From Tropicimonas sediminicola (GTDB lineage: Bacteria; Pseudomonadota; Alphaproteobacteria; Rhodobacterales; Rhodobacteraceae): DNA of 64,000 bases. The stretch's first letter is position 1. Each line of letters begins with the position of its first letter. This document shows, in pieces, positions 1-64,000 of the stretch. The position numbers and the translations under genes are program-made. Under the pieces are notes generated by a model. That model did no database searches. It was not told the origin of the DNA and saw only the letters and a list, made by a program, of their open reading frames with translations. The stretch spans positions 682,001-746,000 of the forward strand of contig NZ_FZOY01000001.1 of the NCBI RefSeq assembly GCF_900188335.1. Direction: 5' to 3'.

Positions 1-103
1 GGAAGAAGAGTGGGATGCCTACATGTCCCAACTCGACCGCATGGGCATGAACGACGTGCTCGAAGTCATGCAGTCCGCCTACGACCGTCAGTACGGCGGC
101 TGA
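1..103 (+). CDS. C-terminus of an extracellular solute-binding protein (partial)
   Basis: Only the last 33 codons are present; the reading frame begins at base 2 and stops with TGA at 101-103. The tail (EEEWDAYMSQLDRMG... AYDRQYGG) resembles the C-terminal helix of family 1 (LipO/AlgQ-like) substrate-binding lipoproteins, where a 'WDAYV..L..MGL.E.L...Q.AYDR' pattern is common. Such proteins deliver oligosaccharides to ABC importers in the periplasm. The next genes are an oligoalginate lyase and a KdgF-like cupin on the same strand, so an oligo-uronide ligand is likely by context. The fragment is too short for a firm family assignment. Confidence 0.55.
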   Translation, partial: EEEWDAYMSQLDRMGMNDVLEVMQSAYDRQYGG

Positions 104-233
104 CCTGACACCTCCCGGCGCCGTCCGTCCGATCCCCGGACGGGCGGCGTCCCCAAGGCCGGCTCCGCCCGATACTCCGTGTCCCGGGCGGCGCCATTTA
201 TCCGTAACACCCGATATTCAAGGACGCCCGTCG

Positions 234-2567
234 ATGCCTTCGACCGCCACAAAAGACGCCACCGCCTATCTCGATGAACCCAAGGCCGGTCGGCTGAACA
301 TCCAGTATGCGCCGTCCGGAGGCGAGGCGGTTGTCGAGAACCCGCCGCGCTTCATGTGGCTGCCCGTGGTCGAGGAAGGCGCCCGCTACGTCCTGCGCGT
401 GTCGCAGGACCCCGCGTTTCCCAAGAAGGCCACGCAGTATTTCACCGATATTCCGCTGAACTTCCTGACCCCCGACGTCGTGTTCGAGCCGGGCGCCTAC
501 CATTGGGGCTATGCCGAGTGGGATGCCGAGTCCAAGGCCCCCTCGACCGTCTGGAGTTCCACCCGCAGTTTCGTGATCCCCGAGGGCCTGCCGCAGGTTC
601 CGCTTCTCAAGCGTGACGGCCGCTACGCCAAGGCCGACATGGCGCACCCGCGCCTCTGGCTCGGGCCCAAGGATCTCGAGGAGTTCAAGAAGGCCGTGGC
701 CAAGGATCCGGACAAGTGCACCTGGTCGACCTTCTACGAAAAGAGCGTCACGCCCTGGATCGACCGGCCGATCACCGAGGAGATCGCGCCCTATCCGAAC
801 AACCAGCGGACCCCGCCGGTCTGGCGCCAAGGGTATATCGACTGCCAGGAAGTACTCTACGCGATCCGTCACCTCGCCGTGGCCGGCAAGGTCCTGGACG
901 ACCAGGCGCTGCTGGACCGTGCCAAGGAATGGCTCCTGTCCGTTGCCGAATGGGACCCGAAGGGCACCACGTCGCGCTCCTACACCGACGAATGGGCCTA
1001 CCGCATCGCCGATGCGCTCGCCTGGGGCTATGACTGGCTCCATGACCAGATGACCCAGGAGGAGCGCGACAAGGTCCGCGCCTCGCTGCTGGAGCGCACC
1101 CGCGATGTCGCCGAGCACGCGATCAAGCACGCCAACATCCACCTCTTCCCCTATGACAGCCACGCGGTGCGCTCGGTCTACGCGGTGCTGATCCCGTGCT
1201 GCATCGCCATGCTGGGCGAGGAGGAAGAGGCCCGGGAATGGCTCGACTACTGCATCGAGTTCCTTTTCACCGTCTACTCGCCCTGGGGCGACACCGATGG
1301 CGGCTGGGCCGAGGGGCCGCATTACTGGATGACCGCCATGGCCTACCTGGTGGACGGCGCCAACTACCTGAAGAACTTCAACGGCATCGACCTCTACAAG
1401 CGTCCGTTCTTCCAGAAGACCGGGGACTTTCCGCTCTACACCAAGCCGCCCACCACGCGCCGCGGCACTTTCGGCGACGATTCCACCATGGGCGACCTTG
1501 TCTGCCTCAAGGTCGGCTACAACCTGCGCCAATACGCGGGCGTGACCGGCAACGGCGCCTACCAGTGGTACTATGACGAGCTGAAGCGGAACGATCCGGG
1601 CACCGAGGGCATGTTCTACAACTACGGCTGGTGGGACCTGAACTTCGACGAGATGTGCTACCGCCACGATTACCCGATCGTGCAGGCCGAGCCGCCGGCG
1701 GACGATCAGCGCCTGCGCTGGTTCAAGGGCATCGGCTGGGCCGCGATCCAGCACCGGATGGGCAATCCCGACGAGCATATCAGCTTCGTCTTCAAGTCCT
1801 CCCCCTGGGGCTCGATCAGCCACAGCCACGGCGACCAGAACGCATTCTGCATGTCGGCCTTCGGCGAAGACCTGATGGTCAACTCGGGCTACTACATCGG
1901 TTTCAACACCTCGATGCACCGTCAGTGGCGGCGCCAGACGAAGTCGAAATGCGCCATCCTGATCAATGGCAAGGGCCAGTATGCCGACCGCGACAAGGTC
2001 CTGTCGATGCGCGCCACCGGCAAGGTCGAACAGGCCGAGCAGCGCGAGGACCATATCTATATCCGCGGCGATGCGACCGAGGCCTACAAGGTCCTGAGCC
2101 CGGAGGTCACGTTGGTCCGGCGCGAGGCCTACTTCGTGCATGACAGCTACTTCGTCATCGTCGACAGCATCGACGCCGAGGAACCGGTCAGCATCGACTG
2201 GCTCGCCCATGCCAACGGCCCCTTCGATGTCGGCTCCGACAGCTATCGCTACACCGGCGAGAAGGCGGGGTATTACGGCAAGTTCGTCTTCTCCGAAGGC
2301 GGAATGCCGAGCATCAGGCAGGTCGAGGGCTACGACGATGTCGACCCGGCCGAATACGAGGGCAAGCCGATCGGCTCGCGGATCGTCGCGACCTTCCCCA
2401 AGGCCAAGCGGCACCGCATCGCCACGCTGCTCGTGCCCTATCCCAAGGCCGCGCCGCGCCGGGTGTTCAACTTCATCGACGACCAGGGGTACGACGCGGA
2501 CCTCTACTTCACCGATGCCGAGGAACGCAGCTTCAAGGTCGTCGTGCAGAAGCTGATGAAGGCCTGA
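234..2567 (+). CDS. PL15-type exolytic oligoalginate lyase (heparinase II/III fold)
   Basis: 777 aa with no signal peptide, so cytoplasmic. It has an N-terminal DUF4962-like beta domain (about 20-130), an alpha/alpha barrel (about 140-400) and a C-terminal heparinase II/III beta-sandwich. Candidate catalytic residues are His310 with Arg313 (YDSHAVR), Tyr364 (EGPHY) and His530 in HSHGDQN. As I recall, the Agrobacterium PL15 enzyme Atu3025 is 776 aa and uses His311, Tyr365 and His531, so length and spacing match almost residue for residue. Such enzymes release unsaturated uronate monomers from imported oligoalginate by beta-elimination. The following cupin would process that product. The start ATG at 234 follows a modest AAGGACG. 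A different uronan substrate cannot be excluded. Confidence 0.8.
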   Translation: MPSTATKDATAYLDEPKAGRLNIQYAPSGGEAVVENPPRFMWLPVVEEGARYVLRVSQDPAFPKKATQYFTDIPLNFLTPDVVFEPGAYHWGYAEWDAESKAPSTVWSSTRSFVIPEGLPQVPLLKRDGRYAKADMAHPRLWLGPKDLEEFKKAVAKDPDKCTWSTFYEKSVTPWIDRPITEEIAPYPNNQRTPPVWRQGYIDCQEVLYAIRHLAVAGKVLDDQALLDRAKEWLLSVAEWDPKGTTSRSYTDEWAYRIADALAWGYDWLHDQMTQEERDKVRASLLERTRDVAEHAIKHANIHLFPYDSHAVRSVYAVLIPCCIAMLGEEEEAREWLDYCIEFLFTVYSPWGDTDGGWAEGPHYWMTAMAYLVDGANYLKNFNGIDLYKRPFFQKTGDFPLYTKPPTTRRGTFGDDSTMGDLVCLKVGYNLRQYAGVTGNGAYQWYYDELKRNDPGTEGMFYNYGWWDLNFDEMCYRHDYPIVQAEPPADDQRLRWFKGIGWAAIQHRMGNPDEHISFVFKSSPWGSISHSHGDQNAFCMSAFGEDLMVNSGYYIGFNTSMHRQWRRQTKSKCAILINGKGQYADRDKVLSMRATGKVEQAEQREDHIYIRGDATEAYKVLSPEVTLVRREAYFVHDSYFVIVDSIDAEEPVSIDWLAHANGPFDVGSDSYRYTGEKAGYYGKFVFSEGGMPSIRQVEGYDDVDPAEYEGKPIGSRIVATFPKAKRHRIATLLVPYPKAAPRRVFNFIDDQGYDADLYFTDAEERSFKVVVQKLMKA

Positions 2568-2575
2568 TTTTCGAT

Positions 2576-2599
2576 TGCCGGCGCACTCGCGCGCCGGCA
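2576..2599 (+). other. GC-rich inverted repeat between lyase and cupin genes
   Basis: A perfect 9-bp stem (TGCCGGCGC / GCGCCGGCA) with a 6-nt loop lies just after the lyase stop codon. No T-run follows, so it is more likely an intercistronic mRNA stem (3'-end protection or partial attenuation) than an intrinsic terminator. Confidence 0.5.
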
Positions 2600-2632
2600 G
2601 ATCATTCCCCCAATTGACCACGGAGAACACCG

Positions 2633-2968
2633 ATGGACGTTACCAACTTCTGCTACGGCAAGGACCACGAACTCGAAGACCTGGGCGGCGGCATCAAGCG
2701 TCGCATGGCGATCTTCGCCGACAACGCGATGGTGGTTGAAGTGCATTTCGAGAAGGGCGCCGTGGCCGCGCTCCACAGCCACCCGCACGAGCAGATCTCC
2801 TATGTTCTTTCGGGCGTGTTCGAGTTCGAGATCGGCGACCAGAAGAAGGTCGTCCGGGCGGGCGACAGCACCTACAAGCAGCCCAACATGGTGCACGGCG
2901 CGACCTGCCTGGAAGAAGGCGTGCTGCTCGATTTCTTCACGCCGCACCGCGAAGACTTCGTGAAATAA
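2633..2968 (+). CDS. kdgF: KdgF-like cupin (unsaturated uronate linearising enzyme)
   Basis: 111 aa single-domain cupin. The metal site is visible as His48-x-His50, Gln54 and His88, within HSHPHEQ and a second motif PNMVHG. KdgF proteins of this size convert 4,5-unsaturated monouronates released by pectate or alginate lyases into the linear ketonised form for entry into the DEH/KDG route. It lies 65 bp downstream of the PL15-type lyase on the same strand, which supplies exactly that product. A GGAGAA Shine-Dalgarno precedes the ATG. The function rests on family size, the metal site and context. Confidence 0.75.
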   Translation: MDVTNFCYGKDHELEDLGGGIKRRMAIFADNAMVVEVHFEKGAVAALHSHPHEQISYVLSGVFEFEIGDQKKVVRAGDSTYKQPNMVHGATCLEEGVLLDFFTPHREDFVK

Positions 2969-3095
2969 CCGCGGGCGCGGCCAGCGCCGCGGCTCCGACC
3001 GCCGAAAGACCCGCTCGCGGCAATGAAGCGGGCACCGGCAATCCCCGCAGCGCCCCTCCCTTGAGCGTTTGTGGGACAGTGCAGCAGAGCAGGCC

Positions 3096-3128
3096 GGGCC
3101 GTCCGAGAGGGCGGCCCGTGCCGTTTTT
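3096..3128 (+). terminator. Terminator-like hairpin
   Basis: GGGCCGTCC / GGGCGGCCC forms a 9-bp stem (one G-T pair) with a GAGA loop at 3096-3117. GTGCCG and a run of five T follow at 3124-3128. It is placed to end the kdgF transcript. The six-base gap before the T-run makes it imperfect. Confidence 0.5.
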
Positions 3129-3453
3129 CCCGTGCCGTGTCGAGGCGTGCCAGGCGGACCATGATCTGCCCGAGACCGGGGTAGGGGCGTCCCCGACATG
3201 CCTCGCGAACCGTCGCGCCTGCGGCGGGACGGACCGGCGAGAGGGGTGCAGGCCGACCTCGGTCATTTCGAAAATTCAGCAACGGCGTGCCCCTTCCGAA
3301 CGCGCCTGTCCACGACCACTCTTCCGGGGAATCCGCCGTGGCCTTGCCCTGCGGCCGGCTCACCGATGGGTGGTTGTCATGGCGCGGCAGCTTCTCTAAG
3401 AGCGCCAGCCCGCCACCGTGCGACTGCCGGTTCGATCCCCCGCCACGGCGCAT

Positions 3454-3469
3454 GTCGAAAATTCGAAAC
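3454..3469. promoter_or_regulatory. Candidate operator, TCGAA-AA-TTCGA inverted repeat
   Basis: TCGAAAATTCGA (3455-3466) is a 5-bp inverted repeat with an AA centre, about 115 bp before the TTG start of the first permease gene. The core TCGAAAAT recurs at 3268 and at 11001 ahead of gbcA, and a related ATTTCGAAA lies at 15543 ahead of soxB1. A binding site for one of the two AraC-type regulators at 13.5-15.5 kb is an inference. Confidence 0.35.
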
Positions 3470-3579
3470 TATTTGCCGCATGTTCAACACGCGAAACGGA
3501 AACGACTGAGCAACCTCCCCCAAAATGAACTGGATGCGGCACGTCGAACCGCACCGCCCGACCGACAAGGAGACGATTC

Positions 3580-4245
3580 TTGGAAACCCTGGTTTTCATC
3601 GGCCAGAATCTGGACGTGATCCTGGAGCGCACGCTTCAGCACCTGTCGATTGTCGGCGTGGCCATCGGCCTGGCGATCCTGACCGGCGTTCCGATCGGCA
3701 TCCTCATCACGCTCAACCAGCGCGCCGCCGACATCGTCCTCTACATCGCGTCGATCATCGTGACGATCCCGTCGATCGCGCTCTTCGGTCTGATGATCCC
3801 CGTGCTGTCCCTGATCGGGCAGGGCGTCGGCTACCTGCCGGCCGTCATCGCCGTGCTGCTCTATTCGCAGCTGCCGATCATCCGGAACACCTACACCGCG
3901 ATCTCGAACGTCGACCCCGCCCTGCGCGAGGCGGCGCGGGGTCTCGGCATGACCCCGATGCAGCGCCTGCGCCGCGTCGAGATCCCGCTGGCCATTCCCG
4001 TCGTGATGGCCGGCGTGCGGATCGCCGTGGTCATGAACATCGGGATCACGGCGATCGCGGCCTACATCGGCGCCGGCGGGCTCGGCGTCTACATCAGCCG
4101 CGGCATCTCCCAGTCCGACCCGCGCCAGCTCATCACCGGGGCGCTGATGGTCTCGCTGCTCGCCATCGTCAGCGACTACGCGCTGCTGGCACTCCAGAAA
4201 CGTCTCACCCCGGCCTCCTCCTCCGGCGCCGGTGCTGGCCACTAA
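3580..4245 (+). CDS. OpuC/ProW-type ABC permease, first copy
   Basis: 221 aa inner-membrane permease with about five or six hydrophobic segments. The cytoplasmic EAA loop is visible as LREAARGLG near residues 112-120, followed by the conserved VEIPLA. It starts at TTG (3580) behind a strong AAGGAG Shine-Dalgarno. It opens a four-gene cluster (permease, ATPase, permease, binding protein) typical of osmoprotectant importers of the OpuC/OsmF (YehWXYZ) group for quaternary amines. With betaine demethylation genes nearby, import for catabolism is more likely than osmoprotection alone. The actual ligand is unknown. Confidence 0.85.
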   Translation: METLVFIGQNLDVILERTLQHLSIVGVAIGLAILTGVPIGILITLNQRAADIVLYIASIIVTIPSIALFGLMIPVLSLIGQGVGYLPAVIAVLLYSQLPIIRNTYTAISNVDPALREAARGLGMTPMQRLRRVEIPLAIPVVMAGVRIAVVMNIGITAIAAYIGAGGLGVYISRGISQSDPRQLITGALMVSLLAIVSDYALLALQKRLTPASSSGAGAGH

Positions 4246-4263
4246 CTCGATCCGGGAAGCACG

Positions 4264-5418
4264 ATGATCAAACTCGAAAAACTCTCCAAGGTCTTCGAAA
4301 CGCCCGGTGGCGGCTCGGTGATCGCTGCCGATCAGGTCTCGATGGAGGTGCCGGAAGGCGAGATCTGCGTCCTGCTGGGCCCGTCCGGCTGCGGCAAGAC
4401 CACGACCCTCAAGATGATCAACGGCCTCATCCCCAAGACCAGCGGCAGCATCTGGGTCGCGGGTCGCGACACCGACACCGTGGATCCGGTCGAGCTGCGC
4501 CGATCCATCGGCTACGTCATCCAGCAGATCGGCCTGTTTCCGAACATGACGATCGAGGACAATATCTGCGTCGTGCCCGACCTGCTCGGCTGGGACCGCA
4601 AGAAGGCGCGCCGTCGGGCGGGCGAACTGCTCGAACTGGTGAACCTCGATCCGGCGATCTTTCTCAAGCGCTACCCCAAGGAGCTCTCCGGCGGGCAGCA
4701 GCAACGCGTCGGCGTCATCCGGGCCCTCGCGGCCGATCCGCCGGTGCTGCTGATGGACGAGCCCTTCGGCGCCATCGACCCCATCAACCGCGGGGTCATC
4801 CAGGACGAGTTCCTCAAGATGCAGAAGGAACTGCGCAAGACCATCGCCTTCGTGAGCCACGACATCGACGAGGCGATCAAGATGGGCGACCGGATCGCCA
4901 TCTTCAAGGACGGGCACCTCGTCCAGTACGACAGCCCGGACGACCTGCTTGCGCGACCGAGGAACGACTTCATCGCCAGTTTCCTCGGCTCGGACCGTAC
5001 CCTCAAGCGCCTGAGCCTGCTCAAGGTGTCGGACGTGATGCTCGGCGACCAGGTCCGCGTCACCGCGCAGGACGATGTCGCGAGGGCGCGCGACATGATG
5101 CAGGAAGCCGGGCACCGCAACATTGTCATGGTCGGTCCGCGCGGCCGGGCCCGCGGCTTCCTGCACCTCAACGACATCCGCGATGTCACCGGCCGCGTCG
5201 AAGAGCATTTCCAGGCCCTGCCGACAACGGTGAACGTCGACGACGATCTGCGCACCGCCGTGTCGCGGATGTTCCGCCACGACACAACCTGGCTGGCCTG
5301 CGTCGACGATGACGGCTTCTTCAAGGGGTTCGTCACGCAGCGGGCGATCTCGCACGCGCTCGGGGCCACCTACCGCGATGCGGCGCAGCCCGCCGAAGCC
5401 TTTGCGGAGGCACTATGA
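4264..5418 (+). CDS. OpuC-type quaternary amine ABC transporter ATPase with CBS domains
   Basis: 384 aa. Walker A is GPSGCGKTT (39-47), the signature is LSGGQQQR (about 141-148) and Walker B is LLMDEPFGAID (about 160-170). The C-terminal 120 residues look like paired CBS modules, which in OpuA/OpuC ATPases sense ionic strength. It begins 18 bp after the first permease and its TGA overlaps the ATG of the second permease (ATGA, 5415-5418), implying translational coupling. It would power import of betaine-like compounds. The CBS part lacks obvious truncation. Confidence 0.88.
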   Translation: MIKLEKLSKVFETPGGGSVIAADQVSMEVPEGEICVLLGPSGCGKTTTLKMINGLIPKTSGSIWVAGRDTDTVDPVELRRSIGYVIQQIGLFPNMTIEDNICVVPDLLGWDRKKARRRAGELLELVNLDPAIFLKRYPKELSGGQQQRVGVIRALAADPPVLLMDEPFGAIDPINRGVIQDEFLKMQKELRKTIAFVSHDIDEAIKMGDRIAIFKDGHLVQYDSPDDLLARPRNDFIASFLGSDRTLKRLSLLKVSDVMLGDQVRVTAQDDVARARDMMQEAGHRNIVMVGPRGRARGFLHLNDIRDVTGRVEEHFQALPTTVNVDDDLRTAVSRMFRHDTTWLACVDDDGFFKGFVTQRAISHALGATYRDAAQPAEAFAEAL

Positions 5419-6161
5419 TCCAGGGCGCCGTCATCAAGCAGGACCGCCTGCGCTCCAAGCTCGCGTTTGCCGTCGGCATCATTTTCGGCATCGGGCTCGT
5501 GGCGGGGGAGCAGGGCTACGTCGGGGATATCTGGCGGCTCTATTCCGAGGACATCACCTACCTCGTCGTGCAGCACGTCAAGCTGGTCGGGATCTCCTCC
5601 GGCCTCGCGATCCTGGTCGGCATCCCCGCCGGAATCCTGCTCAGCCGGGATTGGATGCAGCGCTATTCGGAGGCGATCCTGCAGGTGTTCAACATCGGCA
5701 CCACGGTGCCGACGCTGGCGATCCTCGCCCTGTCGATCACCCTCCTCGGGATCGGCTTCACGCCGGCCGTGTTCGGCCTATGGGTGGCGACGCTCCTGCC
5801 GATCGTGCGCAACGTGTACCAGGGCCTGCGCGAGGTGCCGGCGCATCTCAAGGAAGCGGCCACCGGCATGGGCATGAGGCCGCTGCACATCCTGCGTGCG
5901 GTCGAACTGCCCAACGCGCTCTACGTGATGTTTGCCGGAATCCGCACGGCCGTTGCGATCAACGTCGGCACCGCGCCGCTGGCGTTCCTGATCGGCGGCA
6001 GCGGCCTGGGCGAGCTGATCTTCACCGGCATCGACCTCAACGACATGCAGATGCTGCTGGCCGGCGCAATCCCGACCGCGCTGCTGGCGATGCTGGCCGA
6101 CTACCTGCTCGGCCGCGCGCAATACTGGCTGATCCCCCGCGGCGTGAACCCGCTGCGCTGA
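5415..6161 (+). CDS. OpuC/ProW-type ABC permease, second copy
   Basis: 248 aa with an N-terminal hydrophobic segment (about 17-36) and further membrane helices. The EAA loop reads LKEAATGMG, followed by VELPNA. It overlaps the ATPase gene by 4 bp. It is similar in type to the first permease but longer at the N-terminus, so the membrane part is probably a heterodimer, as in OpuCB/OpuCD. It is followed after 44 bp by the binding-protein gene. Confidence 0.86.
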   Translation: MIQGAVIKQDRLRSKLAFAVGIIFGIGLVAGEQGYVGDIWRLYSEDITYLVVQHVKLVGISSGLAILVGIPAGILLSRDWMQRYSEAILQVFNIGTTVPTLAILALSITLLGIGFTPAVFGLWVATLLPIVRNVYQGLREVPAHLKEAATGMGMRPLHILRAVELPNALYVMFAGIRTAVAINVGTAPLAFLIGGSGLGELIFTGIDLNDMQMLLAGAIPTALLAMLADYLLGRAQYWLIPRGVNPLR

Positions 6162-6205
6162 CACAGGCGTTTCTCCTCCCACCCCAAACCCCAATGAGGT
6201 CCCTC

Positions 6206-7090
6206 ATGTTCAATTCCCTCCGGAAGACCGCTGGCGCGGTCCTCGTATCGGCTGCCGTCATGGCGGGCGCCGCCCAGGCCGACCAGATCCGCGTCGGCGG
6301 CAAGAACTTCACCGAACAGCTCCTGATGACGGAGATCACGGTCCAGTACCTGGCCGCCAAGGGCTACGACACCAAGAAGCTCGAGGGCATGGGGACCGCG
6401 GTGGTCCGGTCCGCGATGGAGAACGGGCAGGTGGACATCTACTGGGAATACACCGGCACCTCGCTCATCACCTTCAACAAGATCGAAGAGTCGCTGAGCC
6501 CGGAAGAAACCTACGAGACCGTCCGCGATCTCGATGCCAAGGTCGGCATCACCTGGCTGAACCCGTCCGAGGCCAACAGCACCTACGCGATCGCCGTGCG
6601 GGCCTCCGACGACAAGGGACTCACCACGGTGTCCGACATGGCCGCGGCCTACAATGGCGGCAACGACCTGAGCTTCGGCGTCAACGCGGAATTCCCCAAG
6701 CGGCCGGACGGTCTGCCCGGTCTCCAGGACGCCTACGGCTTCAAGGCCGGCCGCGGCAACCTCGTGCCGATGCAGACCGGCCTGATCTATTCGGCGCTGA
6801 AGGAGGAAAAGCTCGACATCGGCCTCGTCTTCGCGCTCGACGGCCGTATCGCCGCCTTCGACTTCAAGGTACTCGAGGATGACCAGGGCTTCTTCCCGAA
6901 CTACGCCCTGACGCCGAACATCCGCACCGAGGTGCTCGAGGCGAACCCGGAACTGGGCGAGCTCCTGAACGGCCTCTCCGCCATCTACACCGACGAGATC
7001 GTGCGTGACCTCTGCGCCCGCGTGGACGTGGACAAGATGACGGTGGAAGATGCGGCAGCGGCCTTCCTTGCTGAGCAGGGCCTCGTCTGA
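6206..7090 (+). CDS. Periplasmic binding protein of the OpuC-type importer
   Basis: 294 aa. A Sec signal peptide is clear (residues 1-25, cleavage after AQA before DQI). The mature N-terminus VGGKNFTEQLLMTEI is the hallmark of OpuCC/OsmF-type quaternary amine binding proteins (OpuAC domain), and WEYTGT is also conserved. I chose ATG 6206 because GAGG sits five to seven bases upstream; an in-frame ATG at 6194 would add four residues. It is the last transporter gene. Two GC-rich hairpins follow it before the nitrilase gene. Confidence 0.85.
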   Translation: MFNSLRKTAGAVLVSAAVMAGAAQADQIRVGGKNFTEQLLMTEITVQYLAAKGYDTKKLEGMGTAVVRSAMENGQVDIYWEYTGTSLITFNKIEESLSPEETYETVRDLDAKVGITWLNPSEANSTYAIAVRASDDKGLTTVSDMAAAYNGGNDLSFGVNAEFPKRPDGLPGLQDAYGFKAGRGNLVPMQTGLIYSALKEEKLDIGLVFALDGRIAAFDFKVLEDDQGFFPNYALTPNIRTEVLEANPELGELLNGLSAIYTDEIVRDLCARVDVDKMTVEDAAAAFLAEQGLV

Positions 7091-7100
7091 CCTTGCGCCC

Positions 7101-7163
7101 GCCGGCTCCGGGCCGGCAATAACAGACGAGTGACGGCGCCGCCCCCGGCCAATCGGGGGCGGC
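7101..7163 (+). other. Two successive inverted repeats 3' of the binding-protein gene
   Basis: GCCGGC / GCCGGC (7101-7117, 5-nt loop) is followed by a 10-bp perfect stem GCCGCCCCCG / CGGGGGCGGC (7138-7163, loop GCCAAT). No T-run follows. In this position such stems usually protect the transporter mRNA and reduce expression of the next genes, which would make the binding protein abundant relative to the enzymes downstream. Confidence 0.5.
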
Positions 7164-7184
7164 CCAATTCCTGGAGATCCACAA

Positions 7185-8033
7185 ATGCACCACCGCGACA
7201 CGCTCCGTTGCGCCTGCGCGCAGATCGAGCACAAGCCGCACGATCCGGACGCGCTCTTCACCGCCCACATCGCGTCGCTCGAAGAAGCGCATGACCGGCA
7301 GGTGGATCTCGTGACCTTTCCCGAAACCTCGCTGACCGGCTATCCCCCCGGCGGCGGCGAGGTCCGCAAGATGGCCATATGGGCCGATGACCGCCGCCTT
7401 CTGGCCCTCGCCGCCAAGTGCCGCAACACCTACGCCGTCGTCGGCTTCGTGGAACACGGCCGCGGCGGACATTTCTACAATTCCATCGCCTGGCTGCACA
7501 AAGGCGAGGTCCTCAAGGTCTATCGCAAGATCAACCTGCCGACCTATGGCCGTCTGGACGAGGGCAAGTACTTCACCGCCGGCAAGCGCACGCAGACAAT
7601 CGACATCGACCGGCACTGGATCTGCGGCGGCATGATCTGTGCCGACAGCTGGGATCCCGGCCAGCTCTATCTCTCGGCCATGCGCGAGAGCACGGTCCTT
7701 GCCCTTCCCATAGCTTCGACGAAGGAGGCCGTCGGCGGCGGTTTCTCGAACGAACAGGGTTGGGACATCGTCGCCCGCTACACGGCCATGATCTATGGTC
7801 TGCCGATCCTGCTCTGCAACTGGACCGGCCCGCATCTCGACATGAACTTCTGGGGCGGCTCGTCCGTCTACGGGCCCGACGGCCGCAAGCTCGCATCGGC
7901 ATCCGGGGCGCCGGAGATGATCTGCGCCGACGTGCGGTTCGCCGACGTGGTTCACGCACGCCAGACCATGCCCACCGTCCGAACCCTCATGCCGCAGCTC
8001 CTGCTGCGCGAATTGCCCGGCCTGTTGGAGTAG
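7185..8033 (+). CDS. Nitrilase-superfamily carbon-nitrogen hydrolase
   Basis: 282 aa cytoplasmic enzyme with the family triad Glu47 (FPETSLTGYP), Lys115 (YRKINLP) and Cys152 (GGMICADSWDP). The Cys context and length fit an amidase-type branch rather than a classical nitrilase, but the substrate cannot be read off. It sits 94 bp after the importer binding protein and 4 bp before the MmgE/PrpD gene, so it probably acts on the imported compound or an early product. A GGAG Shine-Dalgarno precedes ATG 7185. Possible roles are hydrolysis of an amide, N-carbamoyl or N-formyl group. Confidence is high for the superfamily and low for the reaction. Confidence 0.8.
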   Translation: MHHRDTLRCACAQIEHKPHDPDALFTAHIASLEEAHDRQVDLVTFPETSLTGYPPGGGEVRKMAIWADDRRLLALAAKCRNTYAVVGFVEHGRGGHFYNSIAWLHKGEVLKVYRKINLPTYGRLDEGKYFTAGKRTQTIDIDRHWICGGMICADSWDPGQLYLSAMRESTVLALPIASTKEAVGGGFSNEQGWDIVARYTAMIYGLPILLCNWTGPHLDMNFWGGSSVYGPDGRKLASASGAPEMICADVRFADVVHARQTMPTVRTLMPQLLLRELPGLLE

Positions 8034-8037
8034 CCAG

Positions 8038-9393
8038 ATGTCCCCCGACGCAGACCTTCATCGTTTTCTCCTGGATCTGCGGTGGGATGACATACCGCGC
8101 CCGGCGCAGGACCGCGGCCGTCTCCTGCTGCTGGACCTGCTCGGCACCGCGATTGCCGGCACCGGCACCGCGTTGCATCAATCCGTGCTGCGCTATGCCC
8201 GGCGCAATCTCTCCGGCGGCCGCGCACGGGTGCTGTTCTCCGACGCGACCCTGTCTCCCGAGGGCGCGGCCCTTGTCGGCGGGATGACCATCGACGCGAT
8301 TGATTCCCACGACGGGCATCGCCTGACCAAGGGGCACGTCGGCTGCGGCCTGCTTCCGGCCCTGCTGGCTGCCCTCGATGACAGCGGGCGCAGGATCGCC
8401 GGCACGGAGTTCCTGACGCTGCTTGCCGCCGGCTACGAGATCGGCAGCCGGGCCGGGATCGCGTTGCATGCGACCGTGCCGGACTATCATACGTCCGGCG
8501 CCTGGAGCGCCGTGAACTGCGCGGCGATCTCGGGGCACGTCATGGGCCTTGGGCCCGAGGCTTTCGCCCATGCGCTCGGCATCGCCGAATACCACGGCCC
8601 GCGCAGCCAGATGATGCGCGTGATCGCGCATCCGACCATGCTCAAGGACGGCTCGGGCTGGGGGGCTATGGCAGGCGTTTCGGCCGCGTATCTGGCGGCG
8701 GAAGGGTTCACCGGCGCGCCGGCCGTCACCGTCCTGGCCCCGGAGGTCGCACCGATCTGGAAGAGCCTCGGCCGCGACTGGGAAGTGATGAACCAGTACG
8801 TCAAGGGCTTCCCGGTCTGCCGCTGGGCGCAGCCGGCAGTGCAGGCCGCGCTCGACCTCGTGGAATCGCACGCCCCATCGGCAGACGAGATCGACGCGGT
8901 CGAGGTCCACAGCTTCGCCGAGGCCATCGCGCTCTGCCGTCGCGTGCCCGAGACCACCGAGGAGGCGCAATATGCCATCGGCTGGCCGTTGGCCGCCGCG
9001 CTGGTGCGGCGGCGGATCGGGGTGGCAGAGGTATCGGATGGCGCCTTCGAGGACGCCGCGCTGCGCGAGATGCTCGGGCGGATCCGCTATGTCGAGGATG
9101 CCGCCATGAACGCCCGCTTCCCGGCCGAACGGTTCGCCGTGCTGCGCCTGCGTCTCCGCTCCGGGGCGTGGATCGAGACTGGCTGGACCACCGCGAAGGG
9201 CGACCCGGAAACGGCCTTCGGCACAGCGGAGATGGTCGACAAGTTCTACCGCCTCGGCGGGGATGTCTGCTCGCGGGACCGGCTCGACCGAATCCACGGC
9301 GCGGTCATGGGCCTCGATGGCGGAACAGGATCCTTCGAGACCCTGCTCTCCGAAATGTTCGCGGCGCCCCGTCAGGGACGCCGCGCAGATTGA
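8038..9393 (+). CDS. MmgE/PrpD family protein
   Basis: 451 aa. The N-terminal all-helical half carries the DSHDGHRLTKGHVG-type motif near residue 80-95, and the C-terminal half is the smaller alpha/beta domain. The family includes 2-methylcitrate dehydratase, cis-aconitate decarboxylase and iminodisuccinate epimerase, so the sequence class does not fix the reaction. No prpB/prpC neighbour is present, which argues against propionate metabolism. It starts 4 bp after the nitrilase stop and is probably the last gene of the transporter operon. The next gene is on the opposite strand. Confidence 0.8.
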   Translation: MSPDADLHRFLLDLRWDDIPRPAQDRGRLLLLDLLGTAIAGTGTALHQSVLRYARRNLSGGRARVLFSDATLSPEGAALVGGMTIDAIDSHDGHRLTKGHVGCGLLPALLAALDDSGRRIAGTEFLTLLAAGYEIGSRAGIALHATVPDYHTSGAWSAVNCAAISGHVMGLGPEAFAHALGIAEYHGPRSQMMRVIAHPTMLKDGSGWGAMAGVSAAYLAAEGFTGAPAVTVLAPEVAPIWKSLGRDWEVMNQYVKGFPVCRWAQPAVQAALDLVESHAPSADEIDAVEVHSFAEAIALCRRVPETTEEAQYAIGWPLAAALVRRRIGVAEVSDGAFEDAALREMLGRIRYVEDAAMNARFPAERFAVLRLRLRSGAWIETGWTTAKGDPETAFGTAEMVDKFYRLGGDVCSRDRLDRIHGAVMGLDGGTGSFETLLSEMFAAPRQGRRAD

Positions 9394-9427
9394 AGGGGAG
9401 GGGGCTTGCCCCCTCCGAGAGCCGGCC

Positions 9428-10774
9428 TCAGCTCCAGGGGTAGGGGCTGTTGGACACCGGGTGCAGCTTTCCTTCGGCGTAGCGCGAAAACCGGAAAGGC
9501 TCCAGCAGCGCGGAGGTCTCGCCGGTGATCTCCTTCGCAACCAGCTCTCCGACGCCGAGCATTTTGTAGCCGTGGTTGGAATCGGCGATGATGTAGCAGT
9601 TCTCGCGGAACACATCGAACACCGGGAAGCTGTCGGGCGTGAAGCAGCCGACGCCGCCGGAGGCTTCCTTGTGATACTTCGGCATGGTGCCCGAGAAACG
9701 GCCATTGCAATGCGCCAGCGCCGACACCCACATATGGGCGAATTCCGGCGACGAGACGAACTCCGGCGAGGCCGGTCCGTAGGGGTCGATCGCGACCTCG
9801 CTGGCGGGCTTGTCGATCGCGTAGGGCATGGCGCCGCCCTGAATGCCGCCGAAGTGCGGGTCGGGCTTGTAGTAGATGCCCCACATCTTGTCGGTGATCA
9901 GCGAGCCGTCGACATCGGAATAGAGCGGCGCATCGGTGTCGACATGGATCACCGGCGGCAGATCGCCCGCGTTGGTCCGGAAGCTCTCCGGATCGACGCG
10001 CAGCACGCCCTCCTCGAGCTGCCAGAACTTCCACATCGGGATGCCGTCGTGCAGCGTGCCGTCGGCGCCCTTGATCGAGACCGTCTCGGGCAGTTCGGCC
10101 ATGCTCCAGAAGTCCCGCACCCAGGGGCCGGTGGCGACGACGAGATAATCGCAGGCGATCGGGCCCTTGTCGGTCTCAACGCCAGTGATCGCCGAGGAGG
10201 AGCCGTTGGCGCCCTTGAGCCCCTTGACCGTCACGCCGGTCAGGATGCGCACGCCTTCCTCTTCGGCCATCTTGGCGAGCGCGTAGATTGCCTTGGTGTT
10301 GTGGGCGTAGCCACCCTTCTTCTCGTGCAGGACAGAGGTGATGTTCTGCGCGCGCCAGTCGGAGAAAAGCTCCTTCATGTAGGCGTCGCAATCGTCGGTG
10401 CCCTCGATGAAGACCGACTCGTAGCCGATGCCCTGCTGCTCGCGGTAGATCTGGGCCACGTCCTCGTGCATCGACTCGGGCGAGATCTGCATGTAGCCGA
10501 CCGGGTTGTAGCTCAGCGCCTTGGCGTTGGCTTCCCAGTGGCTGACCGAATGCGCCATCAGTTCGCGCATTGCGGGCTGGAAGTAGTTGTTGCGGACCAC
10601 CCCGCAGGCGATGCCGGAGGCGCCCGCCGCGATACCGTCCTTGTCGACGATGACGATGTCTTTGCCGGAGCCTTTGCCTGAGGCCTTGAGCATCCGTGCC
10701 AGATGCGTCGCCGTCGACAGGCCGTGAATACCTGCCCCGATGATCAGATAGGGCACGTGGGTGGGAAGGGACAT
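9428..10774 (-). CDS. DAO-family FAD-dependent oxidoreductase
   Basis: 448 aa with the FAD-binding dinucleotide fold at the very N-terminus (GAGIHGLSTATHLA, about residues 11-24) and a DAO C-terminal region (ADSNHGYKMLGVGE). I use ATG 10774 because GGAG precedes it; an upstream in-frame ATG at 10786 adds four residues. It is divergent from gbcA across a 299-bp spacer and so may be co-regulated with betaine demethylation. Family members oxidise amines such as dimethylglycine, sarcosine or amino acids. A role in N-demethylation of dimethylglycine is one option, but no DgcA-type architecture is seen. Confidence 0.75.
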   Translation of the reverse strand: MSLPTHVPYLIIGAGIHGLSTATHLARMLKASGKGSGKDIVIVDKDGIAAGASGIACGVVRNNYFQPAMRELMAHSVSHWEANAKALSYNPVGYMQISPESMHEDVAQIYREQQGIGYESVFIEGTDDCDAYMKELFSDWRAQNITSVLHEKKGGYAHNTKAIYALAKMAEEEGVRILTGVTVKGLKGANGSSSAITGVETDKGPIACDYLVVATGPWVRDFWSMAELPETVSIKGADGTLHDGIPMWKFWQLEEGVLRVDPESFRTNAGDLPPVIHVDTDAPLYSDVDGSLITDKMWGIYYKPDPHFGGIQGGAMPYAIDKPASEVAIDPYGPASPEFVSSPEFAHMWVSALAHCNGRFSGTMPKYHKEASGGVGCFTPDSFPVFDVFRENCYIIADSNHGYKMLGVGELVAKEITGETSALLEPFRFSRYAEGKLHPVSNSPYPWS

Positions 10775-11073
10775 TTGGGGCTCCATTTGCGCGTGGCGGA
10801 CAGGCCGCCGATCTGACCGGCAGGATGCGTCCAGCGAGTTCGGCGCTTTCGTGCTCTGTCGTCAATCTTTTTAGAAATCTCGCCATGCATGCGAATGCCG
10901 GCGAATCCGGCCGAAAGGCGCGGCATTGCCGCCTGGGCAGGCACGCGGTGAATGGACCTGCCAGGCCGATGGGGAAATCTCGCGCAAGATTGGCGCGGTA
11001 TCGAAAATGCGACAGTGCCGCTTCGACGATAGTCTGTGGGATCGACTCGCGACCTACCTACCGGAGCCCCCGC
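10775..11073. promoter_or_regulatory. Divergent regulatory region between the DAO oxidoreductase and gbcA
   Basis: 299 bp without a convincing gene. It contains AT-richer patches at 10860-10880 and a TCGAAAAT octamer at 11001, 73 bp before gbcA, shared with the region upstream of the OpuC-type operon. Promoters for both flanking units must lie here. No clear -35/-10 pair is visible for gbcA. Confidence 0.45.
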
Positions 11074-12321
11074 ATGACCAACCTCCCCGCCGTCAACAAG
11101 GTGCGCTCGGCCCTGGATGCCTGCCAGGACGGGTATTCCCTGCCGAGCGCATTTTACAACGACGAGGCGCTGTTCCAGGCCGATATCGAGGCCATCTTCT
11201 ACAACGACTGGCTCTTCGCTGGCCCCGAATGCGAGATCCCGAACCCCGGCGACTACATCACGCTGACCGTGCACGAAGCCCCGATCATCGTCCTGCGCGA
11301 CAACGAGGGCGAGATCCGCGCGTTTCACAACTCCTGCCGGCACCGCGGATCGCGTCTCTGCGACAAGGCGCGCGGTCACACCGGCCGCCTCGTCTGCCCG
11401 TACCACCAGTGGACCTACGAACTCTCGGGCAACCTGGTGTCGACGCGGTACATGGGCGAGAGCTTCGATGCGTCGAAGTTCCCGCTGAAACCCGTCCACG
11501 TGACTTCGATCGAAGGGCTGCTTTACATCTGCCTCGCGGACGCCCCGCCGGACATCGAACGCTTCCGTGCCGCCATCTCGCCCTATATCGCGCCGCACGA
11601 CCCGCGCCGCACCAAGATCGTCCACGAGTCGGTGATCGTCGAGGAGGCGAACTGGAAGCTCGTGATCGAGAACAACCGCGAGTGCTATCACTGCGCGGGC
11701 AACCACCCTGAACTGCTGGTCTCGCTGGTGGAAATGGCCCTTCCCGAAGACGCGCGCTTCGGCGACGAGTTCCGCATCATGGAGCAGAAGGCCCGCGAAT
11801 GGGATGCGCTCGGCCTGCCGCACAGGCCGGTGGACGGCGGCAACGAGTTCCGCTGCATCCGGCTGCCTTTCCGCGAGGGCGCCTATTCCATGACGCTCGA
11901 CGGCAAGCCCGCCAGCAAGAAGCTGCTCGGCGAGCTGACGGAGGCGGACCTGGGCTCCGTCCGCGCATTCCGCGCGCCGAACAACTGGCATCACTTCCTG
12001 TCGGAAATGACCATCCATTTCCGCGTGTTGCCGCTTGGTCCCAACCGGACCGAAGTGCGCACCACCTGGTGCGTGCACGAGGATGCGGTCGAGGGCTGGG
12101 ATTGCGAGGTCGAGCACCTCAGCCACGTCTGGGTGGAGACCAACGACCAGGACAAGCGACTGGCGGAGGAAAACCAGATCGGCACACGCTCGCCCGGATA
12201 CCAGCCCGGTCCCTATTCGGAGGTCTCTGAATTCATGATTCTGAACTTCCTCGACTGGTACCGGGGCAAGCTCGAGGCCTGGATCGGCGCGCCGGCCTCC
12301 ACCCTTGCCGCGGCGGAGTGA
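11074..12321 (+). CDS. gbcA: Glycine betaine monooxygenase, Rieske oxygenase subunit
   Basis: 415 aa. The Rieske cluster ligands are Cys88-x-His90 and Cys108-xx-His111 (SCRHRG, CPYHQW). The mononuclear iron site begins with NNRECYHCAGNHPE (His206, His211). Length and the ECYHC motif fit GbcA-type trimethylammonium oxygenases that demethylate glycine betaine to dimethylglycine plus formaldehyde. The reductase gene gbcB follows 3 bp later. I place the start at ATG 11074 (the frame is open to 10825 upstream, but the MTNLPAV... start fits the family and has GGAG nearby). Related stachydrine or carnitine oxygenases are the main alternatives. Confidence 0.85.
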   Translation: MTNLPAVNKVRSALDACQDGYSLPSAFYNDEALFQADIEAIFYNDWLFAGPECEIPNPGDYITLTVHEAPIIVLRDNEGEIRAFHNSCRHRGSRLCDKARGHTGRLVCPYHQWTYELSGNLVSTRYMGESFDASKFPLKPVHVTSIEGLLYICLADAPPDIERFRAAISPYIAPHDPRRTKIVHESVIVEEANWKLVIENNRECYHCAGNHPELLVSLVEMALPEDARFGDEFRIMEQKAREWDALGLPHRPVDGGNEFRCIRLPFREGAYSMTLDGKPASKKLLGELTEADLGSVRAFRAPNNWHHFLSEMTIHFRVLPLGPNRTEVRTTWCVHEDAVEGWDCEVEHLSHVWVETNDQDKRLAEENQIGTRSPGYQPGPYSEVSEFMILNFLDWYRGKLEAWIGAPASTLAAAE

Positions 12322-12324
12322 CCA

Positions 12325-13413
12325 ATGGCACTGGACGCATCGTTTTCGACCCTGCCATTCCCGAAGGCCGGCCTGCCTGCCCACCCGTCGCGCCAGCGCC
12401 TTCTTCGGCTCGTGGGGCGCAGGCAGGAGACTCCGGATGTAGTGACCTTCGACTTCGAGGTTCTGGACGATAGGCTGCGCCACCATCCCGGCCAGGCGAT
12501 CGCGCTGGACCTTCCGATGGCAGGCGGCACGGCGACGCGGACCTTTACCCTGGCCTCGTCGGGGATCGACCCGCGGCGTGTGTCGGTCACGGTCAAGGCG
12601 GGCTCGCCCGGCAATGCCACCCGCTGGATGCACGAGACCCTGCATCCTGGCGCCGAGATCACCGCCCGCGGTCCTTTCGGCCGCTTCACCCTGGCTGCAC
12701 ATCCGGGAAAGCCGCTGCTGCTCGTGGGGGGCGGGTCGGGGTTCACGCCGATGATGTCGATGCTGCGCTGGCTCCACGCGCGTCGTGAAACGGCTGATGT
12801 CGCCGCGATCCAGGTCGCGCGCCGCGTCGAGGACCTGCTCTTCACCGAGGAACTGGGCCGGATCGCCGCCAACATGCCGAACCTGCGTCTCTTCGACGTC
12901 GTGACTGCGCCGGGCGCCGGCGAGGCATGGCGCGGCTATCGGGGTCGGCCGGACCGCGCCATGATCCGCGCCATGTTCCCAGACGTCGGGCGGCGCGTGG
13001 CCTTCTGTTGCGGCCCCGAGGGGTTCATGAGCCAGATGCGTCGCGTCCTGGGCGCCGAGGGGTTGGATGCGCGCCAGTTCCACACCGAAAGCTTCGGTAC
13101 GGCGCCTGTCCGCATCGCCGAAGCCCCGGCCTCCGAAGACGCGGCGTGGGATGGCGTGGCGGTGAAGTATCGCGGCCAGATCCACGACCTGCCGCCCGAC
13201 CAGCCGCTGAGCACCGCGCTCGCCGCAAGGGGGCAGCGCATTCCGACCGGGTGCGGCGAAGGGCAGTGCGGCACCTGCCGTCTGCGGTTGCTCGAGGGCG
13301 AGGTCGAGATGCAGCAGCAGGGCGGCCTCTCGGAACGCGAGGTCGAACAGGGCTACATCCTTGCCTGCTGTTCGCGGCCGAAGGGGCCGGTGACCCTCGC
13401 AGATCCCGCTTGA
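12325..13413 (+). CDS. gbcB: Glycine betaine monooxygenase, ferredoxin reductase subunit
   Basis: 362 aa. It has an N-terminal FAD domain (RTFTLAS), an NAD(P) domain (GGGSGFTPMMSML, then FCCGPEGFM) and a C-terminal plant-type 2Fe-2S ferredoxin with CGEGQCGTC and a later ACC (about 309-350). This domain order is that of GbcB, which passes electrons from NADH to the GbcA Rieske centre. It begins 3 bp after gbcA and would be co-translated. Nothing is missing from the cofactor motifs. Confidence 0.87.
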   Translation: MALDASFSTLPFPKAGLPAHPSRQRLLRLVGRRQETPDVVTFDFEVLDDRLRHHPGQAIALDLPMAGGTATRTFTLASSGIDPRRVSVTVKAGSPGNATRWMHETLHPGAEITARGPFGRFTLAAHPGKPLLLVGGGSGFTPMMSMLRWLHARRETADVAAIQVARRVEDLLFTEELGRIAANMPNLRLFDVVTAPGAGEAWRGYRGRPDRAMIRAMFPDVGRRVAFCCGPEGFMSQMRRVLGAEGLDARQFHTESFGTAPVRIAEAPASEDAAWDGVAVKYRGQIHDLPPDQPLSTALAARGQRIPTGCGEGQCGTCRLRLLEGEVEMQQQGGLSEREVEQGYILACCSRPKGPVTLADPA

Positions 13414-13537
13414 TTTCCTGAGCCGCATCCGCCACGAGCCTGTCTTCCCGTGGCGGATACGTCTCCCCATCCTCCGCGCTCACCCACAAGACACGGCGTA
13501 ACGCCGCGCCTGCAAAGTACGTAGGCTCGACCTGACC

Positions 13538-14554
13538 ATGAACGACGACCAGGGCCAGTCCGAGGCGCAAGCCCCCGCGAACGCGCGCAAGCCGATACTC
13601 TTCGAGTTCGTGCTGCTCGACGCGTTCTCGATGCTGTCGGTCATCTCCGCGATCGAACCGCTGCGCGTGGCAAACCGGATCCTCGGCCGCGAGGTCTATG
13701 AGTGGCGGCTCGTCTCGGAGGACGGAGATTCCGTGCAGGCCTCGAACGGGATCGTCGCCCAGAGCGAAGGGCTCGTGGGCGAGGGCGGCCGGCCTGACTA
13801 CACCTTCGTCTGTGCCGGCCTGAGCCTTGTGGCGCGTCACCCGACACGGCTCAGCGCGTTTCTCAACCGGCGTTTCGCGGCAGGTGTGACGCTGGGCGCG
13901 ATCTCGATGGGCACGATCTTTCTCGCCCGCGCCGGCCTGCTCAGGAACCGGCGTTGCACGATCCACTGGGAGGGCCAGCCCGCCTTCAAGGAGGAATTCC
14001 CGGAGATCGACCTGACCCGTGCGATCTACGAGATAGACGGCAGCATCATGACCTGCGCCGGGGGCATGTCGTCCTTCGATCTCGTGATGGAACTGATCGC
14101 CCGCGACCACGACCAGCGGGTGCTGCGATCCATCGCCAACCAGCTGCAGCTCGACCGCATTCGGACGGGCGGCATGCTGCAATCCCCGGGCACCGAACAC
14201 ATCCCCGACACCACGCCGAAACAGCTCCGCCAAGCGATCAAGCTGCTTGGGGACAACATGGAACATCCGATGGCGCCTGCCGCCCTGGCCTCGTCCGTGG
14301 GGGCGAGCCGCCGGACGCTGGAGCGGCTCTTCATCAAGTACACCGGCATGACGCCGTCGAAATACTGCAAGATGCTGCGGCTCGAACGGTCGCGCGACCT
14401 CCTGCTGCACAGCAACATGCCAATCCTCGACGTGGCCGTGGCGACGGGCTTTCGCTCGGGCTCTTACTTCTCGTTCTGCTTCTCGGAATACTACGGCATC
14501 TCGCCCTCGTCGCTGCGGCAGGGCGTGGTGCGCGGCAAGGTTCCGGGGTCCTGA
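13538..14554 (+). CDS. GlxA/GbdR-type transcriptional regulator (DJ-1/PfpI plus AraC HTH)
   Basis: 338 aa. The N-terminal 200 residues are a GATase1/DJ-1-like sensor domain whose nucleophile Cys is replaced (AISMGT), as usual for this class. The C-terminal AraC-type double HTH lies at about 225-325 (RRTLERLF, then ATGFRSGSYFS). Members such as GbdR and CdhR activate betaine and carnitine catabolism. It lies 124 bp after gbcB, so it is either the distal gene of that operon or separately expressed, and it converges on a second regulator of the same family. A betaine-responsive activator role is an inference from context. Confidence 0.82.
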   Translation: MNDDQGQSEAQAPANARKPILFEFVLLDAFSMLSVISAIEPLRVANRILGREVYEWRLVSEDGDSVQASNGIVAQSEGLVGEGGRPDYTFVCAGLSLVARHPTRLSAFLNRRFAAGVTLGAISMGTIFLARAGLLRNRRCTIHWEGQPAFKEEFPEIDLTRAIYEIDGSIMTCAGGMSSFDLVMELIARDHDQRVLRSIANQLQLDRIRTGGMLQSPGTEHIPDTTPKQLRQAIKLLGDNMEHPMAPAALASSVGASRRTLERLFIKYTGMTPSKYCKMLRLERSRDLLLHSNMPILDVAVATGFRSGSYFSFCFSEYYGISPSSLRQGVVRGKVPGS

Positions 14555-14569
14555 CCCTACTGGCCGCGG

Positions 14570-15511
14570 TCAGGCGCCGCGCGTCGTGCGCGGCGTCTCG
14601 TCGAAGTGGCGCCGATAGGCGTCGGAAAATGCCGCCTGCGTGGCAAAGCCGGTCATCTGCGCGATCTCGCCAATGCTGATGCGGGATTTGCGCAACAGCC
14701 CCCGCGCCGTGTCCAGCCGGATCTCGCGGTAGGTCTGCATCACCGACTTGCCGAACGCCTCGGAAAACTGCCGCTGAAGCTGGCGCCCCGACAGGCCCAC
14801 CAGCGGCGCGATCTGCTCGAGGTGGAGCGGGTCGGCCACGTGGGATTCCATCAGCTCCAGCGCCTCCACGACGGCGCGCGGCAGAGGACCATACCGCGCC
14901 TCGACGCTGGCCTGCTGCGGGGCATCGGCCACGCGGATCTCGGTCTGGATGAACCAGTCACTGATCTGGCGGGCGAAGCTCACCCCGTGCTCGGCGGAGA
15001 TGATCGAGTGCATCATGTCGAGCGGGGCGGTGCCGCCCGCACAGGTGTAGCGGTCCCTGTCGATGACGTAGAGACGCCGTTCCAGGAAGAAGCGGTCCGA
15101 ATAGGCGCGGAGTTCCTCGAGGTGGTGCCAATGCACCGTGAACCGGCGCGCTTCCATCAACCCGGCCCGCGCCAGGACCGCGGCGCCCCCCGAAATGCCG
15201 CCAAGCGGCACCCCGCGCCGGTCGAGCTGTCGCAACCAGGTGAACAGGGCCGGGTCGTGCACCCGCAGCGGGTCTCCCCCGGCCACCACGAAGACCATGT
15301 CGAAGGGCAGTGCCTGCGTCGCGATGGCCTCCGTCTCCATGACCGCCGGCAGCGAAGAGCGTACCGGCCCGCCCCGGACCGAAAGCGGCACGATCTCGTA
15401 GAGCGGCTCGTCGGAGAACAGGTTCGCGGCCCGCAGCGGCTCCATCGCGGCAGAGGTGCTCATCATTGCGAAGCCCTCGATCAGGAAGAACCCGATTCTG
15501 CGACGCGGCAT
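14570..15511 (-). CDS. Second GlxA/GbdR-type AraC-family regulator
   Basis: 313 aa with the same DJ-1-like sensor plus AraC HTH organisation. GGISGGAAVLARAG marks the nucleophile-elbow position without Cys, and the HTH carries GRQLQRQF and MTGFATQAAFS. I use ATG 15511, which has AAGGG seven bases upstream; the frame is open to 15589. It is divergent from soxB1 with only 94 bp between them, the usual position of a local regulator for that operon. The two regulators share family but differ in sequence, so they are not a recent duplication. Confidence 0.82.
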   Translation of the reverse strand: MPRRRIGFFLIEGFAMMSTSAAMEPLRAANLFSDEPLYEIVPLSVRGGPVRSSLPAVMETEAIATQALPFDMVFVVAGGDPLRVHDPALFTWLRQLDRRGVPLGGISGGAAVLARAGLMEARRFTVHWHHLEELRAYSDRFFLERRLYVIDRDRYTCAGGTAPLDMMHSIISAEHGVSFARQISDWFIQTEIRVADAPQQASVEARYGPLPRAVVEALELMESHVADPLHLEQIAPLVGLSGRQLQRQFSEAFGKSVMQTYREIRLDTARGLLRKSRISIGEIAQMTGFATQAAFSDAYRRHFDETPRTTRGA

Positions 15512-15605
15512 ACGTGACCCTTTTTCGAATGAAAACGTCTCGATTTCGAAAGATATGCCGGAAGGCCACGGGGTAGGACAAGGGGACAAACAACGGAGTC
15601 ACACG
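15512..15605. promoter_or_regulatory. Divergent regulator-soxB1 intergenic operator region
   Basis: 94 bp between the start codons of the minus-strand AraC-type regulator and soxB1. It is AT-rich for this genome and contains TTTTTCGAA (15521-15529) and ATTTCGAAA (15543-15551), two near-symmetric TTCGAA cores 22 bp apart. The spacing is suited to a dimeric AraC-family activator. Function is inferred from position only. Confidence 0.4.
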
Positions 15606-16856
15606 ATGGGTTTCTCGGGTTTCCGGGTCATCAAGGAGGCCCTGACAGGGCACAGGGGCTGGGGCGAGCTATGGCGCAACCTCGAGCCGAAACCGGAATA
15701 CGACATCATCATCGTCGGTGGTGGCGGGCATGGGCTGGCGACGGCCTATTACCTGGCGAGCGTGTTCAAGACGTCGCGGGTCGCGGTGCTCGAAAAGGGG
15801 TGGCTCGGCTCGGGCAACATCGGTCGCAACACCACGATCATCCGTTCGAACTACCTGCTGCCGGGCAACCAGCCGTTCTACGAGTTCTCCATGAAACTCT
15901 GGGAGAATCTGGAGCAGGAGCTGAACTTCAACGCGATGGTCAGCCAGCGCACGATCATCAACCTGTTCCACAGCGACGGCCAGCGCGATGCCTACCGCCG
16001 TCGCGGCAACGCGATGCACCTGACCGGTGCCGGAGGCCGCCTGCTGTCGCAGGAGGAGCTGCGCGGCATCGCCCCGTTCCTCAACTTCGACAACGCCAGG
16101 TTCCCGATCAAGGGCGGGCTGATACAGGAACGCGCCGGCACCGCGCGGCACGACGGGGTCGCCTGGGGCTATGCCCGCGGCGCCGACCGTCGCGGCGTGG
16201 ACCTGATCCAGAACTGCGAGGTAACCGGCTTCCGCATCGAGGCAGGCAAGGTCCTCGGCGTTGAGACCACCCGTGGTTTCATCGGCGCGAAGAAGGTCGG
16301 GGTGGCGGTCGCCGGCTCCTCCTCCCGTGTGATGGCCAAGGCGGGCATGCGCCTGCCGATCGAGAGCCACGTGCTACAGGCCTTCGTTTCGGAAGGGCTC
16401 AAGCCGACGATCCCGGGCGTCATCACCTTTGGTGCCGGGCATTTCTATGTCAGCCAGTCCGACAAGGGCGGGCTGGTCTTCGGCGGCGATATCGACGGCT
16501 ACAATTCCTACGCGCAGCGGGGCAACCTGCCGGTGGTAGAGGACGTGATCGAGGGCGGCATGGCGCTTATGCCGATGCTCGGCCGGGCCCGGCTTCTGCG
16601 GAGCTGGGGCGGGATCATGGACATGTCGATGGACGGCTCCCCGATCATCGACCGGACCCACATCGACGGCCTCTATTTCAACGGCGGCTGGTGCTACGGC
16701 GGCTTCAAGGCGACCCCCGCCTCCGGCTATGCCTTCGCCCATCTCCTCGCGACCGATACGCCCCACGACACCGCGACGGCCTACCGGTTCGACCGTTTCG
16801 CCCGCGGCCACGTGGTCGATGAAAAGGGCGTCGGCGCCCAGCCCAACCTGCACTGA
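15606..16856 (+). CDS. soxB: Sarcosine oxidase-like beta subunit, divergent paralogue
   Basis: 416 aa. FAD motif GGGGHGLATAYYLA (about 38-51), then EKGWLGSGNIGRNTTIIRS. His182 in ARHD is the likely covalent FMN attachment site of heterotetrameric sarcosine oxidases. The C-terminal motif reads GGWCYGGFKA, whereas the second copy in this window has the canonical CGWGTGGFKA. Start ATG 15606 follows GGAG. First gene of soxB1-D1-A1-G1-folD. The family oxidises N-methyl amino acids (sarcosine to glycine). Because this copy is divergent and lies beside gbcAB, dimethylglycine is a reasonable alternative substrate. Confidence 0.85.
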   Translation: MGFSGFRVIKEALTGHRGWGELWRNLEPKPEYDIIIVGGGGHGLATAYYLASVFKTSRVAVLEKGWLGSGNIGRNTTIIRSNYLLPGNQPFYEFSMKLWENLEQELNFNAMVSQRTIINLFHSDGQRDAYRRRGNAMHLTGAGGRLLSQEELRGIAPFLNFDNARFPIKGGLIQERAGTARHDGVAWGYARGADRRGVDLIQNCEVTGFRIEAGKVLGVETTRGFIGAKKVGVAVAGSSSRVMAKAGMRLPIESHVLQAFVSEGLKPTIPGVITFGAGHFYVSQSDKGGLVFGGDIDGYNSYAQRGNLPVVEDVIEGGMALMPMLGRARLLRSWGGIMDMSMDGSPIIDRTHIDGLYFNGGWCYGGFKATPASGYAFAHLLATDTPHDTATAYRFDRFARGHVVDEKGVGAQPNLH

Positions 16857-16865
16857 GATCCAGAC

Positions 16866-17144
16866 ATGCTGATCCCCCATCCCCTTCTGGGCCTGCGCGA
16901 CGCGCAGGAATTCACCTACCTCGGCGACGCCAGCCTGATGGCCCGGCCGGATCCCGATCAACCGGACGCGGAGGCGGCCTTTGCCGACTACGTCTTTCTG
17001 CGTGACAACCCCGCCGGCGTGCACCGGGAGCTGTGGTTCCACGAACAGGGCGACCGCTCCTGGCTGGTAGTGACCCGCAACACGGTGACCCACGAGATCC
17101 TCGGCGCCGAACTTGCCACCGACGTGGCGCGGAGGGGCGCATGA
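16866..17144 (+). CDS. soxD: Sarcosine oxidase-like delta subunit lacking the zinc ligands
   Basis: 92 aa. SoxD normally binds Zn through two N-terminal Cys (CPxCG) plus a His and Cys near 59-63. Here the N-terminus reads IPHPLLGLR with no Cys, His59 is kept and position 63 is Asp. The rest (EFTYLGDA, VFLRDNP.G.H.E.W) is clearly SoxD. It lies 9 bp after soxB1 and its TGA overlaps the soxA1 ATG. The subunit probably still supports complex assembly without zinc. The contrast with the intact second SoxD (Cys6, Cys9, His58, Cys62) is direct from the sequence. Confidence 0.85.
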   Translation: MLIPHPLLGLRDAQEFTYLGDASLMARPDPDQPDAEAAFADYVFLRDNPAGVHRELWFHEQGDRSWLVVTRNTVTHEILGAELATDVARRGA

Positions 17145-20086
17145 CCCGCATCCAAGGCGGCCTGATCGACCGCAACCGCCCCCTGAGTTTCCGGTTCGAC
17201 GGCCGGTCCTACAGCGGCTTCGAAGGCGACACGCTCGCCTCGGCGCTGCTGGCCAACGGTGTCCGTCTGGTCGGGCGCAGCTTCAAGTATCATCGCCCGC
17301 GGGGCATCTTTTCCGCCGGTTCCGAGGAGCCCAATGCGCTCGTCGAGTTGCGCGAGGGCGCCCGCCGGGAGCCCAATACCCGCGCCACCGTGGTCGAGCT
17401 CTACGACGGCCTCGTCGCCGACAGCCAAAACCGCATCGGCTCGCTCGAGCACGACCTTCTGTCGGTCAACGACCTGTTTGCGCCGTTCTTCGCGGCGGGC
17501 TTCTACTACAAGACCTTCATGTGGCCGCGCGCCTTCTGGGAGAAGCTCTACGAACCGGCGATCCGTCGTGCGGCCGGGCTGGGGTCGCTGTCGATGCTGG
17601 CGGATCCCGACGCCTACGACCGCGGCTTCCAGCACCCGGACCTTCTGGTGATCGGCGGCGGCGCGGCCGGGCTCATGGCGGCCCTGACCACCGGGCGCGC
17701 CGGCGCATCGGTGCTGCTGGCCGACGAGGATTGCCGCCTCGGAGGTCGCCTCCTGGCCGAAGGCGGCGTGATCGACGACACGCCCGCCGCCGACTGGGTG
17801 GCCGGTGTCGTGGCGGAGCTCGAAAACCTGCCAAACGTCCGTATCCTGACGCGCACCACTGTGTTCGGTGCCTATGACCATGGCGTTTACGGTGCGGTGG
17901 AACGTGTCTCGGACCACCTGCCCGAGCCGGGCCGGAAGGTGCGCCAGACGCTATGGCGGATCAGCGCCCGGCACGCGATCCTGGCCACCGGCGCCACCGA
18001 GCGCCATATCCCCTTTGGCGACAATGACCGGCCGGGGATCATGCTGGCCGGGGCGATGCGCGCCTACGTCAACCGCTGGGCCGTGACGCCGCAGGCGCGG
18101 GCCGAGGACCCGGTCGCGATCTTCACCAACAACGACGACGGTCACCGCACGGCGCTGGCGCTTGCGGCCAGGGGCGTGCCTCTCGCCGGGGTGATCGACA
18201 CCCGCTCGGGCGTGTCGAGCCTTGGCGAATACCGGACCTTCGCCGGCGCAACCGTCACCGGCACCAAGGGGCGCAAGGGGCTGTCCGCCATCGAACTGCG
18301 CCACGGCGGAACGTCGGAATGGCTGAACTGCGGCGCGCTCGGTGTCTCGGGCGGCTGGAACCCGAACGTCCACCTCGCCTCGCATCACCGTGGGCGTCCT
18401 CTCTGGAGTGACGAGAAGCTTGCCTTCGTTCCGGATGACAACGGCCCGCAGGGCCTGCTGGTGGCCGGGGCGGCGCGCGGCGAAGGCTCGACGGCCGAGG
18501 CCCTGGCCGACGGCGCCCGCGTGGCCCTGACCGCGCTCGAGGCCCTCGGCATCTCCGGCACCGCCCCCGCAATCCCCGTGGCGAGCGAAGAGCCGTCGGC
18601 CATCGAGGCGTTCTGGCACGTTCCCGCGAAGGGCCGCGCCTGGGTCGATTTCCAGAACGACGTGACCGTCAAGGATATCAAGCTCGCCCACCAGGAAAAC
18701 ATGCGGCCGGTGGAACACCTGAAGCGGTGGACGACCCTCGGCATGGCGACAGATCAAGGCAAGACAGCCAACGTCACCGCTCTTGCGGTGATGGCCGAGC
18801 TGACCGGCAAGACCATCCCCGAAACCGGAACGACGATCTTCCGTCCGCCCTATACACCCGTTTCCATGGGTGTTCTGGGTGGCGGCGACACCGGGCAGCG
18901 GTTCCGCCCCCGCCGCCTGACCCCGACGCACCCCTGGGCCGAGGCGCAGGGAGCCGTGTTCGTCGAGGTCGGGCCGTGGATGCGCGCCCAGTATTTCCCG
19001 CGCGCCGGCGAGACACACTGGCGGCAAACCGTCGACCGCGAGGCCCGCGCCGTGCGGGCGAGCGTCGGTGTCTGTGACGTGACCACGCTGGGCAAGATCG
19101 ACGTACAGGGCCCGGATGCGGGCGAGTTCCTGAACCGGATCTACGCCAACTTGATGGGCACGCTGAAACCCGGCAAGGTCCGCTACGGCCTGATGCTGCG
19201 CGAGGACGGCATCGCCTACGACGACGGCACCTGCGCCTGCCTCGCCGAAGGCCATTACGTGGTGACCACCACAACGGCCAACGCGGGCCTCGTCTACCAG
19301 CGCATGGAATTCGCGCGGCAATGCCTCTGGCCCGAGCTGGATGTGACGCTGATCTCGACCACCGACGCCTGGGCGCAGATCGCGGTCGCAGGGCCGAAAT
19401 CACGAGAGCTCCTGTCGCGCATCGTGGACGGGTTCGACATGTCGAACGACGCCTTCCCCTTCATGGGCTGTGCGGAGTTGACGGTCTGCGGCGGCTTGCG
19501 TGCGCGGTTGTTCCGGATCTCCTTCTCCGGCGAACTTGCCTACGAGATCGCCGTCCCGGCCCGCTACGGCAACGCGCTGATGGAGCGGTTGATGGACACC
19601 GGAAAGGATCTGGACGTCACCGCCTACGGCACCGAGGCGCTTGGCGTGCTGCGGATCGAGAAAGGTCACGCGACGGCCAACGAGATCAACGGCCAGACCA
19701 CCGCGACCATGCTCGGCATGGACCGGATGGTCTCGCGCAAGAAGGACTCGATCGGCGCGATCATGTCCCGCCGGGAGGGCCTGTCGGGCGATGCCCGCCG
19801 CCTGGTCGGCTTCGTGCCCGTCGACGCCGGCGAGCCGGTCGTGGCGGGGTCGCACCTTGTCGCGCCGGGGGATCCGGTCGACATGGCGCATGATCAGGGC
19901 TGGATCACCTCCGCCTGCTACTCGCCCCATGTCGGCTCTTCCATCGGCCTCGGCTATCTCGTGAACGGCGACAGCCGGCTCGGCCAGGAATTCATCGCCG
20001 CCAACCCGCTCGAGGGCCAGTCCGTCCGCGTCAAAGCGGTCTCGGCCCATTTCGTCGACCCCGAAGGAGAGCGTCTTCGTGACTGA
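17141..20086 (+). CDS. soxA: Sarcosine oxidase-like alpha subunit, divergent paralogue
   Basis: 981 aa. Order: N-terminal ferredoxin-like domain (GDTLASALLANG, SFKYHRPRG; about 20-60), FAD/NAD-binding domains (IGGGAAGLMAAL near 168), then a C-terminal aminomethyltransferase (GcvT-like) domain from about 590 that binds tetrahydrofolate and captures the methyl group as 5,10-methylene-THF. ATG 17141 overlaps the soxD1 stop (ATGA) and follows GGAGG. It overlaps soxG1 by 8 bp. The folD gene two places downstream fits its THF product. Confidence 0.87.
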   Translation: MTRIQGGLIDRNRPLSFRFDGRSYSGFEGDTLASALLANGVRLVGRSFKYHRPRGIFSAGSEEPNALVELREGARREPNTRATVVELYDGLVADSQNRIGSLEHDLLSVNDLFAPFFAAGFYYKTFMWPRAFWEKLYEPAIRRAAGLGSLSMLADPDAYDRGFQHPDLLVIGGGAAGLMAALTTGRAGASVLLADEDCRLGGRLLAEGGVIDDTPAADWVAGVVAELENLPNVRILTRTTVFGAYDHGVYGAVERVSDHLPEPGRKVRQTLWRISARHAILATGATERHIPFGDNDRPGIMLAGAMRAYVNRWAVTPQARAEDPVAIFTNNDDGHRTALALAARGVPLAGVIDTRSGVSSLGEYRTFAGATVTGTKGRKGLSAIELRHGGTSEWLNCGALGVSGGWNPNVHLASHHRGRPLWSDEKLAFVPDDNGPQGLLVAGAARGEGSTAEALADGARVALTALEALGISGTAPAIPVASEEPSAIEAFWHVPAKGRAWVDFQNDVTVKDIKLAHQENMRPVEHLKRWTTLGMATDQGKTANVTALAVMAELTGKTIPETGTTIFRPPYTPVSMGVLGGGDTGQRFRPRRLTPTHPWAEAQGAVFVEVGPWMRAQYFPRAGETHWRQTVDREARAVRASVGVCDVTTLGKIDVQGPDAGEFLNRIYANLMGTLKPGKVRYGLMLREDGIAYDDGTCACLAEGHYVVTTTTANAGLVYQRMEFARQCLWPELDVTLISTTDAWAQIAVAGPKSRELLSRIVDGFDMSNDAFPFMGCAELTVCGGLRARLFRISFSGELAYEIAVPARYGNALMERLMDTGKDLDVTAYGTEALGVLRIEKGHATANEINGQTTATMLGMDRMVSRKKDSIGAIMSRREGLSGDARRLVGFVPVDAGEPVVAGSHLVAPGDPVDMAHDQGWITSACYSPHVGSSIGLGYLVNGDSRLGQEFIAANPLEGQSVRVKAVSAHFVDPEGERLRD

Positions 20087-20642
20087 CCTGACCCCCATCA
20101 CCGCCCTCGGCGACAGCGTGCCGCGCGTTCACACTGCCGGTGGCTACACGCTTCGCGAAAACGCGGACCTTGCGCTCGCCTCCCTTGCCGTCGCCCGCGG
20201 CGTGGCCGCACCTGCACCCTTCGGCCTTGGCCTTCCGGATGCCGGCGGGCTTGCGGTGGGCGAGGGCGGCAGGAGCGCCTTCTGGACCGCGCCGGACCAG
20301 TGGATGATCGCCGCGGAGGGGATGGCCGAAACGGACTTCGCCGCATCGCTGCTTGCAGAGGTTCCGGGCGGGCGCGTCACCGAGCAGACCGACGGATGGA
20401 CGGCCTTCGAGATCGCCTCCGAGGACGCGGCACAGATCGAGAGCCTGCTGGAACGGCTGGTCAACCTTCCCGCCGCGGCAACGGCGCCCGGGCGCGCGAC
20501 CCGGACCGGACTGGAGCACATGAGCGTCTTCGTTCTGCGCCGGACCGACAGCCACGTGACGATCATCGGGATGCGCACGTTGGCGGCCAGCCTCTGGCAT
20601 GCCCTGGAAACCGCGGTGGACCGCCTGGGAGGCACGCAATGA
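20079..20642 (+). CDS. soxG: Sarcosine oxidase-like gamma subunit, divergent paralogue
   Basis: 187 aa. It starts at GTG 20079 behind GAAGGAGAG, 8 bp inside soxA1. Recognisable SoxG features are the N-terminal Arg/Leu-rich region and WTAPDQWMI (about residue 69-77), and a GcvT-like fold spans the whole length. SoxG is the small subunit that packs against SoxA. Its TGA overlaps the folD ATG (ATGA), so folD is translationally coupled to the oxidase. Confidence 0.82.
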
Positions 20643-21529
20643 GCGCGACGATCATCGACGGAAAGGCCTTTGCGGCCGATGTGCGCGGGCGCGTGGCCGA
20701 GCAGGTGGGGCGCCTGAACGACGCGCATGGCATCACGCCCGGCCTCGCCGTGGTGCTCGTCGGCGAGGACCCTGCCAGCCAGGTCTACGTGCGCAACAAG
20801 GGGAAGCAGACGGTCGAGACGGGGATGAACTCCTACGAGCACAAGCTGCCCGCCGAGACCGGCGAGGCGGAGCTGCTGGCCCTGATCGAACGGCTCAATG
20901 CCGACCCGGAGGTTCACGGAATCCTCGTGCAGTTGCCCCTGCCGGATCACATGGACAGCGACCTCGTCATCAACGCGATCGACCCGGCAAAGGATGTCGA
21001 CGGCTTTCACATTTCGAACGTCGGGCTGCTGGCGACGGGGCAGAAGGCCATGGTGCCCTGCACGCCGCTGGGGTGCCTGATGATGTTGCGGGCGCACCAC
21101 GGAAACCTGTCGGGGCTGAATGCCGTGGTCGTGGGCCGGTCGAACATCGTCGGCAAGCCGATGGCGCAGCTTCTGCTGCGCGACAGCTGTACCGTGACCA
21201 TCGCCCACAGCCGCACCCGCGATCTCGCCGAAGTCTGCCGGGGTGCGGACATCCTCGTTGCCGCCGTCGGGCGGCCCGAGATGATCCCGGGCGACTGGGT
21301 GAAGCCGGGCGCGACCGTGATCGACGTCGGCATCAACCGCATCGAACGCGATGGCAAACGCAAGCTCGTCGGGGACGTGGAGTTCGTTGGTGCGAACCGG
21401 ATTGCAGGCGCGATCACCCCCGTGCCGGGCGGTGTCGGGCCGATGACCATCGCCTGCCTGCTCGCCAACACGCTGACCGCCTGTTGCAGGGCCAACGGCC
21501 TGCCGGAGCCCCAGGGTCTGACCGCCTGA
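20639..21529 (+). CDS. folD: Methylenetetrahydrofolate dehydrogenase/cyclohydrolase
   Basis: 296 aa bifunctional FolD. Catalytic region VYVRNKGKQ (the usual YxxxK; here Tyr and Lys are both present), QLPLPDHMD, then NAD(P) motif [11 protein letters not shown] and the C-terminal [10 protein letters not shown]. It converts 5,10-methylene-THF, the product of the sarcosine oxidase alpha subunit, to 10-formyl-THF. ATG 20639 overlaps the soxG1 stop. A purU gene follows, so the methyl carbon is directed to formate. It may be a dedicated second copy, separate from a housekeeping folD elsewhere. Confidence 0.93.
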
Positions 21530-21552
21530 GCCAGCCGCAAGAACAGAACCGG

Positions 21553-21581
21553 GACCGGCCGGCGCCTCGGGCGCCCCGGTC
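21553..21581 (+). other. Bulged GC-rich hairpin between folD and purU
   Basis: GACCGG-cc-GGCGCC / GGCGCC-CCGGTC pairs over 12 bp with a two-base bulge and a TCG loop. There is no T-run. It sits 24 bp after the folD stop and 24 bp before the purU start and may separate expression of the two genes or protect the upstream mRNA. Confidence 0.45.
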
Positions 21582-21604
21582 ACGCACATCCAAAGGAGCC
21601 CAGA

Positions 21605-22492
21605 ATGTCCACGAAGTATTGCCTCACCGTGACCTGTCCCACCCAACGCGGCATCGTCGCGGCGATCTCGACCTTCCTGTCGGAGCGCGGCTGCAACATC
21701 ACCGACAGTTCGCAGTTCGACGACATGGAGACCGGCACCTTCTTCATGCGCGTGAGCTTCCTGTCGGAGACCGGCGCGGACGACGAGAAGCTGTCGAAGG
21801 AATTCGCCAACGTCGCCAAGCCGTTCGGCATGACCTACGCCGTCCATGACGAGAGCCGGAAGATGAAGGTCGTCATCATGGTCTCGCGCTTCGGCCATTG
21901 CCTGAACGACCTTCTGTACCGCTGGCGCATCGGCGCGCTTCCGATCGAGATCGTCGGCGTGATTTCCAACCACATGGATTACCAGAAGGTCGTCGTGAAC
22001 CACGACATCCCGTTCCACTGCATCAAGGTCACCAAGGCCAACAAGCCCGAGGCCGAAGCCCGGCAGATGGAGATCGTTGAGGAGACGGGCGCGGAGTTGA
22101 TCGTACTGGCGCGCTACATGCAGGTCCTGTCGGATGCGATGTGCCAGAAGATGTCTGGGCGGATCATCAACATCCACCATTCGTTCCTGCCGTCGTTCAA
22201 GGGCGCGAACCCTTACAAGCAGGCGTTCGAGCGCGGCGTGAAGCTGATCGGCGCGACGTCGCATTACGTGACGGCCGATCTCGACGAGGGGCCGATCATC
22301 GAGCAGGACATCGTCCGGATCACCCATGCGCAATCGGCTTCGGATTACGTCTCGCTGGGCCGCGACGTGGAAAGCCAGGTGCTGGCGCGGGCGATCCATG
22401 CCCATGCCCACCACCGTGTCTTCCTGAACGGCAACAAGACCGTGGTCTTCCCGGCGTCGCCGGGCTCCTATTCCTCCGAGCGGATGGGCTGA
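21605..22492 (+). CDS. purU: Formyltetrahydrofolate deformylase
   Basis: 295 aa. An N-terminal ACT domain (about 5-85) is followed by a formyltransferase-like hydrolase domain with the catalytic Asn/His/Asp set in NIHHSFLPSFKG and DEGPIIEQD. It hydrolyses 10-formyl-THF to formate and THF, recycling THF for more demethylation. It is 75 bp downstream of folD on the same strand with a strong AAAGGAG, so SoxBDAG, FolD and PurU make a complete methyl-to-formate route. PurU is regularly clustered with sarcosine oxidase in alphaproteobacteria. Confidence 0.93.
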   Translation: MSTKYCLTVTCPTQRGIVAAISTFLSERGCNITDSSQFDDMETGTFFMRVSFLSETGADDEKLSKEFANVAKPFGMTYAVHDESRKMKVVIMVSRFGHCLNDLLYRWRIGALPIEIVGVISNHMDYQKVVVNHDIPFHCIKVTKANKPEAEARQMEIVEETGAELIVLARYMQVLSDAMCQKMSGRIINIHHSFLPSFKGANPYKQAFERGVKLIGATSHYVTADLDEGPIIEQDIVRITHAQSASDYVSLGRDVESQVLARAIHAHAHHRVFLNGNKTVVFPASPGSYSSERMG

Positions 22493-22873
22493 CGGCCGAC
22501 ATCTCGGTCCACATCTCGCGGCGACGGAACCGGCGCCGCGTCGACCCGCGGCACGGGGTCACCGCGTCCGAGTGCCGTCCATACGGCGCGCGCGGCGATT
22601 TCCGCGGCGCGCATCGCCTCTTGACGTGCGCCGCGAAATACTCCATCTGCCGCGTGTCGCTGCGCTGCCGCGTGAGCAAGCCGTGCCCTGTGACAGGGCC
22701 CAACAGCGCACCTAGATCCAGTTCCCCATCACGCAGGGTTCCTGACGCAACGGCCAGACGCCGCGGGAAACGCCCGCACGTCCCGAGGCCCTGCGAACCC
22801 TCGCGCCGCTGTCTTGCGGCCATTCAATACCGCTGCGCCGGCATCGAAGCCGCGCGGCCATGAAGGATACGAC
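22493..22873. other. 381-bp intergenic region upstream of the helicase gene
   Basis: I see no convincing gene, repeat or terminator here. The purU transcript must end and the helicase transcript begin in it. The long leader could matter for cold-regulated helicase expression, but no specific structure stands out by eye. Confidence 0.4.
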
Positions 22874-24139
22874 GTGTTCGATTTCGATATGCTCGGCCTC
22901 GCGCCGGCACTGAACGATGCGCTCAAGCGCACCGGATTTACCCAACCGACCCCGATCCAGAACCAGGCGATCCCGCTGGCGATGGAAGGGCATGACATTC
23001 TCGGCCTCGCCCAGACCGGCACGGGCAAGACCCTCGCCTTCGGCCTGCCGCTGATCGACTACCTGCTCGCCAATCCCGGCAAGCCCGATCCCAAGACGGC
23101 CAAGGCCCTGATCCTCGCGCCGACCCGCGAACTGGTGAACCAGATCGCCGAGAGCCTGCGGGCGCTGACGACCGGCACCCGGGTCCATGTCGTCACCGTG
23201 GTCGGCGGCCAGTCGATCAATCGCCAGATCGGCCAGCTCGCGCGCGGGACGGATATCCTCGTCGCGACGCCCGGGCGGCTCATCGACCTGATGGACCGCC
23301 GGGCCGTCGAGCTCGGCTCGGTCCGCCACCTCGTGCTCGACGAGGCCGACCAGATGCTCGACCTCGGCTTCATCCATGCGCTGCGCAAGATCGCGCCGCG
23401 CCTCGGCACGCCGCGCCAGACCATGCTGTTCTCGGCCACGATGCCGAAGCAGATGGAAGAGCTGAGCCGCGCCTACCTGAACGACCCGCGCCGGGTGCAG
23501 GTGTCGCGTCCGGGCAAGGCCGCCGACAAGATCACCCAGTCGGTGCATTTCCTCGACAAGGGCGCCAAGCCCGGCAAGCTGCGGGAAATCCTGTCGCGGG
23601 ACCTGGACGCGCTGACGCTTGTCTTCGCGCGTACCAAGCATGGCGCCGAGAAGCTGATGAAGGGGCTGGTGGCCGATGGCTACAACGCCGCCTCGATCCA
23701 CGGCAACAAGAGCCAGGGCCAGCGCGACCGCGCGATCAAGGCGTTCCGCGCCGGTGAGATCAAGGTGCTCGTTGCTACCGATGTCGCGGCGCGCGGCATC
23801 GACATCCCCGGCGTGGCCTACGTGATCAACTACGACCTGCCCGAGGTGCCGGACAACTACGTCCACCGCATCGGCCGCACCGCGCGCGCCGGACGTGAGG
23901 GCGAGGCAATCGCATTCTGCGCCCCGGACGAGGCTGATCTGCTGCGCCAGATCCAGAAGCTGATGAAGATCGAGGTACCGGTCGCCAGCGGCTCCAGCCC
24001 GCTGAACGACGGCGCGGAGGGCGGTGGACGCCGCTCCGGCGCGCCGCGCGGCCGCGGCCGTGGCCAGGGCAAGCCCGCCAACAGCCAGAAACCCGCGGCA
24101 GCCAAACGCCGCCGTCCGCGCCGCCGCCGGGCAGCCTGA
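22874..24139 (+). CDS. rhlE: DEAD-box ATP-dependent RNA helicase, RhlE type
   Basis: 421 aa if started at GTG 22874 (AAGGA eight bases upstream); the frame opens at ATG 22814. All core motifs are present in order: PTPIQNQAIP (Q), AQTGTGKT (I), PTRELVNQI (Ia), TPGRLIDL (Ib), LDEADQML (II), FSATMP (III), ATDVAARGID (V) and HRIGRTARAGREG (VI). A short basic Gly/Arg/Lys-rich tail (about 380-421) follows, typical of RhlE proteins that act on structured rRNA or mRNA. It is a single-gene unit with its own terminator. Confidence 0.9.
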   Translation: MFDFDMLGLAPALNDALKRTGFTQPTPIQNQAIPLAMEGHDILGLAQTGTGKTLAFGLPLIDYLLANPGKPDPKTAKALILAPTRELVNQIAESLRALTTGTRVHVVTVVGGQSINRQIGQLARGTDILVATPGRLIDLMDRRAVELGSVRHLVLDEADQMLDLGFIHALRKIAPRLGTPRQTMLFSATMPKQMEELSRAYLNDPRRVQVSRPGKAADKITQSVHFLDKGAKPGKLREILSRDLDALTLVFARTKHGAEKLMKGLVADGYNAASIHGNKSQGQRDRAIKAFRAGEIKVLVATDVAARGIDIPGVAYVINYDLPEVPDNYVHRIGRTARAGREGEAIAFCAPDEADLLRQIQKLMKIEVPVASGSSPLNDGAEGGGRRSGAPRGRGRGQGKPANSQKPAAAKRRRPRRRRAA

Positions 24140-24164
24140 CGCAGGTTTGAAATCGAGTGGGAGA

Positions 24165-24192
24165 GGGGCGCCAGCGGTGCCCCTTTTCATTT
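24165..24192 (+). terminator. Intrinsic terminator after rhlE
   Basis: GGGGCGCC / GGTGCCCC (one G-T pair) with an AGC loop at 24165-24183, then TTTTCATTTT. Flanking A and T bases extend the stem. It lies between the convergent rhlE and acyl carrier protein genes. Confidence 0.75.
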
Positions 24193-24208
24193 TGGCGCGG
24201 ACCGTGGC

Positions 24209-24457
24209 CTATGCGGCCAGCTTGCCTACCAGGTAGTCGGCGGCGAGCGCCGGCGTGGCGATCCGGACGTAGTCGGCCTCCGGGATATCGATGCCCAGAC
24301 GGGCGTGGAGCGCGGCGACGAGGTTCAGCACGTCCATGGAGTCGAGCTCCAGGTCGTCCTGGATGTGATCGTCGTCGCCGATCGCGCCAATCTCCAGGTC
24401 GGGGGCGACCTTGGTGAGCTCCTCGAGGAAGGCGGATTTCATCTGTTCCTGGGTCAT
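24209..24457 (-). CDS. Free-standing acyl carrier protein
   Basis: 82 aa acidic helical protein with the phosphopantetheine attachment Ser40 in DLELDSMDVLNLV. It is not the fatty-acid AcpP (which has DSLD and fab neighbours). Instead it is the last gene of an operon with an acyl-CoA synthetase and 2-oxoacid dehydrogenase E1/E2 subunits. Its ATG overlaps the E2 stop (ATGA), so it is translationally coupled to that acyltransferase. A role as acyl acceptor or carrier linked to the E2 is an inference. A phosphopantetheinyl transferase must come from elsewhere. Confidence 0.85.
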   Translation of the reverse strand: MTQEQMKSAFLEELTKVAPDLEIGAIGDDDHIQDDLELDSMDVLNLVAALHARLGIDIPEADYVRIATPALAADYLVGKLAA

Positions 24458-25626
24458 AGGGCCTCCGGTGCTTGAAGCAATGCATCAACCTCGGCGAGGA
24501 ACCTGTTGGCCTGCCGTCCATCGCTGACGCGGTGATCTGCCGAGAGCGTGAAGGTCACCACCTGCCGAGGTTCGATTTGTGCTGGCGCGCCATCGCCGCC
24601 GGTCACGATCCAGGGACGCAGCCGGGGCGCTCCGATGGCGAGCAGGGCGACCTGCGGCGGGAAGATGATCCCGGTCATCGCCTCGGCCCCCTTCTCGCCG
24701 AGGCTCGACACCGTGATCGTGCCGCTGGTCAGCTCCGAGGAGCGCAGGCGCATCGCCCGGGCCCTTGCCACGAGGTCCTTCATCGCGGCCATCAACTCGG
24801 GCAGCGGCAGCGTGTCGGCCTCCGGGATCGCCGGGGCGATCAGCCCGCCGCCGCGCAGCGCGACGGCCACCCCGAGATTGACTTGCGGGGCGGGAGCGAA
24901 GCCGTCCGCGCCGTAATGCCCGTTCATCTCCCTGACCTTGCCAGCAGCCAGCGCAGCGGCCTTCATGAAAAGCGCGCCGAGCAGGATCCGGTCGGTGGGG
25001 GCGGCGGTTGCATTGCGGGCGGAGAGCCAATCCGTCGCCTTCTGCACGTCCACCGTCTGGCTCAGCTGGAAATGCGGGATCTCGCGCTTGGAGCGCTGCA
25101 TCGCCGCTGCGATGGCCTTGCGCATCTCGGCCATGGCATCGGCGGGCGCAGGCTTCGCTGGGGCCGGTTGCGCAGCGCCTTCGACGTCGCGCAGCGTGAT
25201 CGCGCCTGCCGGGCCGCTGCCCGCGAGGGCGGACAGGTCGAGCCCGCGTTCGACTGCCAGCTTGCGCGCGGCGGGGGATGCGGCAGGCCCGGCCGACATC
25301 GGCGCGGGCGCGGCCGGTATGGGGGCGGCTTCGACAGGGCGCGGAGGCGGTTCTTCTGCCACGGGAGCCTCTGCTGGTGGAGGCGCCTCGCCGTCGGCGA
25401 GGATCGTCGCCATCGGGGCGCCGACTGGCAAGGTGGTGCCGAGCTCGGCGTCGAGCGAGCCGACGACGCCCTCCTCGAAGATCTCGACCTCGATGGCGCC
25501 CTTCTGGGTCTCCACCACGGCGACGATGTCGCCGCGATGCACCGCGTCTCCCGGCTTCACCAGCCATTCGACCAGCTTGCCGGCTTCCATGTCCGCGCCC
25601 AGCGAGGGCATCTGGAAAACACCCAT
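24454..25626 (-). CDS. 2-oxoacid dehydrogenase complex E2 (dihydrolipoamide acyltransferase)
   Basis: 390 aa. It has one lipoyl domain (lipoylated Lys42 in [11 protein letters not shown]), an Ala/Pro linker (about 78-115), a peripheral subunit-binding domain (about 116-150) and the catalytic domain ending with His365-xxx-Asp369 (SADHRVSDG). It transfers an acyl group from lipoyl to CoA. Substrate class (pyruvate, acetoin or a branched 2-oxoacid) cannot be set by eye. It starts 3 bp after the fused E1 gene and overlaps the acyl carrier protein gene. No E3 gene is present here, so E3 is presumably shared. Confidence 0.85.
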
Positions 25627-25629
25627 GGC

Positions 25630-27623
25630 TCAACTCCGTCCCAGCGTGGCTTTCGCCGCCGCAACGATCTGCGGCACCTGCGGGATCGCCGCCTGTTCGA
25701 GGTGGGCGGGGTAGGGGATCGGCACCTCGGCCGAGCAGACCCGCCCGACCGGGGCGTCCATTTGCCAGAACGCCTGCTCGTGGATGCGAGCGGCGATCTC
25801 GGCCGAGAGCGAACCGCTCTTCCAGCCTTCGTCGACGATCACCGCCCGGCGGGTGCGGCCGACCGAAGCCATGATCGTGGCATCGTCCAGCGGACGCAGA
25901 ACGCGCAGGTCGATCACCTCGGCGCCGATGCCTTCCTTCGCCAGTTCCTCGGCCGCCTCCAGCGTCTTGTAGAGCGAGCCGCCATAGGTGATCAGCGTCA
26001 CGTCATCGCCCTGTCGCCTTACGGCGGCCTTCGAGATGTCGACCGGCCCGGCATTGGTGTCGAGCTGACCGGTCCGGTTGTAGAGCATGACGTTCTCGAA
26101 GATCAGCACCGGGTCCGGGTCTTCCAGCGCCGTCCAGAGCATGCCGCGGGCGTCCTCCAGTGTCGCCGGCGCCAGAACCTTGAGCCCCGGGATATGTGCG
26201 AACCAGCCTTCGAGGCTGTGCGAGTGCTGGGCTGCGAGTTGCTTGCCCGCCCCGGTCGCCATGCGGATCACCACCGGCACGCCGAACTGGCCGCCGGACA
26301 TGTGCCGGACGGTGGCGGCGGTGTTGAGGATCTGGTCGAGCGCCAGAAGCGAGAAGTTGACCGTCATGACCTCGACGATGGGGCGCATTCCGGCTGCGGC
26401 CGCCCCGATGCCTGCGCCGGTAAAGCCGGACTCGCTGAGCGGCGTGTCGCGGATGCGATCCTCACCGAACTCGGCCATCAGCCCCTTGGAGACCGCGTAG
26501 CAGCCGCCATAGGCGCCGACGTCCTCGCCCATCAGGAACACCCGGTCGTCGCGCAGGAGCGCGTCGCGGATGCCCTGCTTGACCGCCTCGCGATAGGTTG
26601 TCTCCACCGTCTCTCCGGAAGGTGGGGTGGGCTCCGGGTCGGGCAAGGGTTCTGCCATCGTGTGCTTCAACAGGTCGGCTTCCGGCTCCCAGGTCCCGGC
26701 CTCGGCAAAGGCCACGGCCTCTGCGATCTCGTCATCGATCTCGCGTTCGATGCGGTCGACATCCTCCTGGTGCAGCAGCCCGTTCTTCAGCAACCAGCTC
26801 TGGAACTGGACGATTGGTCCGCGTTTGCGCCAGGTCTCGATCTCCTCCTTCGTGCGATAGAGCTGGGCGTCGAACATCGAATGCGGGCGGAACCGGTAGG
26901 TCTTGCACTCGAGGAACACCGGCTTGCCGGTTTCCCGGATGTGCCGGATCGCGGTCCGCGCCGCGGCCTCGACCGCCACCACGTCCATCCCGTCCACCAC
27001 CCGGCTCTCCATGCCGTAGGCGGCGGCCTTTTCGTGGATGTCGGTATCGGAATCGTAGCGTCCGATCGCGGTGCCCATGGCGTAGCCGTTGTTCTCGCAG
27101 ACGAAGAGCACCGGCAGCCCCCAGAGCGCGGCGAGGTTCATCGACTCGTGGAACTCGCCTTCCGCTGTCGCGCCGTCGCCGAAGAAGCAGGCGGTCACGT
27201 GGGTCTGGCCCCGCATGTGATCGGCCAACGCGATCCCGACCGCCAGCGGCAAGCCGCCGCCGACGATAGCGTTGCCGCCGTAGAAGTTCGTGGCGGCGTC
27301 GAAAATGTGCATGGAGCCGCCGCGCCCGCCCGAGGAGCCCTCGGCCTTGCCGTACATCTCGGCCATGACTTCGGTCATCGGCACCCCGCGCGCCAGCGCC
27401 TGCCCGTGCTCGCGGTAAGTGGCGACGATCTTGTCGTCCGTGCCCAGCACCGGGATCACCCCGGCGGCAATCGCTTCCTCGCCGTCATAGAGATGGAGGA
27501 AGCCGCGGATCTTTTCCTGCTGGTACAGCTCGGCGCATTTGTCCTCGAACTTCCGGATGCGGATCATGCCTGTCAGCAGCGACAGGACGTGCTCGCGCGT
27601 GAGATGCGGTTTGTCGATCACGG

Positions 27624-27627
<4 letters not shown>
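25630..27627 (-). CDS. Fused E1 alpha/beta thiamine-diphosphate 2-oxoacid dehydrogenase
   Basis: 665 aa single chain. Residues 1 to about 330 form an AcoA/PdhA-like alpha part with the ThDP motif GDG...NN at 150-180. From about 345 a full beta part follows ([22 protein letters not shown], then a transketolase C-domain). Alpha and beta are normally separate genes in alphaproteobacteria, so the fusion is notable. The linker is short ([12 protein letters not shown]). The start ATG overlaps the stop of the synthetase gene. Acetoin or a short 2-oxoacid is a plausible substrate. Confidence 0.85.
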
Positions 27628-29366
<1,739 letters not shown>

Positions 29367-29421
29367 GGTGGATTCCTCCCGGTGGAGATTGTCCCACCGG
29401 GCGCGGCATTCCGCCATGATT

Positions 29422-29433
29422 CACGTCAACGTG
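29422..29433. promoter_or_regulatory. Candidate operator palindrome CACGT-CA-ACGTG
   Basis: A 5-bp inverted repeat with a two-base centre lies 56-67 bp upstream of the acyl-CoA synthetase start codon, in the only intergenic space before that operon. No regulator is encoded next to it. The assignment rests on symmetry and position alone. Confidence 0.3.
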
Positions 29434-29474
29434 GACATGCCGGCGGCCCCGTGCGGCGCCGCCGGTGCGCAGGA

Positions 29475-30515
29475 TCAGGCGAAGGCGAGCTGCACCTTGA
29501 CCGAGGCGGTGCGGTCGCCGGCGATCTCGAAGGCCGCCAATGCGTCTTCCAGCGGGTAGGTCTGGGTGATGATCGGGCGCACATCCACGGCGCCCCGGTT
29601 GATCATCTCGACAGCCTCGGCGAATTCCGGGTGGAACCGGTGCGTCCCCTTCAGGGCGATCTCCTTGGAGACGATGAGGTTGAGCGGCACGGTCGTGTCG
29701 CCCGCCACGCCCACCTGCACCAGCGTGCCCAGCGGATGCAGTGTCTCGATGGCGGAGCGGATCGCCGGGGCTGCGGCGGTGCATTCGAAGCAGACGTCGA
29801 AATACCCCTTGTCGGCGGTGTAGTCGCCGAGCTGGTCACCGTCGCGGGCGACGTTGATCGTCCGGGTGGCGCCCATGCGGCGCGCGACCTCGAGCGGCAC
29901 GTCCTGCAGGTCGGTCACCACGATCTCCGAGGCGCCGGCCTCGGCAGCGAGCGCGGTGCAGAGCGCGCCGATCGGGCCGGCGCCGGTGACCAGCACCTTG
30001 CGCCCCGCCAGGTCGCCCGCGAGCGAGCGGGCGTGCAGGCAGACCGACAGTGGCTCGGAACAGGCGGCCTCGCCGATGGAGACGCCCTCGGCCACCTTGA
30101 AGCACTGCCCGGCCTTGACCGCCACGCGGTCCCGGAACAGGCCGTTCTCATGCGGCATCCGCATTGCGGAGCCGAGGAAGCGCATGTTCAGGCAGTGGTT
30201 GGGCAGGCCCTGATCGCAATACTTGCAGTCGCCGCAGGGGTGGCTGGGGCTGATCGCGACGCGGTCGCCGACCGCCAGGCCGGTCACATCGGGGCCGAGC
30301 TCGACGATCGTTCCGGCGGCCTCGTGGCCGAGGATGATCGGCTCGCGCACCCGGATCGGGCCGAAGCCGCCATCCTGGTAATAGTGCAGGTCGGAGCCGC
30401 AGATTCCGCCGGCGCCGATGGCGACGAGGACGTATCCGGCTTCCGGCGCGGCGAGGGGCAGGGTTTCGACGTGAAGATCCTTCTGGCCGTGAAGACGGCA
30501 GACACGGGTTTCCAT
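29475..30515 (-). CDS. Zinc-dependent L-idonate 5-dehydrogenase-type oxidoreductase
   Basis: 346 aa medium-chain dehydrogenase. Catalytic Zn ligands are Cys39 and His64-Glu65 (GICGSD, GHEAAG). Structural Zn ligands are Cys94, 97, 100 and 108 (CGDCKYC...HC). The Rossmann motif is VTGAGPIGAL. The sequence type is closest to L-idonate 5-dehydrogenase/sorbitol dehydrogenase. It is the last gene of a GntR-TRAP unit next to mannonate dehydratase, which supports a sugar-acid or polyol substrate. An inverted repeat (29440-29465) follows its stop codon. Confidence 0.8.
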   Translation of the reverse strand: METRVCRLHGQKDLHVETLPLAAPEAGYVLVAIGAGGICGSDLHYYQDGGFGPIRVREPIILGHEAAGTIVELGPDVTGLAVGDRVAISPSHPCGDCKYCDQGLPNHCLNMRFLGSAMRMPHENGLFRDRVAVKAGQCFKVAEGVSIGEAACSEPLSVCLHARSLAGDLAGRKVLVTGAGPIGALCTALAAEAGASEIVVTDLQDVPLEVARRMGATRTINVARDGDQLGDYTADKGYFDVCFECTAAAPAIRSAIETLHPLGTLVQVGVAGDTTVPLNLIVSKEIALKGTHRFHPEFAEAVEMINRGAVDVRPIITQTYPLEDALAAFEIAGDRTASVKVQLAFA

Positions 30516-30524
30516 TTGGGACTC

Positions 30525-31802
30525 CTAGGGCATCAGGATGGACGGCAGCCAGGTGGCGAGCGGCGACCAGTAGGAAACCGCCAGCAGCACGAGGATGTTC
30601 GTCAGCAGGAATGGGGCGATGGCGCGCACCACGGGGGTGAGCTGCAGGTTGGCGATGCCGGCGCAGACGAAGAGGCACACGCCCACCGGCGGTGTCGTCA
30701 GGCCGATCATCAGGTTCAGCACCGCAAAGGTGGCGAAGTGGAGGGGCTCGATCCCAACGGCCTGCGCCAGCGACAGCAGCGGCACGAAGAGGATGATCAG
30801 CGCCGCGATCGTCTCCATGAACATGCCGACGAAGAGCAGCAGGATGTTGATGATCAGGATCACCAGAATCCGGTTGTCGGTCAGCGAGAGCACCCCGTCG
30901 GCGATGGCTTGCGGGATCCGCTCGGACACCAGGATCCAGCCAAAGACGTTGGCGAAGCCCACGAGCGACAGGATCGCGGCCGAAGAGATCGCGCTGTCCA
31001 CCACGACCTTGGGAACCTCGCGGATCGGCAGCTCGCGGTAGACGAAGGCGCCGACGACAAAGGCATAGGCCGAGGCGACGATGGCGGTTTCGGTCGGGGT
31101 GGCGAGGCCGCTCAGCAGGCCGTAGATGATGAGCCCGGTCATCGCGAGCGCCCAGAACGCCGAGGCGAAGGAACGGCCGACCTCGCCGAAGCCTTCCCAC
31201 TTCTGGCGCGGGAAGTTCTTGCGCACCGAGATGATGTAGCAGGTCACCATCATCGCCAGCCCCATCAGGATGCCGGGAATGGCGCCGGCCATGAACATCT
31301 TGCCGACCGAGATGCCTGAGAGCGCGCCGACGATGATCATCGGGACGGAAGGCGGGATGATCGGTCCGACGGTGGAGGAGGCGGCGGTGACGGCGGCGGA
31401 GAAATCGGCCGGGTAGCCGGCCTTCTTCATGCCCGGGATCATCACGCCCCCGATGGAGGCTGCGTCGGCCACTGCGGTGCCGGTGATGCCGCCGAAGAGC
31501 ATGGAGGCGGCGATGTTGGTGAGGCCAAGCCCGCCACGGATCCAGCCGACGATGGCATTGGCGAAGCGGATGATGCGGTTGGTGATGCCGCCGCGGTTCA
31601 TCAGGTTACCCGCGAGGATGAAGCCCGGGATCGACAGCAGCACGAAGACGTCCATGCCGGCATAGATCTTCTGCGGCATCACCACGAGCGGGATGCCGGC
31701 GAGCACGAGATAGATCAGCGAGGACAGCGCCAGCGTCACCGCGACGGGCACGCCGATGATCAGGCCGGTCACGAAGACGGCAAAGAGAACATAGACTTCC
31801 AT
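30525..31802 (-). CDS. dctM: TRAP transporter large permease (DctM)
   Basis: 425 aa with about 12 hydrophobic segments and the DctM signature region FGGITGTAVADAASIGG and IPPSVPMIIVG. It is the transport channel of a tripartite ATP-independent periplasmic importer driven by an ion gradient. It starts 4 bp after dctQ ends and lies 9 bp before the dehydrogenase gene, as one operon with dctP and a GntR regulator. Substrate by context is a hexonate or hexuronate. Confidence 0.9.
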   Translation of the reverse strand: MEVYVLFAVFVTGLIIGVPVAVTLALSSLIYLVLAGIPLVVMPQKIYAGMDVFVLLSIPGFILAGNLMNRGGITNRIIRFANAIVGWIRGGLGLTNIAASMLFGGITGTAVADAASIGGVMIPGMKKAGYPADFSAAVTAASSTVGPIIPPSVPMIIVGALSGISVGKMFMAGAIPGILMGLAMMVTCYIISVRKNFPRQKWEGFGEVGRSFASAFWALAMTGLIIYGLLSGLATPTETAIVASAYAFVVGAFVYRELPIREVPKVVVDSAISSAAILSLVGFANVFGWILVSERIPQAIADGVLSLTDNRILVILIINILLLFVGMFMETIAALIILFVPLLSLAQAVGIEPLHFATFAVLNLMIGLTTPPVGVCLFVCAGIANLQLTPVVRAIAPFLLTNILVLLAVSYWSPLATWLPSILMP

Positions 31803-31806
31803 GGGT

Positions 31807-32313
31807 TCAGTCCTCCTCGCGGGCCTTGAGTGGCAGCCCGTTGCTGCGGCCGGCGAGCATGTTGATCACGCGCAGCGCGGCAAAGAGGAAGAGCATTGCC
31901 AGCAGCAGGGTGACGGTAAAATGGATCAGGTCCATGCGGATGCCCATGGCCGGCGATGTCTGCATCTTGCCGATGGAGGTGAACTTCCACGCATGGGGGA
32001 TGAGAATGAGCGCGACGGCAGCGGTGAGGATCGCGGAGACCAGGCGCAGCACCCATGGCAGCGGCTCGGGCAGGTTCTCGCAGATCACGTCCACGTTGAC
32101 GAGGTCGCCGCTGCGGAACGAGAGGCCGACGCCGAAGGCGGCAAGGTAGAGCAGGGCGAAGCGGGTCATCTCTTCCGTCCAGACCGGCGAGGCGCCGGTC
32201 GTGCGGCCGATCACCTGGACCAGCACGACGACTATGAGAAGGGCGAAGGAAAGGCCGACACCGACCTTGCACAACGCGGAGACGAGGTTGGTCAACCGTT
32301 CCAGCGCGTTCAT
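31807..32313 (-). CDS. dctQ: TRAP transporter small permease (DctQ)
   Basis: 168 aa with four predicted membrane helices and the conserved WTEEMTRFALLYLAAFG segment of the DctQ family. ATG 32313 has AGGAA upstream; the frame opens 15 codons earlier without a ribosome site. DctQ links the binding protein and DctM in the inner membrane. A long hairpin (32341-32370) separates it from dctP. Confidence 0.85.
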   Translation of the reverse strand: MNALERLTNLVSALCKVGVGLSFALLIVVVLVQVIGRTTGASPVWTEEMTRFALLYLAAFGVGLSFRSGDLVNVDVICENLPEPLPWVLRLVSAILTAAVALILIPHAWKFTSIGKMQTSPAMGIRMDLIHFTVTLLLAMLFLFAALRVINMLAGRSNGLPLKAREED

Positions 32314-32340
32314 CGAATATTCCTGTGGGGCAGTGGGGAG

Positions 32341-32370
32341 GGGCCGGGGCGCCCGCAAGCGCCCCGGCCC
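32341..32370 (-). other. 12-bp perfect hairpin between dctP and dctQ
   Basis: GGGCCGGGGCGC and its exact complement GCGCCCCGGCCC flank a 6-nt loop, with no T-run on the minus strand. Such stems after periplasmic binding-protein genes commonly stabilise the upstream mRNA and lower the yield of the permease genes, giving an excess of DctP. Confidence 0.55.
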
Positions 32371-32386
32371 GGTGCGTGAGTGGAGC

Positions 32387-33364
32387 TTATTCGTTGAACA
32401 GCGCTTCGACGTAGGGCTTCACCTCGTCGCTGACGTTGGCAAGCACGGCGTCCTTGGCCTTGGCGGCGAAGGCGGCGCCGTCGACCTCGACGAAGGTCAC
32501 ACCCTTTTCCTCGAGCCAGGCCTTGTCGGTGGCGAGGCTGTCGAGGAACAGGCCGCGCTCGTATTCCTGCGCGATCGCGGCGGCTTCCATGACGGCGGCC
32601 TTGTCGTCGTCAGAGAGCTTGCCCCAGGTCTGTTCGGCGATGGTCAGGTAGATCCAGGAGCGGACGTGCTCGGTCTCGTTCACGTGGCTCTGCACCTCGT
32701 TGAAGTTGGCCGAGCGGATCAGCGCCAGCGGGTTCTCCTGGGCGTCGATGGTGCCGTTCTGCAGCGAGGTGAAGACCTCGGAGAAGGCCATCGGCGTGGG
32801 CTGGGCGCCGAGCGCCTTCCAGACGTCGACAAAGAGCGGTACGTTCGGCACGCGCATCTTGAGGCCCTGCAGATCGTCCGGATGGGCGATCGGGCGGTTC
32901 GAGGTCAGGTCGCGCGGGCCGCGGGCGAAGAAGGCGATCGGACGGATCTGGGCCTTCTCGATGATCTGGGCCTCGATCGCGTCACCGACTTCACCGCCGG
33001 CGGTCGCATCCATGTGGTCGAGCGACTTGTAGGCATAGGGAACCGCAAGGAGGGCCGCCATCGGCGCCCAGTTCTGCAGGCTCTCGCCGGTGATCGTCAT
33101 GTCCACGGTGCCGAGTTGCATGCCGTTGATCAGGTCGATCTCCTTGCCCAGCGATTCGTTGGGATAGACCTCGACCTCGATGCGGCCTTCGGTGAGGCGG
33201 GCAAGCTCTTCGCCGAACTTGACCGAGGCAAGGTGCCAGGGGTTTTCCTCGTTGGCCAGGTGGCCGAGCTTGAGCGTCATGTCGGCGGCGAAGGCCGCGC
33301 TCGACAGGACGGTCGATGCAAGGCCGGCGACCAGCAGGCTTCCGATGGTGGTCTTGAGAGTCAT
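32387..33364 (-). CDS. dctP: TRAP transporter substrate-binding protein (DctP)
   Basis: 325 aa with a Sec signal peptide (TLKTTIGSLLVAGLAS, cleavage near AFA before ADMTLK). The DctP/SiaP family is visible in KLGHLANEENPWH, the conserved Arg region KMRVPN and FTSLQNGTIDAQENP. ATG 33364 follows GAGGAGG. The UxuA/GntR neighbours suggest uronates, aldonates or similar acids as ligand. The gap to the GntR gene is only 37 bp, so the regulator probably shares the transcript. Confidence 0.88.
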   Translation of the reverse strand: MTLKTTIGSLLVAGLASTVLSSAAFAADMTLKLGHLANEENPWHLASVKFGEELARLTEGRIEVEVYPNESLGKEIDLINGMQLGTVDMTITGESLQNWAPMAALLAVPYAYKSLDHMDATAGGEVGDAIEAQIIEKAQIRPIAFFARGPRDLTSNRPIAHPDDLQGLKMRVPNVPLFVDVWKALGAQPTPMAFSEVFTSLQNGTIDAQENPLALIRSANFNEVQSHVNETEHVRSWIYLTIAEQTWGKLSDDDKAAVMEAAAIAQEYERGLFLDSLATDKAWLEEKGVTFVEVDGAAFAAKAKDAVLANVSDEVKPYVEALFNE

Positions 33365-33401
33365 GGGGATCCTCCTCGTTGATGACTCGTGGATGGTTTT
33401 T

Positions 33402-34127
33402 TCACTCGGGTGGCGGCGCCCTGAAGGCATCGGGGTGCGCGCGAATGATGTCGGGCAGGTCGCTCAGGACCGCCCTGAGATGGATTCGGATCGCCCCCTC
33501 CGCGGCGGCGACGTCGCCGGCCTCGATGGCGTTCACGATGGTTTCGTGCTGTTCGATTAACCGGTCGAGCGGGAACACTTCGGCGCTGAGATAGCGCACC
33601 CGGTCCATCTGTGATTTCAGGCCGCTGACCAGCTTCCAGATCGAGGCCTTGCCGGCGCCGGCGGCCAGGGTCTCGTGAAAGATCTCGTCGGCGGCGATGA
33701 ATTCCGCGGGGGCGTTGGCCGCAATCGCCTTCTGCTCCTCGATCTGGTGCCGCAGGCGGAGCACCAGTTCGCGGTCATGGGTCTCCGCCAGAAGCCGCAC
33801 GATGTCGGCCTCGATGGCTTCCCGGACGAAACGGATGTCCAGCACCGCGTCGCAGTCGATCTTGCGCACGACGGTGCCGCGTTGCGGGCGGATCTCGATC
33901 AGCCCTTCCTCGGCGAGCTTGATGAAGGCCTCGCGCACCGGTTGGCGGCTGATCTCGTATTCCCGCGCGATCTCGGCCTCCGAGATCCGGGCGCCGGGCT
34001 TCAGATCGTTGCGCACCACGCGCTCCCTGAGAAGCGCGTGCAGCTGCGGGCCGATTGGTGCGGTCATGTCCAGTTGCATGTCGTGGCGTCCCTCGGAGTC
34101 GCTCCGGTCGATCTGTGTATCCTCCAT
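33402..34127 (-). CDS. GntR-family (FadR subfamily) transcriptional regulator
   Basis: 241 aa. N-terminal winged HTH (about 25-90, ISEAEIAREYEISRQPVREAF) and a C-terminal all-helical FCD ligand domain with probable metal-binding His residues (about 110-225). It is the first gene of the minus-strand TRAP unit and is divergent from uxuA with 86 bp between, so it likely represses both. Hexuronate or hexonate intermediates are typical effectors of this branch. The start could also be ATG 34079, which would shorten it by 16 residues. Confidence 0.85.
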   Translation of the reverse strand: MEDTQIDRSDSEGRHDMQLDMTAPIGPQLHALLRERVVRNDLKPGARISEAEIAREYEISRQPVREAFIKLAEEGLIEIRPQRGTVVRKIDCDAVLDIRFVREAIEADIVRLLAETHDRELVLRLRHQIEEQKAIAANAPAEFIAADEIFHETLAAGAGKASIWKLVSGLKSQMDRVRYLSAEVFPLDRLIEQHETIVNAIEAGDVAAAEGAIRIHLRAVLSDLPDIIRAHPDAFRAPPPE

Positions 34128-34213
34128 ACTTCCATACTAGTCAATGATTCCGATGGGTGGTATCAGGTCGTCGGGCAGAGTCGCTGCCGGGAAACCGAAG
34201 AGGGTCGGAAGAT
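34128..34213. promoter_or_regulatory. Divergent gntR-uxuA promoter region
   Basis: 86 bp holding the starts of both divergent transcripts. A direct repeat CCATACT occurs twice across the gntR start (34125-34138), and an AT-richer segment follows. It is the obvious place for the GntR operator, but no clear FadR-type palindrome could be fixed by eye. Confidence 0.35.
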
Positions 34214-35419
34214 ATGAGACAGACATGGCGGTGGTTCGGGCCGAAGGACCTTGTGTCGATCGACGACGTGCGGCAGGCCGGCGCAGAGGGGATCGTCTCG
34301 GCGCTGCATCACCTGCCCACCGGCTCGGTCTGGACCCCGGACGAGATCGAGGCCCGCAAGACGGTGATCGCCACCATGGCCGACGGATCGCCCTCGACGC
34401 TGACCTGGGACGTCGTCGAAAGCCTGCCGGTTTCCGAGGACATCAAGAAGCAGACGGGTGACTGGCGCGCGCACATCGAGAATTACCGCACCAGCATGCG
34501 CAACCTCGCGGCGGCCGGAATCGAGGTGATCTGCTACAACTTCATGCCGGTGCTGGACTGGACCCGCACGGACCTCGCCTACCGCCTGCCGACCGGCGCG
34601 ACCTGCATGCGCTTCGACCTTGCCGATTTCGCGGCGTTCGATCTTCACATCCTGAAGCGGAAGGGTGCCGAAGCGGATTTCCCCGATGACGTGCGGGCCG
34701 AAGCGGCGGAGCGCTATGGCAAGATGGACGAGGCGCAGAAGGAGGCCCTGGCCCGCAATGTCGTCTTTGGGCTGCCGGGCTCGGCGGAATCGTTCACCCT
34801 CGACGACGTGCGCCGGCACCTCGACGAATACAGCGGGATCAGCGAGGACCGCCTCCGTTCCCACCTCTCGGCTTTCCTCGAAGAGGTTGCGCCGCTGGCA
34901 CAGGAACTCGGACTGCGGCTCTGCTGTCACCCCGACGACCCGCCGTTCCCGCTGCTCGGCCTGCCGCGGATCATGTCGACCGAGGCGGACTACCGCTGGC
35001 TGGTGGACGCGGTGGACCTGCCCGCGAACGGCATCACGCTCTGCTCCGGTTCGCTCGGCGCGCGCGCCGACAACGACCTGCCCGGCATGATGGAGCGTTT
35101 GGGCGACCGCGTGCATTTCCTGCACCTGCGCAACGTCCGGCGCGAGAGTGAGGGCACGCCCTGCTCCTTCCACGAGGCCGAGCACCTGGGCGGCGGCACC
35201 GATATGGTCGCGCTCATCAAGGCCGCGCTGGCAGAGGAAGCAAAGCGCAAGGCCGCGGGCCGCGCCGATTGCTCGATCCCGTTCCGGCCCGACCATGGAC
35301 AGGACATTCTCGACGACCAGAAGCGGAAGGCTCAGCCGGGCTATCCGGCGATTGGCCGCCTAAAAGGCCTGGCCGAGCTGAGAGGAATCGCCGCCGCAGT
35401 GTCTCACGCGGCGGAGTAA
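34214..35419 (+). CDS. uxuA: D-mannonate dehydratase
   Basis: 401 aa TIM-barrel enzyme with clear UxuA motifs: MRQTWRWFGPKD at the start, LCCHPDDPPFPLLGLPRI, CSGSLGAR and the end region FRPDHGQDILDD. It dehydrates D-mannonate to 2-keto-3-deoxygluconate (KDG) with Mn2+/Fe2+. ATG 34214 matches the family N-terminus; an upstream in-frame ATG (34157) is not needed. It is divergent from the GntR/TRAP unit and followed by an FMN hydroxyacid dehydrogenase. KDG is also where alginate-derived uronates enter, linking it to the lyase operon at the left end. Confidence 0.93.
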   Translation: MRQTWRWFGPKDLVSIDDVRQAGAEGIVSALHHLPTGSVWTPDEIEARKTVIATMADGSPSTLTWDVVESLPVSEDIKKQTGDWRAHIENYRTSMRNLAAAGIEVICYNFMPVLDWTRTDLAYRLPTGATCMRFDLADFAAFDLHILKRKGAEADFPDDVRAEAAERYGKMDEAQKEALARNVVFGLPGSAESFTLDDVRRHLDEYSGISEDRLRSHLSAFLEEVAPLAQELGLRLCCHPDDPPFPLLGLPRIMSTEADYRWLVDAVDLPANGITLCSGSLGARADNDLPGMMERLGDRVHFLHLRNVRRESEGTPCSFHEAEHLGGGTDMVALIKAALAEEAKRKAAGRADCSIPFRPDHGQDILDDQKRKAQPGYPAIGRLKGLAELRGIAAAVSHAAE

Positions 35420-35430
35420 CGCGTTCTGAC

Positions 35431-35464
35431 TTCGCGCCGGCCTCGTCCGGCGCGAAATTCTTTT
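35431..35464 (+). terminator. Terminator-like hairpin between uxuA and the hydroxyacid dehydrogenase gene
   Basis: A perfect 10-bp stem TTCGCGCCGG / CCGGCGCGAA with loop CCTCGT, followed by ATTCTTTT. The T-run directly precedes the GAGGAG ribosome site of the next gene, so it may act as a partial terminator that lowers read-through. Confidence 0.6.
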
Positions 35465-35475
35465 GAGGAGGTCCC

Positions 35476-36627
35476 ATGTCGATCGAAACCCGTTACCCCT
35501 CCATCCCCTATCTCGCGGCCAGGGCCCGGCGGCGCGCGCCGTTTTTTGCCTGGGAATACCTCGCCAGCGGCACCGGTCACGAGGTGCTGGTGGACAAGAA
35601 TCGCGCGGCGATGAACGCCGTCGAGATTGTGCCGCGGGTGCTCAAGGGGCGGTTCACGCCGGACCTCTCGACCGAGATATTCGGTCGCCGCTATACCGTG
35701 CCGTTCGGCGCGGGGCCGGTCGGGTTGTCGGGGCTTATGTGGCCGAAGACGGAGATCTACCTGGCGGAGACGGCGGCGCGGAAGGGGATGCCCTACGGGC
35801 TCAGCACCACCGCCAACGAGGCGCCCGAGGTCATCGGTCCGCTGGCCGACGGAAACGGCTGGTTCCAGCTCTACACCCCGGTCGATCCCGAGATCCGCGC
35901 CGACATGCTGAAACGCGCCGCCGATAGCGGCTTCTCGGTTCTGGTCATCACGGTCGACGTGCCCGTAGGCAGCCGGCGGGAGCGCCAGCTCGTGGCCGGC
36001 GTCTCGGTGCCGCCCAAGTTCACGCCGCAAAGCATCTTTCGCGCGGCCATGTGCCCGACATGGTCGATCGCCACCCTGCGCCACGGCATGCCGAAATTCC
36101 GGACGCTGGAGAAATACTTCACCACAAAGTCCTTCGCCGGGGCTGCGCGGCTGGTGGGGCAGGTCGTCGACGGGCGGCCGGACTGGGAAATGATCCGCCA
36201 GATGCGGGAGGTCTGGGACGGCCCATTGGTCATCAAGGGCATCCTGTCGGAAGAAGATGCGCGGATGGCTGTCGAGGTCGGGGCCGACGGGATCGTGGTG
36301 TCCAACCACGGCGGGCGGCAGTTCGACGCCGCCCCGGCCGCGATCACAGTGCTGCCGGGCATCGTCGAGGCCGTGGGCGGACGCATCAAGGTGATCTTCG
36401 ACAGCGGCATCGAGAGCGGGCTCGATATCCTCCGGGCGCTCTGGCTCGGGGCGGATTTCTGCCTGCTGGGCCGGGCTTTCCTGTATGGAACCGCCGCGCT
36501 CGGAGCGCGCGGGGGCGACCACGTCTACGAAATCCTGAAGGCGGATCTCGAGACCAACATGGTCCAGTTCGGCGCGGCTTCGGTTCAGGAAATCCGCGCG
36601 GCAGTCGCCGAACGCAGGGCGGCCTGA
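35476..36627 (+). CDS. FMN-dependent alpha-hydroxyacid dehydrogenase (LldD/glycolate oxidase family)
   Basis: 383 aa TIM barrel. The active-site His and Arg are in SNHGGRQ (about 277-283), and the FMN phosphate region is FDSGIESGLDI followed by LLGRAFLYG. It oxidises an L-2-hydroxyacid (lactate, mandelate or glycolate type) to the 2-oxoacid, usually at the membrane face. Downstream of uxuA it might act on a sugar-acid-derived hydroxyacid or on lactaldehyde/lactate. The exact substrate is not deducible. ATG 35476 follows GAGGAGG. Confidence 0.83.
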   Translation: MSIETRYPSIPYLAARARRRAPFFAWEYLASGTGHEVLVDKNRAAMNAVEIVPRVLKGRFTPDLSTEIFGRRYTVPFGAGPVGLSGLMWPKTEIYLAETAARKGMPYGLSTTANEAPEVIGPLADGNGWFQLYTPVDPEIRADMLKRAADSGFSVLVITVDVPVGSRRERQLVAGVSVPPKFTPQSIFRAAMCPTWSIATLRHGMPKFRTLEKYFTTKSFAGAARLVGQVVDGRPDWEMIRQMREVWDGPLVIKGILSEEDARMAVEVGADGIVVSNHGGRQFDAAPAAITVLPGIVEAVGGRIKVIFDSGIESGLDILRALWLGADFCLLGRAFLYGTAALGARGGDHVYEILKADLETNMVQFGAASVQEIRAAVAERRAA

Positions 36628-36634
36628 CGGCCGA

Positions 36635-37546
36635 TCAGCCCCAGGGACCTGCGTCGTTGCTTCCGGAGGCGGGCCGGCGCGCCCGACTGGGCGCGCGGGA
36701 TGCGCCGTGGCCCTGGCGCGCCATCTCGTGCAGCGCAGCGACCCGGTTTTCCGTGGCAGGGTGAGTGGCAAAGAGGTTATCACGCCGGTAGGCGTGCAGC
36801 GGGTTGATGATGAACATGTGCGCTGTGCCCGGATTGCGCTCCGCCGAGGCGTAGTCGATTCGCGAAGCGCCTGCCTGAATCCGTTCCAGCGCCGAGGCCA
36901 GCCACAGCGGATTGCCGCAGATCTCGGCCCCCGCTCGGTCGGCGGCATATTCCCGCGTCCGGGAGATCGCCATCTGCACCAGGCCGGCCGCCATTGGCGC
37001 CAGGAACATCATCGCCAACGTGCCGACGATTCCCGGTCCCTCGTCGCGGCGCCCGCCGAAGAACATCGCGAAATTGGCGAGCATGGTGATCGCACCGGCG
37101 AAGGTCGCCGTCACGGTCATGATCGCGGTGTCGTGGTTTCGGATATGGGCCAGCTCATGGGCAATGACCCCGGCCAGTTCCTCGCGCGACAGGCTGCGCA
37201 TCAGCCCGGTTGTCACCGCCACCGCGGCGTTCTCCGGGTTTCGACCGGTGGCGAAGGCGTTGGGCTGCGGCGTGTCGATCAGGTAGATAGCGGGCACCGG
37301 CAGGTTGGCGTTCCGGGCAAGCTCTCCCACCATCACCGCAAGGCCGGACCGGTCGATCGGGCTCAACTCCTGCGCATTGTGCATCCGCAGAACCATCTTG
37401 TCCGAGTTCCACCAAGTGAAGGCGTTCATCGCCGCCGCTGCCAGCAGGGCAAACACCATGCCCCCGGTTCCGGCCAACAGGTAGCCGACGCCCATGAAAA
37501 GGGCGGTCATGGCAGCCATCAGCAGCGCTGTTCGGACATATCCCAT
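36635..37546 (-). CDS. htpX: Membrane zinc metalloprotease HtpX
   Basis: 303 aa. Two N-terminal membrane helices (about 5-50), then HELAH (HExxH zinc motif), two further hydrophobic segments and the downstream zinc ligand Glu in REYAADRAG. The C-terminal 25 residues are Arg/Ser/Gly-rich and unusual. It degrades misfolded membrane proteins. ATG 37546 has GGAG upstream. It converges with the hydroxyacid dehydrogenase gene with only 7 bp between stops. Confidence 0.9.
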
Positions 37547-37726
37547 CGGCGGCACTCCTGCGATCCGGATGCGGGAAGACGACCTCAGGGATATAGGCAG
37601 GCGCCCCGCGCGTTCAATCGGTTCCGGCGCGGGTGGCGCGCCGGAAGGCATTGCCGAGAACCGCCTGGATGTTAGACAGTCGGGCGAACCGATCACGCGC
37701 AGCCACGCCCAGCAGGGAGGCAAGAC

Positions 37727-38401
37727 ATGACCACGCCCGGAACCCGGCCCGCCCACGCCGATCTCGCGTCCTATATCGATCACACGCTGCTCAAGCCCGA
37801 TGCGCGGCCGGAGGAGGTGGAGACGCTCTGCTCCGAGGCCGTGGAATTCGGCTTCAAGGCGGTGTGCGTGAACCCGATCTTCGTGCCGCTGGTCACCGCC
37901 TGCCTCAAGGGGAGCGCGGTGGATCCCTGCGCCGTCATCTGCTTCCCCTTCGGCGCCGATCCCACGCCGATCAAGGTGGCGGAGGCCGCCTGGGTGGTGG
38001 AACACGGTGCGCGCGAGGTCGACATGGTGATCCCGATCGGCCTGCTGAGATCCGGCGAGCACTCCGCGGTGCGCGACGACATCGCCGCCGTCAAGGAAGC
38101 CTGCGGCGACGCCCTGCTCAAGGTCATCATCGAGACCGCGCTTCTGACCGATGCCCAGAAGGAAACGGCCTGCCGCCTCTCGAAGGAAGCGGGCGCCGAT
38201 TTCGTCAAGACCTCCACCGGCTTTGCCGGCGGCGGGGCAACGGTCGAGGACGTGGCGCTGATGCGCCGCGTGGTCGGGCCGGAGATGGGCGTGAAGGCCT
38301 CGGGCGGGGTGCGCACCACCGAGGACGCCCGGCGCATGATCGCCGCCGGCGCCACCCGGATCGGCGCGAGCTCCGGCATCGCCATCATCGGCGCGGCCTG
38401 A
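37727..38401 (+). CDS. deoC: Deoxyribose-phosphate aldolase
   Basis: 224 aa class I aldolase. The Schiff-base Lys lies in DFVKTSTGF and the second catalytic Lys in [18 protein letters not shown] at the N-terminus is diagnostic. It cleaves 2-deoxyribose-5-phosphate to glyceraldehyde-3-phosphate and acetaldehyde. ATG 37727 follows GGGAGG. No other deo genes are next to it, so it is probably separately expressed. Confidence 0.93.
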
Positions 38402-38510
38402 GCGCCGGCGGTTTCCCGCGTCCTCCGGCGCTTGCCGGGCGGAGGCTGGACCTGAGGCGCATTCGCGGGTAACCGATGCGTTTCCGAAGGTGCGGCTTGG
38501 CGTGAGGCAG

Positions 38511-39554
38511 ATGGACGGCATCGAAAAGCGAACAGGGCAGGGCGCAGCGCCCGGACCGGCCGTGGCCGAAAGCGCCCGGCTGTCGGTCGCCCCGATGATC
38601 GACTGGACGGACCGTCACTGCCGGGCGTTCCACCGGGTCCTGTCGCGCCGCACGCTGCTCTACACCGAGATGATCACCGCGCCCGCACTGGTGCGCGGGC
38701 AGGCGCGGCATTTGCTGGATTTTGGCGAGACGGAGCATCCGGTTGCCGTCCAGCTCGGCGGCTCCGACCCGGCGGAACTGGCCGAGGCGACGGTCATGGC
38801 AACCGATGCGGGCTATGACGAGATCAACCTCAACGTCGGCTGCCCGTCGGACAGGGTGCAGTCCGGCTGTTTCGGTGCGGTGCTCATGGAGCGCCCGGCG
38901 CTCGTGGGAGACTGCGTTGCGGCGATGGGGCAGGCGACCCACCTGCCGGTGACTGTCAAATGCCGCATCGGTGTCGACGACCAGGTGCCGGAGGAGGTAC
39001 TCCCGGCCTTTCTCGAGACGATCCGCGCGGCTGGCGTGCGCCGTGTGATCATCCATGCCCGCAAGGCCTGGCTGCAGGGGCTGTCACCCAAGGAAAACCG
39101 CGAGATCCCGCCGCTCGACTATCCGCTCGTCCATGCGATGAAGCGCGCCTTTCCCGACATGCACATCTCGATCAACGGCGGCATCGCCACGCTCGACGCG
39201 GCGCAGGAGCAGCTTGCGGCCGGGATCGACGGGGTGATGATCGGCCGCGCTGCCTACAACCAGCCGGCGCAGATCCTGCTGGAGGCAGACCGGCGCATCT
39301 TCGGCGAGGATTCGGAACCGCTCACCGCGCTGGAGGCGGTGGAGCAATTCCGGCCCTATATCGCGCGGCACCTGTCGGAAGGAGGGCGGCTGCATTCCGT
39401 TACCCGCCACATGCTCGGCCTGTTCTCGGGCCGCCCGGGGGCGCGCGGCTGGCGTCGGGTGTTGAGCGAGGGCGCCACCAGGCCCGGCGCCGGTCTGGAA
39501 GTTCTGGACGACGCGCTCGATCATGTGAGAACGCCCGCCGACACCGCGATCTGA
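38511..39554 (+). CDS. dusA: tRNA-dihydrouridine(20/20a) synthase
   Basis: 347 aa FMN enzyme. Motifs: [29 protein letters not shown] (with catalytic Cys) and the DusA-specific [17 protein letters not shown]. It reduces U20/U20a in tRNA D-loops. I chose ATG 38511 with GAGG just upstream; the frame also allows GTG 38490. It is about 110 bp after deoC. Confidence 0.92.
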
Positions 39555-39561
39555 ACGGCGA

Positions 39562-39801
39562 TCAGCTCTCCCGAGCGATCCGAGCAGCGCGGCCGCCCCG
39601 CCGCTGCGCAAGGCGCGGTGCGCGGTCGGGGAGCGCTGCCATGACGCCCCGTCGCGCCTCGGGGGACATCCGGGACCAGGCCGCGATCTCGTCCATGCTG
39701 CGATAGCAGCCGACGCAGAGCCGCTCCTGCGGATGAATCACGCAGACCTTCGTGCAGGGCGATTCGATCTCGTCCCTCTGCCAGGGGGCGTCGTCCTTCA
39801 T
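39562..39801 (-). CDS. DUF1289 small cysteine protein
   Basis: 79 aa with the DUF1289 pattern [21 protein letters not shown], i.e. C-x3-C-x8-C-x2-C, suggesting a bound metal or Fe-S. Function is unknown. The C-terminus is Arg-rich. Its ATG overlaps the ruvX stop by 4 bp, so it is co-translated with that gene and ccmI upstream. Confidence 0.85.
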
Positions 39802-40274
39802 CCTTCGAGCCTCAGGTTCCTCATCCGGTCCAGCGCTCCTTGCAGGATAAACCCGGCGGCCACATGGTCGATCACCTCTGCGCGACGTTTTCGGGACGTA
39901 TCCGCCTCCAGCAGCGCCCGTTCCGCGGCCACCGTCGACAGCCGTTCGTCCCAGAAGGTCATCGGCAGCGGGGTCAGCTTCTCGAGGTTGCGGGCGAAGG
40001 CGCGTGTCGACTGGCAGCGCGGACCCTCGCTGCCGTCCATGTTGCGGGGCAGGCCGAGCACGATGCCGCCGACCTCGCGCGCGTTCAGCAGGGCGAGCAG
40101 CTTCTCCGCGTCGATCCCGAACTTCTTGCGCCGGATCGTCTCGGCCGGGGTCGCAGTGGAAAGCAACCGGTCGGAGATCGCCACCCCGATCGTAGCGGTG
40201 CCGAGGTCGAGCCCCGCCACCGCCCGGCCGGAGGGCAGGGCCGCGGCGAATTCCGTGATCTCTTCGAATACCAA
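39798..40274 (-). CDS. ruvX: Putative pre-16S rRNA nuclease (YqgF/RuvX)
   Basis: 158 aa RNase H-like fold with catalytic Asp in [15 protein letters not shown] and later motifs [11 protein letters not shown] and FWDERLST. The family matures the 5' end of 16S rRNA. It lies 5 bp after ccmI and overlaps the DUF1289 gene. Confidence 0.9.
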
Positions 40275-40279
40275 CCGGG

Positions 40280-41791
40280 TTACTCCGCCACGCCAGCGTC
40301 GACCGCCGCCTGGCGGATCAGCTCGAGTTCCTCGGGGCGTTCGGCAAAGACCTGCTGCGCCTCGCCCCAGATCGCCGCGGCGCGGTCGGTGTTGCCCAGA
40401 ACCCCATGCGCCCGCACGAGTTGCGCCCAGTCCGACGCCGGTCCGCCCTCGGTGGCGAGCCGTTCGCCGAGCTGGTCGACCATGGCTTGAACCATCGCCT
40501 GACGGTCCTCGGGCTCCATCTCCGCCGCCGCGTCGATGTCTTCCTGGCTCGGGCCCCGCTCCTCGATCTCCACCCCGGCGTCGAGCGCCGCCTGCCGGAT
40601 CGGCGCCAGCGCGGCCGGGTCGGCAAAGGCCTGTTGCGCCTCGGTCCAGATCGCGGTCGCCTGCTCGACATTGCCCATGACGCCATGGGCCCGGATCAGC
40701 CGCGCCCAGTCGGAGGGCGGGCCGCCCTCCTCGGCAAGGCGGGCGCCGAGTTGGTCGACCATGTTCTGGATGAATGCCTGCCGCTCCTCCGGGCTCATCT
40801 CGGCTGCCGCCGCCATGTCCTCGGCAGAGGGACCACCGGCTCCGCCCGGCAACGGGGCCGGAGCGGGCAGGCTGTACTTGATGCCGGCCATCGCCGCCAC
40901 GCTCTCCAGCCTGGACCGGATCACCGGCACCCAGGGGTCGCTCGGACGGCTTTGCCTCAGAAGCGGCTCCCAGTACTGGAAGGCCTCGTCGGGGCGGCCG
41001 GTCTGCAGGTGCATCAGCCCCACGTAGTAGCGCGCGACCGGTTCATGCGGGTCGCGCTGCAGGGCGTTGCCAAGGGCCCAGTCGGCATCCGCCGAGACAT
41101 TGCCGCCGGCGGCCTGGATCAGGAGCCCGGCATAGGTGAGGTAATCCTGTGCGGTCGCCATGTCGCCCTTCAGGTCCAGCAGTTTCCGCTGGGCGGCATG
41201 GGCGGCGGGGATGTTGCCGATATTGGCCTCGCTGCGCGCCAGAAGCGCCCAGCCTTCCACGTCCTCTGGCGTCTCGGAGACGGCATCGCGCAGTTTCTGG
41301 ATCAGCTCGGCATATTCGTCGCCCACCGCGACGGGGGGCGTTGCCGGCATGGCGGCCTCGAACTCGGCCTGGCTCGGCCGGTTCTGGCGCTGCTCCTCGG
41401 CCATCGACAGCCGCTTGCTGAGCGGCAGGTCCTCGTATCCCGGCGCGCCGATCCGGTCGTAGAGATAGAATGTGCCGCCAATGACGACGAGACCGGCCAC
41501 CGCCGCGGTTGCATAGCTCGCCCCGCGCGGCGCATGCGTCGCCTGCTCCGAGCCCGCACGGTCGGCGTCGAGGATCCTGCGCTTGATTTCGGTACGCAGG
41601 CGTTCGGCTTCCTCCTCGGTCACCACGCCGCGGGCGAGATCCTTCTCCACCGAGCGGAGCTGGTCGCGATAGATGCCGATGTCCTTGTCCTGCGGTTCGG
41701 CGTCGCCGGGCTCGCTCGGGCGCAGCATCGGCCAGCCGATCAGCAGGGCGGCGATGAGCGCGACGAGCGCGGAGATGATCCAGAATGTCAT
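40280..41791 (-). CDS. ccmI: c-type cytochrome biogenesis protein CcmI with duplicated C-terminal repeat
   Basis: 503 aa. Two membrane helices (about 2-20 and 90-110) flank a cytoplasmic coiled segment ([15 protein letters not shown]), followed by periplasmic TPR repeats that bind apocytochrome c. The last 170 residues hold two copies of an 80-residue unit (each beginning EDM/EDI AAAEM.PE.RQA and containing DWA.L.RAHGV.GN...A.IW.EAQQ.FA). ATG 41791 follows GGGAGGA; longer upstream frames are not supported. It acts with CcmFH in haem attachment. Confidence 0.88.
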
Positions 41792-42050
41792 GCGTCCTCC
41801 CAGGGCGCCGATCACGAGATGTGCATTCCCCTCTACCCGGAACCGGAGGCAGGGCAAACCCCTCGGCGGCGGGGAGCGCGCAGGCGTCGCATCACAAGGT
41901 CGTTTCCGACCCTCAACATGCCGCAGTCTGGCGGATGGACATCCGCCGCGGCATGGAAAAGGATGGCACGCACCCGACGCCGTCGCGCGGCGACGCGCCG
42001 TCCGCCCCGACGGCCCGCCAGCGGCCGGGGCCAGAACGACGAGGACCGCC
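41792..42050. promoter_or_regulatory. Divergent ccmI-soxB2 intergenic region with a 7-bp palindrome
   Basis: 259 bp. GGCGGAT-GGAC-ATCCGCC (41930-41947) is a perfect 7-bp inverted repeat 104 bp before soxB2, and a smaller GGTCG / CGACC repeat precedes it (41898-41911). Either could be an operator of the second sarcosine oxidase operon. The TCGAAAAT motif of the first betaine locus is absent here, so the two oxidase operons may be regulated differently. Confidence 0.35.
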
Positions 42051-43298
42051 ATGCGCCGATATTCCGCCTTTGCCATCGCCCGCGAAGCGCTGCGTCACCA
42101 CCAGGGCTGGGAACGCGCCTGGCGCTCGCCCGAGCCCAAGAAGCGCTACAAGGTGATCGTGATCGGCGCCGGCGGCCACGGGCTGGCCACCGCCTATTAC
42201 CTCGGCAAGAACCACGGCATTCGCGACATCGCGGTGCTGGACAAGGGCTGGCTCGGCGGCGGCAACACCGGGCGCAACACCACGATCATCCGCTCCAACT
42301 ATCTGCAGGACCCGTCTGCGGCGATCTACGAAAAGGCCCGCAGCCTCTACGAAACCTTCAGTCTCGATCTGAACTACAACGGCATGTTCAGCCCGCGCGG
42401 CGTGCTGATGCTGGCGCAGACCCACCACGAGGTGCGCGGCTACCAGCGCACGGCCCATGCCAACGCGCTGCAAGGGGTCGAGACGGAGTTCGTCGGCCCC
42501 GAGCGGGTGAAGGAGATCGTGCCGATCATCAACATCGAGGGCCCGCGCTATCCCGTGCTCGGCGGGCTCTGGCAACCACGCGGCGGCACCGCCCGGCATG
42601 ACGCCATCGCCTGGGGTTATGCCCGAGCCTGTTCCGGCATGGGCATGGACATCATCCAGAAATGCGCGGTCACCGGTGTCCGTTCCGAGGGCGGCAAGGT
42701 CACGGGCGTCACCACCACCCGCGGCGATATCGACTGCGAGAAGCTCGCTATCGTGGTTGCCGGCCATTCCGGCCATCTCGCCGATATGGCGGGCTTCCGG
42801 CTGCCCATCGAATCCGTGGCGCTCCAGGCGCTGGTCTCCGAGCCGATCAAGCCCTGCATGGATTGCGTGGTCATGGCCAACACCGTGCACGGCTACATGA
42901 GCCAGTCCGACAAGGGCGAGATGGTGATTGGTGGCGGCGCCGACGGCCACAACAACTACACCCAGCGGGGCTCGTTCTTGCATGTCGAGGAAACCGTCCG
43001 CGCCCTCGTCGAGACCTTCCCGATGATCTCGCGGCTCAAGATGCTGCGCCAGTGGGGCGGCATCGTCGACATGACCGGCGACCGCTCCCCGATCCTGTCC
43101 AAGACCCCGCTCGGCAATTGTTTCATCAACTGCGGCTGGGGGACCGGCGGGTTCAAGGCGATCCCCGGTTCCGGCTGGGCGATGGCGGAACTCGTTGCCA
43201 AGGGAGAGCCCGGCCCGCTCGCCGCCGAGTTCGGCCTCGACCGCTTCCGCGAAGGCCGCTTCATCGACGAAAGCGTCGCCGCGGGGGTCGCGCACTGA
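42051..43298 (+). CDS. soxB: Sarcosine oxidase beta subunit, canonical copy
   Basis: 415 aa. FAD motif GAGGHGLATAYYLG (39-52), DKGWLGGGNTGRNTTIIRSNY, probable covalent-FMN His183 in ARHD, and the C-terminal NCGWGTGGFKAIPGSG typical of authentic heterotetrameric sarcosine oxidases. ATG 42051 follows GAGGA. First gene of soxB2-tfoX-like-soxD2-A2-G2. It oxidises sarcosine to glycine with transfer of the methyl to THF via SoxA. Clearly different from the 15.6-kb copy, so the two are old paralogues. Confidence 0.92.
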   Translation: MRRYSAFAIAREALRHHQGWERAWRSPEPKKRYKVIVIGAGGHGLATAYYLGKNHGIRDIAVLDKGWLGGGNTGRNTTIIRSNYLQDPSAAIYEKARSLYETFSLDLNYNGMFSPRGVLMLAQTHHEVRGYQRTAHANALQGVETEFVGPERVKEIVPIINIEGPRYPVLGGLWQPRGGTARHDAIAWGYARACSGMGMDIIQKCAVTGVRSEGGKVTGVTTTRGDIDCEKLAIVVAGHSGHLADMAGFRLPIESVALQALVSEPIKPCMDCVVMANTVHGYMSQSDKGEMVIGGGADGHNNYTQRGSFLHVEETVRALVETFPMISRLKMLRQWGGIVDMTGDRSPILSKTPLGNCFINCGWGTGGFKAIPGSGWAMAELVAKGEPGPLAAEFGLDRFREGRFIDESVAAGVAH

Positions 43299-43627
43299 TG
43301 GCCTTTTCGGAACTCAATGCCGAAACGATGCGCGAAGACCTCGGCTTCCAGCCGGGGCTCTCGGAGAAGCGCATGTTCGGCGGGATCGCGTTCATGCTCT
43401 ACGGCAACATGGTCTGCGGCGTGATCGGCGACGGCGGGATGTTCCGCGTGGGCAAAGACCGCGAGACCGAGGCCATTGAACTGGGCGCGCAGCCGCTCTC
43501 CTTCACCGGGCGCAAGATGGGCGGGATGGTCGAACTCGACCACGGGTCCTTCGAAGACGACGGCCTGCGGCGGTCCCTCGTGGAAATGTCGCTGTTGAAC
43601 GCTGCCAGCCTGCCGCCGAAAGGATGA
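43298..43627 (+). CDS. TfoX N-terminal-domain protein inserted in the sox operon
   Basis: 109 aa. The TfoX_N fold is recognisable from KRMFGGIAFMLYGNMVCGV, DGGMFRVGKDRE and FTGRKMGGMVEL. Its ATG overlaps the soxB2 stop (TGATG), and soxD2 starts 4 bp after its end, so it is fully built into the operon. TfoX_N proteins are small and of unclear biochemistry outside competence regulation. It lacks a TfoX C-terminal domain. A function tied to the oxidase is suggested only by position. Confidence 0.8.
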   Translation: MAFSELNAETMREDLGFQPGLSEKRMFGGIAFMLYGNMVCGVIGDGGMFRVGKDRETEAIELGAQPLSFTGRKMGGMVELDHGSFEDDGLRRSLVEMSLLNAASLPPKG

Positions 43628-43631
43628 TGAC

Positions 43632-43955
43632 ATGCTGATCCTGACCTGCCCGTACTGCGGCATCCGTTGCGATGAAACCGAGCTTGCTCCGGGCGGCGAG
43701 GCGCATCTCAAGCGCTTTGGCCCCGGCTCCACGGACGAGGCATTCGAAGCCTACCTGTTCGAGCGCGAAAACCCGATGGGCGTGCATTTCGAGCGTTGGC
43801 GCCATGCCTATGGCTGCGGCAGGTGGTTCCTGGCGGCGCGCGACACGGTCACGCTCGAGGTCTTCGGTACCTACAAGGCACAAATGCCCGAGCCGCCGGA
43901 GGAGATCGTCGCCGCGATCCGGGCGCGACGGCCCGAATGGGAGGGCCGGGCATGA
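43632..43955 (+). CDS. soxD: Sarcosine oxidase delta subunit, canonical zinc-binding copy
   Basis: 107 aa. All expected zinc ligands are present: Cys6 and Cys9 (TCPYCG), His58 and Cys62 (RHAYGC). The body (FERENPMGVHFERW) is typical SoxD. It is longer at the C-terminus than the 16.9-kb paralogue. It overlaps soxA2 by 4 bp (ATGA). The subunit stabilises the interface of the alpha and beta subunits. Confidence 0.92.
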   Translation: MLILTCPYCGIRCDETELAPGGEAHLKRFGPGSTDEAFEAYLFERENPMGVHFERWRHAYGCGRWFLAARDTVTLEVFGTYKAQMPEPPEEIVAAIRARRPEWEGRA

Positions 43956-46948
43956 GCATGCGTCTGGAGCAGGGCGGCCGGCTGATCGACCGGGACGCGC
44001 CACTCGATTTCACCTTCGACACCAACCCGATGCGCGGCCTCCGGGGCGACACGCTGGCCTCGGCGCTGCTCGCGAATGGCCAGATGCTGGTGAACCGGTC
44101 TTACAAGTACCACCGGCCCCGCGGCATCCTCGCCAGTGGACCGGAGGAGCCCAATGCGCTCGTCGGGCTGGGGCAGGGCGCTCGGTTCGAACCCGACCAG
44201 CGCGCCACGACGACCGAATTGTTCGACGGGCTCTCCGCGATGAGCCAGAATGCCTGGCCCACGCTCGGCTTCGACATGATGGCGGTGAACGGCTGGTTCA
44301 GTGGCATGATGCCGGCGGGCTTCTACTACAAGACCTTCACCTGGCCGCAGAGCTTCTGGAAGCACGTCTACGAGCCGGTGATCCGCGAGGCCGCTGCCTC
44401 CGGCCTGCCGCCCAAGGAAGCCGACGCCGACCGCTACGAGCATTTCTACGCATTCGTCGATGTGCTGATCGTGGGCGGCGGGATCGCCGGATTGCAGGCG
44501 GCGCTCGAGGCGGGCCGCTCCGGCGCGCGCGTGCTCCTGCTCGAACAGACCCCGCACTGGGGCGGTCGGGCGCCGGTGGATGGCGTGGAAATCGGCGGCA
44601 AGCCGGCGGATGCCTGGATTGGCGAGACCCTCGCGACGCTGGAGGCAATGGACAACGTCACCCTGCGGAACCGTTGCATGGGCGTCGGCGTGTACGATCA
44701 CGGCTTCGCACTCGGCTACGAGCGGCTGGCCGATCACACGCCCGGCGACGGGCAGCCGCGCCACCGGCTCTGGAAGATCCGGACCGGGCGCATCGTCACC
44801 GCGACGGGGGCAATCGAGCGGCCGCTGAGCTTTGCCGGCAACGATGTGCCGGGCGTCATGCTGGCCTCGGCCGTCCGCGACTATGTCGTGAACTATGGCG
44901 TCGCGCCGGGCCGCCGCACCGTGGTCGTGACCAATAACGACGATGCCTATCGCACCGCGCTGGCGCTCATCGATGCCGGGCTCGAGGTGCCTGTCATCAT
45001 CGATCCGCGCGAACGCAACGACGGCCCGCTCGCCCGCGAATGCATGCGCCGCGGTGTCCAGGTCGAAACCGGCGCGGCGGTGATGAAGGTCAAGGGCAGC
45101 AAGCGCGTCGAGGGCGTGATGCTGTGCCGGGCCAACGGCACGGGCGGCGCCGGGGCCGTGCTCGACTGCGACAGCGTCGCCATGTCGGGCGGTTGGTCGC
45201 CGGTGGTGCACCTCTGGTCCCATTGCGGCGGCAAGCTGCTCTGGTCGGACGAGCACGCCCATTTCTATCCCGACGATGCCCGCGCTCCCACCGGCGCCGA
45301 TGGCGCGGCCTTTGTCTCGACCGCTGGTGCGGCCTCGGGCTGCATGGCCTCCGGCGACGTGCTCAGGGACGCCGCCCGCAAGGGGGGCGCCGCTGTCGGC
45401 GCAGAGCCGGGTGAGGTTCCGCAGGCCAACGACATCGAGGAAGTGCCGATGCAGCCGGTCTGGGTCATGCCGACCAAGGCGCTGCCGGAACTTCGCTCCA
45501 AGATGTTCCTCGACTTCCAGAACGATGTGAAGGTCTCCGACGTGCAACTCGCGGCCCAGGAGGGCTACGAGAGCGTGGAGCTGACCAAGCGCTACACCAC
45601 GCTCGGCATGGCGAACGACCAGGGAAAACTGAGCAACATCAACGGGCTTGCGATCCTTGCTCAGTCGCTGGGTGAGGAGATCCCGCAGGTCGGCACCACC
45701 ACGTTCCGGCCGCCCTACCAGCCCATCTCCTTCGGGTCGATCGCGGGCGAGGCGCGCGGCGACATCTTCCAGCCGCTGCGCCGCACGCCGATGCACGATT
45801 GGCACGAGGCCAACGGCGCCTACATGGAGCCGGTCGGTCATTGGCGGCGGCCCTACTGCTATCCCAAGGCGGGCGAGAGCCACGCGGATGCCGTCGCGCG
45901 CGAGGTAACGGCGACCCGTACCTCGCTGGGGCTTCTGGATGCCTCGACCCTTGGCAAGATCCTCGTGAAGGGGCCGGATGCCGGGCGCTTCCTCGACATG
46001 CTCTACACCAACAAGATGTCGACGCTGAAACCGGGGCGCTGCCGCTACGGGCTCATGTGCAACGAGAACGGTTTCCTGATGGACGATGGCGTGGTGGCGC
46101 GGATCGACGAGGAGACCTTCCTCTGCCACACGACCTCCGGCGGTGCCGACCATATCCACGGCTGGATGGAGGACTGGCTGCAGTGCGAGTGGTGGGACTG
46201 GAAGGTCTATACCGCGAACCTGACGGAGCAATACGGTCAGATCGCCGTCGTCGGACCGAATGCGCGCAAGGTGCTCGAAAAGCTCGGCGGGCTCGATGTC
46301 TCGAAGGAGGCGCTGCCGTTCATGGCGTGGTCCGAGGGGGAGCTTGCGGGTATCCCGGTACGGGTGTTCCGGATCTCGTTCTCGGGCGAACTGAGCTACG
46401 AGATCGCGGTTCCCGCCGGACAGGCGCGCGCCCTCTGGGACAAGATCCTCGCGGCCGGCGGCAAGTTCGGCGTGACGCCCTACGGCACCGAAGCGCTGCA
46501 CGTGATGCGAGCCGAGAAGGGCTTCATCATGATCGGCGATGAAACCGATGGCACGGTGATCCCGCAGGATCTCGGTCTCGACTGGGCGATCTCGAAGAAG
46601 AAGGACGACTACCTCGGCAAGCGTGCGCAGGAGCGGGCCCACATGGTTCGGCCGGATCGCTGGAAACTGGTGGGGCTGGAAACGCTCGACGGGTCTGTCC
46701 TGCCGGACGGGATCTACGCACTGGGCGAGGGCATGAATGCAAACGGGCAGCGGGTCACCATCGGACGGGTCACCTCGACCTACCATTCGCCGACGCTCGG
46801 GCGCGGCATCGCAATGGGGCTTGTCGAACACGGGCCGGACCGGATGGGCGAGGTGTTGAAATTCGGCAAGACCGACGGCGGCACGATCGAGGCCCGTATC
46901 GTGAGCCCGGTCTTTTACGATCCGGAAGGGGAGAAGCAGGATGTCTGA
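43952..46948 (+). CDS. soxA: Sarcosine oxidase alpha subunit, canonical copy
   Basis: 998 aa. It has the N-terminal ferredoxin-like domain (GDTLASALLANG, SYKYHRPRG), a dinucleotide fold (VGGGIAGLQAAL near 171), a central region with SGGWSP, and a C-terminal GcvT-like THF domain (from about 610; SFSGELSYEIAVPA, YGTEALHVMRAEKG). It channels the sarcosine methyl to 5,10-methylene-THF. ATG 43952 overlaps soxD2. It overlaps soxG2 by 8 bp, as in the first operon. Confidence 0.92.
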   Translation: MSMRLEQGGRLIDRDAPLDFTFDTNPMRGLRGDTLASALLANGQMLVNRSYKYHRPRGILASGPEEPNALVGLGQGARFEPDQRATTTELFDGLSAMSQNAWPTLGFDMMAVNGWFSGMMPAGFYYKTFTWPQSFWKHVYEPVIREAAASGLPPKEADADRYEHFYAFVDVLIVGGGIAGLQAALEAGRSGARVLLLEQTPHWGGRAPVDGVEIGGKPADAWIGETLATLEAMDNVTLRNRCMGVGVYDHGFALGYERLADHTPGDGQPRHRLWKIRTGRIVTATGAIERPLSFAGNDVPGVMLASAVRDYVVNYGVAPGRRTVVVTNNDDAYRTALALIDAGLEVPVIIDPRERNDGPLARECMRRGVQVETGAAVMKVKGSKRVEGVMLCRANGTGGAGAVLDCDSVAMSGGWSPVVHLWSHCGGKLLWSDEHAHFYPDDARAPTGADGAAFVSTAGAASGCMASGDVLRDAARKGGAAVGAEPGEVPQANDIEEVPMQPVWVMPTKALPELRSKMFLDFQNDVKVSDVQLAAQEGYESVELTKRYTTLGMANDQGKLSNINGLAILAQSLGEEIPQVGTTTFRPPYQPISFGSIAGEARGDIFQPLRRTPMHDWHEANGAYMEPVGHWRRPYCYPKAGESHADAVAREVTATRTSLGLLDASTLGKILVKGPDAGRFLDMLYTNKMSTLKPGRCRYGLMCNENGFLMDDGVVARIDEETFLCHTTSGGADHIHGWMEDWLQCEWWDWKVYTANLTEQYGQIAVVGPNARKVLEKLGGLDVSKEALPFMAWSEGELAGIPVRVFRISFSGELSYEIAVPAGQARALWDKILAAGGKFGVTPYGTEALHVMRAEKGFIMIGDETDGTVIPQDLGLDWAISKKKDDYLGKRAQERAHMVRPDRWKLVGLETLDGSVLPDGIYALGEGMNANGQRVTIGRVTSTYHSPTLGRGIAMGLVEHGPDRMGEVLKFGKTDGGTIEARIVSPVFYDPEGEKQDV

Positions 46949-47507
46949 CGCAGCACGTGTGACCGCCGTGGCGTCCGGCGCGCCCGCAGCACAGGTAGAT
47001 TGTTTGCCGATCCAGGGCATGATCACGCTGCGCGGTCAGCCCACCGAGGTAGCGGAGGCGATCCGGGCCGCCACCGGCTGCGGACTGCCCGAGCAACGCG
47101 GGATCGTCTTCGAAGGAGAACGCGGGGTGGCGTGGATGTCGCCGGACGAGTGGCTCCTTCTGATGCCGCAGGAAATGGTTTCGGAATGCCTCGCCACTCT
47201 GGCGGGGGAGCTGTCCAGCAGCCATCATCTGGCCGTCGAGGTCTCGGATGCTCGCGCGATGTTTCGCATCTCCGGAACAGGCGCGCGCGAGGCGCTGGCC
47301 CGGGTTTGCCCGGTGGACCTGTCTCCCGCGACCTTCGCCGCCGGAGAAATCCGCCGGACCCGGCTGGCCCAGGTGCCGGCGGCCTTCTGGATCGGTGCAG
47401 ACGGCGCGTTCCGGCTGGTCTGCTTCCGATCGGTCGCGCGCTACGCTCAGGACGTCCTGGAAAACGCCGCGAGTGGTGCGCCTGTCGGGTTCTTCCCCGA
47501 GGGCTGA
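46941..47507 (+). CDS. soxG: Sarcosine oxidase gamma subunit, canonical copy
   Basis: 188 aa. SoxG-like GcvT fold with WMSPDEWLLLMP (about 65-76) and DARAMFRISG. ATG 46941 lies within the soxA2 end behind GGGGAG. Last gene of the operon; unlike the first oxidase operon it is not followed by folD or purU, so those at 20.6-22.5 kb may serve both. Confidence 0.9.
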   Translation: MSDAARVTAVASGAPAAQVDCLPIQGMITLRGQPTEVAEAIRAATGCGLPEQRGIVFEGERGVAWMSPDEWLLLMPQEMVSECLATLAGELSSSHHLAVEVSDARAMFRISGTGAREALARVCPVDLSPATFAAGEIRRTRLAQVPAAFWIGADGAFRLVCFRSVARYAQDVLENAASGAPVGFFPEG

Positions 47508-47665
47508 ACGCACCGCGTCGCGGCTCCGCGAGATGTGAGGCGACCGGCCAGCCGGTTTCCGTCACTATGGGGACGATACGTCCTCTCTCCCCGCATTGGC
47601 CATTAAATTAACGCAATTCGGGGCATATTCAGGGTGAAACTCCTCCCGAACCCGAGGAATCGCGG

Positions 47666-48787
47666 ATGCTGGACATGACGGACGATGAGCAAATGGCTGG
47701 GCAACAGGGGCAGGGCACCTGCCTGTTCGAGGCTGCGGGGTTGCGGCTTCTGCACCGGCCGGCGCCGTCGGACCATGCCCTGGTGCTCTTCGAGGACGCG
47801 CCCGAGGCCGGGCGACTGCGCCCCGGCTGGCTGACCGGCCCGGGGGGCGAGGCGGTGGATCTCTACCGCGTCGTGCCGCAGCGGGCGGGGCTTTTCCCGG
47901 CCGACGAGATGCAGGCCCTCTGCGGAGTGCTTGCCGGCACCAACGCGCGCCCGGCAATTGCCATCGGCGCTGGCCTTGGTGGTCAGGCTGCCCTGCGCCA
48001 CGGGCAGGCGGCAGGCTGTGCCATCGCGCTGGCCTTTTCGCCGATGGGCGTCGCGCCCGCCGGCCATCCGACTGTGGCTGACATTCCGGAGCAGGATATC
48101 GCGCCGCTGGCGATGGTCGCCTTCGATCCCAAGCGCCGGCCGGACGCGCTGCAGGCCGAGGCGCTGCGCCTGCTGGACGGCGTACATGTGCTGCCGCTGC
48201 CGCATATGGGCCATCGCACCGAGCGCACCCTGATCGGTGACCATGTCGCCCGAGAGGTATTTGCCGCCGCCCTGCGGGGCGATGCCGGCGAGGTTGCGCG
48301 CCTTCTGCGCCACAACCGCTCCCATGACGACGGGTTCCTGTCGAGTCTGTCGCTGGCCTGTTCGGAGCGCGGGCATTACCGCTGGGCCGCCGACATCGCG
48401 GAACAGGGCGACCCCGCCCGCCGGCACATGCCGGACCTCGCGATGGCGCGGGCTGAGGCGCAGGCCGGGCTCGGACGGCCGCTGGAGGCTGTCGAGACCC
48501 TCGAGGGGCTGGTCGTCTCCGCCCCGAGGAGTCCGCGCTACTGGGGCCTTCTGATCGACCGCTACGAGGCGATGGGCCAGGACGTGGCGGTTGCAGAACT
48601 GCTTGAACTTGCGCTCGCCTACACCGAGAATTTCAACTTCTGCGCGCGGCTGATCCGCAAGCTCTCCGGCATGAACGGTCCGGCCCGCGCGCAGGCCAGT
48701 GCGCTGGCCGACATGGCGCGGCAGCACTGGCCTGACCGTGGCGGGCAGATCGACCGTCTTGCCAAGGGGCTGGCGGGCATCGCCTGA
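47666..48787 (+). CDS. Unassigned protein: degenerate alpha/beta-hydrolase-like domain plus helical repeats
   Basis: 373 aa, no signal peptide. Residues about 35-205 look like an alpha/beta-hydrolase core. The nucleophile elbow reads GAGLGG (101-106), with Gly103 where the catalytic Ser of GHSLGG would be, so it is probably not an active esterase. Residues about 210-373 are helical with TPR-like spacing (AQAGLGRPLEAVETLEGLV, YEAMGQ). It precedes a GSCFA-family gene on the same strand by 144 bp. GAGGA precedes ATG 47666. I do not recognise a named family. A scaffold or substrate-recognition role is a guess. Confidence 0.7.
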   Translation: MLDMTDDEQMAGQQGQGTCLFEAAGLRLLHRPAPSDHALVLFEDAPEAGRLRPGWLTGPGGEAVDLYRVVPQRAGLFPADEMQALCGVLAGTNARPAIAIGAGLGGQAALRHGQAAGCAIALAFSPMGVAPAGHPTVADIPEQDIAPLAMVAFDPKRRPDALQAEALRLLDGVHVLPLPHMGHRTERTLIGDHVAREVFAAALRGDAGEVARLLRHNRSHDDGFLSSLSLACSERGHYRWAADIAEQGDPARRHMPDLAMARAEAQAGLGRPLEAVETLEGLVVSAPRSPRYWGLLIDRYEAMGQDVAVAELLELALAYTENFNFCARLIRKLSGMNGPARAQASALADMARQHWPDRGGQIDRLAKGLAGIA

Positions 48788-48931
48788 CACGGCTCTCCCG
48801 GCCTTCTGCAGGTGCCGGGCGGGGTGCTCCCGGCGCCAACGGGGCCGGCGCGAGGGAGCCACTTACGAGATACCACCGGCCCCGGTAACGAGTAGCGGCA
48901 TGGCACGCGCCGCGCGGAAAGGCAGACAGAG

Positions 48932-50293
48932 ATGTCGGACAAGTCACTCGAGCGGCGTTCCGCGATGGACGCCTACAAGCTGGCTTCGCAGAACCCCTTG
49001 CGCCGCTATCCCTCGCCCGAGAAGGACGGGGACAGGCTCTATCCGCTCGCGACGCCGGTCCTGACGCCGTCCTTCACGATGAGCCGCGAGGATACCGTTT
49101 TCACCATCGGCTCCTGTTTCGCGCGCAATGTCGAGGCGGCGCTGATCAATGCCGGCATCAACGTCACCAGCCGCGATTTCGACCTTGGCCCTATTGGCGA
49201 GAGCCTCGGTTTCGCGGGCAACTTCTTCAACAAGTACTCGATCCACTCCGTCATCAACGAACTCCGCTGGGCGATGGACCGCGAGAGCTTCCCCGGGGAG
49301 GAGATCCTCTATCCGTTGGGGAAAGGCGAGGAGAAGTTCTGCGACCTGCAGCTCGGTGCCGCCAAGCTGGAATTCCCCGTCGACGAGATCCTCGAATTCC
49401 GCCACCGATTTCTCGACGTGATGGCCCGCGCGGCGGAAGCCGACGTGGTGATCGTCACTCTGGGCTATGTCGAGGTATGGTACGACACCAAGCTCGGCAT
49501 CTACCTGAACGTCGCCCCGCCGGCGCAGCTCGCCCGCAGGGACCCCGACAGGTTCGAGTTCCGGGTGCTCAGCTACGAGGAGGTGCTGGAGGGGCTGCGG
49601 GAGCTCTACCGGATCCTGAACCGCTACCGCACCAAGCCGCTGCGCATGCTGCTGACGGTCTCGCCGGTGCCGATGCTCTCCACCTTCCGCGACATGGATG
49701 TGCTGGTGGCCAACACCTATTCCAAGTCCGTCCAACGGGCCGCCATCGACGTGTTCATCGCCGAGACGGAGGGGGTGGACTACTTCCCGTCCTACGAGTT
49801 CGTGGTGCTGAGCGACCCTCGCGTCGCCTGGTCGCGCGGGGATTATCGCCATGTCTCCGCCGATCTCGTGGCGCGGATCATGCAGTCGGTCCTTGCCCGC
49901 TACGTTCCGGGCTCGGGGGAAGAGGCGCCGGAGGCGGGTGGCGGGATGACCGCCGAGGCGCTGGAGGCCTCGGTCCGCATGACCATGAAGCTCAAGGAAT
50001 ACGAGAGCGCCCTGGCGATGATGGCCCAGAACGAGGAGATCGTGGCATCAAGCGCCGTGCTTCAGCAATTGCGGGGCGTGGCGCTGAGTTCGCTGGACCG
50101 CTTCGAGGAGGCGTTCGACGCCATGGCGGCCTCGCATGCGCTGGCCCCCGGCAATGCCGCGCCGCTCGAGCGCCAGATCGCGTGGTGCCGCAAGCTCGAC
50201 CGCAAGGAGGTCGCGCGCGAGTTGCTCAAGACCCATGTCGCGGCCTTCCCGGACCGGGCCGATTTCCGCGCGGGCCTGACCTGGCTCGACTGA
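48932..50293 (+). CDS. GSCFA-domain protein (SGNH/GDSL-like) with C-terminal repeats
   Basis: 453 aa. The family signature GSCFA stands at 60-64, followed by the NFFNKYS and TLGYVEVWYD blocks, LTVSPVP and a terminal HVSADLV block, matching the SGNH-type fold (Ser61 would be the nucleophile). From about 345 the helices look TPR-like. GSCFA proteins are mostly uncharacterised and often near polysaccharide genes. There is no signal peptide, so it is cytoplasmic. It sits 19 bp before an FkbH-like gene, and both carry SGNH-type regions, suggesting work on a common acylated or glycosylated substrate. That is inference. Confidence 0.82.
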   Translation: MSDKSLERRSAMDAYKLASQNPLRRYPSPEKDGDRLYPLATPVLTPSFTMSREDTVFTIGSCFARNVEAALINAGINVTSRDFDLGPIGESLGFAGNFFNKYSIHSVINELRWAMDRESFPGEEILYPLGKGEEKFCDLQLGAAKLEFPVDEILEFRHRFLDVMARAAEADVVIVTLGYVEVWYDTKLGIYLNVAPPAQLARRDPDRFEFRVLSYEEVLEGLRELYRILNRYRTKPLRMLLTVSPVPMLSTFRDMDVLVANTYSKSVQRAAIDVFIAETEGVDYFPSYEFVVLSDPRVAWSRGDYRHVSADLVARIMQSVLARYVPGSGEEAPEAGGGMTAEALEASVRMTMKLKEYESALAMMAQNEEIVASSAVLQQLRGVALSSLDRFEEAFDAMAASHALAPGNAAPLERQIAWCRKLDRKEVARELLKTHVAAFPDRADFRAGLTWLD

Positions 50294-50312
50294 GCGGGGG
50301 CGACATGACAGG

Positions 50313-52067
50313 ATGGACGCCATGACCGCCTACGACCTGAGCACAATCGGCAAGACCGTCAAGCTGGTGGTCTGGGATCTCGACGAGACCTTCTGGTCCG
50401 GTACGCTCTCGGAAGGCGGGATCACGCCGCGGCCCGGAAACATCGCGCTGGTCCGGGAGCTGGCGGAGCGCGGCATCGTCTCCTCGATCTGCTCAAAGAA
50501 CGATTTCGCGCAGGCGAAGGCGCAGCTTGAAGCCCTTGGCGTTTGGGAATATTTCGTCTTTCCGCACATCGACTGGACGCCGAAGGGGCAGGCCATTGCG
50601 GGGATGATCGCGGACATGGGCCTGCGCGACGAGAACGTGCTGTTCCTCGACGACAATCCCATGAACCTCGAGGAAGCGAAGTTCTTCAACGAGCGGATCA
50701 TGTGCGTCGACGGCCGGCTCGATCTCGCGCCGCTGCGGGACCTGCCACAGCTTGCCGGCAAGGACGACCGCGGACTGAGCCGTCTGAAACAGTACAAGGT
50801 CGGCGAGGCCAAGCATCGCGAACGCACGCAGACCGCGCTGTCCAACGAGGATTTCCTGCGCCAATCCGATATACGGCTGCGCCATGTCTACGATATCGAG
50901 GCGCATTGGGAACGGGTGCTGGAACTGATCAACCGCACCAACCAGCTCAACTTCACCAAGAAGCGGGTCGAGACGCCGGAGGCGGAGGCCGAGCTGCGCG
51001 AGATGCTTCGGATGCCCGGCGCCCATGCCGCGCTGATCGAGGTCGCGGACCGGTTCGGCGATTACGGCATGGTGGGCTTCTACCTGATGGTCAAACGCTC
51101 TTCCGGCGCACGGCTCGAGCATTTCGCCTTTTCCTGCCGAACGCTCAACATGGGGATCGAGCAATATGTCTATGACCGGCTGGAGCGCCCGGCGCTGACG
51201 ATCGCCCAGCCCGTCGCCAACGGGCTCGACCGTTTCGAGGCCGTGGACTGGGTGCGCGAGGATGCCGGCGGCGCGGCGGGAGCGGAGGCGCCGGACCGGC
51301 GGCTTTGCCTCGTGGGCGGGTGCGACCTGCTGCAGATGTCGTTCTACTGCGGCTCGAACCGGGACGAATTCGTCAACACGGTGCGAAACGGGATGGTCGT
51401 GCGCTACGACGACGTGGGCTTCATCTTGAACGACCGCTCCGACCCTTCAATCGAGCGCTTCCGCAGCCGGCTGGAGATGTGGAGCCATGCCGAGATGCTG
51501 GCCTTCGACGGGGCCCTGGCGGAGGCCGACGTGGTGATCCTCTCGCTCTACCAATCGGCGGCGGGGCAGAATTTCTTCACCTTCGGCGGCACGGAATTCG
51601 GCGGGCGGCACCTTGTGCATGTCCCGGCGCAGGCGATGCGCACGGTGCTCGCCGGTCCCAACGCGGCCTGGTTCGCCAAGAATTTCTACTACCGGCGCTA
51701 CGGGCTGGAAGAGAAGCTGGCGCTGGTGCGGCAGGCCTGCGAGCGGGTGCTGTCGCAGGTGCGCCCCGGCACGCCCGTCGTGCTGATCGCGGCAAGCGAG
51801 GCGGGGGAGCGCTCCGAGCGCTCCCTTCCGGTCCGGCAGGCGTTCAATGCCCTTTGCCGGGAGGTGGCGACGTCGTGGGAGAGCGCGGTGCTCGCCGACC
51901 CGGCGGAGATCATGGCGCCCGAGGACGTGGTCGATGCCGACCATTTCACGCGGATCGGCTATTTCAAGCTCGCGCAGTTCATCAACGAGACCGCGGCGGC
52001 GTTCTCTGGTTCGGATCAAACGGTAAAGGACGTTCGGGATGCGCAGGATCTTCAACAGGCTGTATGA
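50313..52067 (+). CDS. FkbH-like protein: HAD-IIIC phosphatase, GNAT-like and SGNH-like domains
   Basis: 584 aa. N-terminal HAD-IIIC domain with Asp22-x-Asp24 (VWDLDETFWSG) and LFLDDNPMNLEEA. A middle GNAT-like part follows (about 190-290; LNFTKKR, FGDYGMVGFYL, FSCRTLNMGIEQYV). The C-terminal SGNH-like part begins with LVGGCDLLQM and ends with DADHFTRIGYFKLA, the Asp-x-x-His block. FkbH proteins load a glyceryl-type unit from 1,3-bisphosphoglycerate onto a carrier protein, but family members outside polyketide loci are little studied. The start might also be ATG 50322. It overlaps the next gene by 29 bp in another frame. Confidence 0.8.
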   Translation: MDAMTAYDLSTIGKTVKLVVWDLDETFWSGTLSEGGITPRPGNIALVRELAERGIVSSICSKNDFAQAKAQLEALGVWEYFVFPHIDWTPKGQAIAGMIADMGLRDENVLFLDDNPMNLEEAKFFNERIMCVDGRLDLAPLRDLPQLAGKDDRGLSRLKQYKVGEAKHRERTQTALSNEDFLRQSDIRLRHVYDIEAHWERVLELINRTNQLNFTKKRVETPEAEAELREMLRMPGAHAALIEVADRFGDYGMVGFYLMVKRSSGARLEHFAFSCRTLNMGIEQYVYDRLERPALTIAQPVANGLDRFEAVDWVREDAGGAAGAEAPDRRLCLVGGCDLLQMSFYCGSNRDEFVNTVRNGMVVRYDDVGFILNDRSDPSIERFRSRLEMWSHAEMLAFDGALAEADVVILSLYQSAAGQNFFTFGGTEFGGRHLVHVPAQAMRTVLAGPNAAWFAKNFYYRRYGLEEKLALVRQACERVLSQVRPGTPVVLIAASEAGERSERSLPVRQAFNALCREVATSWESAVLADPAEIMAPEDVVDADHFTRIGYFKLAQFINETAAAFSGSDQTVKDVRDAQDLQQAV

Positions 52068-52812
52068 CGAAGACCCCTATCTCGACGCCCCGCTGGCGGA
52101 TGTCGAGGTCGACATGCAGGGGTGGGGATCCACCCATTTCTTCTTTCGCGGCATCATCGAACACCTAAAACCTTCGCTGATTGTCGAGGTCGGCAGCTGG
52201 AAAGGGCGCTCGGCGCTGCACATGGCCGACCTCTGCAAGGCCGCGGGCATCAAGAATCTCGAGATCTGCTGTGTCGACACCTGGCTCGGCACTTCGGGTA
52301 TCTGGGCGCGCAAGGGGCAGGTGGAGGAAGAGCTCAAGCTGAAGAACGGCTGGCCGATGCTCTACTTCACCTTCATGAAGAACGTGGTCGAGGCCGGCCA
52401 TCAGGACGTGATAACGCCGCTGCCCTTGCCCTCGGACATGGGCGCGCAGGTGCTGAAGCGTATCCGCGCACGCCCGGACCTGATCTACATCGACGCCGCG
52501 CACGATTATGACAACTGCCTGCGGGACCTGCGGAACTATTTCGAGCTGCTGGACGACAACGGCATCCTGCTCGGCGACGATTACGAGACCATCGACGGCG
52601 TGACCGAGGCCGCGCAGGAATTTGCCCGCGAGAAGGAACTGATCCTGGTGGGCACGCGCAGCAAGTTCGTGCTGTCGAAGAACGTCGAGCACGTGCATGC
52701 CATGCAAGCGCTGCTGGCCGAGATCGATGCGCGCCGCGCGCGGGTGGCCGAGGCCAAGGCGCGTGCCGCAGAGGAAGCATCTGCGGGCGAGGCGGACGGC
52801 GAAGAGGCCTGA
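52039..52812 (+). CDS. Class I SAM-dependent methyltransferase (Methyltransf_24/CmcI-like)
   Basis: 257 aa. SAM motif I is IVEVGSWKGRSAL (about 50-62), then CVDTWLG, the acidic DLIYIDAAHDYDN and LLGDDYETIDGV. The tail after 225 is a charged Ala/Arg/Glu helix. CmcI-type enzymes methylate hydroxyl groups of sugars or antibiotic precursors. AAGGA precedes ATG 52039, 29 bp inside the FkbH-like gene, so the last three genes are translationally linked. Target unknown; a glycan or carrier-bound substrate would fit the neighbours. Confidence 0.82.
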   Translation: MRRIFNRLYDEDPYLDAPLADVEVDMQGWGSTHFFFRGIIEHLKPSLIVEVGSWKGRSALHMADLCKAAGIKNLEICCVDTWLGTSGIWARKGQVEEELKLKNGWPMLYFTFMKNVVEAGHQDVITPLPLPSDMGAQVLKRIRARPDLIYIDAAHDYDNCLRDLRNYFELLDDNGILLGDDYETIDGVTEAAQEFAREKELILVGTRSKFVLSKNVEHVHAMQALLAEIDARRARVAEAKARAAEEASAGEADGEEA

Positions 52813-52899
52813 CACCCGCAGGACGCGCCGCACCGGTCCCGGCCGTGCCCGTCGCACTGGCCGAAGCTCGATCCGTTGCCCCATTTCCCGGCAGACGCC

Positions 52900-52930
52900 T
52901 TGACGCGACGCCGGAGGCTGGTCACATACA
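52900..52930 (+). promoter_or_regulatory. Possible sigma-70-type promoter of sodB
   Basis: TTGACG at 52900-52905 and CATACA at 52925-52930, 35 bp before the sodB start. The 19-bp spacer is long and the -10 is weak, so this is only a candidate. Confidence 0.3.
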
Positions 52931-52965
52931 CCGCATAGGAAACGCTGCTAGCGAAGGATAATTCC

Positions 52966-53565
52966 ATGGCTTTCGAACTCCCCGATCTTCCCTACGCCCA
53001 CGATGCACTCGCCGCGAAGGGCATGAGCCAGGAGACCCTCGAGTATCACCACGACCTGCACCACAAGGCCTATGTCGACAACGGCAACAAGCTGATCGCC
53101 GGCACCGAGTGGGAGGGCAAGACCCTCGAAGAGATCATCGTCGGCACCTACGACAAGGGCGCCGTCGCGCAGAACGGAATCTTCAACAACATCTCGCAGC
53201 TCTGGAACCACAACCAGTTCTGGGAAATGATGGGCCCCGGCGATACCGGCATGCCCGGTGAGCTGGAAAAGGCCCTCGTCGAGAGCTTCGGCTCGGTCGA
53301 CGAGTTCAAGTCCCAGTTCTCCGCCGCCGGCGCCGGCCAGTTCGGCTCGGGCTGGGCCTGGCTGGTCAAGGACACCGACGGCTCGCTGAAGGTCACCAAG
53401 ACCGAGAACGGCGTGAACCCGCTCTGCTTCGGCCAGACCGCGCTGCTGGGCTGCGACGTGTGGGAGCATTCCTACTACATTGACTTCCGCAACAAGCGCC
53501 CGGCCTACCTGACCAACTTCCTCGACAACCTGGTCAACTGGGAGAACGTCGCCAGCCGTATGTAA
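52966..53565 (+). CDS. sodB: Superoxide dismutase, Fe/Mn family
   Basis: 199 aa. Metal ligands lie in LEYHHDLHHKAYV, ISQLWNHNQFW and the terminal GCDVWEHSYYIDFRNKR (Asp and His). Gly/Ala patterns and the Gln-lacking GAGQFGSGW fit the iron or cambialistic bacterial type. It dismutates superoxide in the cytoplasm. It has its own terminator and is a monocistronic unit. Confidence 0.93.
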   Translation: MAFELPDLPYAHDALAAKGMSQETLEYHHDLHHKAYVDNGNKLIAGTEWEGKTLEEIIVGTYDKGAVAQNGIFNNISQLWNHNQFWEMMGPGDTGMPGELEKALVESFGSVDEFKSQFSAAGAGQFGSGWAWLVKDTDGSLKVTKTENGVNPLCFGQTALLGCDVWEHSYYIDFRNKRPAYLTNFLDNLVNWENVASRM

Positions 53566-53593
53566 TCGGTCGACGCGACGCGGATTTCCGCTG

Positions 53594-53631
53594 GGCCTGC
53601 CGGGAGAGATCCCGGCGGGCCTTTTCTTTTT
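53594..53631 (+). terminator. Strong intrinsic terminator after sodB
   Basis: GGCCTGCCGGGA / TCCCGGCGGGCC forms a 12-bp stem (one G-T pair) with a GAGA tetraloop (53594-53621), then TTTTCTTTTT. It lies 28 bp after the sodB stop. Confidence 0.85.
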
Positions 53632-53748
53632 GAACCGTGCCGTTTCGGTCGCGCCAGCACGTGGCACCCGGCGCGACGCCCCTCCAGAAAGCCCTGCCGC
53701 ACGGCTGTCGAGGGTGGTATAATCGTTGTGCGGGTGCCTTCGGAGAGG

Positions 53749-53773
53749 GGAACCTTGCAAGGCACTGTGCGTT
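53749..53773 (+). promoter_or_regulatory. EcfG-type general stress promoter
   Basis: GGAAC (53749-53753), a 16-bp spacer and CGTT (53770-53773) match the alphaproteobacterial sigma-EcfG consensus GGAAC-N16/17-CGTT exactly, 30 bp before the ATG of the small gene at 53803. A TATAAT-like hexamer at 53718-53723 lacks a good -35 and is probably unrelated. Confidence 0.6.
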
Positions 53774-53802
53774 CTTTCTTCAAGGAGAAGAAGGAGACCA
53801 AC

Positions 53803-54000
53803 ATGCCTGAACGCGTCAGATCCAGCGACGGAACCCGGGAAACCGACCAGGTCCTTGGCGACAAGAGCCAGGTCGCCCAGCAGGGGCGCGCCGGTGGCAA
53901 CCTGCAGCGCAAGATCGGCACCCGTGACGAGCTGAAACGCAGCGAGGAGCGCCCTGGCGGCGCGACCCGCGTCACCAAGGCAGACGAGGAGGAAAGCTGA
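53803..54000 (+). CDS. Small hydrophilic protein of unknown function
   Basis: 65 aa, rich in Arg, Glu, Asp, Gly and Gln (MPERVRSSDGTRETDQVL...), probably disordered. ATG 53803 has a strong AAGGAG; the frame extends upstream to 53728, but that would start before the EcfG-like promoter. Its TGA overlaps the next ATG (TGATG), so both genes are expressed together, likely under general stress. No family recognised. Confidence 0.7.
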   Translation: MPERVRSSDGTRETDQVLGDKSQVAQQGRAGGNLQRKIGTRDELKRSEERPGGATRVTKADEEES

Positions 54001-54455
54001 TGAAACGTTTGACAGCAGGGACCTGGGTGCTGGTGGCCGATGGCGAAAAGGCGCTGTTTCTGCGCAATGACCTCGATGCCATCAACCCCGATCTGAATGT
54101 CCACCAGGAACGCAAGCAGGAGAACCCATCGGACCGCGAGCAATCGGCCAACCGTCCCGGACGCAAGGCCGACACCGGCCCGGGGCAGCGCTCCGCGATG
54201 GACGACACCGACTGGCACGAACTGGCCAAGGAGCGTTTTGCCGATGAACTGGCCGAAATGCTCTACAAGCGCGTCCATGCCGGGGAGATCGAGCGTGTCG
54301 TGATCGTCGCGCCGCCCAAGGTGCTCGGCGAGATGCGGCAGAAGATGCATTCGGAGGTGGCAAAGGCGGTGGTCGCGGAGATCCCGAAGACCTTGACCAA
54401 CCACCCGATCGACCGCATCGAGAGCCTCGTGAAGGCGGAACTGGAAGAGGCGTGA
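54000..54455 (+). CDS. Host attachment protein family (baeRF/eRF1-like)
   Basis: 151 aa. The N-terminus TWVLVADGEKALFLRND and the C-terminal RVVIVAPPKVLGEMR are typical of the 'host attachment' family, which shares the eRF1 domain 2 fold. A charged linker (about 30-65) contains many Arg/Glu/Asn residues. The family name comes from Agrobacterium, but its biochemical role is unclear and ribosome- or stress-related roles have been proposed. It is translationally coupled to the small gene upstream. Confidence 0.82.
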   Translation: MKRLTAGTWVLVADGEKALFLRNDLDAINPDLNVHQERKQENPSDREQSANRPGRKADTGPGQRSAMDDTDWHELAKERFADELAEMLYKRVHAGEIERVVIVAPPKVLGEMRQKMHSEVAKAVVAEIPKTLTNHPIDRIESLVKAELEEA

Positions 54456-54528
54456 TACCGGCGTTTGGCGCTTGACCTTGAAGGCGCGGCGGCGTCAGGT
54501 CCCGGAGTATCAACCGAGGGCCTGACGC

Positions 54529-55437
54529 ATGACGGACGCGCACAACGGAATTCTGGCGATGATCGGCGCCTGCGTGATCTGGGGCCTCTCGCCGTTGCTG
54601 TTCAAGGCGCTCGGACATGTGGCACCGCTGGAAATCCTGGCGCACCGGACGATCTGGGCCTTCGTGTTTTTCTGTGCGGTTCTGGCGGTTCAAGGCCGGC
54701 TTCGGCTCATGCCGCAACTCATCGGGGGCGCGCCGGGCAGGGTCCTGTTTGCGGCGTTGATGATCTCGCTCAACTGGCTGGTCTATATCTGGGCGGTGCA
54801 GATCGGCCGGACCATGCAGGCGAGCCTCGGCTATTACATTTTCCCTCTCGTAACCGTCCTGCTCGGCGCCGTGGTGTTCGGCGAACGGCTGGGGCGGGTG
54901 CAGTGGCTGTCGGTTGGCCTCGCGGCGTCGGCCGTCTGTGTCCTGAGCTTCGGCTTCGGCGTGGTGCCGCTGGTCTCGCTGGTACTCGCCGTGACCTTCG
55001 GGCTCTACGGCACGCTGAAGAAGGGGCTGGACGCCGGCCCGGTCGTATCGGTCACCGCCGAGGTGGCGATGCTTCTGCCGCTTGCCCTGGGCTGGCTGGC
55101 CTGGCTCTACCGTGACGCCGGGGGCTTTCCGCATTCGTTGGGGACGGCCGGACTGTTCTTCCTGTCCGGCTCTCTCTTCACGGCGATTCCGCTGATGCTG
55201 TTCTCCTACGCCACGCGGCGGGTCCGCCTCGTCACGGTCGGGCTGGTGCAGTACCTCAACCCGACGCTGCAGTTCCTCTGCGCAACGCTGGTCTTCGCCG
55301 AGCCCTTCACGGGCTGGCACGCGGCGGCGTTCGGTCTGATCTGGATCGCGCTGGCGCTCTATTCCGGTCAGGCGGTGATGGAGGAGCGGGCGTCGCGCAG
55401 GCGTGCCATGAGCGTCGGCACGTCCGGAACCGTCTGA
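54529..55437 (+). CDS. rarD: EamA-family transporter RarD
   Basis: 302 aa, ten hydrophobic helices in two EamA halves. RarD features: GVIWGLSPLLFKAL at the start, HRTIWAFVF, NWLVYIWAVQIGRTMQASLGYYIFPLV and QYLNPTLQFL. Substrate is not established. Its 3' end overlaps the convergent LOG gene by 70 bp. Confidence 0.9.
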   Translation: MTDAHNGILAMIGACVIWGLSPLLFKALGHVAPLEILAHRTIWAFVFFCAVLAVQGRLRLMPQLIGGAPGRVLFAALMISLNWLVYIWAVQIGRTMQASLGYYIFPLVTVLLGAVVFGERLGRVQWLSVGLAASAVCVLSFGFGVVPLVSLVLAVTFGLYGTLKKGLDAGPVVSVTAEVAMLLPLALGWLAWLYRDAGGFPHSLGTAGLFFLSGSLFTAIPLMLFSYATRRVRLVTVGLVQYLNPTLQFLCATLVFAEPFTGWHAAAFGLIWIALALYSGQAVMEERASRRRAMSVGTSGTV

Positions 55438-55934
55438 ACGAAATCCAGCAGCGTCCGTTCGGCAAAGCCCTGATCGACGACATGCTGCATGAGTGCGTTG
55501 AGCGGAGCCCAGTAGCCATTGGTGTCCAGCAGGATCAGCGGTTTGGCATGAAGCCCGAGCTGGGCCCAGGTCAGCGTCTCGAAGAACTCGTCCAGCGAGC
55601 CGGCACCGCCGGGCAGAACGACGATGGCGTCGGCGTTCATGAACATGACCTTCTTTCGCTCGTGCATGGTCTCGGTGACGATGAAGGTCGTCAGGTCGCG
55701 CTTGCCGACCTCGCGGTCGAACAGGTGGACCGGGATCACCCCGAAGGTCTCGGCGCCGCCCGCCTGGGCGCTGCGGGCAACGCGCCCCATCAGGCCGATA
55801 TCGCCCGCGCCGTAGACGAGCCGCCAGCCTTCGGCCGCGATTTCGGCACCGAGGCTTTCGGCGACTGCCGCATATTCGGGATCAATTCCGTCCCTGGAGC
55901 CGCAATAGACGCAGATTGAGAACGTTTGTGGCAT
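55368..55934 (-). CDS. LOG family protein (Rossmann-fold nucleotide phosphoribohydrolase)
   Basis: 188 aa. The family motif PGGxGT..E appears as PGGAGSLDEFFE, with MHERKK upstream. Members cleave nucleoside 5'-monophosphates to free base and ribose-5-phosphate; in bacteria the physiological role varies and cytokinin activation is only one example. ATG 55934 is divergent from the LysM gene. It shares 70 bp with the 3' end of rarD on the other strand. Confidence 0.88.
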   Translation of the reverse strand: MPQTFSICVYCGSRDGIDPEYAAVAESLGAEIAAEGWRLVYGAGDIGLMGRVARSAQAGGAETFGVIPVHLFDREVGKRDLTTFIVTETMHERKKVMFMNADAIVVLPGGAGSLDEFFETLTWAQLGLHAKPLILLDTNGYWAPLNALMQHVVDQGFAERTLLDFVQTVPDVPTLMARLRDARSSITA

Positions 55935-55962
55935 TGCAGCAAGACCTTGGGGCTACATGGTT

Positions 55963-55991
55963 TTGACCCGTGATAGCTGTCTTGCTATTCT
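55963..55991 (+). promoter_or_regulatory. Sigma-70-type promoter of the LysM gene
   Basis: TTGACC (55963-55968), a 17-bp spacer and TATTCT (55986-55991) form a good housekeeping promoter. Transcription would start near 55998, about 46 bp before the ATG at 56044. Confidence 0.6.
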
Positions 55992-56043
55992 CTCTCAACC
56001 CGCTCAAAGGCGGGTGTGGTACAGTATTTCGGGATTTTGTTCG

Positions 56044-57432
56044 ATGGTTGACAAGGGGGCGCCCAAGAAGGCGGACGGCAAGTTTGCCGTTGGGGCCGTC
56101 GCAGCAGCGGCGGTGGCCGGTGGGGTTGTGCTGTGGATGATGCAAGCGCCACAGGACGCTGAGACCGGCCCGGGCAATGACACCGCGACCGCCACGATGT
56201 CCCAACCGGCGGATCCCTCGGACAGCGACACGACGCAGAACAACACCCAAGCCGCAGCGTCGGAGCCCGATGCGGAGGCGGATGCCGGGCAGGGCGCCGA
56301 GACAGCGGCTGTGGACGCACCGTCTGGTGATGCCACTGACGCAGGCGCGCCTGCCGGCGTTCCCGGACCGCGCTTCGATCACGTCCGGGTCGACAAGGAC
56401 GGCCGCGCGGTGGTCTCCGGCACGGCTCCCGGCGGCTTCGAGGTCTCGGTCGAGGTTGATGGCGCGAACGTCCAGACCCTGAAAACCGATCGCTCCGGGC
56501 AATTCGCTGCGCTTCTGAGCCTGCCGATCAGCGATGCGGCGCAGGTCGTGAACCTCGTGGCCCGCAATGCCGAGGGCGTTGAGCTGCGTTCCGAGGACAG
56601 CGTGATCCTGGCTCCACGCATGGAGGTCGGGCCCGAGATCGTTGCCGCGCTGGGGAACGGGGCGGCCACGACGAACGAGACCTCGCCTTCCGAAAGTGGC
56701 AGCGCGACCGGCGAGACCGAGCTCGCCGCCCTCGATCTGTCGGGCGCGCCCGCGAGTGGCGACGGGGAGGGGGCGTCGAGCCCCGCGGTGACGAGCGTCG
56801 ACGAGACGGCGCAGGACACGCCCTACAGCGAGGCGATGGCGCCCACCGTGCTGTTGGCCAGCCGGACCGGCGTGGAGCTCCTGCAGCCTGCCAACGCCAT
56901 TCCGGAGCGTCTGCGCGACCGGGTCGTGATCGACGTCATCAGCTATTCCGACGACGGCAGCGTTTCGCTCGAAGGCCGGGCCGCGGCCAGCGGCGACCGA
57001 CAGGACGGCGTGCAGGCCTACCTGAACAACCGGCCCGTGCAATCGGCCGATGTGAAGCCTGACGGCCGCTGGCACATGGGACTCGCGCAGGTCACGCCCG
57101 GCGTCTACACCCTGCGGATCGATCAGGTCGCTCCCGGCGGCAAGGTCGTCGCGCGGTTCGAGACCCCGTTCAAGCGGGAAGATCCGGCGGAACTCGCCCG
57201 GCTCGTGCCGCAGCTTGGCGCGACCGGGGCCGTGGGCGCGTCGGTCATCACGGTGCAGCCTGGCTATACGCTCTGGGGCATCGCGAACGACCGGTATGGC
57301 AACGGGCTGGATTACGTGCAGATCTTCGACGCCAACAAGAGCCAGATCCGCGACCCGGACCTGATCTATCCCGGACAGATCTTCGAACTTCCCGACATGG
57401 AAGACGCGCCGGCCGAGGCCGCCGCGGACTAG
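56044..57432 (+). CDS. Membrane-anchored LysM protein with Ig-like domain
   Basis: 462 aa. One N-terminal membrane segment (about 14-33) anchors a long acidic Ala/Thr/Asp-rich linker (about 35-105). An Ig-like beta domain follows (PRFDHVRVDKDGRAVVSGTA, about 110-185), with a second beta region about 300-380. The LysM is at the C-terminus (VITVQPGYTLWGIANDRYG... IYPGQIFELP, about 400-455). It probably binds peptidoglycan in the periplasm. Such LysM proteins are common in Rhodobacterales and not assigned. It has a good sigma-70 promoter but a weak ribosome site. Confidence 0.82.
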   Translation: MVDKGAPKKADGKFAVGAVAAAAVAGGVVLWMMQAPQDAETGPGNDTATATMSQPADPSDSDTTQNNTQAAASEPDAEADAGQGAETAAVDAPSGDATDAGAPAGVPGPRFDHVRVDKDGRAVVSGTAPGGFEVSVEVDGANVQTLKTDRSGQFAALLSLPISDAAQVVNLVARNAEGVELRSEDSVILAPRMEVGPEIVAALGNGAATTNETSPSESGSATGETELAALDLSGAPASGDGEGASSPAVTSVDETAQDTPYSEAMAPTVLLASRTGVELLQPANAIPERLRDRVVIDVISYSDDGSVSLEGRAAASGDRQDGVQAYLNNRPVQSADVKPDGRWHMGLAQVTPGVYTLRIDQVAPGGKVVARFETPFKREDPAELARLVPQLGATGAVGASVITVQPGYTLWGIANDRYGNGLDYVQIFDANKSQIRDPDLIYPGQIFELPDMEDAPAEAAAD

Positions 57433-57435
57433 CGC

Positions 57436-58263
57436 TCAGGGCGTGAGCTTGCCGCCGGACTTGGGCGCGCTGGCCTGATCCAGTTGCACGACGTTGGGCT
57501 TGTCGGAGACGATACTCTCCTCCAACGCCATGCGGTCGATCCGCTCGACCGGCTTGCGGAGCCCAAGCACGGGGAGGAGCTCCTCCAGATCCCGTTCGAG
57601 CTGCGCCAGTTGCGTCTGGCGCACGGCCTCGTCGACGTTGAGCCTCTGGGTCCAGCGCTTGATCTCGTCCAGCGTGGTGCGGGCAAGGCTGAGCTGCTCC
57701 TCGAAGCGCTCGGCCTCCTCCTGGCGTTGGCGCAGGAAGGTGCGCGCCCGTTCGATCCGTTCGCTGGAGTAGATCTCGGCCAGTTCCCGAGAGGTCTCGC
57801 TCATCTGGGCCGCGACCTCGAGCACTCCCGGTTCCAGCTTGCGCAGGTCGGGATGGTTGCGCAGGAAGATCAGCCGCTCCCGAACGCTGTCGAATTCCGA
57901 GGACAGGGTAAATGCGCCCTCGCGATCCGCGGCATGAACCGCGTGATAGGCGCGGGCGACATCCTCCATGCGGATTCGGAAGTCGCGGTGGCTCGTCTCC
58001 AGCCGCTGCATCCGAACGTCCGACGGAAGGAAGAAGCACAGCCCGAGCGCGAGCGCGGTCACGCCGATCTGCACGGCCATGCCAGCCTTGGGCAGGGGCG
58101 TGTCGCCGAAAACGGCCGGGAATTCCAGCCAGGGAAGCAGCCCGACGGCCGAAAGGGCGGTGAGCACGGTCAAACCCGCTGCGAGAAGAACGATGAGAGA
58201 GAGCGAGAGCGTCCGGCAAAGAGAAGCCATGCGCCCAAGGGCGGTAGAATCGGAATTCGTCAC
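57436..58263 (-). CDS. Membrane protein with long coiled coil, unknown function
   Basis: 275 aa. Two membrane helices (about 18-43 and 62-80) are followed by a charged coiled-coil region (about 85-235; RERLIFLRNHPDL, RTFLRQRQEEAERFEEQ) and a short disordered tail. I do not recognise a named family. It converges on the LysM gene with only 3 bp between stops. The architecture suggests an inner-membrane protein with a cytoplasmic coiled coil that could have a structural or scaffold role. Confidence 0.7.
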   Translation of the reverse strand: MTNSDSTALGRMASLCRTLSLSLIVLLAAGLTVLTALSAVGLLPWLEFPAVFGDTPLPKAGMAVQIGVTALALGLCFFLPSDVRMQRLETSHRDFRIRMEDVARAYHAVHAADREGAFTLSSEFDSVRERLIFLRNHPDLRKLEPGVLEVAAQMSETSRELAEIYSSERIERARTFLRQRQEEAERFEEQLSLARTTLDEIKRWTQRLNVDEAVRQTQLAQLERDLEELLPVLGLRKPVERIDRMALEESIVSDKPNVVQLDQASAPKSGGKLTP

Positions 58264-58478
58264 GGTGCAACCCTTTCGGCTACGATTATTAATTTTGTCT
58301 CAATCGGACCCGGCGACGGAACCAGCACTGCCCGGCCCGATGGGATCTGGTTCAAGCGTAGCACAGAAAGCGGATGATTCGCGAAATTTCGGGCGATATT
58401 CGTGGTTTGGTCCGCGAAGCTCGTGCAAAATTTCCGGAGTGCGGCGAAACTGTCGCCATATCAGGCGGCGTCCCGCGT

Positions 58479-59225
58479 TCAGCGGACCGCTTCGATGGGG
58501 CCCTCGGCACGGCCGTTTATGAACTGTTGGACATAGGGATCGTCACAGCCGTCCATCTCGGCCACCGGGCCAACCCACTGGATGACGCCATCGTGGAGCA
58601 TCGCCACATCGTCGGCGATGGCGCGGACGCTGCTCATGTCGTGGGTGATGGTGATCGCGGTTGCGCCCATCTCGACGACGATCTCGCGGATCAGGTCGTT
58701 GATTACCCCGGCCATGATCGGATCGAGGCCGGTGGTAGGCTCGTCGAAAAAGATGATCTCGGGCTCCGCGGCGATGGCCCGGGCAAGTCCCACGCGCTTC
58801 TGCATCCCGCCCGAGAGTTCGGCGGGATAGAGATCCGCGGTCTCCGCCTTCAGGCCGACGCGGCGCAGCTTCTCGATGGCGATCTCGCGGGCCTCGGCCT
58901 TGGGGCGCTTTTGCTCGCCGCGCAGGAGGCGGAAGGCGACGTTCTGCCAGACCGTGAGGCTGTCGAACAGCGCCGCCCCCTGGAAGAGCATGCCGAAACG
59001 CGCGAGAAAGGCGTCGCGATCGCCTCGGTCGACGGGCTGGCCGTCGATCAGGATGCGTCCGGCGTCGGGTTTGACGAGGCCGAGGATGCACTTGATGGTC
59101 ACAGACTTGCCGGTGCCCGAGCCGCCGATGATGACCATGGACTCGCCCTTGGGCACGGTCAGCGTCACGCCGCGCAGCACCTTCTTCTCGCCAAAGGCCT
59201 TGTGAACGTCCTGAAGCTCGATCAT
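58479..59225 (-). CDS. mlaF: Mla phospholipid transport ATPase
   Basis: 248 aa ABC ATPase. Walker A GGSGTGKSVT, signature LSGGMQKRVGLARA, Walker B IIFFDEPTTGLDP and THDMSS. The GMQKR signature is typical of MlaF. It works with MlaE in the inner membrane to move phospholipids across the periplasm. ATG 59225 overlaps the mlaE stop by 4 bp. MlaD/B/C are not in the window. Confidence 0.88.
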   Translation of the reverse strand: MIELQDVHKAFGEKKVLRGVTLTVPKGESMVIIGGSGTGKSVTIKCILGLVKPDAGRILIDGQPVDRGDRDAFLARFGMLFQGAALFDSLTVWQNVAFRLLRGEQKRPKAEAREIAIEKLRRVGLKAETADLYPAELSGGMQKRVGLARAIAAEPEIIFFDEPTTGLDPIMAGVINDLIREIVVEMGATAITITHDMSSVRAIADDVAMLHDGVIQWVGPVAEMDGCDDPYVQQFINGRAEGPIEAVR

Positions 59226-60013
59226 CCGGAAAAGAACACCTCGGTCAGCAGGTAGTTCGAGCCGAGGATCAGCACGGAGCTGGCCACCACGGCCAGTTTC
59301 GTGGCCTTGCCCACGCCCTGCGCGCCGCGCCCGGAATTCATCCCGTAGAAGCAGCCCATCAGCGCGACGATGAAGCCGAACACGGCCCCCTTGGCGATGC
59401 CGGAGGCCACGTCGGCGGCCTCGAGGAAGTCGATGGTGTTCTTGAGGTAAGCGGCGGAGTTGAAGTCGAGCCGGTTCACGCCGACCAGCCAGCCACCCAT
59501 GATGCCGATGGAATCGCCGACCGCGACCAGCACCGGCACGGTCAGCGTGGCGGCGAGCACCCGCGGCACGGCGAGGTACTTGATCGGGTTGGTGGAGAGG
59601 GTGACCAGCGCATCGATCTGCTCGGTGACCTTCATCGTGCCGATCTCGGCGGCGATGGAGGAGGCCACGCGCGCCGCGACCATCAGCCCGCCCAGCACCG
59701 GACCCAGCTCGCGCACCATGCCGATGGCGACGATCGAAGGCACGGCGGCCTCGGCGGAGAAACGGGAGGAACCGTCGTAGATCTGCAGCGCCAGCGCGCC
59801 GCCGGTGAAGAGCGCGGTCAGCCCGACCACGGGCAGGGAATACCACCCGATGGTCATGATCGCGTGGCCGAACTCGCGAAGGTAGAAGGGCGGGCGCACG
59901 AGGTGGCCGAGCACCTGCAGGGCAAAGATCGCCATGCGTCCGACGCTCGCGAGGCCGGCCAGAACCGGCCGGCCGATGGCGGCAAGGGGACGCCGGAGCA
60001 GGGCGGCGCTCAC
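59222..60013 (-). CDS. mlaE: Mla phospholipid transport permease
   Basis: 263 aa with five or six membrane helices and the MlaE motifs [48 protein letters not shown] and the end GVGKATK. It starts at GTG 60013 within the alr end (4-bp overlap GTGA). Together with mlaF it forms the inner-membrane Mla-type importer core, translated from one message with alr. Confidence 0.88.
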
Positions 60014-61062
60014 GACAGGCTGCCCCCGATGCTGCTGCGTCTGTAGCGGGCGCCCAGCGAGGTCAGGACCTCGTAGCCGATGGTGCCGGCGGCATCGGCG
60101 AGGTCATCGACAGTCTGTTCCGGGCAGAGGATGTCGAGGCTCCCCGGCACGTAGCCGAGGGCTGTGATGTCGACGGTGATCAGGTCCATGGAGACCCGGC
60201 CGACCAGCGGGCAGGCCACGCCATCGGCATAGAGAGCGCCGGCGTTGGAGAGGCTGCGCAGCAAGCCGTCGGCATAGCCGCCGGACACGGTGGCGATCAG
60301 GCGCTCTTCGGGCGCCGTCCAGGTGGCGTTGTAGCCCACGGCCTCGCCCGGCGTGACCGTCCGGGCCTGGACCACGGGCAGCGCCAGTCGGGCAACCGGA
60401 CGCGCGTCGGTAAAGGGGCGGCCGCCGTAGAGGCCGATGCCGGGGCGGGTCACGTCGAAATGGTAGTCGGGGCCGAGCAGGATGCCGCCGGTGGCCGAGA
60501 GCGAGCGCGGCACGCCGGTCTCGTCGGTCATCTCGCGGAAGACGCGGAGCTGGTCGGCGTTTTGCGGGCTCTCGGGCTCGTCGGCGCTGGCCAGGTGACT
60601 CATTATCAGCGCCGGCCCCTGGCCGAGCGCCAGGGGCGCCACGGCGGCCCATTCGGCGGGCTCGAGCCCCAGGCGATTCATGCCGGTGTCGAGCTGGATG
60701 CCGAAGGCCGCGCCGGGAAGCGCCTCGAAATGGCGGGTCAGCTGTTCGATCGAATTCAGCATCGGGATCAGGTCCAGATCGCCGATCATGTCCGTGTCCC
60801 CGGCCATGTGGCCGGAAAAGACGTGAATGCGGGGCTCGCGGCCGAGCACCTCGCGGACCGCCGCGCCCTCTTCGGCGGTGGCCACGAAGAATCGCCGCAC
60901 GCCGATGCGTGCAAGCGCCATCGCGACCCGCGCGACACCGAGCCCGTAGCCGTCGGCCTTGACCACGGCACCCGTTTCAGTGCCGGGAGCCGACATTTCG
61001 TTCAGGGCCCGCCAGTTGGAGACGAGCGCGTCGAGATCGATCGAGAGTGTTCCAGTCGCCAT
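60010..61062 (-). CDS. alr: Alanine racemase
   Basis: 350 aa. PLP Lys lies in [11 protein letters not shown] (about 33-43), and the second catalytic Tyr in VGYNATW (about 236-242). It makes D-alanine for peptidoglycan. It is the first gene of alr-mlaE-mlaF; the dnaB gene is on the same strand further upstream, the order commonly seen in Rhodobacterales. Confidence 0.92.
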
Positions 61063-61140
61063 GGCACCGGTTCTGACATTCCGGCTTGCGAGGTCAAGCG
61101 GAAAGGAGAGGGTATCCCGAACCAGCCCTGTCGGAAGCGG

Positions 61141-62250
61141 TCAGCGGGGGCCCGGCCAGAGGTCGGCCGGGTGGGCGGGGCGCTCGGGCAGCGTGGCCAC
61201 GGTCTCGTGGATCTCGCCGTCACGCCAGTAGGTGACGCTCACGCTGTCGCCGACCTCGAGCGAGCGGACGATGTCCAGCGCGAGGTCGAGAGACGTCACG
61301 GCCTCGCCGTCCACCTCGAGGATGATGTCGCCGCCCAGCACCATCTCCGCGTTGCCCCACAGGACCGGAAAGTAGCCGCCCCTGAGGCCGGCAACATCGG
61401 CCGCCGAGCCGGGCTCGACCGTCTCCACGAGGAACCCGGTTTCCGGAGGCGGCGGGGTCCGCGGCATCATGCGGGCAAGCAGCGGAGACATCATCTGCCC
61501 GTAGAGCCCGTGCCAGGCGCGCGTGACCTTTCCCGAGTCCATCAGTTCCACAACCAGATCCTTCACCGTGTTCACCGGCAGGGCGTAGCCGATGTTCTCG
61601 GCCTGCGGATGGTTGCTCCTCAACGTGATGAGGCCGACGAGGCGGCCGCAGCTGTCGAACAGCCCACCGCCCGAGGAACCGGGGCTGATGGCGGCGTCGG
61701 TCTGGATGTACTGGGTTGTCCAGGAGATCGTGTTCAGCGGGATCTTAATGTCCAGCGCCGAGATGATGCCGGAGGACATCGACTGCCTGAGACCGAGCGG
61801 GAACGCGATGGCGTGCACCATCTGGCCGACCTTCAGGTCCGGGTAGGAGGCGAGATCGAATTCGTACTCGTATGGCATGAAATCCTCCAGCTCGAGGATT
61901 GCCACGTCGAGCGCCGGATCCATGGCGAATACCTCGGCCGAGAGGACGCCAGAACCGTAGTTCACCAGGATCATCTCGCTGCCATGGACAACGTGGTAGT
62001 TCGTGATCACGTACAACTCGCCAAGCACGACGCCGGAACCCGTCCCGGCGCGGACGCGTGCCGCCACACGGTGCGGATCGACGCCGAAGCTGACGACCTG
62101 GACGATGCTGGTTGAAAGGGTGTCGTAGATCTCCGGCGGCGTCATCGCGCAGTCCGGCTCCGACGCCGCAAGGGGTGGGGCAGGGATCAGGTTCACCAAG
62201 GATGCGAGCGCGATCGCGCATGCGAGATCTCTTGAAACGCTGCCAAACAT
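61141..62250 (-). CDS. HtrA-like trypsin-type serine protease with PDZ domain
   Basis: 369 aa. Signal peptide about 1-29 (APPLAAS). Catalytic triad His86 (ITNYHVV), Asp115 (DPALDVAIL) and Ser193 (SPGSSGGG). A PDZ domain follows (about 275-355, GDIILEVDGEAV). It differs from canonical DegP in having one PDZ and Cys34/Cys201, which could form a disulfide. It should act in the periplasm as a quality-control or signalling protease. ATG 62250 follows AAGGGAGG. It is a separate unit from alr. Confidence 0.85.
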   Translation of the reverse strand: MFGSVSRDLACAIALASLVNLIPAPPLAASEPDCAMTPPEIYDTLSTSIVQVVSFGVDPHRVAARVRAGTGSGVVLGELYVITNYHVVHGSEMILVNYGSGVLSAEVFAMDPALDVAILELEDFMPYEYEFDLASYPDLKVGQMVHAIAFPLGLRQSMSSGIISALDIKIPLNTISWTTQYIQTDAAISPGSSGGGLFDSCGRLVGLITLRSNHPQAENIGYALPVNTVKDLVVELMDSGKVTRAWHGLYGQMMSPLLARMMPRTPPPPETGFLVETVEPGSAADVAGLRGGYFPVLWGNAEMVLGGDIILEVDGEAVTSLDLALDIVRSLEVGDSVSVTYWRDGEIHETVATLPERPAHPADLWPGPR

Positions 62251-62569
62251 GACGGCCTCCCTTAACTTCCCCTTGGGAATCCTCTCGCGGGTCGCTCGGC
62301 CCGTCCATGATCTGGGTCACGCGGGACGCTGTGTCTCGGCGGTGGGAGTCGGTTGGGAAGGTCGCCGCTGAAGTCGGTCGAGGCCGAAAGTCCGGCGGAG
62401 AGAAGCCGCGCCCTCGGGCGGCGCTGCCGCCGTCGGGCGCGGCTCCTGGCGCGCGTGGGACTGTAAAGAGAGGATCCTGCGGGGGGCTTGCGGAAATGGC
62501 GGGACTTCGGGCTGCGGCACCGGTAAGTGCCGATCAGGTCTTTGCCAAATCTCGCCCAGGGAGGTCACG
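62251..62569. other. 319-bp divergent intergenic region
   Basis: It lies between the minus-strand HtrA-like gene and the plus-strand GFA gene. Both ribosome sites are visible at its ends (TAAGGGAGG and GGGAGG). I see no further gene, repeat or clear promoter hexamers. Confidence 0.4.
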
Positions 62570-63025
62570 ATGCCCGAAATGACATTGCCGATGCAGGGCC
62601 GCTGCCGGTGCGGCTACCTGACAATCGAGATCACGGCGCCGCCGCTGATGACCGCAGCCTGCCATTGCAAGGGGTGCCAGAGGATGAGCGGCAGCGCCTA
62701 TTCGCTGACCGCGATGATCCCGGCGCAGGGTTTCCGCGTCGTGGCAGGCGAGCCGGTGAGGGGCGGTATCCGGGGGCCGCAACTGGACCACTACTGCTGT
62801 CCGGAGTGCATGAGCTGGGTCTTCACCCGGATCACAGGGGGGGACGCCTTCGTCAATGTCCGCCCGACGATGTTCGACGATGCGAACTGGGCCGAGCCAT
62901 TCATCGAGACCATGACGTCCGAGAGGCTGCCCTGGGCCACGACGACGGCACGGCACAGCTACAAGGCGTTCCCGCCGGAGGCGGAGTTCGCGGACCTGAT
63001 GGCGGCTTTCGCAGCCAGCCGGTGA
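62570..63025 (+). CDS. GFA (CENP-V-like) family zinc protein
   Basis: 151 aa. Cys pattern of the glutathione-dependent formaldehyde-activating family: GRCRCGYL, CHCKGCQ and CCPEC, which bind zinc. ATG 62570 follows GGGAGG. Members bind glutathione adducts, but many have no known reaction. A link to the formaldehyde produced by betaine demethylation 40-50 kb away is possible but unsupported. Confidence 0.85.
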   Translation: MPEMTLPMQGRCRCGYLTIEITAPPLMTAACHCKGCQRMSGSAYSLTAMIPAQGFRVVAGEPVRGGIRGPQLDHYCCPECMSWVFTRITGGDAFVNVRPTMFDDANWAEPFIETMTSERLPWATTTARHSYKAFPPEAEFADLMAAFAASR

Positions 63026-63030
63026 GGGCC

Positions 63031-63050
63031 GTCGGGCTCAATAGCCCGAC
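63031..63050. terminator. Short convergent hairpin at the GFA/dnaB junction
   Basis: GTCGGGC / GCCCGAC with a TCAATA loop lies between and partly within the convergent gene ends. No T-run is present, so termination function is only suggested by its position. Confidence 0.35.
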
Positions 63051-64000
63051 TCGCCCTCCTGCCAGGGCTGCGCGAGGTCGCTGAAGCGGGTGAATTCGCC
63101 CTCGAAGGCGAGCGGCACATCGCCGATCGGGCCGTGACGCTGCTTGCCGATGATGACCTCGGCCTTGCCGTGCAGCGAGGCCATTTCCTCCTGCCAGGCC
63201 GCCATGGCTTCGAGGTTGCTGTCGGCGGGCTTCTCGCGTTCCTTGTAGTACTCGCCGCGGTAGACGAACATCACGACGTCCGCGTCCTGCTCGATCGAGC
63301 CGGACTCCCGGAGGTCGCTCAGCTGGGGCCGCTTGTCGTCCCGGCTTTCCACCTGGCGAGAGAGCTGGGAGAGCGCCACCACCGGCACCTCCAGTTCCTT
63401 GGCGATCGCCTTGAGGCCCTGGGTGATCTCCGAGACCTCGTTCACCCGGCTGTCCTTGGCCGTGGCCGGGCGCACAAGCTGAAGGTAGTCGACGAAGAGC
63501 GCGTCGAGCCCGTGGGTCCGCTTGAGCCGTCGGGCGCGGGCGGCCAGCTGGCTGATCGGCAGGGCCGGGGTGTCGTCAATGAAGAGCGGGCAGGCCTCCA
63601 GCTCCTTGGCGGCATCGACGAAGCGGCGGAATTCCTCTTCGGTCATGTCGCCGCGCCGGATCTTGTGGCTGGGAATGCGCGAGGCTTCGGAGAGGATCCG
63701 CGAGGCCAGCTGTTCGGCGGACATCTCCAGCGAATAGAAACCGACGACGCCGCCGTTCACCGTGCCTTCCGAGCCATCCGGCCGCGCGCCGCGGCGATAG
63801 GCCTTGGCGATGTTGAAGGCGATGTTACAGGCCAGCGAGGTCTTGCCCATCGAGGGGCGGCCGGCGAGGATCAGCAAGTCCGAGGGGTGCAGGCCGCCGA
63901 GCTTCTTGTCGAGGTCGCGCAGCCCGGTGGAAATACCGGCCAGCCCGCCCTCGCGCTGATAGGCGGCGTGGGCGACCTCGATGGCATCGGTGATCGCGCG
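63038..64000 (-). CDS. dnaB: Replicative DNA helicase (partial, N-terminus outside the window)
   Basis: The last 320 codons are present; the frame stays open to the window end. RecA-type core: GRPSMGKTSLA (Walker A), LFVDYLQLV (Walker B), LSQLSRQVE (H3) and the C-terminal region DVVMFVYRGEYY. Upstream codons (STGLRDLDKKLGGL) belong to the same frame, so the gene begins beyond 64000. It unwinds DNA at the replication fork. Confidence 0.95.
   Translation of the reverse strand, partial: RAITDAIEVAHAAYQREGGLAGISTGLRDLDKKLGGLHPSDLLILAGRPSMGKTSLACNIAFNIAKAYRRGARPDGSEGTVNGGVVGFYSLEMSAEQLASRILSEASRIPSHKIRRGDMTEEEFRRFVDAAKELEACPLFIDDTPALPISQLAARARRLKRTHGLDALFVDYLQLVRPATAKDSRVNEVSEITQGLKAIAKELEVPVVALSQLSRQVESRDDKRPQLSDLRESGSIEQDADVVMFVYRGEYYKEREKPADSNLEAMAAWQEEMASLHGKAEVIIGKQRHGPIGDVPLAFEGEFTRFSDLAQPWQEGESGY

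What the first reader, a model, noticed from the sequence alone, without database searches (positions are those of the whole stretch)
47666..52812. Unassigned four-gene cluster: pseudo-hydrolase with repeats, GSCFA, FkbH-like and methyltransferase
The last three genes are coupled (19-bp gap and 29-bp overlap). Two proteins carry SGNH-type regions, one adds a HAD-IIIC and a GNAT-like domain, and the last is a CmcI-type methyltransferase. No glycosyltransferase, polyketide synthase or carrier protein is adjacent. This resembles a modification system for a cell-surface or secreted molecule that I cannot match to a described pathway.
Basis: partly seen in the sequence, partly recalled or inferred. 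Interest (0 to 1): 0.8.

Follow-up and report, generated by a model that had tools for sequence, protein, structure and literature searches.

The report
Swappable sugar-coat modification gene cassette
Four neighbouring genes of a marine bacterium look like one version of a small, swappable cassette whose relatives sit beside sugar-transfer genes, so they probably decorate a cell-surface sugar polymer, perhaps with a three-carbon acid made by an unusual enzyme; this is inferred from sequence only.

Summary
The order HYD-GSCFA-FkbH-methyltransferase is kept in three Tropicimonas genomes. No known capsule or polyketide locus is attached, but relatives show what the cassette belongs to. Of 394 family genomes, 17 carry a full-length GSCFA orthologue. 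A divergent GT61 glycosyltransferase gene adjoins it in 10 of 17, a GT2_4 gene lies within two genes in 3, and sodB is within 2.8 kb in 13. HYD is fused to GT2_4 elsewhere. The congener L033 still has a GT2_4 gene beside an active-looking HYD; the window and T. marinistellae lack both the gene and the HYD serine. FkbH keeps its HAD motifs and ends in an SGNH-like domain whose nucleophile place holds cysteine in 55 of 55 aligned sequences. Best reading: a cytosolic system that makes a glyceryl-type acyl group, probably O-methylated, and puts it on a surface glycan. The glycan link is fairly supported; the chemistry is inferred. New variant of a known kind.

The parts
47666..48787 (+). HYD: alpha/beta-hydrolase-like protein with TPR-like C-terminus, 373 aa; catalytic serine replaced by Gly103 (47972-47974), His183 kept
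   Evidence: alignment of 11 homologues; weak TPR matches below cut-off; homologue fused to GT2_4 in other genomes
48932..50293 (+). GSCFA protein, 453 aa: SGNH-like domain with GSC motif (Ser61 49112-49114, Cys62 49115-49117) and C-terminal TPR domain (residues 335-453); an in-frame ATG at 48965 is an alternative start
50313..52067 (+). FkbH-type protein, 584 aa: HAD domain (Asp22, Asp24), FkbH middle domain with Cys275 (51135-51137), C-terminal SGNH-like domain with Cys337 (51321-51323) and His544 (51942-51944)
   Evidence: TIGR01686 above cut-off; AF2 model mean pLDDT 91.4; Cys275 and Cys337 in 55 of 55, His544 in 53 of 55 aligned sequences; profile match to PAF-acetylhydrolase
52039..52812 (+). 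SAM-dependent methyltransferase of the Methyltransf_24 family, 257 aa, overlapping FkbH by 29 bp
   Evidence: PF13578 61.5 bits, cut-off 26.3
52966..53565 (+). sodB-like gene (name recalled), right border of the cassette in this family
   Evidence: within 2.8 kb of GSCFA in 13 of 17 genomes
43952..47507 (+). soxA- and soxG-like genes (names recalled), left border of the cassette
   Evidence: soxA-like gene on the other side of GSCFA in 10 of 17 genomes

Best explanation
The locus is one version of an exchangeable glycan-decoration cassette held between the sox-like and sod-like genes of Rhodobacteraceae. Proposed mechanism (inferred): FkbH takes the glyceryl group of 1,3-bisphosphoglycerate onto a cysteine (Cys275 is the candidate), its HAD domain removes the phosphate, and the group passes to Cys337 of its own C-terminal SGNH-like domain, which stands in for a separate carrier protein. 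The methyltransferase O-methylates the acyl group or its sugar acceptor. GSCFA, an SGNH-fold protein with a TPR binding tail, transfers the acyl group to a sugar hydroxyl. HYD has lost its serine here and is kept as a binding or scaffold subunit; elsewhere it is an active-looking hydrolase beside or fused to a glycosyltransferase. No signal peptide or membrane helix was seen, so the glycan would be modified in the cytosol before export. Shown: gene order, families, motif conservation, glycosyltransferase linkage in relatives, serine loss. Inferred: substrate, order of steps, product.
For: Order kept in three Tropicimonas. Glycosyltransferase gene near GSCFA in 13 of 17 genomes with a full-length orthologue (10 GT61, 3 GT2_4), at one chromosomal site in 13 of 17. 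HYD-GT2_4 fusions, one directly upstream of GSCFA in G351. FkbH near HYD in 10 of the 80 kept loci. GSCFA-FkbH pair beside capsule-export-like genes in L058. FkbH and GSCFA co-occur: 5 of 8 FkbH genomes against 19 of 386 others, p 2.8e-4 by genus. Methyltransferases of other families directly beside FkbH in L048 and L050. HAD and cysteine sites invariant apart from gaps. FkbH proteins make glyceryl-ACP (PMC7489565, passages); di-O-methylglyceric acid decorates a Campylobacter flagellar sugar (PMC3958885, passage). No hydrophobic stretch of transmembrane strength (crude scan).
Against: No activity or glycan is shown. The window's own cassette has no glycosyltransferase. FkbH of G035 adjoins a polyketide synthase gene, with GSCFA and the methyltransferase 36-39 kb away. 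GSCFA proteins also occur in detoxin-type NRPS/PKS clusters (PMC12828459, PMC9503745, passages). Several FkbH orthologues (Novosphingobium and others) have no glycan gene beside them by eye. HYD relatives are common, 313 of 394 genomes. The block I half of the SGNH domain was not matched by profile, and FkbH-C to GSCFA homology was not significant.
Confidence: 0.5

Rival explanations
1. A small-molecule or lipid pathway: FkbH loads glyceryl on a carrier protein encoded elsewhere, the methyltransferase methylates it, and the product feeds a polyketide-, peptide- or lipid-like compound rather than a glycan.
For: FkbH of G035 adjoins a sulfotransferase and a 2439-aa polyketide synthase, with what looks by eye like a second synthase and a carrier protein further on. 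FkbH plus O-methyltransferase is the core of methoxymalonyl-ACP operons (PMC7489565, PMC3679948, passages). GSCFA occurs in detoxin-type clusters.
Against: No synthase, carrier or dehydrogenase gene between 47.5 and 53.0 kb. GSCFA is near a glycosyltransferase gene in 13 of 17 genomes. Carrier proteins elsewhere in the genome were not searched.
Confidence: 0.2
2. The same acyl chemistry but on a glycoprotein such as flagellin rather than on a polysaccharide.
For: Campylobacter flagellin carries a di-O-methylglyceric acid derivative of pseudaminic acid (PMC3958885, passage), and its flagellar glycan region holds an fkbH-domain gene, cj1302 (PMC7099621, passage).
Against: No flagellar or protein-glycosylation gene was noted in the loci read by eye; L058 and L037 point to polysaccharide export. 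No test for flagellin was made.
Confidence: 0.15
3. A decaying cassette: after loss of the glycosyltransferase gene the remaining genes have no product in this lineage.
For: The glycosyltransferase and the HYD serine are present in L033 and absent in the window genome and T. marinistellae. HYD is less conserved than its neighbours, 60% against 79-82% identity to T. marinistellae.
Against: All four frames are open; dN/dS against T. marinistellae is about 0.12-0.17 for GSCFA, FkbH and methyltransferase and about 0.20 for HYD (from dN and dS, dS 0.8-1.5, near saturation).
Confidence: 0.1

Closest known systems
FkbH-like glyceryl transferase/phosphatases of polyketide clusters (TIGR01686; Mad7, Mad14, BafAIV)
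   Same: HAD motifs and FkbH middle domain; proposed use of 1,3-bisphosphoglycerate; methyltransferase gene next to it
   Different: An additional C-terminal SGNH-like domain with invariant cysteine; BafAIV is 367 aa, this protein 584; no carrier protein or dehydrogenase gene in the cluster
GSCFA family PF08885 (SGNH clan), including PipG and MirD of detoxin-type clusters
   Same: Clear family member by score
   Different: Carries a TPR tail and sits with glycosyltransferase, FkbH or HYD genes; no member had a known function in the 2022 review
Methoxymalonyl-ACP operon (fkbGHIJK type)
   Same: FkbH plus O-methyltransferase
   Different: The two dehydrogenases and the carrier protein are missing from the cluster
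SGNH acyltransferases of exported polysaccharides (AlgX, PatB and others listed in PMC9487903)
   Same: SGNH fold, proposed acylation of a polymer
   Different: Those work outside the cytosol with serine (recalled); here no signal peptide is seen and the FkbH domain has cysteine

Membership tests
FkbH (TIGR01686) | Model score above the curated cut-off | tested here: met
   153.4 bits against 146.65
FkbH (TIGR01686) | HAD catalytic residues | tested here: met
   D22 in 53 and D24 in 54 of 55 with only gaps otherwise; S61, K91, D113, D114 in 55 of 55
FkbH of polyketide clusters | Partner carrier protein | tested here: inconclusive
   None between 47.5 and 53.0 kb; the rest of the genome was not searched
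Methoxymalonyl-ACP operon | Dehydrogenase and carrier genes in the operon | tested here: not met
   The cluster holds only the four genes
GSCFA (PF08885) | Model score above the curated cut-off | tested here: met
   149.6 bits against 25
SGNH superfamily, FkbH C-terminal domain | Block V His in D-x-x-H context | tested here: met
   H544 in 53 of 55, D541 in 27 of 55; profile aligns the PAF-acetylhydrolase His region
SGNH superfamily, FkbH C-terminal domain | Block I serine | tested here: not met
   The G-x-Ser place reads G-G-Cys; Cys337 in 55 of 55
Alpha/beta hydrolase (active) | Nucleophile in the G-x-S-x-G elbow | tested here: not met
   Gly103; serine in 9 of 11 homologues
CmcI/rhamnosyl O-methyltransferase (PF04989) | Model score above the curated cut-off | tested here: not met
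   22.7 bits against 23.2
Methyltransf_24 (PF13578) | Model score above the curated cut-off | tested here: met
   61.5 bits against 26.3
Known capsule locus (PF05159 type) | Capsule genes linked to the cluster | tested here: not met
   PF05159 matches are on contig C14 only, the window is on C17
Glycan-acylation system | Acyl product on a surface glycan | not testable with these tools
   Needs biochemistry

The most novel reading that the evidence does not exclude
The HAD-FkbH-SGNH(Cys) protein is a carrier-free glyceryl transferase: invariant cysteines pass a glyceryl group from 1,3-bisphosphoglycerate to a built-in cysteine SGNH domain, diverting glycolysis straight into cell-surface glycan acylation, with GSCFA as the transferase (a first function for that family) and a serine-less hydrolase kept as scaffold.
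Probability: 0.25. Interest if true: 0.75.

Novelty: new variant of a known kind. Interest (0 to 1): 0.5.

Why it matters
GSCFA was one of five SGNH families without a known function in a 2022 review (PMC9487903, passages). A constant GSCFA gene with exchangeable glycosyltransferase, methyltransferase and acyl-making partners at one chromosomal site gives a natural series for finding its substrate. The cysteine of the FkbH C-terminal domain, present in 55 of 55 aligned sequences from several phyla, points to an acyl-transfer chemistry that one purified protein could test.

Tried and rejected
CmcI label: rejected on score. Capsule locus near the window: not found, capsule genes are on another contig. 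'All four genes always travel together': not so; only the three Tropicimonas have all four. FkbH C-terminus against GSCFA by profile: no significant match, probability 2.6%. The idea that Cys62 rather than Ser61 is GSCFA's nucleophile stays open: the homologue in L058 reads GSGFS. Foldseek and VIA on the FkbH model were filled by HAD hits; an SGNH acyltransferase, 8zbc, is in the Foldseek list at E 1.1e-4 but its aligned range is not given. In VIA on the GSCFA model the 50 rows shown are TPR-type matches to the C-terminus, so its SGNH half was barely tested there. 3slr is not among the matches of profile A6 at E <= 5. Promoter and terminator scan: nothing above shuffles. HYD linkage needed calibration, since the family is in 313 of 394 genomes. 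In one search eight HYD-like loci were opened: four are fused to glycosyltransferase-like regions (L161, L164, L170, L172; Pfam run on three, L164 with scores below cut-off), one stands alone (L158), and for three (L156, L165, L166) my script printed a wrong frame and they were dropped. Papers: FkbH with polysaccharide 3 papers, with flagellin 1, with capsul* 3, with O-antigen 0; from the listings, and from passages of PMC7099621, I saw none on this architecture. FkbH/SGNH/GDSL: 224 papers held two of the three terms, the 10 listed hold no FkbH. GSCFA: 7 papers, three opened at passages, PMC13298647 not opened. OzmB: 2 papers listed, not opened. Tropicimonas with polysaccharide and glycosyltransferase: 2 listed, not opened. 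Only one library was searched, so novelty in print is not claimed.
Full report
What is there. The window lies in a 5.17-Mb genome (G000, contig C17). Four + strand ORFs fill the interval between a sarcosine-oxidase-like operon (to 47507) and a superoxide-dismutase-like gene (from 52966); these border names are recalled from their sequences and were not scanned. HYD has only weak TPR matches; GSCFA matches PF08885; the third protein is FkbH; the fourth is Methyltransf_24, while CmcI misses its cut-off.

Conservation of the cluster. In the FkbH scan of named genomes 269 places encoded a relative and the best 80 were kept. The full order is present in L033 and in L034 (T. marinistellae), as in the window. 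FkbH lies within 2 kb of a HYD-like gene in eight further loci (seven Paracoccus, one Aliiroseovarius), and FkbH with GSCFA is in Loktanella salsilacus (L041) and an Acetobacteraceae MAG (L058). So HYD is near FkbH in 10 of the 80 kept loci, 10 of the 22 whose titles I place in Rhodobacterales, several of those 22 being cut by contig ends; GSCFA is near in 4 of 80; the window's methyltransferase type in 2 of 80. The HYD profile contains these very members, so detection by it is circular; the window's HYD alone found L033, L034, L035, L036 and L043. HYD-like genes are common (313 of 394 family genomes), but one to a few copies in about 4 Mb would rarely land within 2 kb of a given gene by chance (inference). 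The window's methyltransferase type was found in 4 of 120 family genomes (G000, G007, G035, G083), three of which also have a full-length FkbH.

GSCFA and glycosyltransferases. Of 394 family genomes, 24 have GSCFA at E <= 1e-70 and 17 at E <= 1e-200. In those 17: a divergent GT61 gene adjoins GSCFA in 10 (G050, G107, G018, G034, G163, G132, G291, G202, G319, G348); GT2_4 is within two genes in 3 (G007; G351, fused to HYD and directly upstream; G392); none was found in G000, G006 and G035; G165 has a 680-aa protein with an HVRRGD motif that I recall from fucosyltransferases, but Pfam gave only TPR. The GT61 profile was built from four of the ten; Pfam itself was run on one (46.6 bits, cut-off 27). 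sodB lies within 2.8 kb of GSCFA in 13 of 17 and soxA on the other side in 10 of 17; G348 and G392 are short contigs. FkbM-type methyltransferases stand in the same interval in G351 (69 bits) and, below cut-off, in G392 (17.5 bits, cut-off 22.7). I read this as one chromosomal site with a constant GSCFA gene and exchangeable partners.

HYD. Nine of 11 aligned members have the G-x-S-x-G elbow, the congener L033 among them; the window has Gly103, T. marinistellae Ala, and T. marinistellae also changed the His. L033 has a divergent GT2_4/GT92 gene next to HYD (72.2 and 48.8 bits). The window genome has only a weak match to it, 30% over 126 aa, T. marinistellae none at E <= 1e-5. Serine loss and glycosyltransferase loss thus go together in three genomes, which may be a single event. 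HYD is fused to GT2_4 in L161 (G351) and L172 and to a glycosyltransferase-like region in L164, there with scores below cut-off. Against T. marinistellae HYD has dN 0.31 and dS 1.5: apparently kept, though dS is near saturation.

Other contexts of FkbH. L058: GSCFA, FkbH, a sulfotransferase, and KpsE/VexD-, KpsM/VexB- and VexC-like genes, the export genes all below NCBIfam cut-offs. L037: KpsE-like gene, UDP-galactopyranose mutase, a GT2 and an ABC ATPase; the first three gene clusters recur in L038-L040. L048 and L050 have a methyltransferase directly beside FkbH, and L045 one nearby; its homologue in L044 had no match above cut-off. The L050 FkbH frame is split in two. G035: FkbH next to a sulfotransferase and a 2439-aa polyketide synthase, with GSCFA and the methyltransferase 36-39 kb away among transporter genes; further ORFs there look by eye like a second synthase and a carrier protein. 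FkbH orthologues in Novosphingobium and others show no glycan gene beside them by eye. FkbH is rare, 8 of 394. It co-occurs with GSCFA (E <= 1e-70) in 5 of those 8 against 19 of the other 386; by genus p 2.8e-4. This treats genera as independent, and in G392 both genes end at contig edges.

Mechanism and doubts. The glycan link rests on neighbours, not on biochemistry. Known FkbH enzymes are proposed to make glyceryl-ACP (PMC7489565, passages; FkbH disruption in PMC3679948, passages), and a methylated glyceric acid is a known surface-sugar decoration (PMC3958885, passage). The cluster has no carrier protein, and the C-terminal domain with its invariant cysteine is the natural candidate for that role; this is a hypothesis. 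The strongest contrary facts are the polyketide synthase beside FkbH in G035, GSCFA in detoxin-type clusters (PMC12828459, PMC9503745, passages), and the absence of a glycosyltransferase from the window's own cassette.

Noticed in passing
G000:C17:114265-115074 (L117; L119:9709-11483): A second GSCFA gene of this genome (180 bits), followed by an ORF starting with a GDSH-type motif that looks like another SGNH protein.
   Followed up: partly
G000:C17:758786-759613: A second HYD-like gene, about 13 kb beyond the window end; HYD-like genes occur in 313 of 394 family genomes, some in ORFs of 700-900 codons fused to glycosyltransferases.
   Followed up: partly
L058:5075-6307: GSCFA homologue in which the motif reads GSGFS, so the cysteine is not universal while the serine stays.
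   Followed up: no
L021 and L121 (G035): FkbH orthologue beside a sulfotransferase and a large polyketide synthase; possible carrier protein and alpha/beta hydrolase downstream by eye.
   Followed up: partly
window 43298-43627: Small ORF inside the sox-like operon that looks like a TfoX N-terminal protein (by eye, unscanned), without a match in the compared loci.
   Followed up: no
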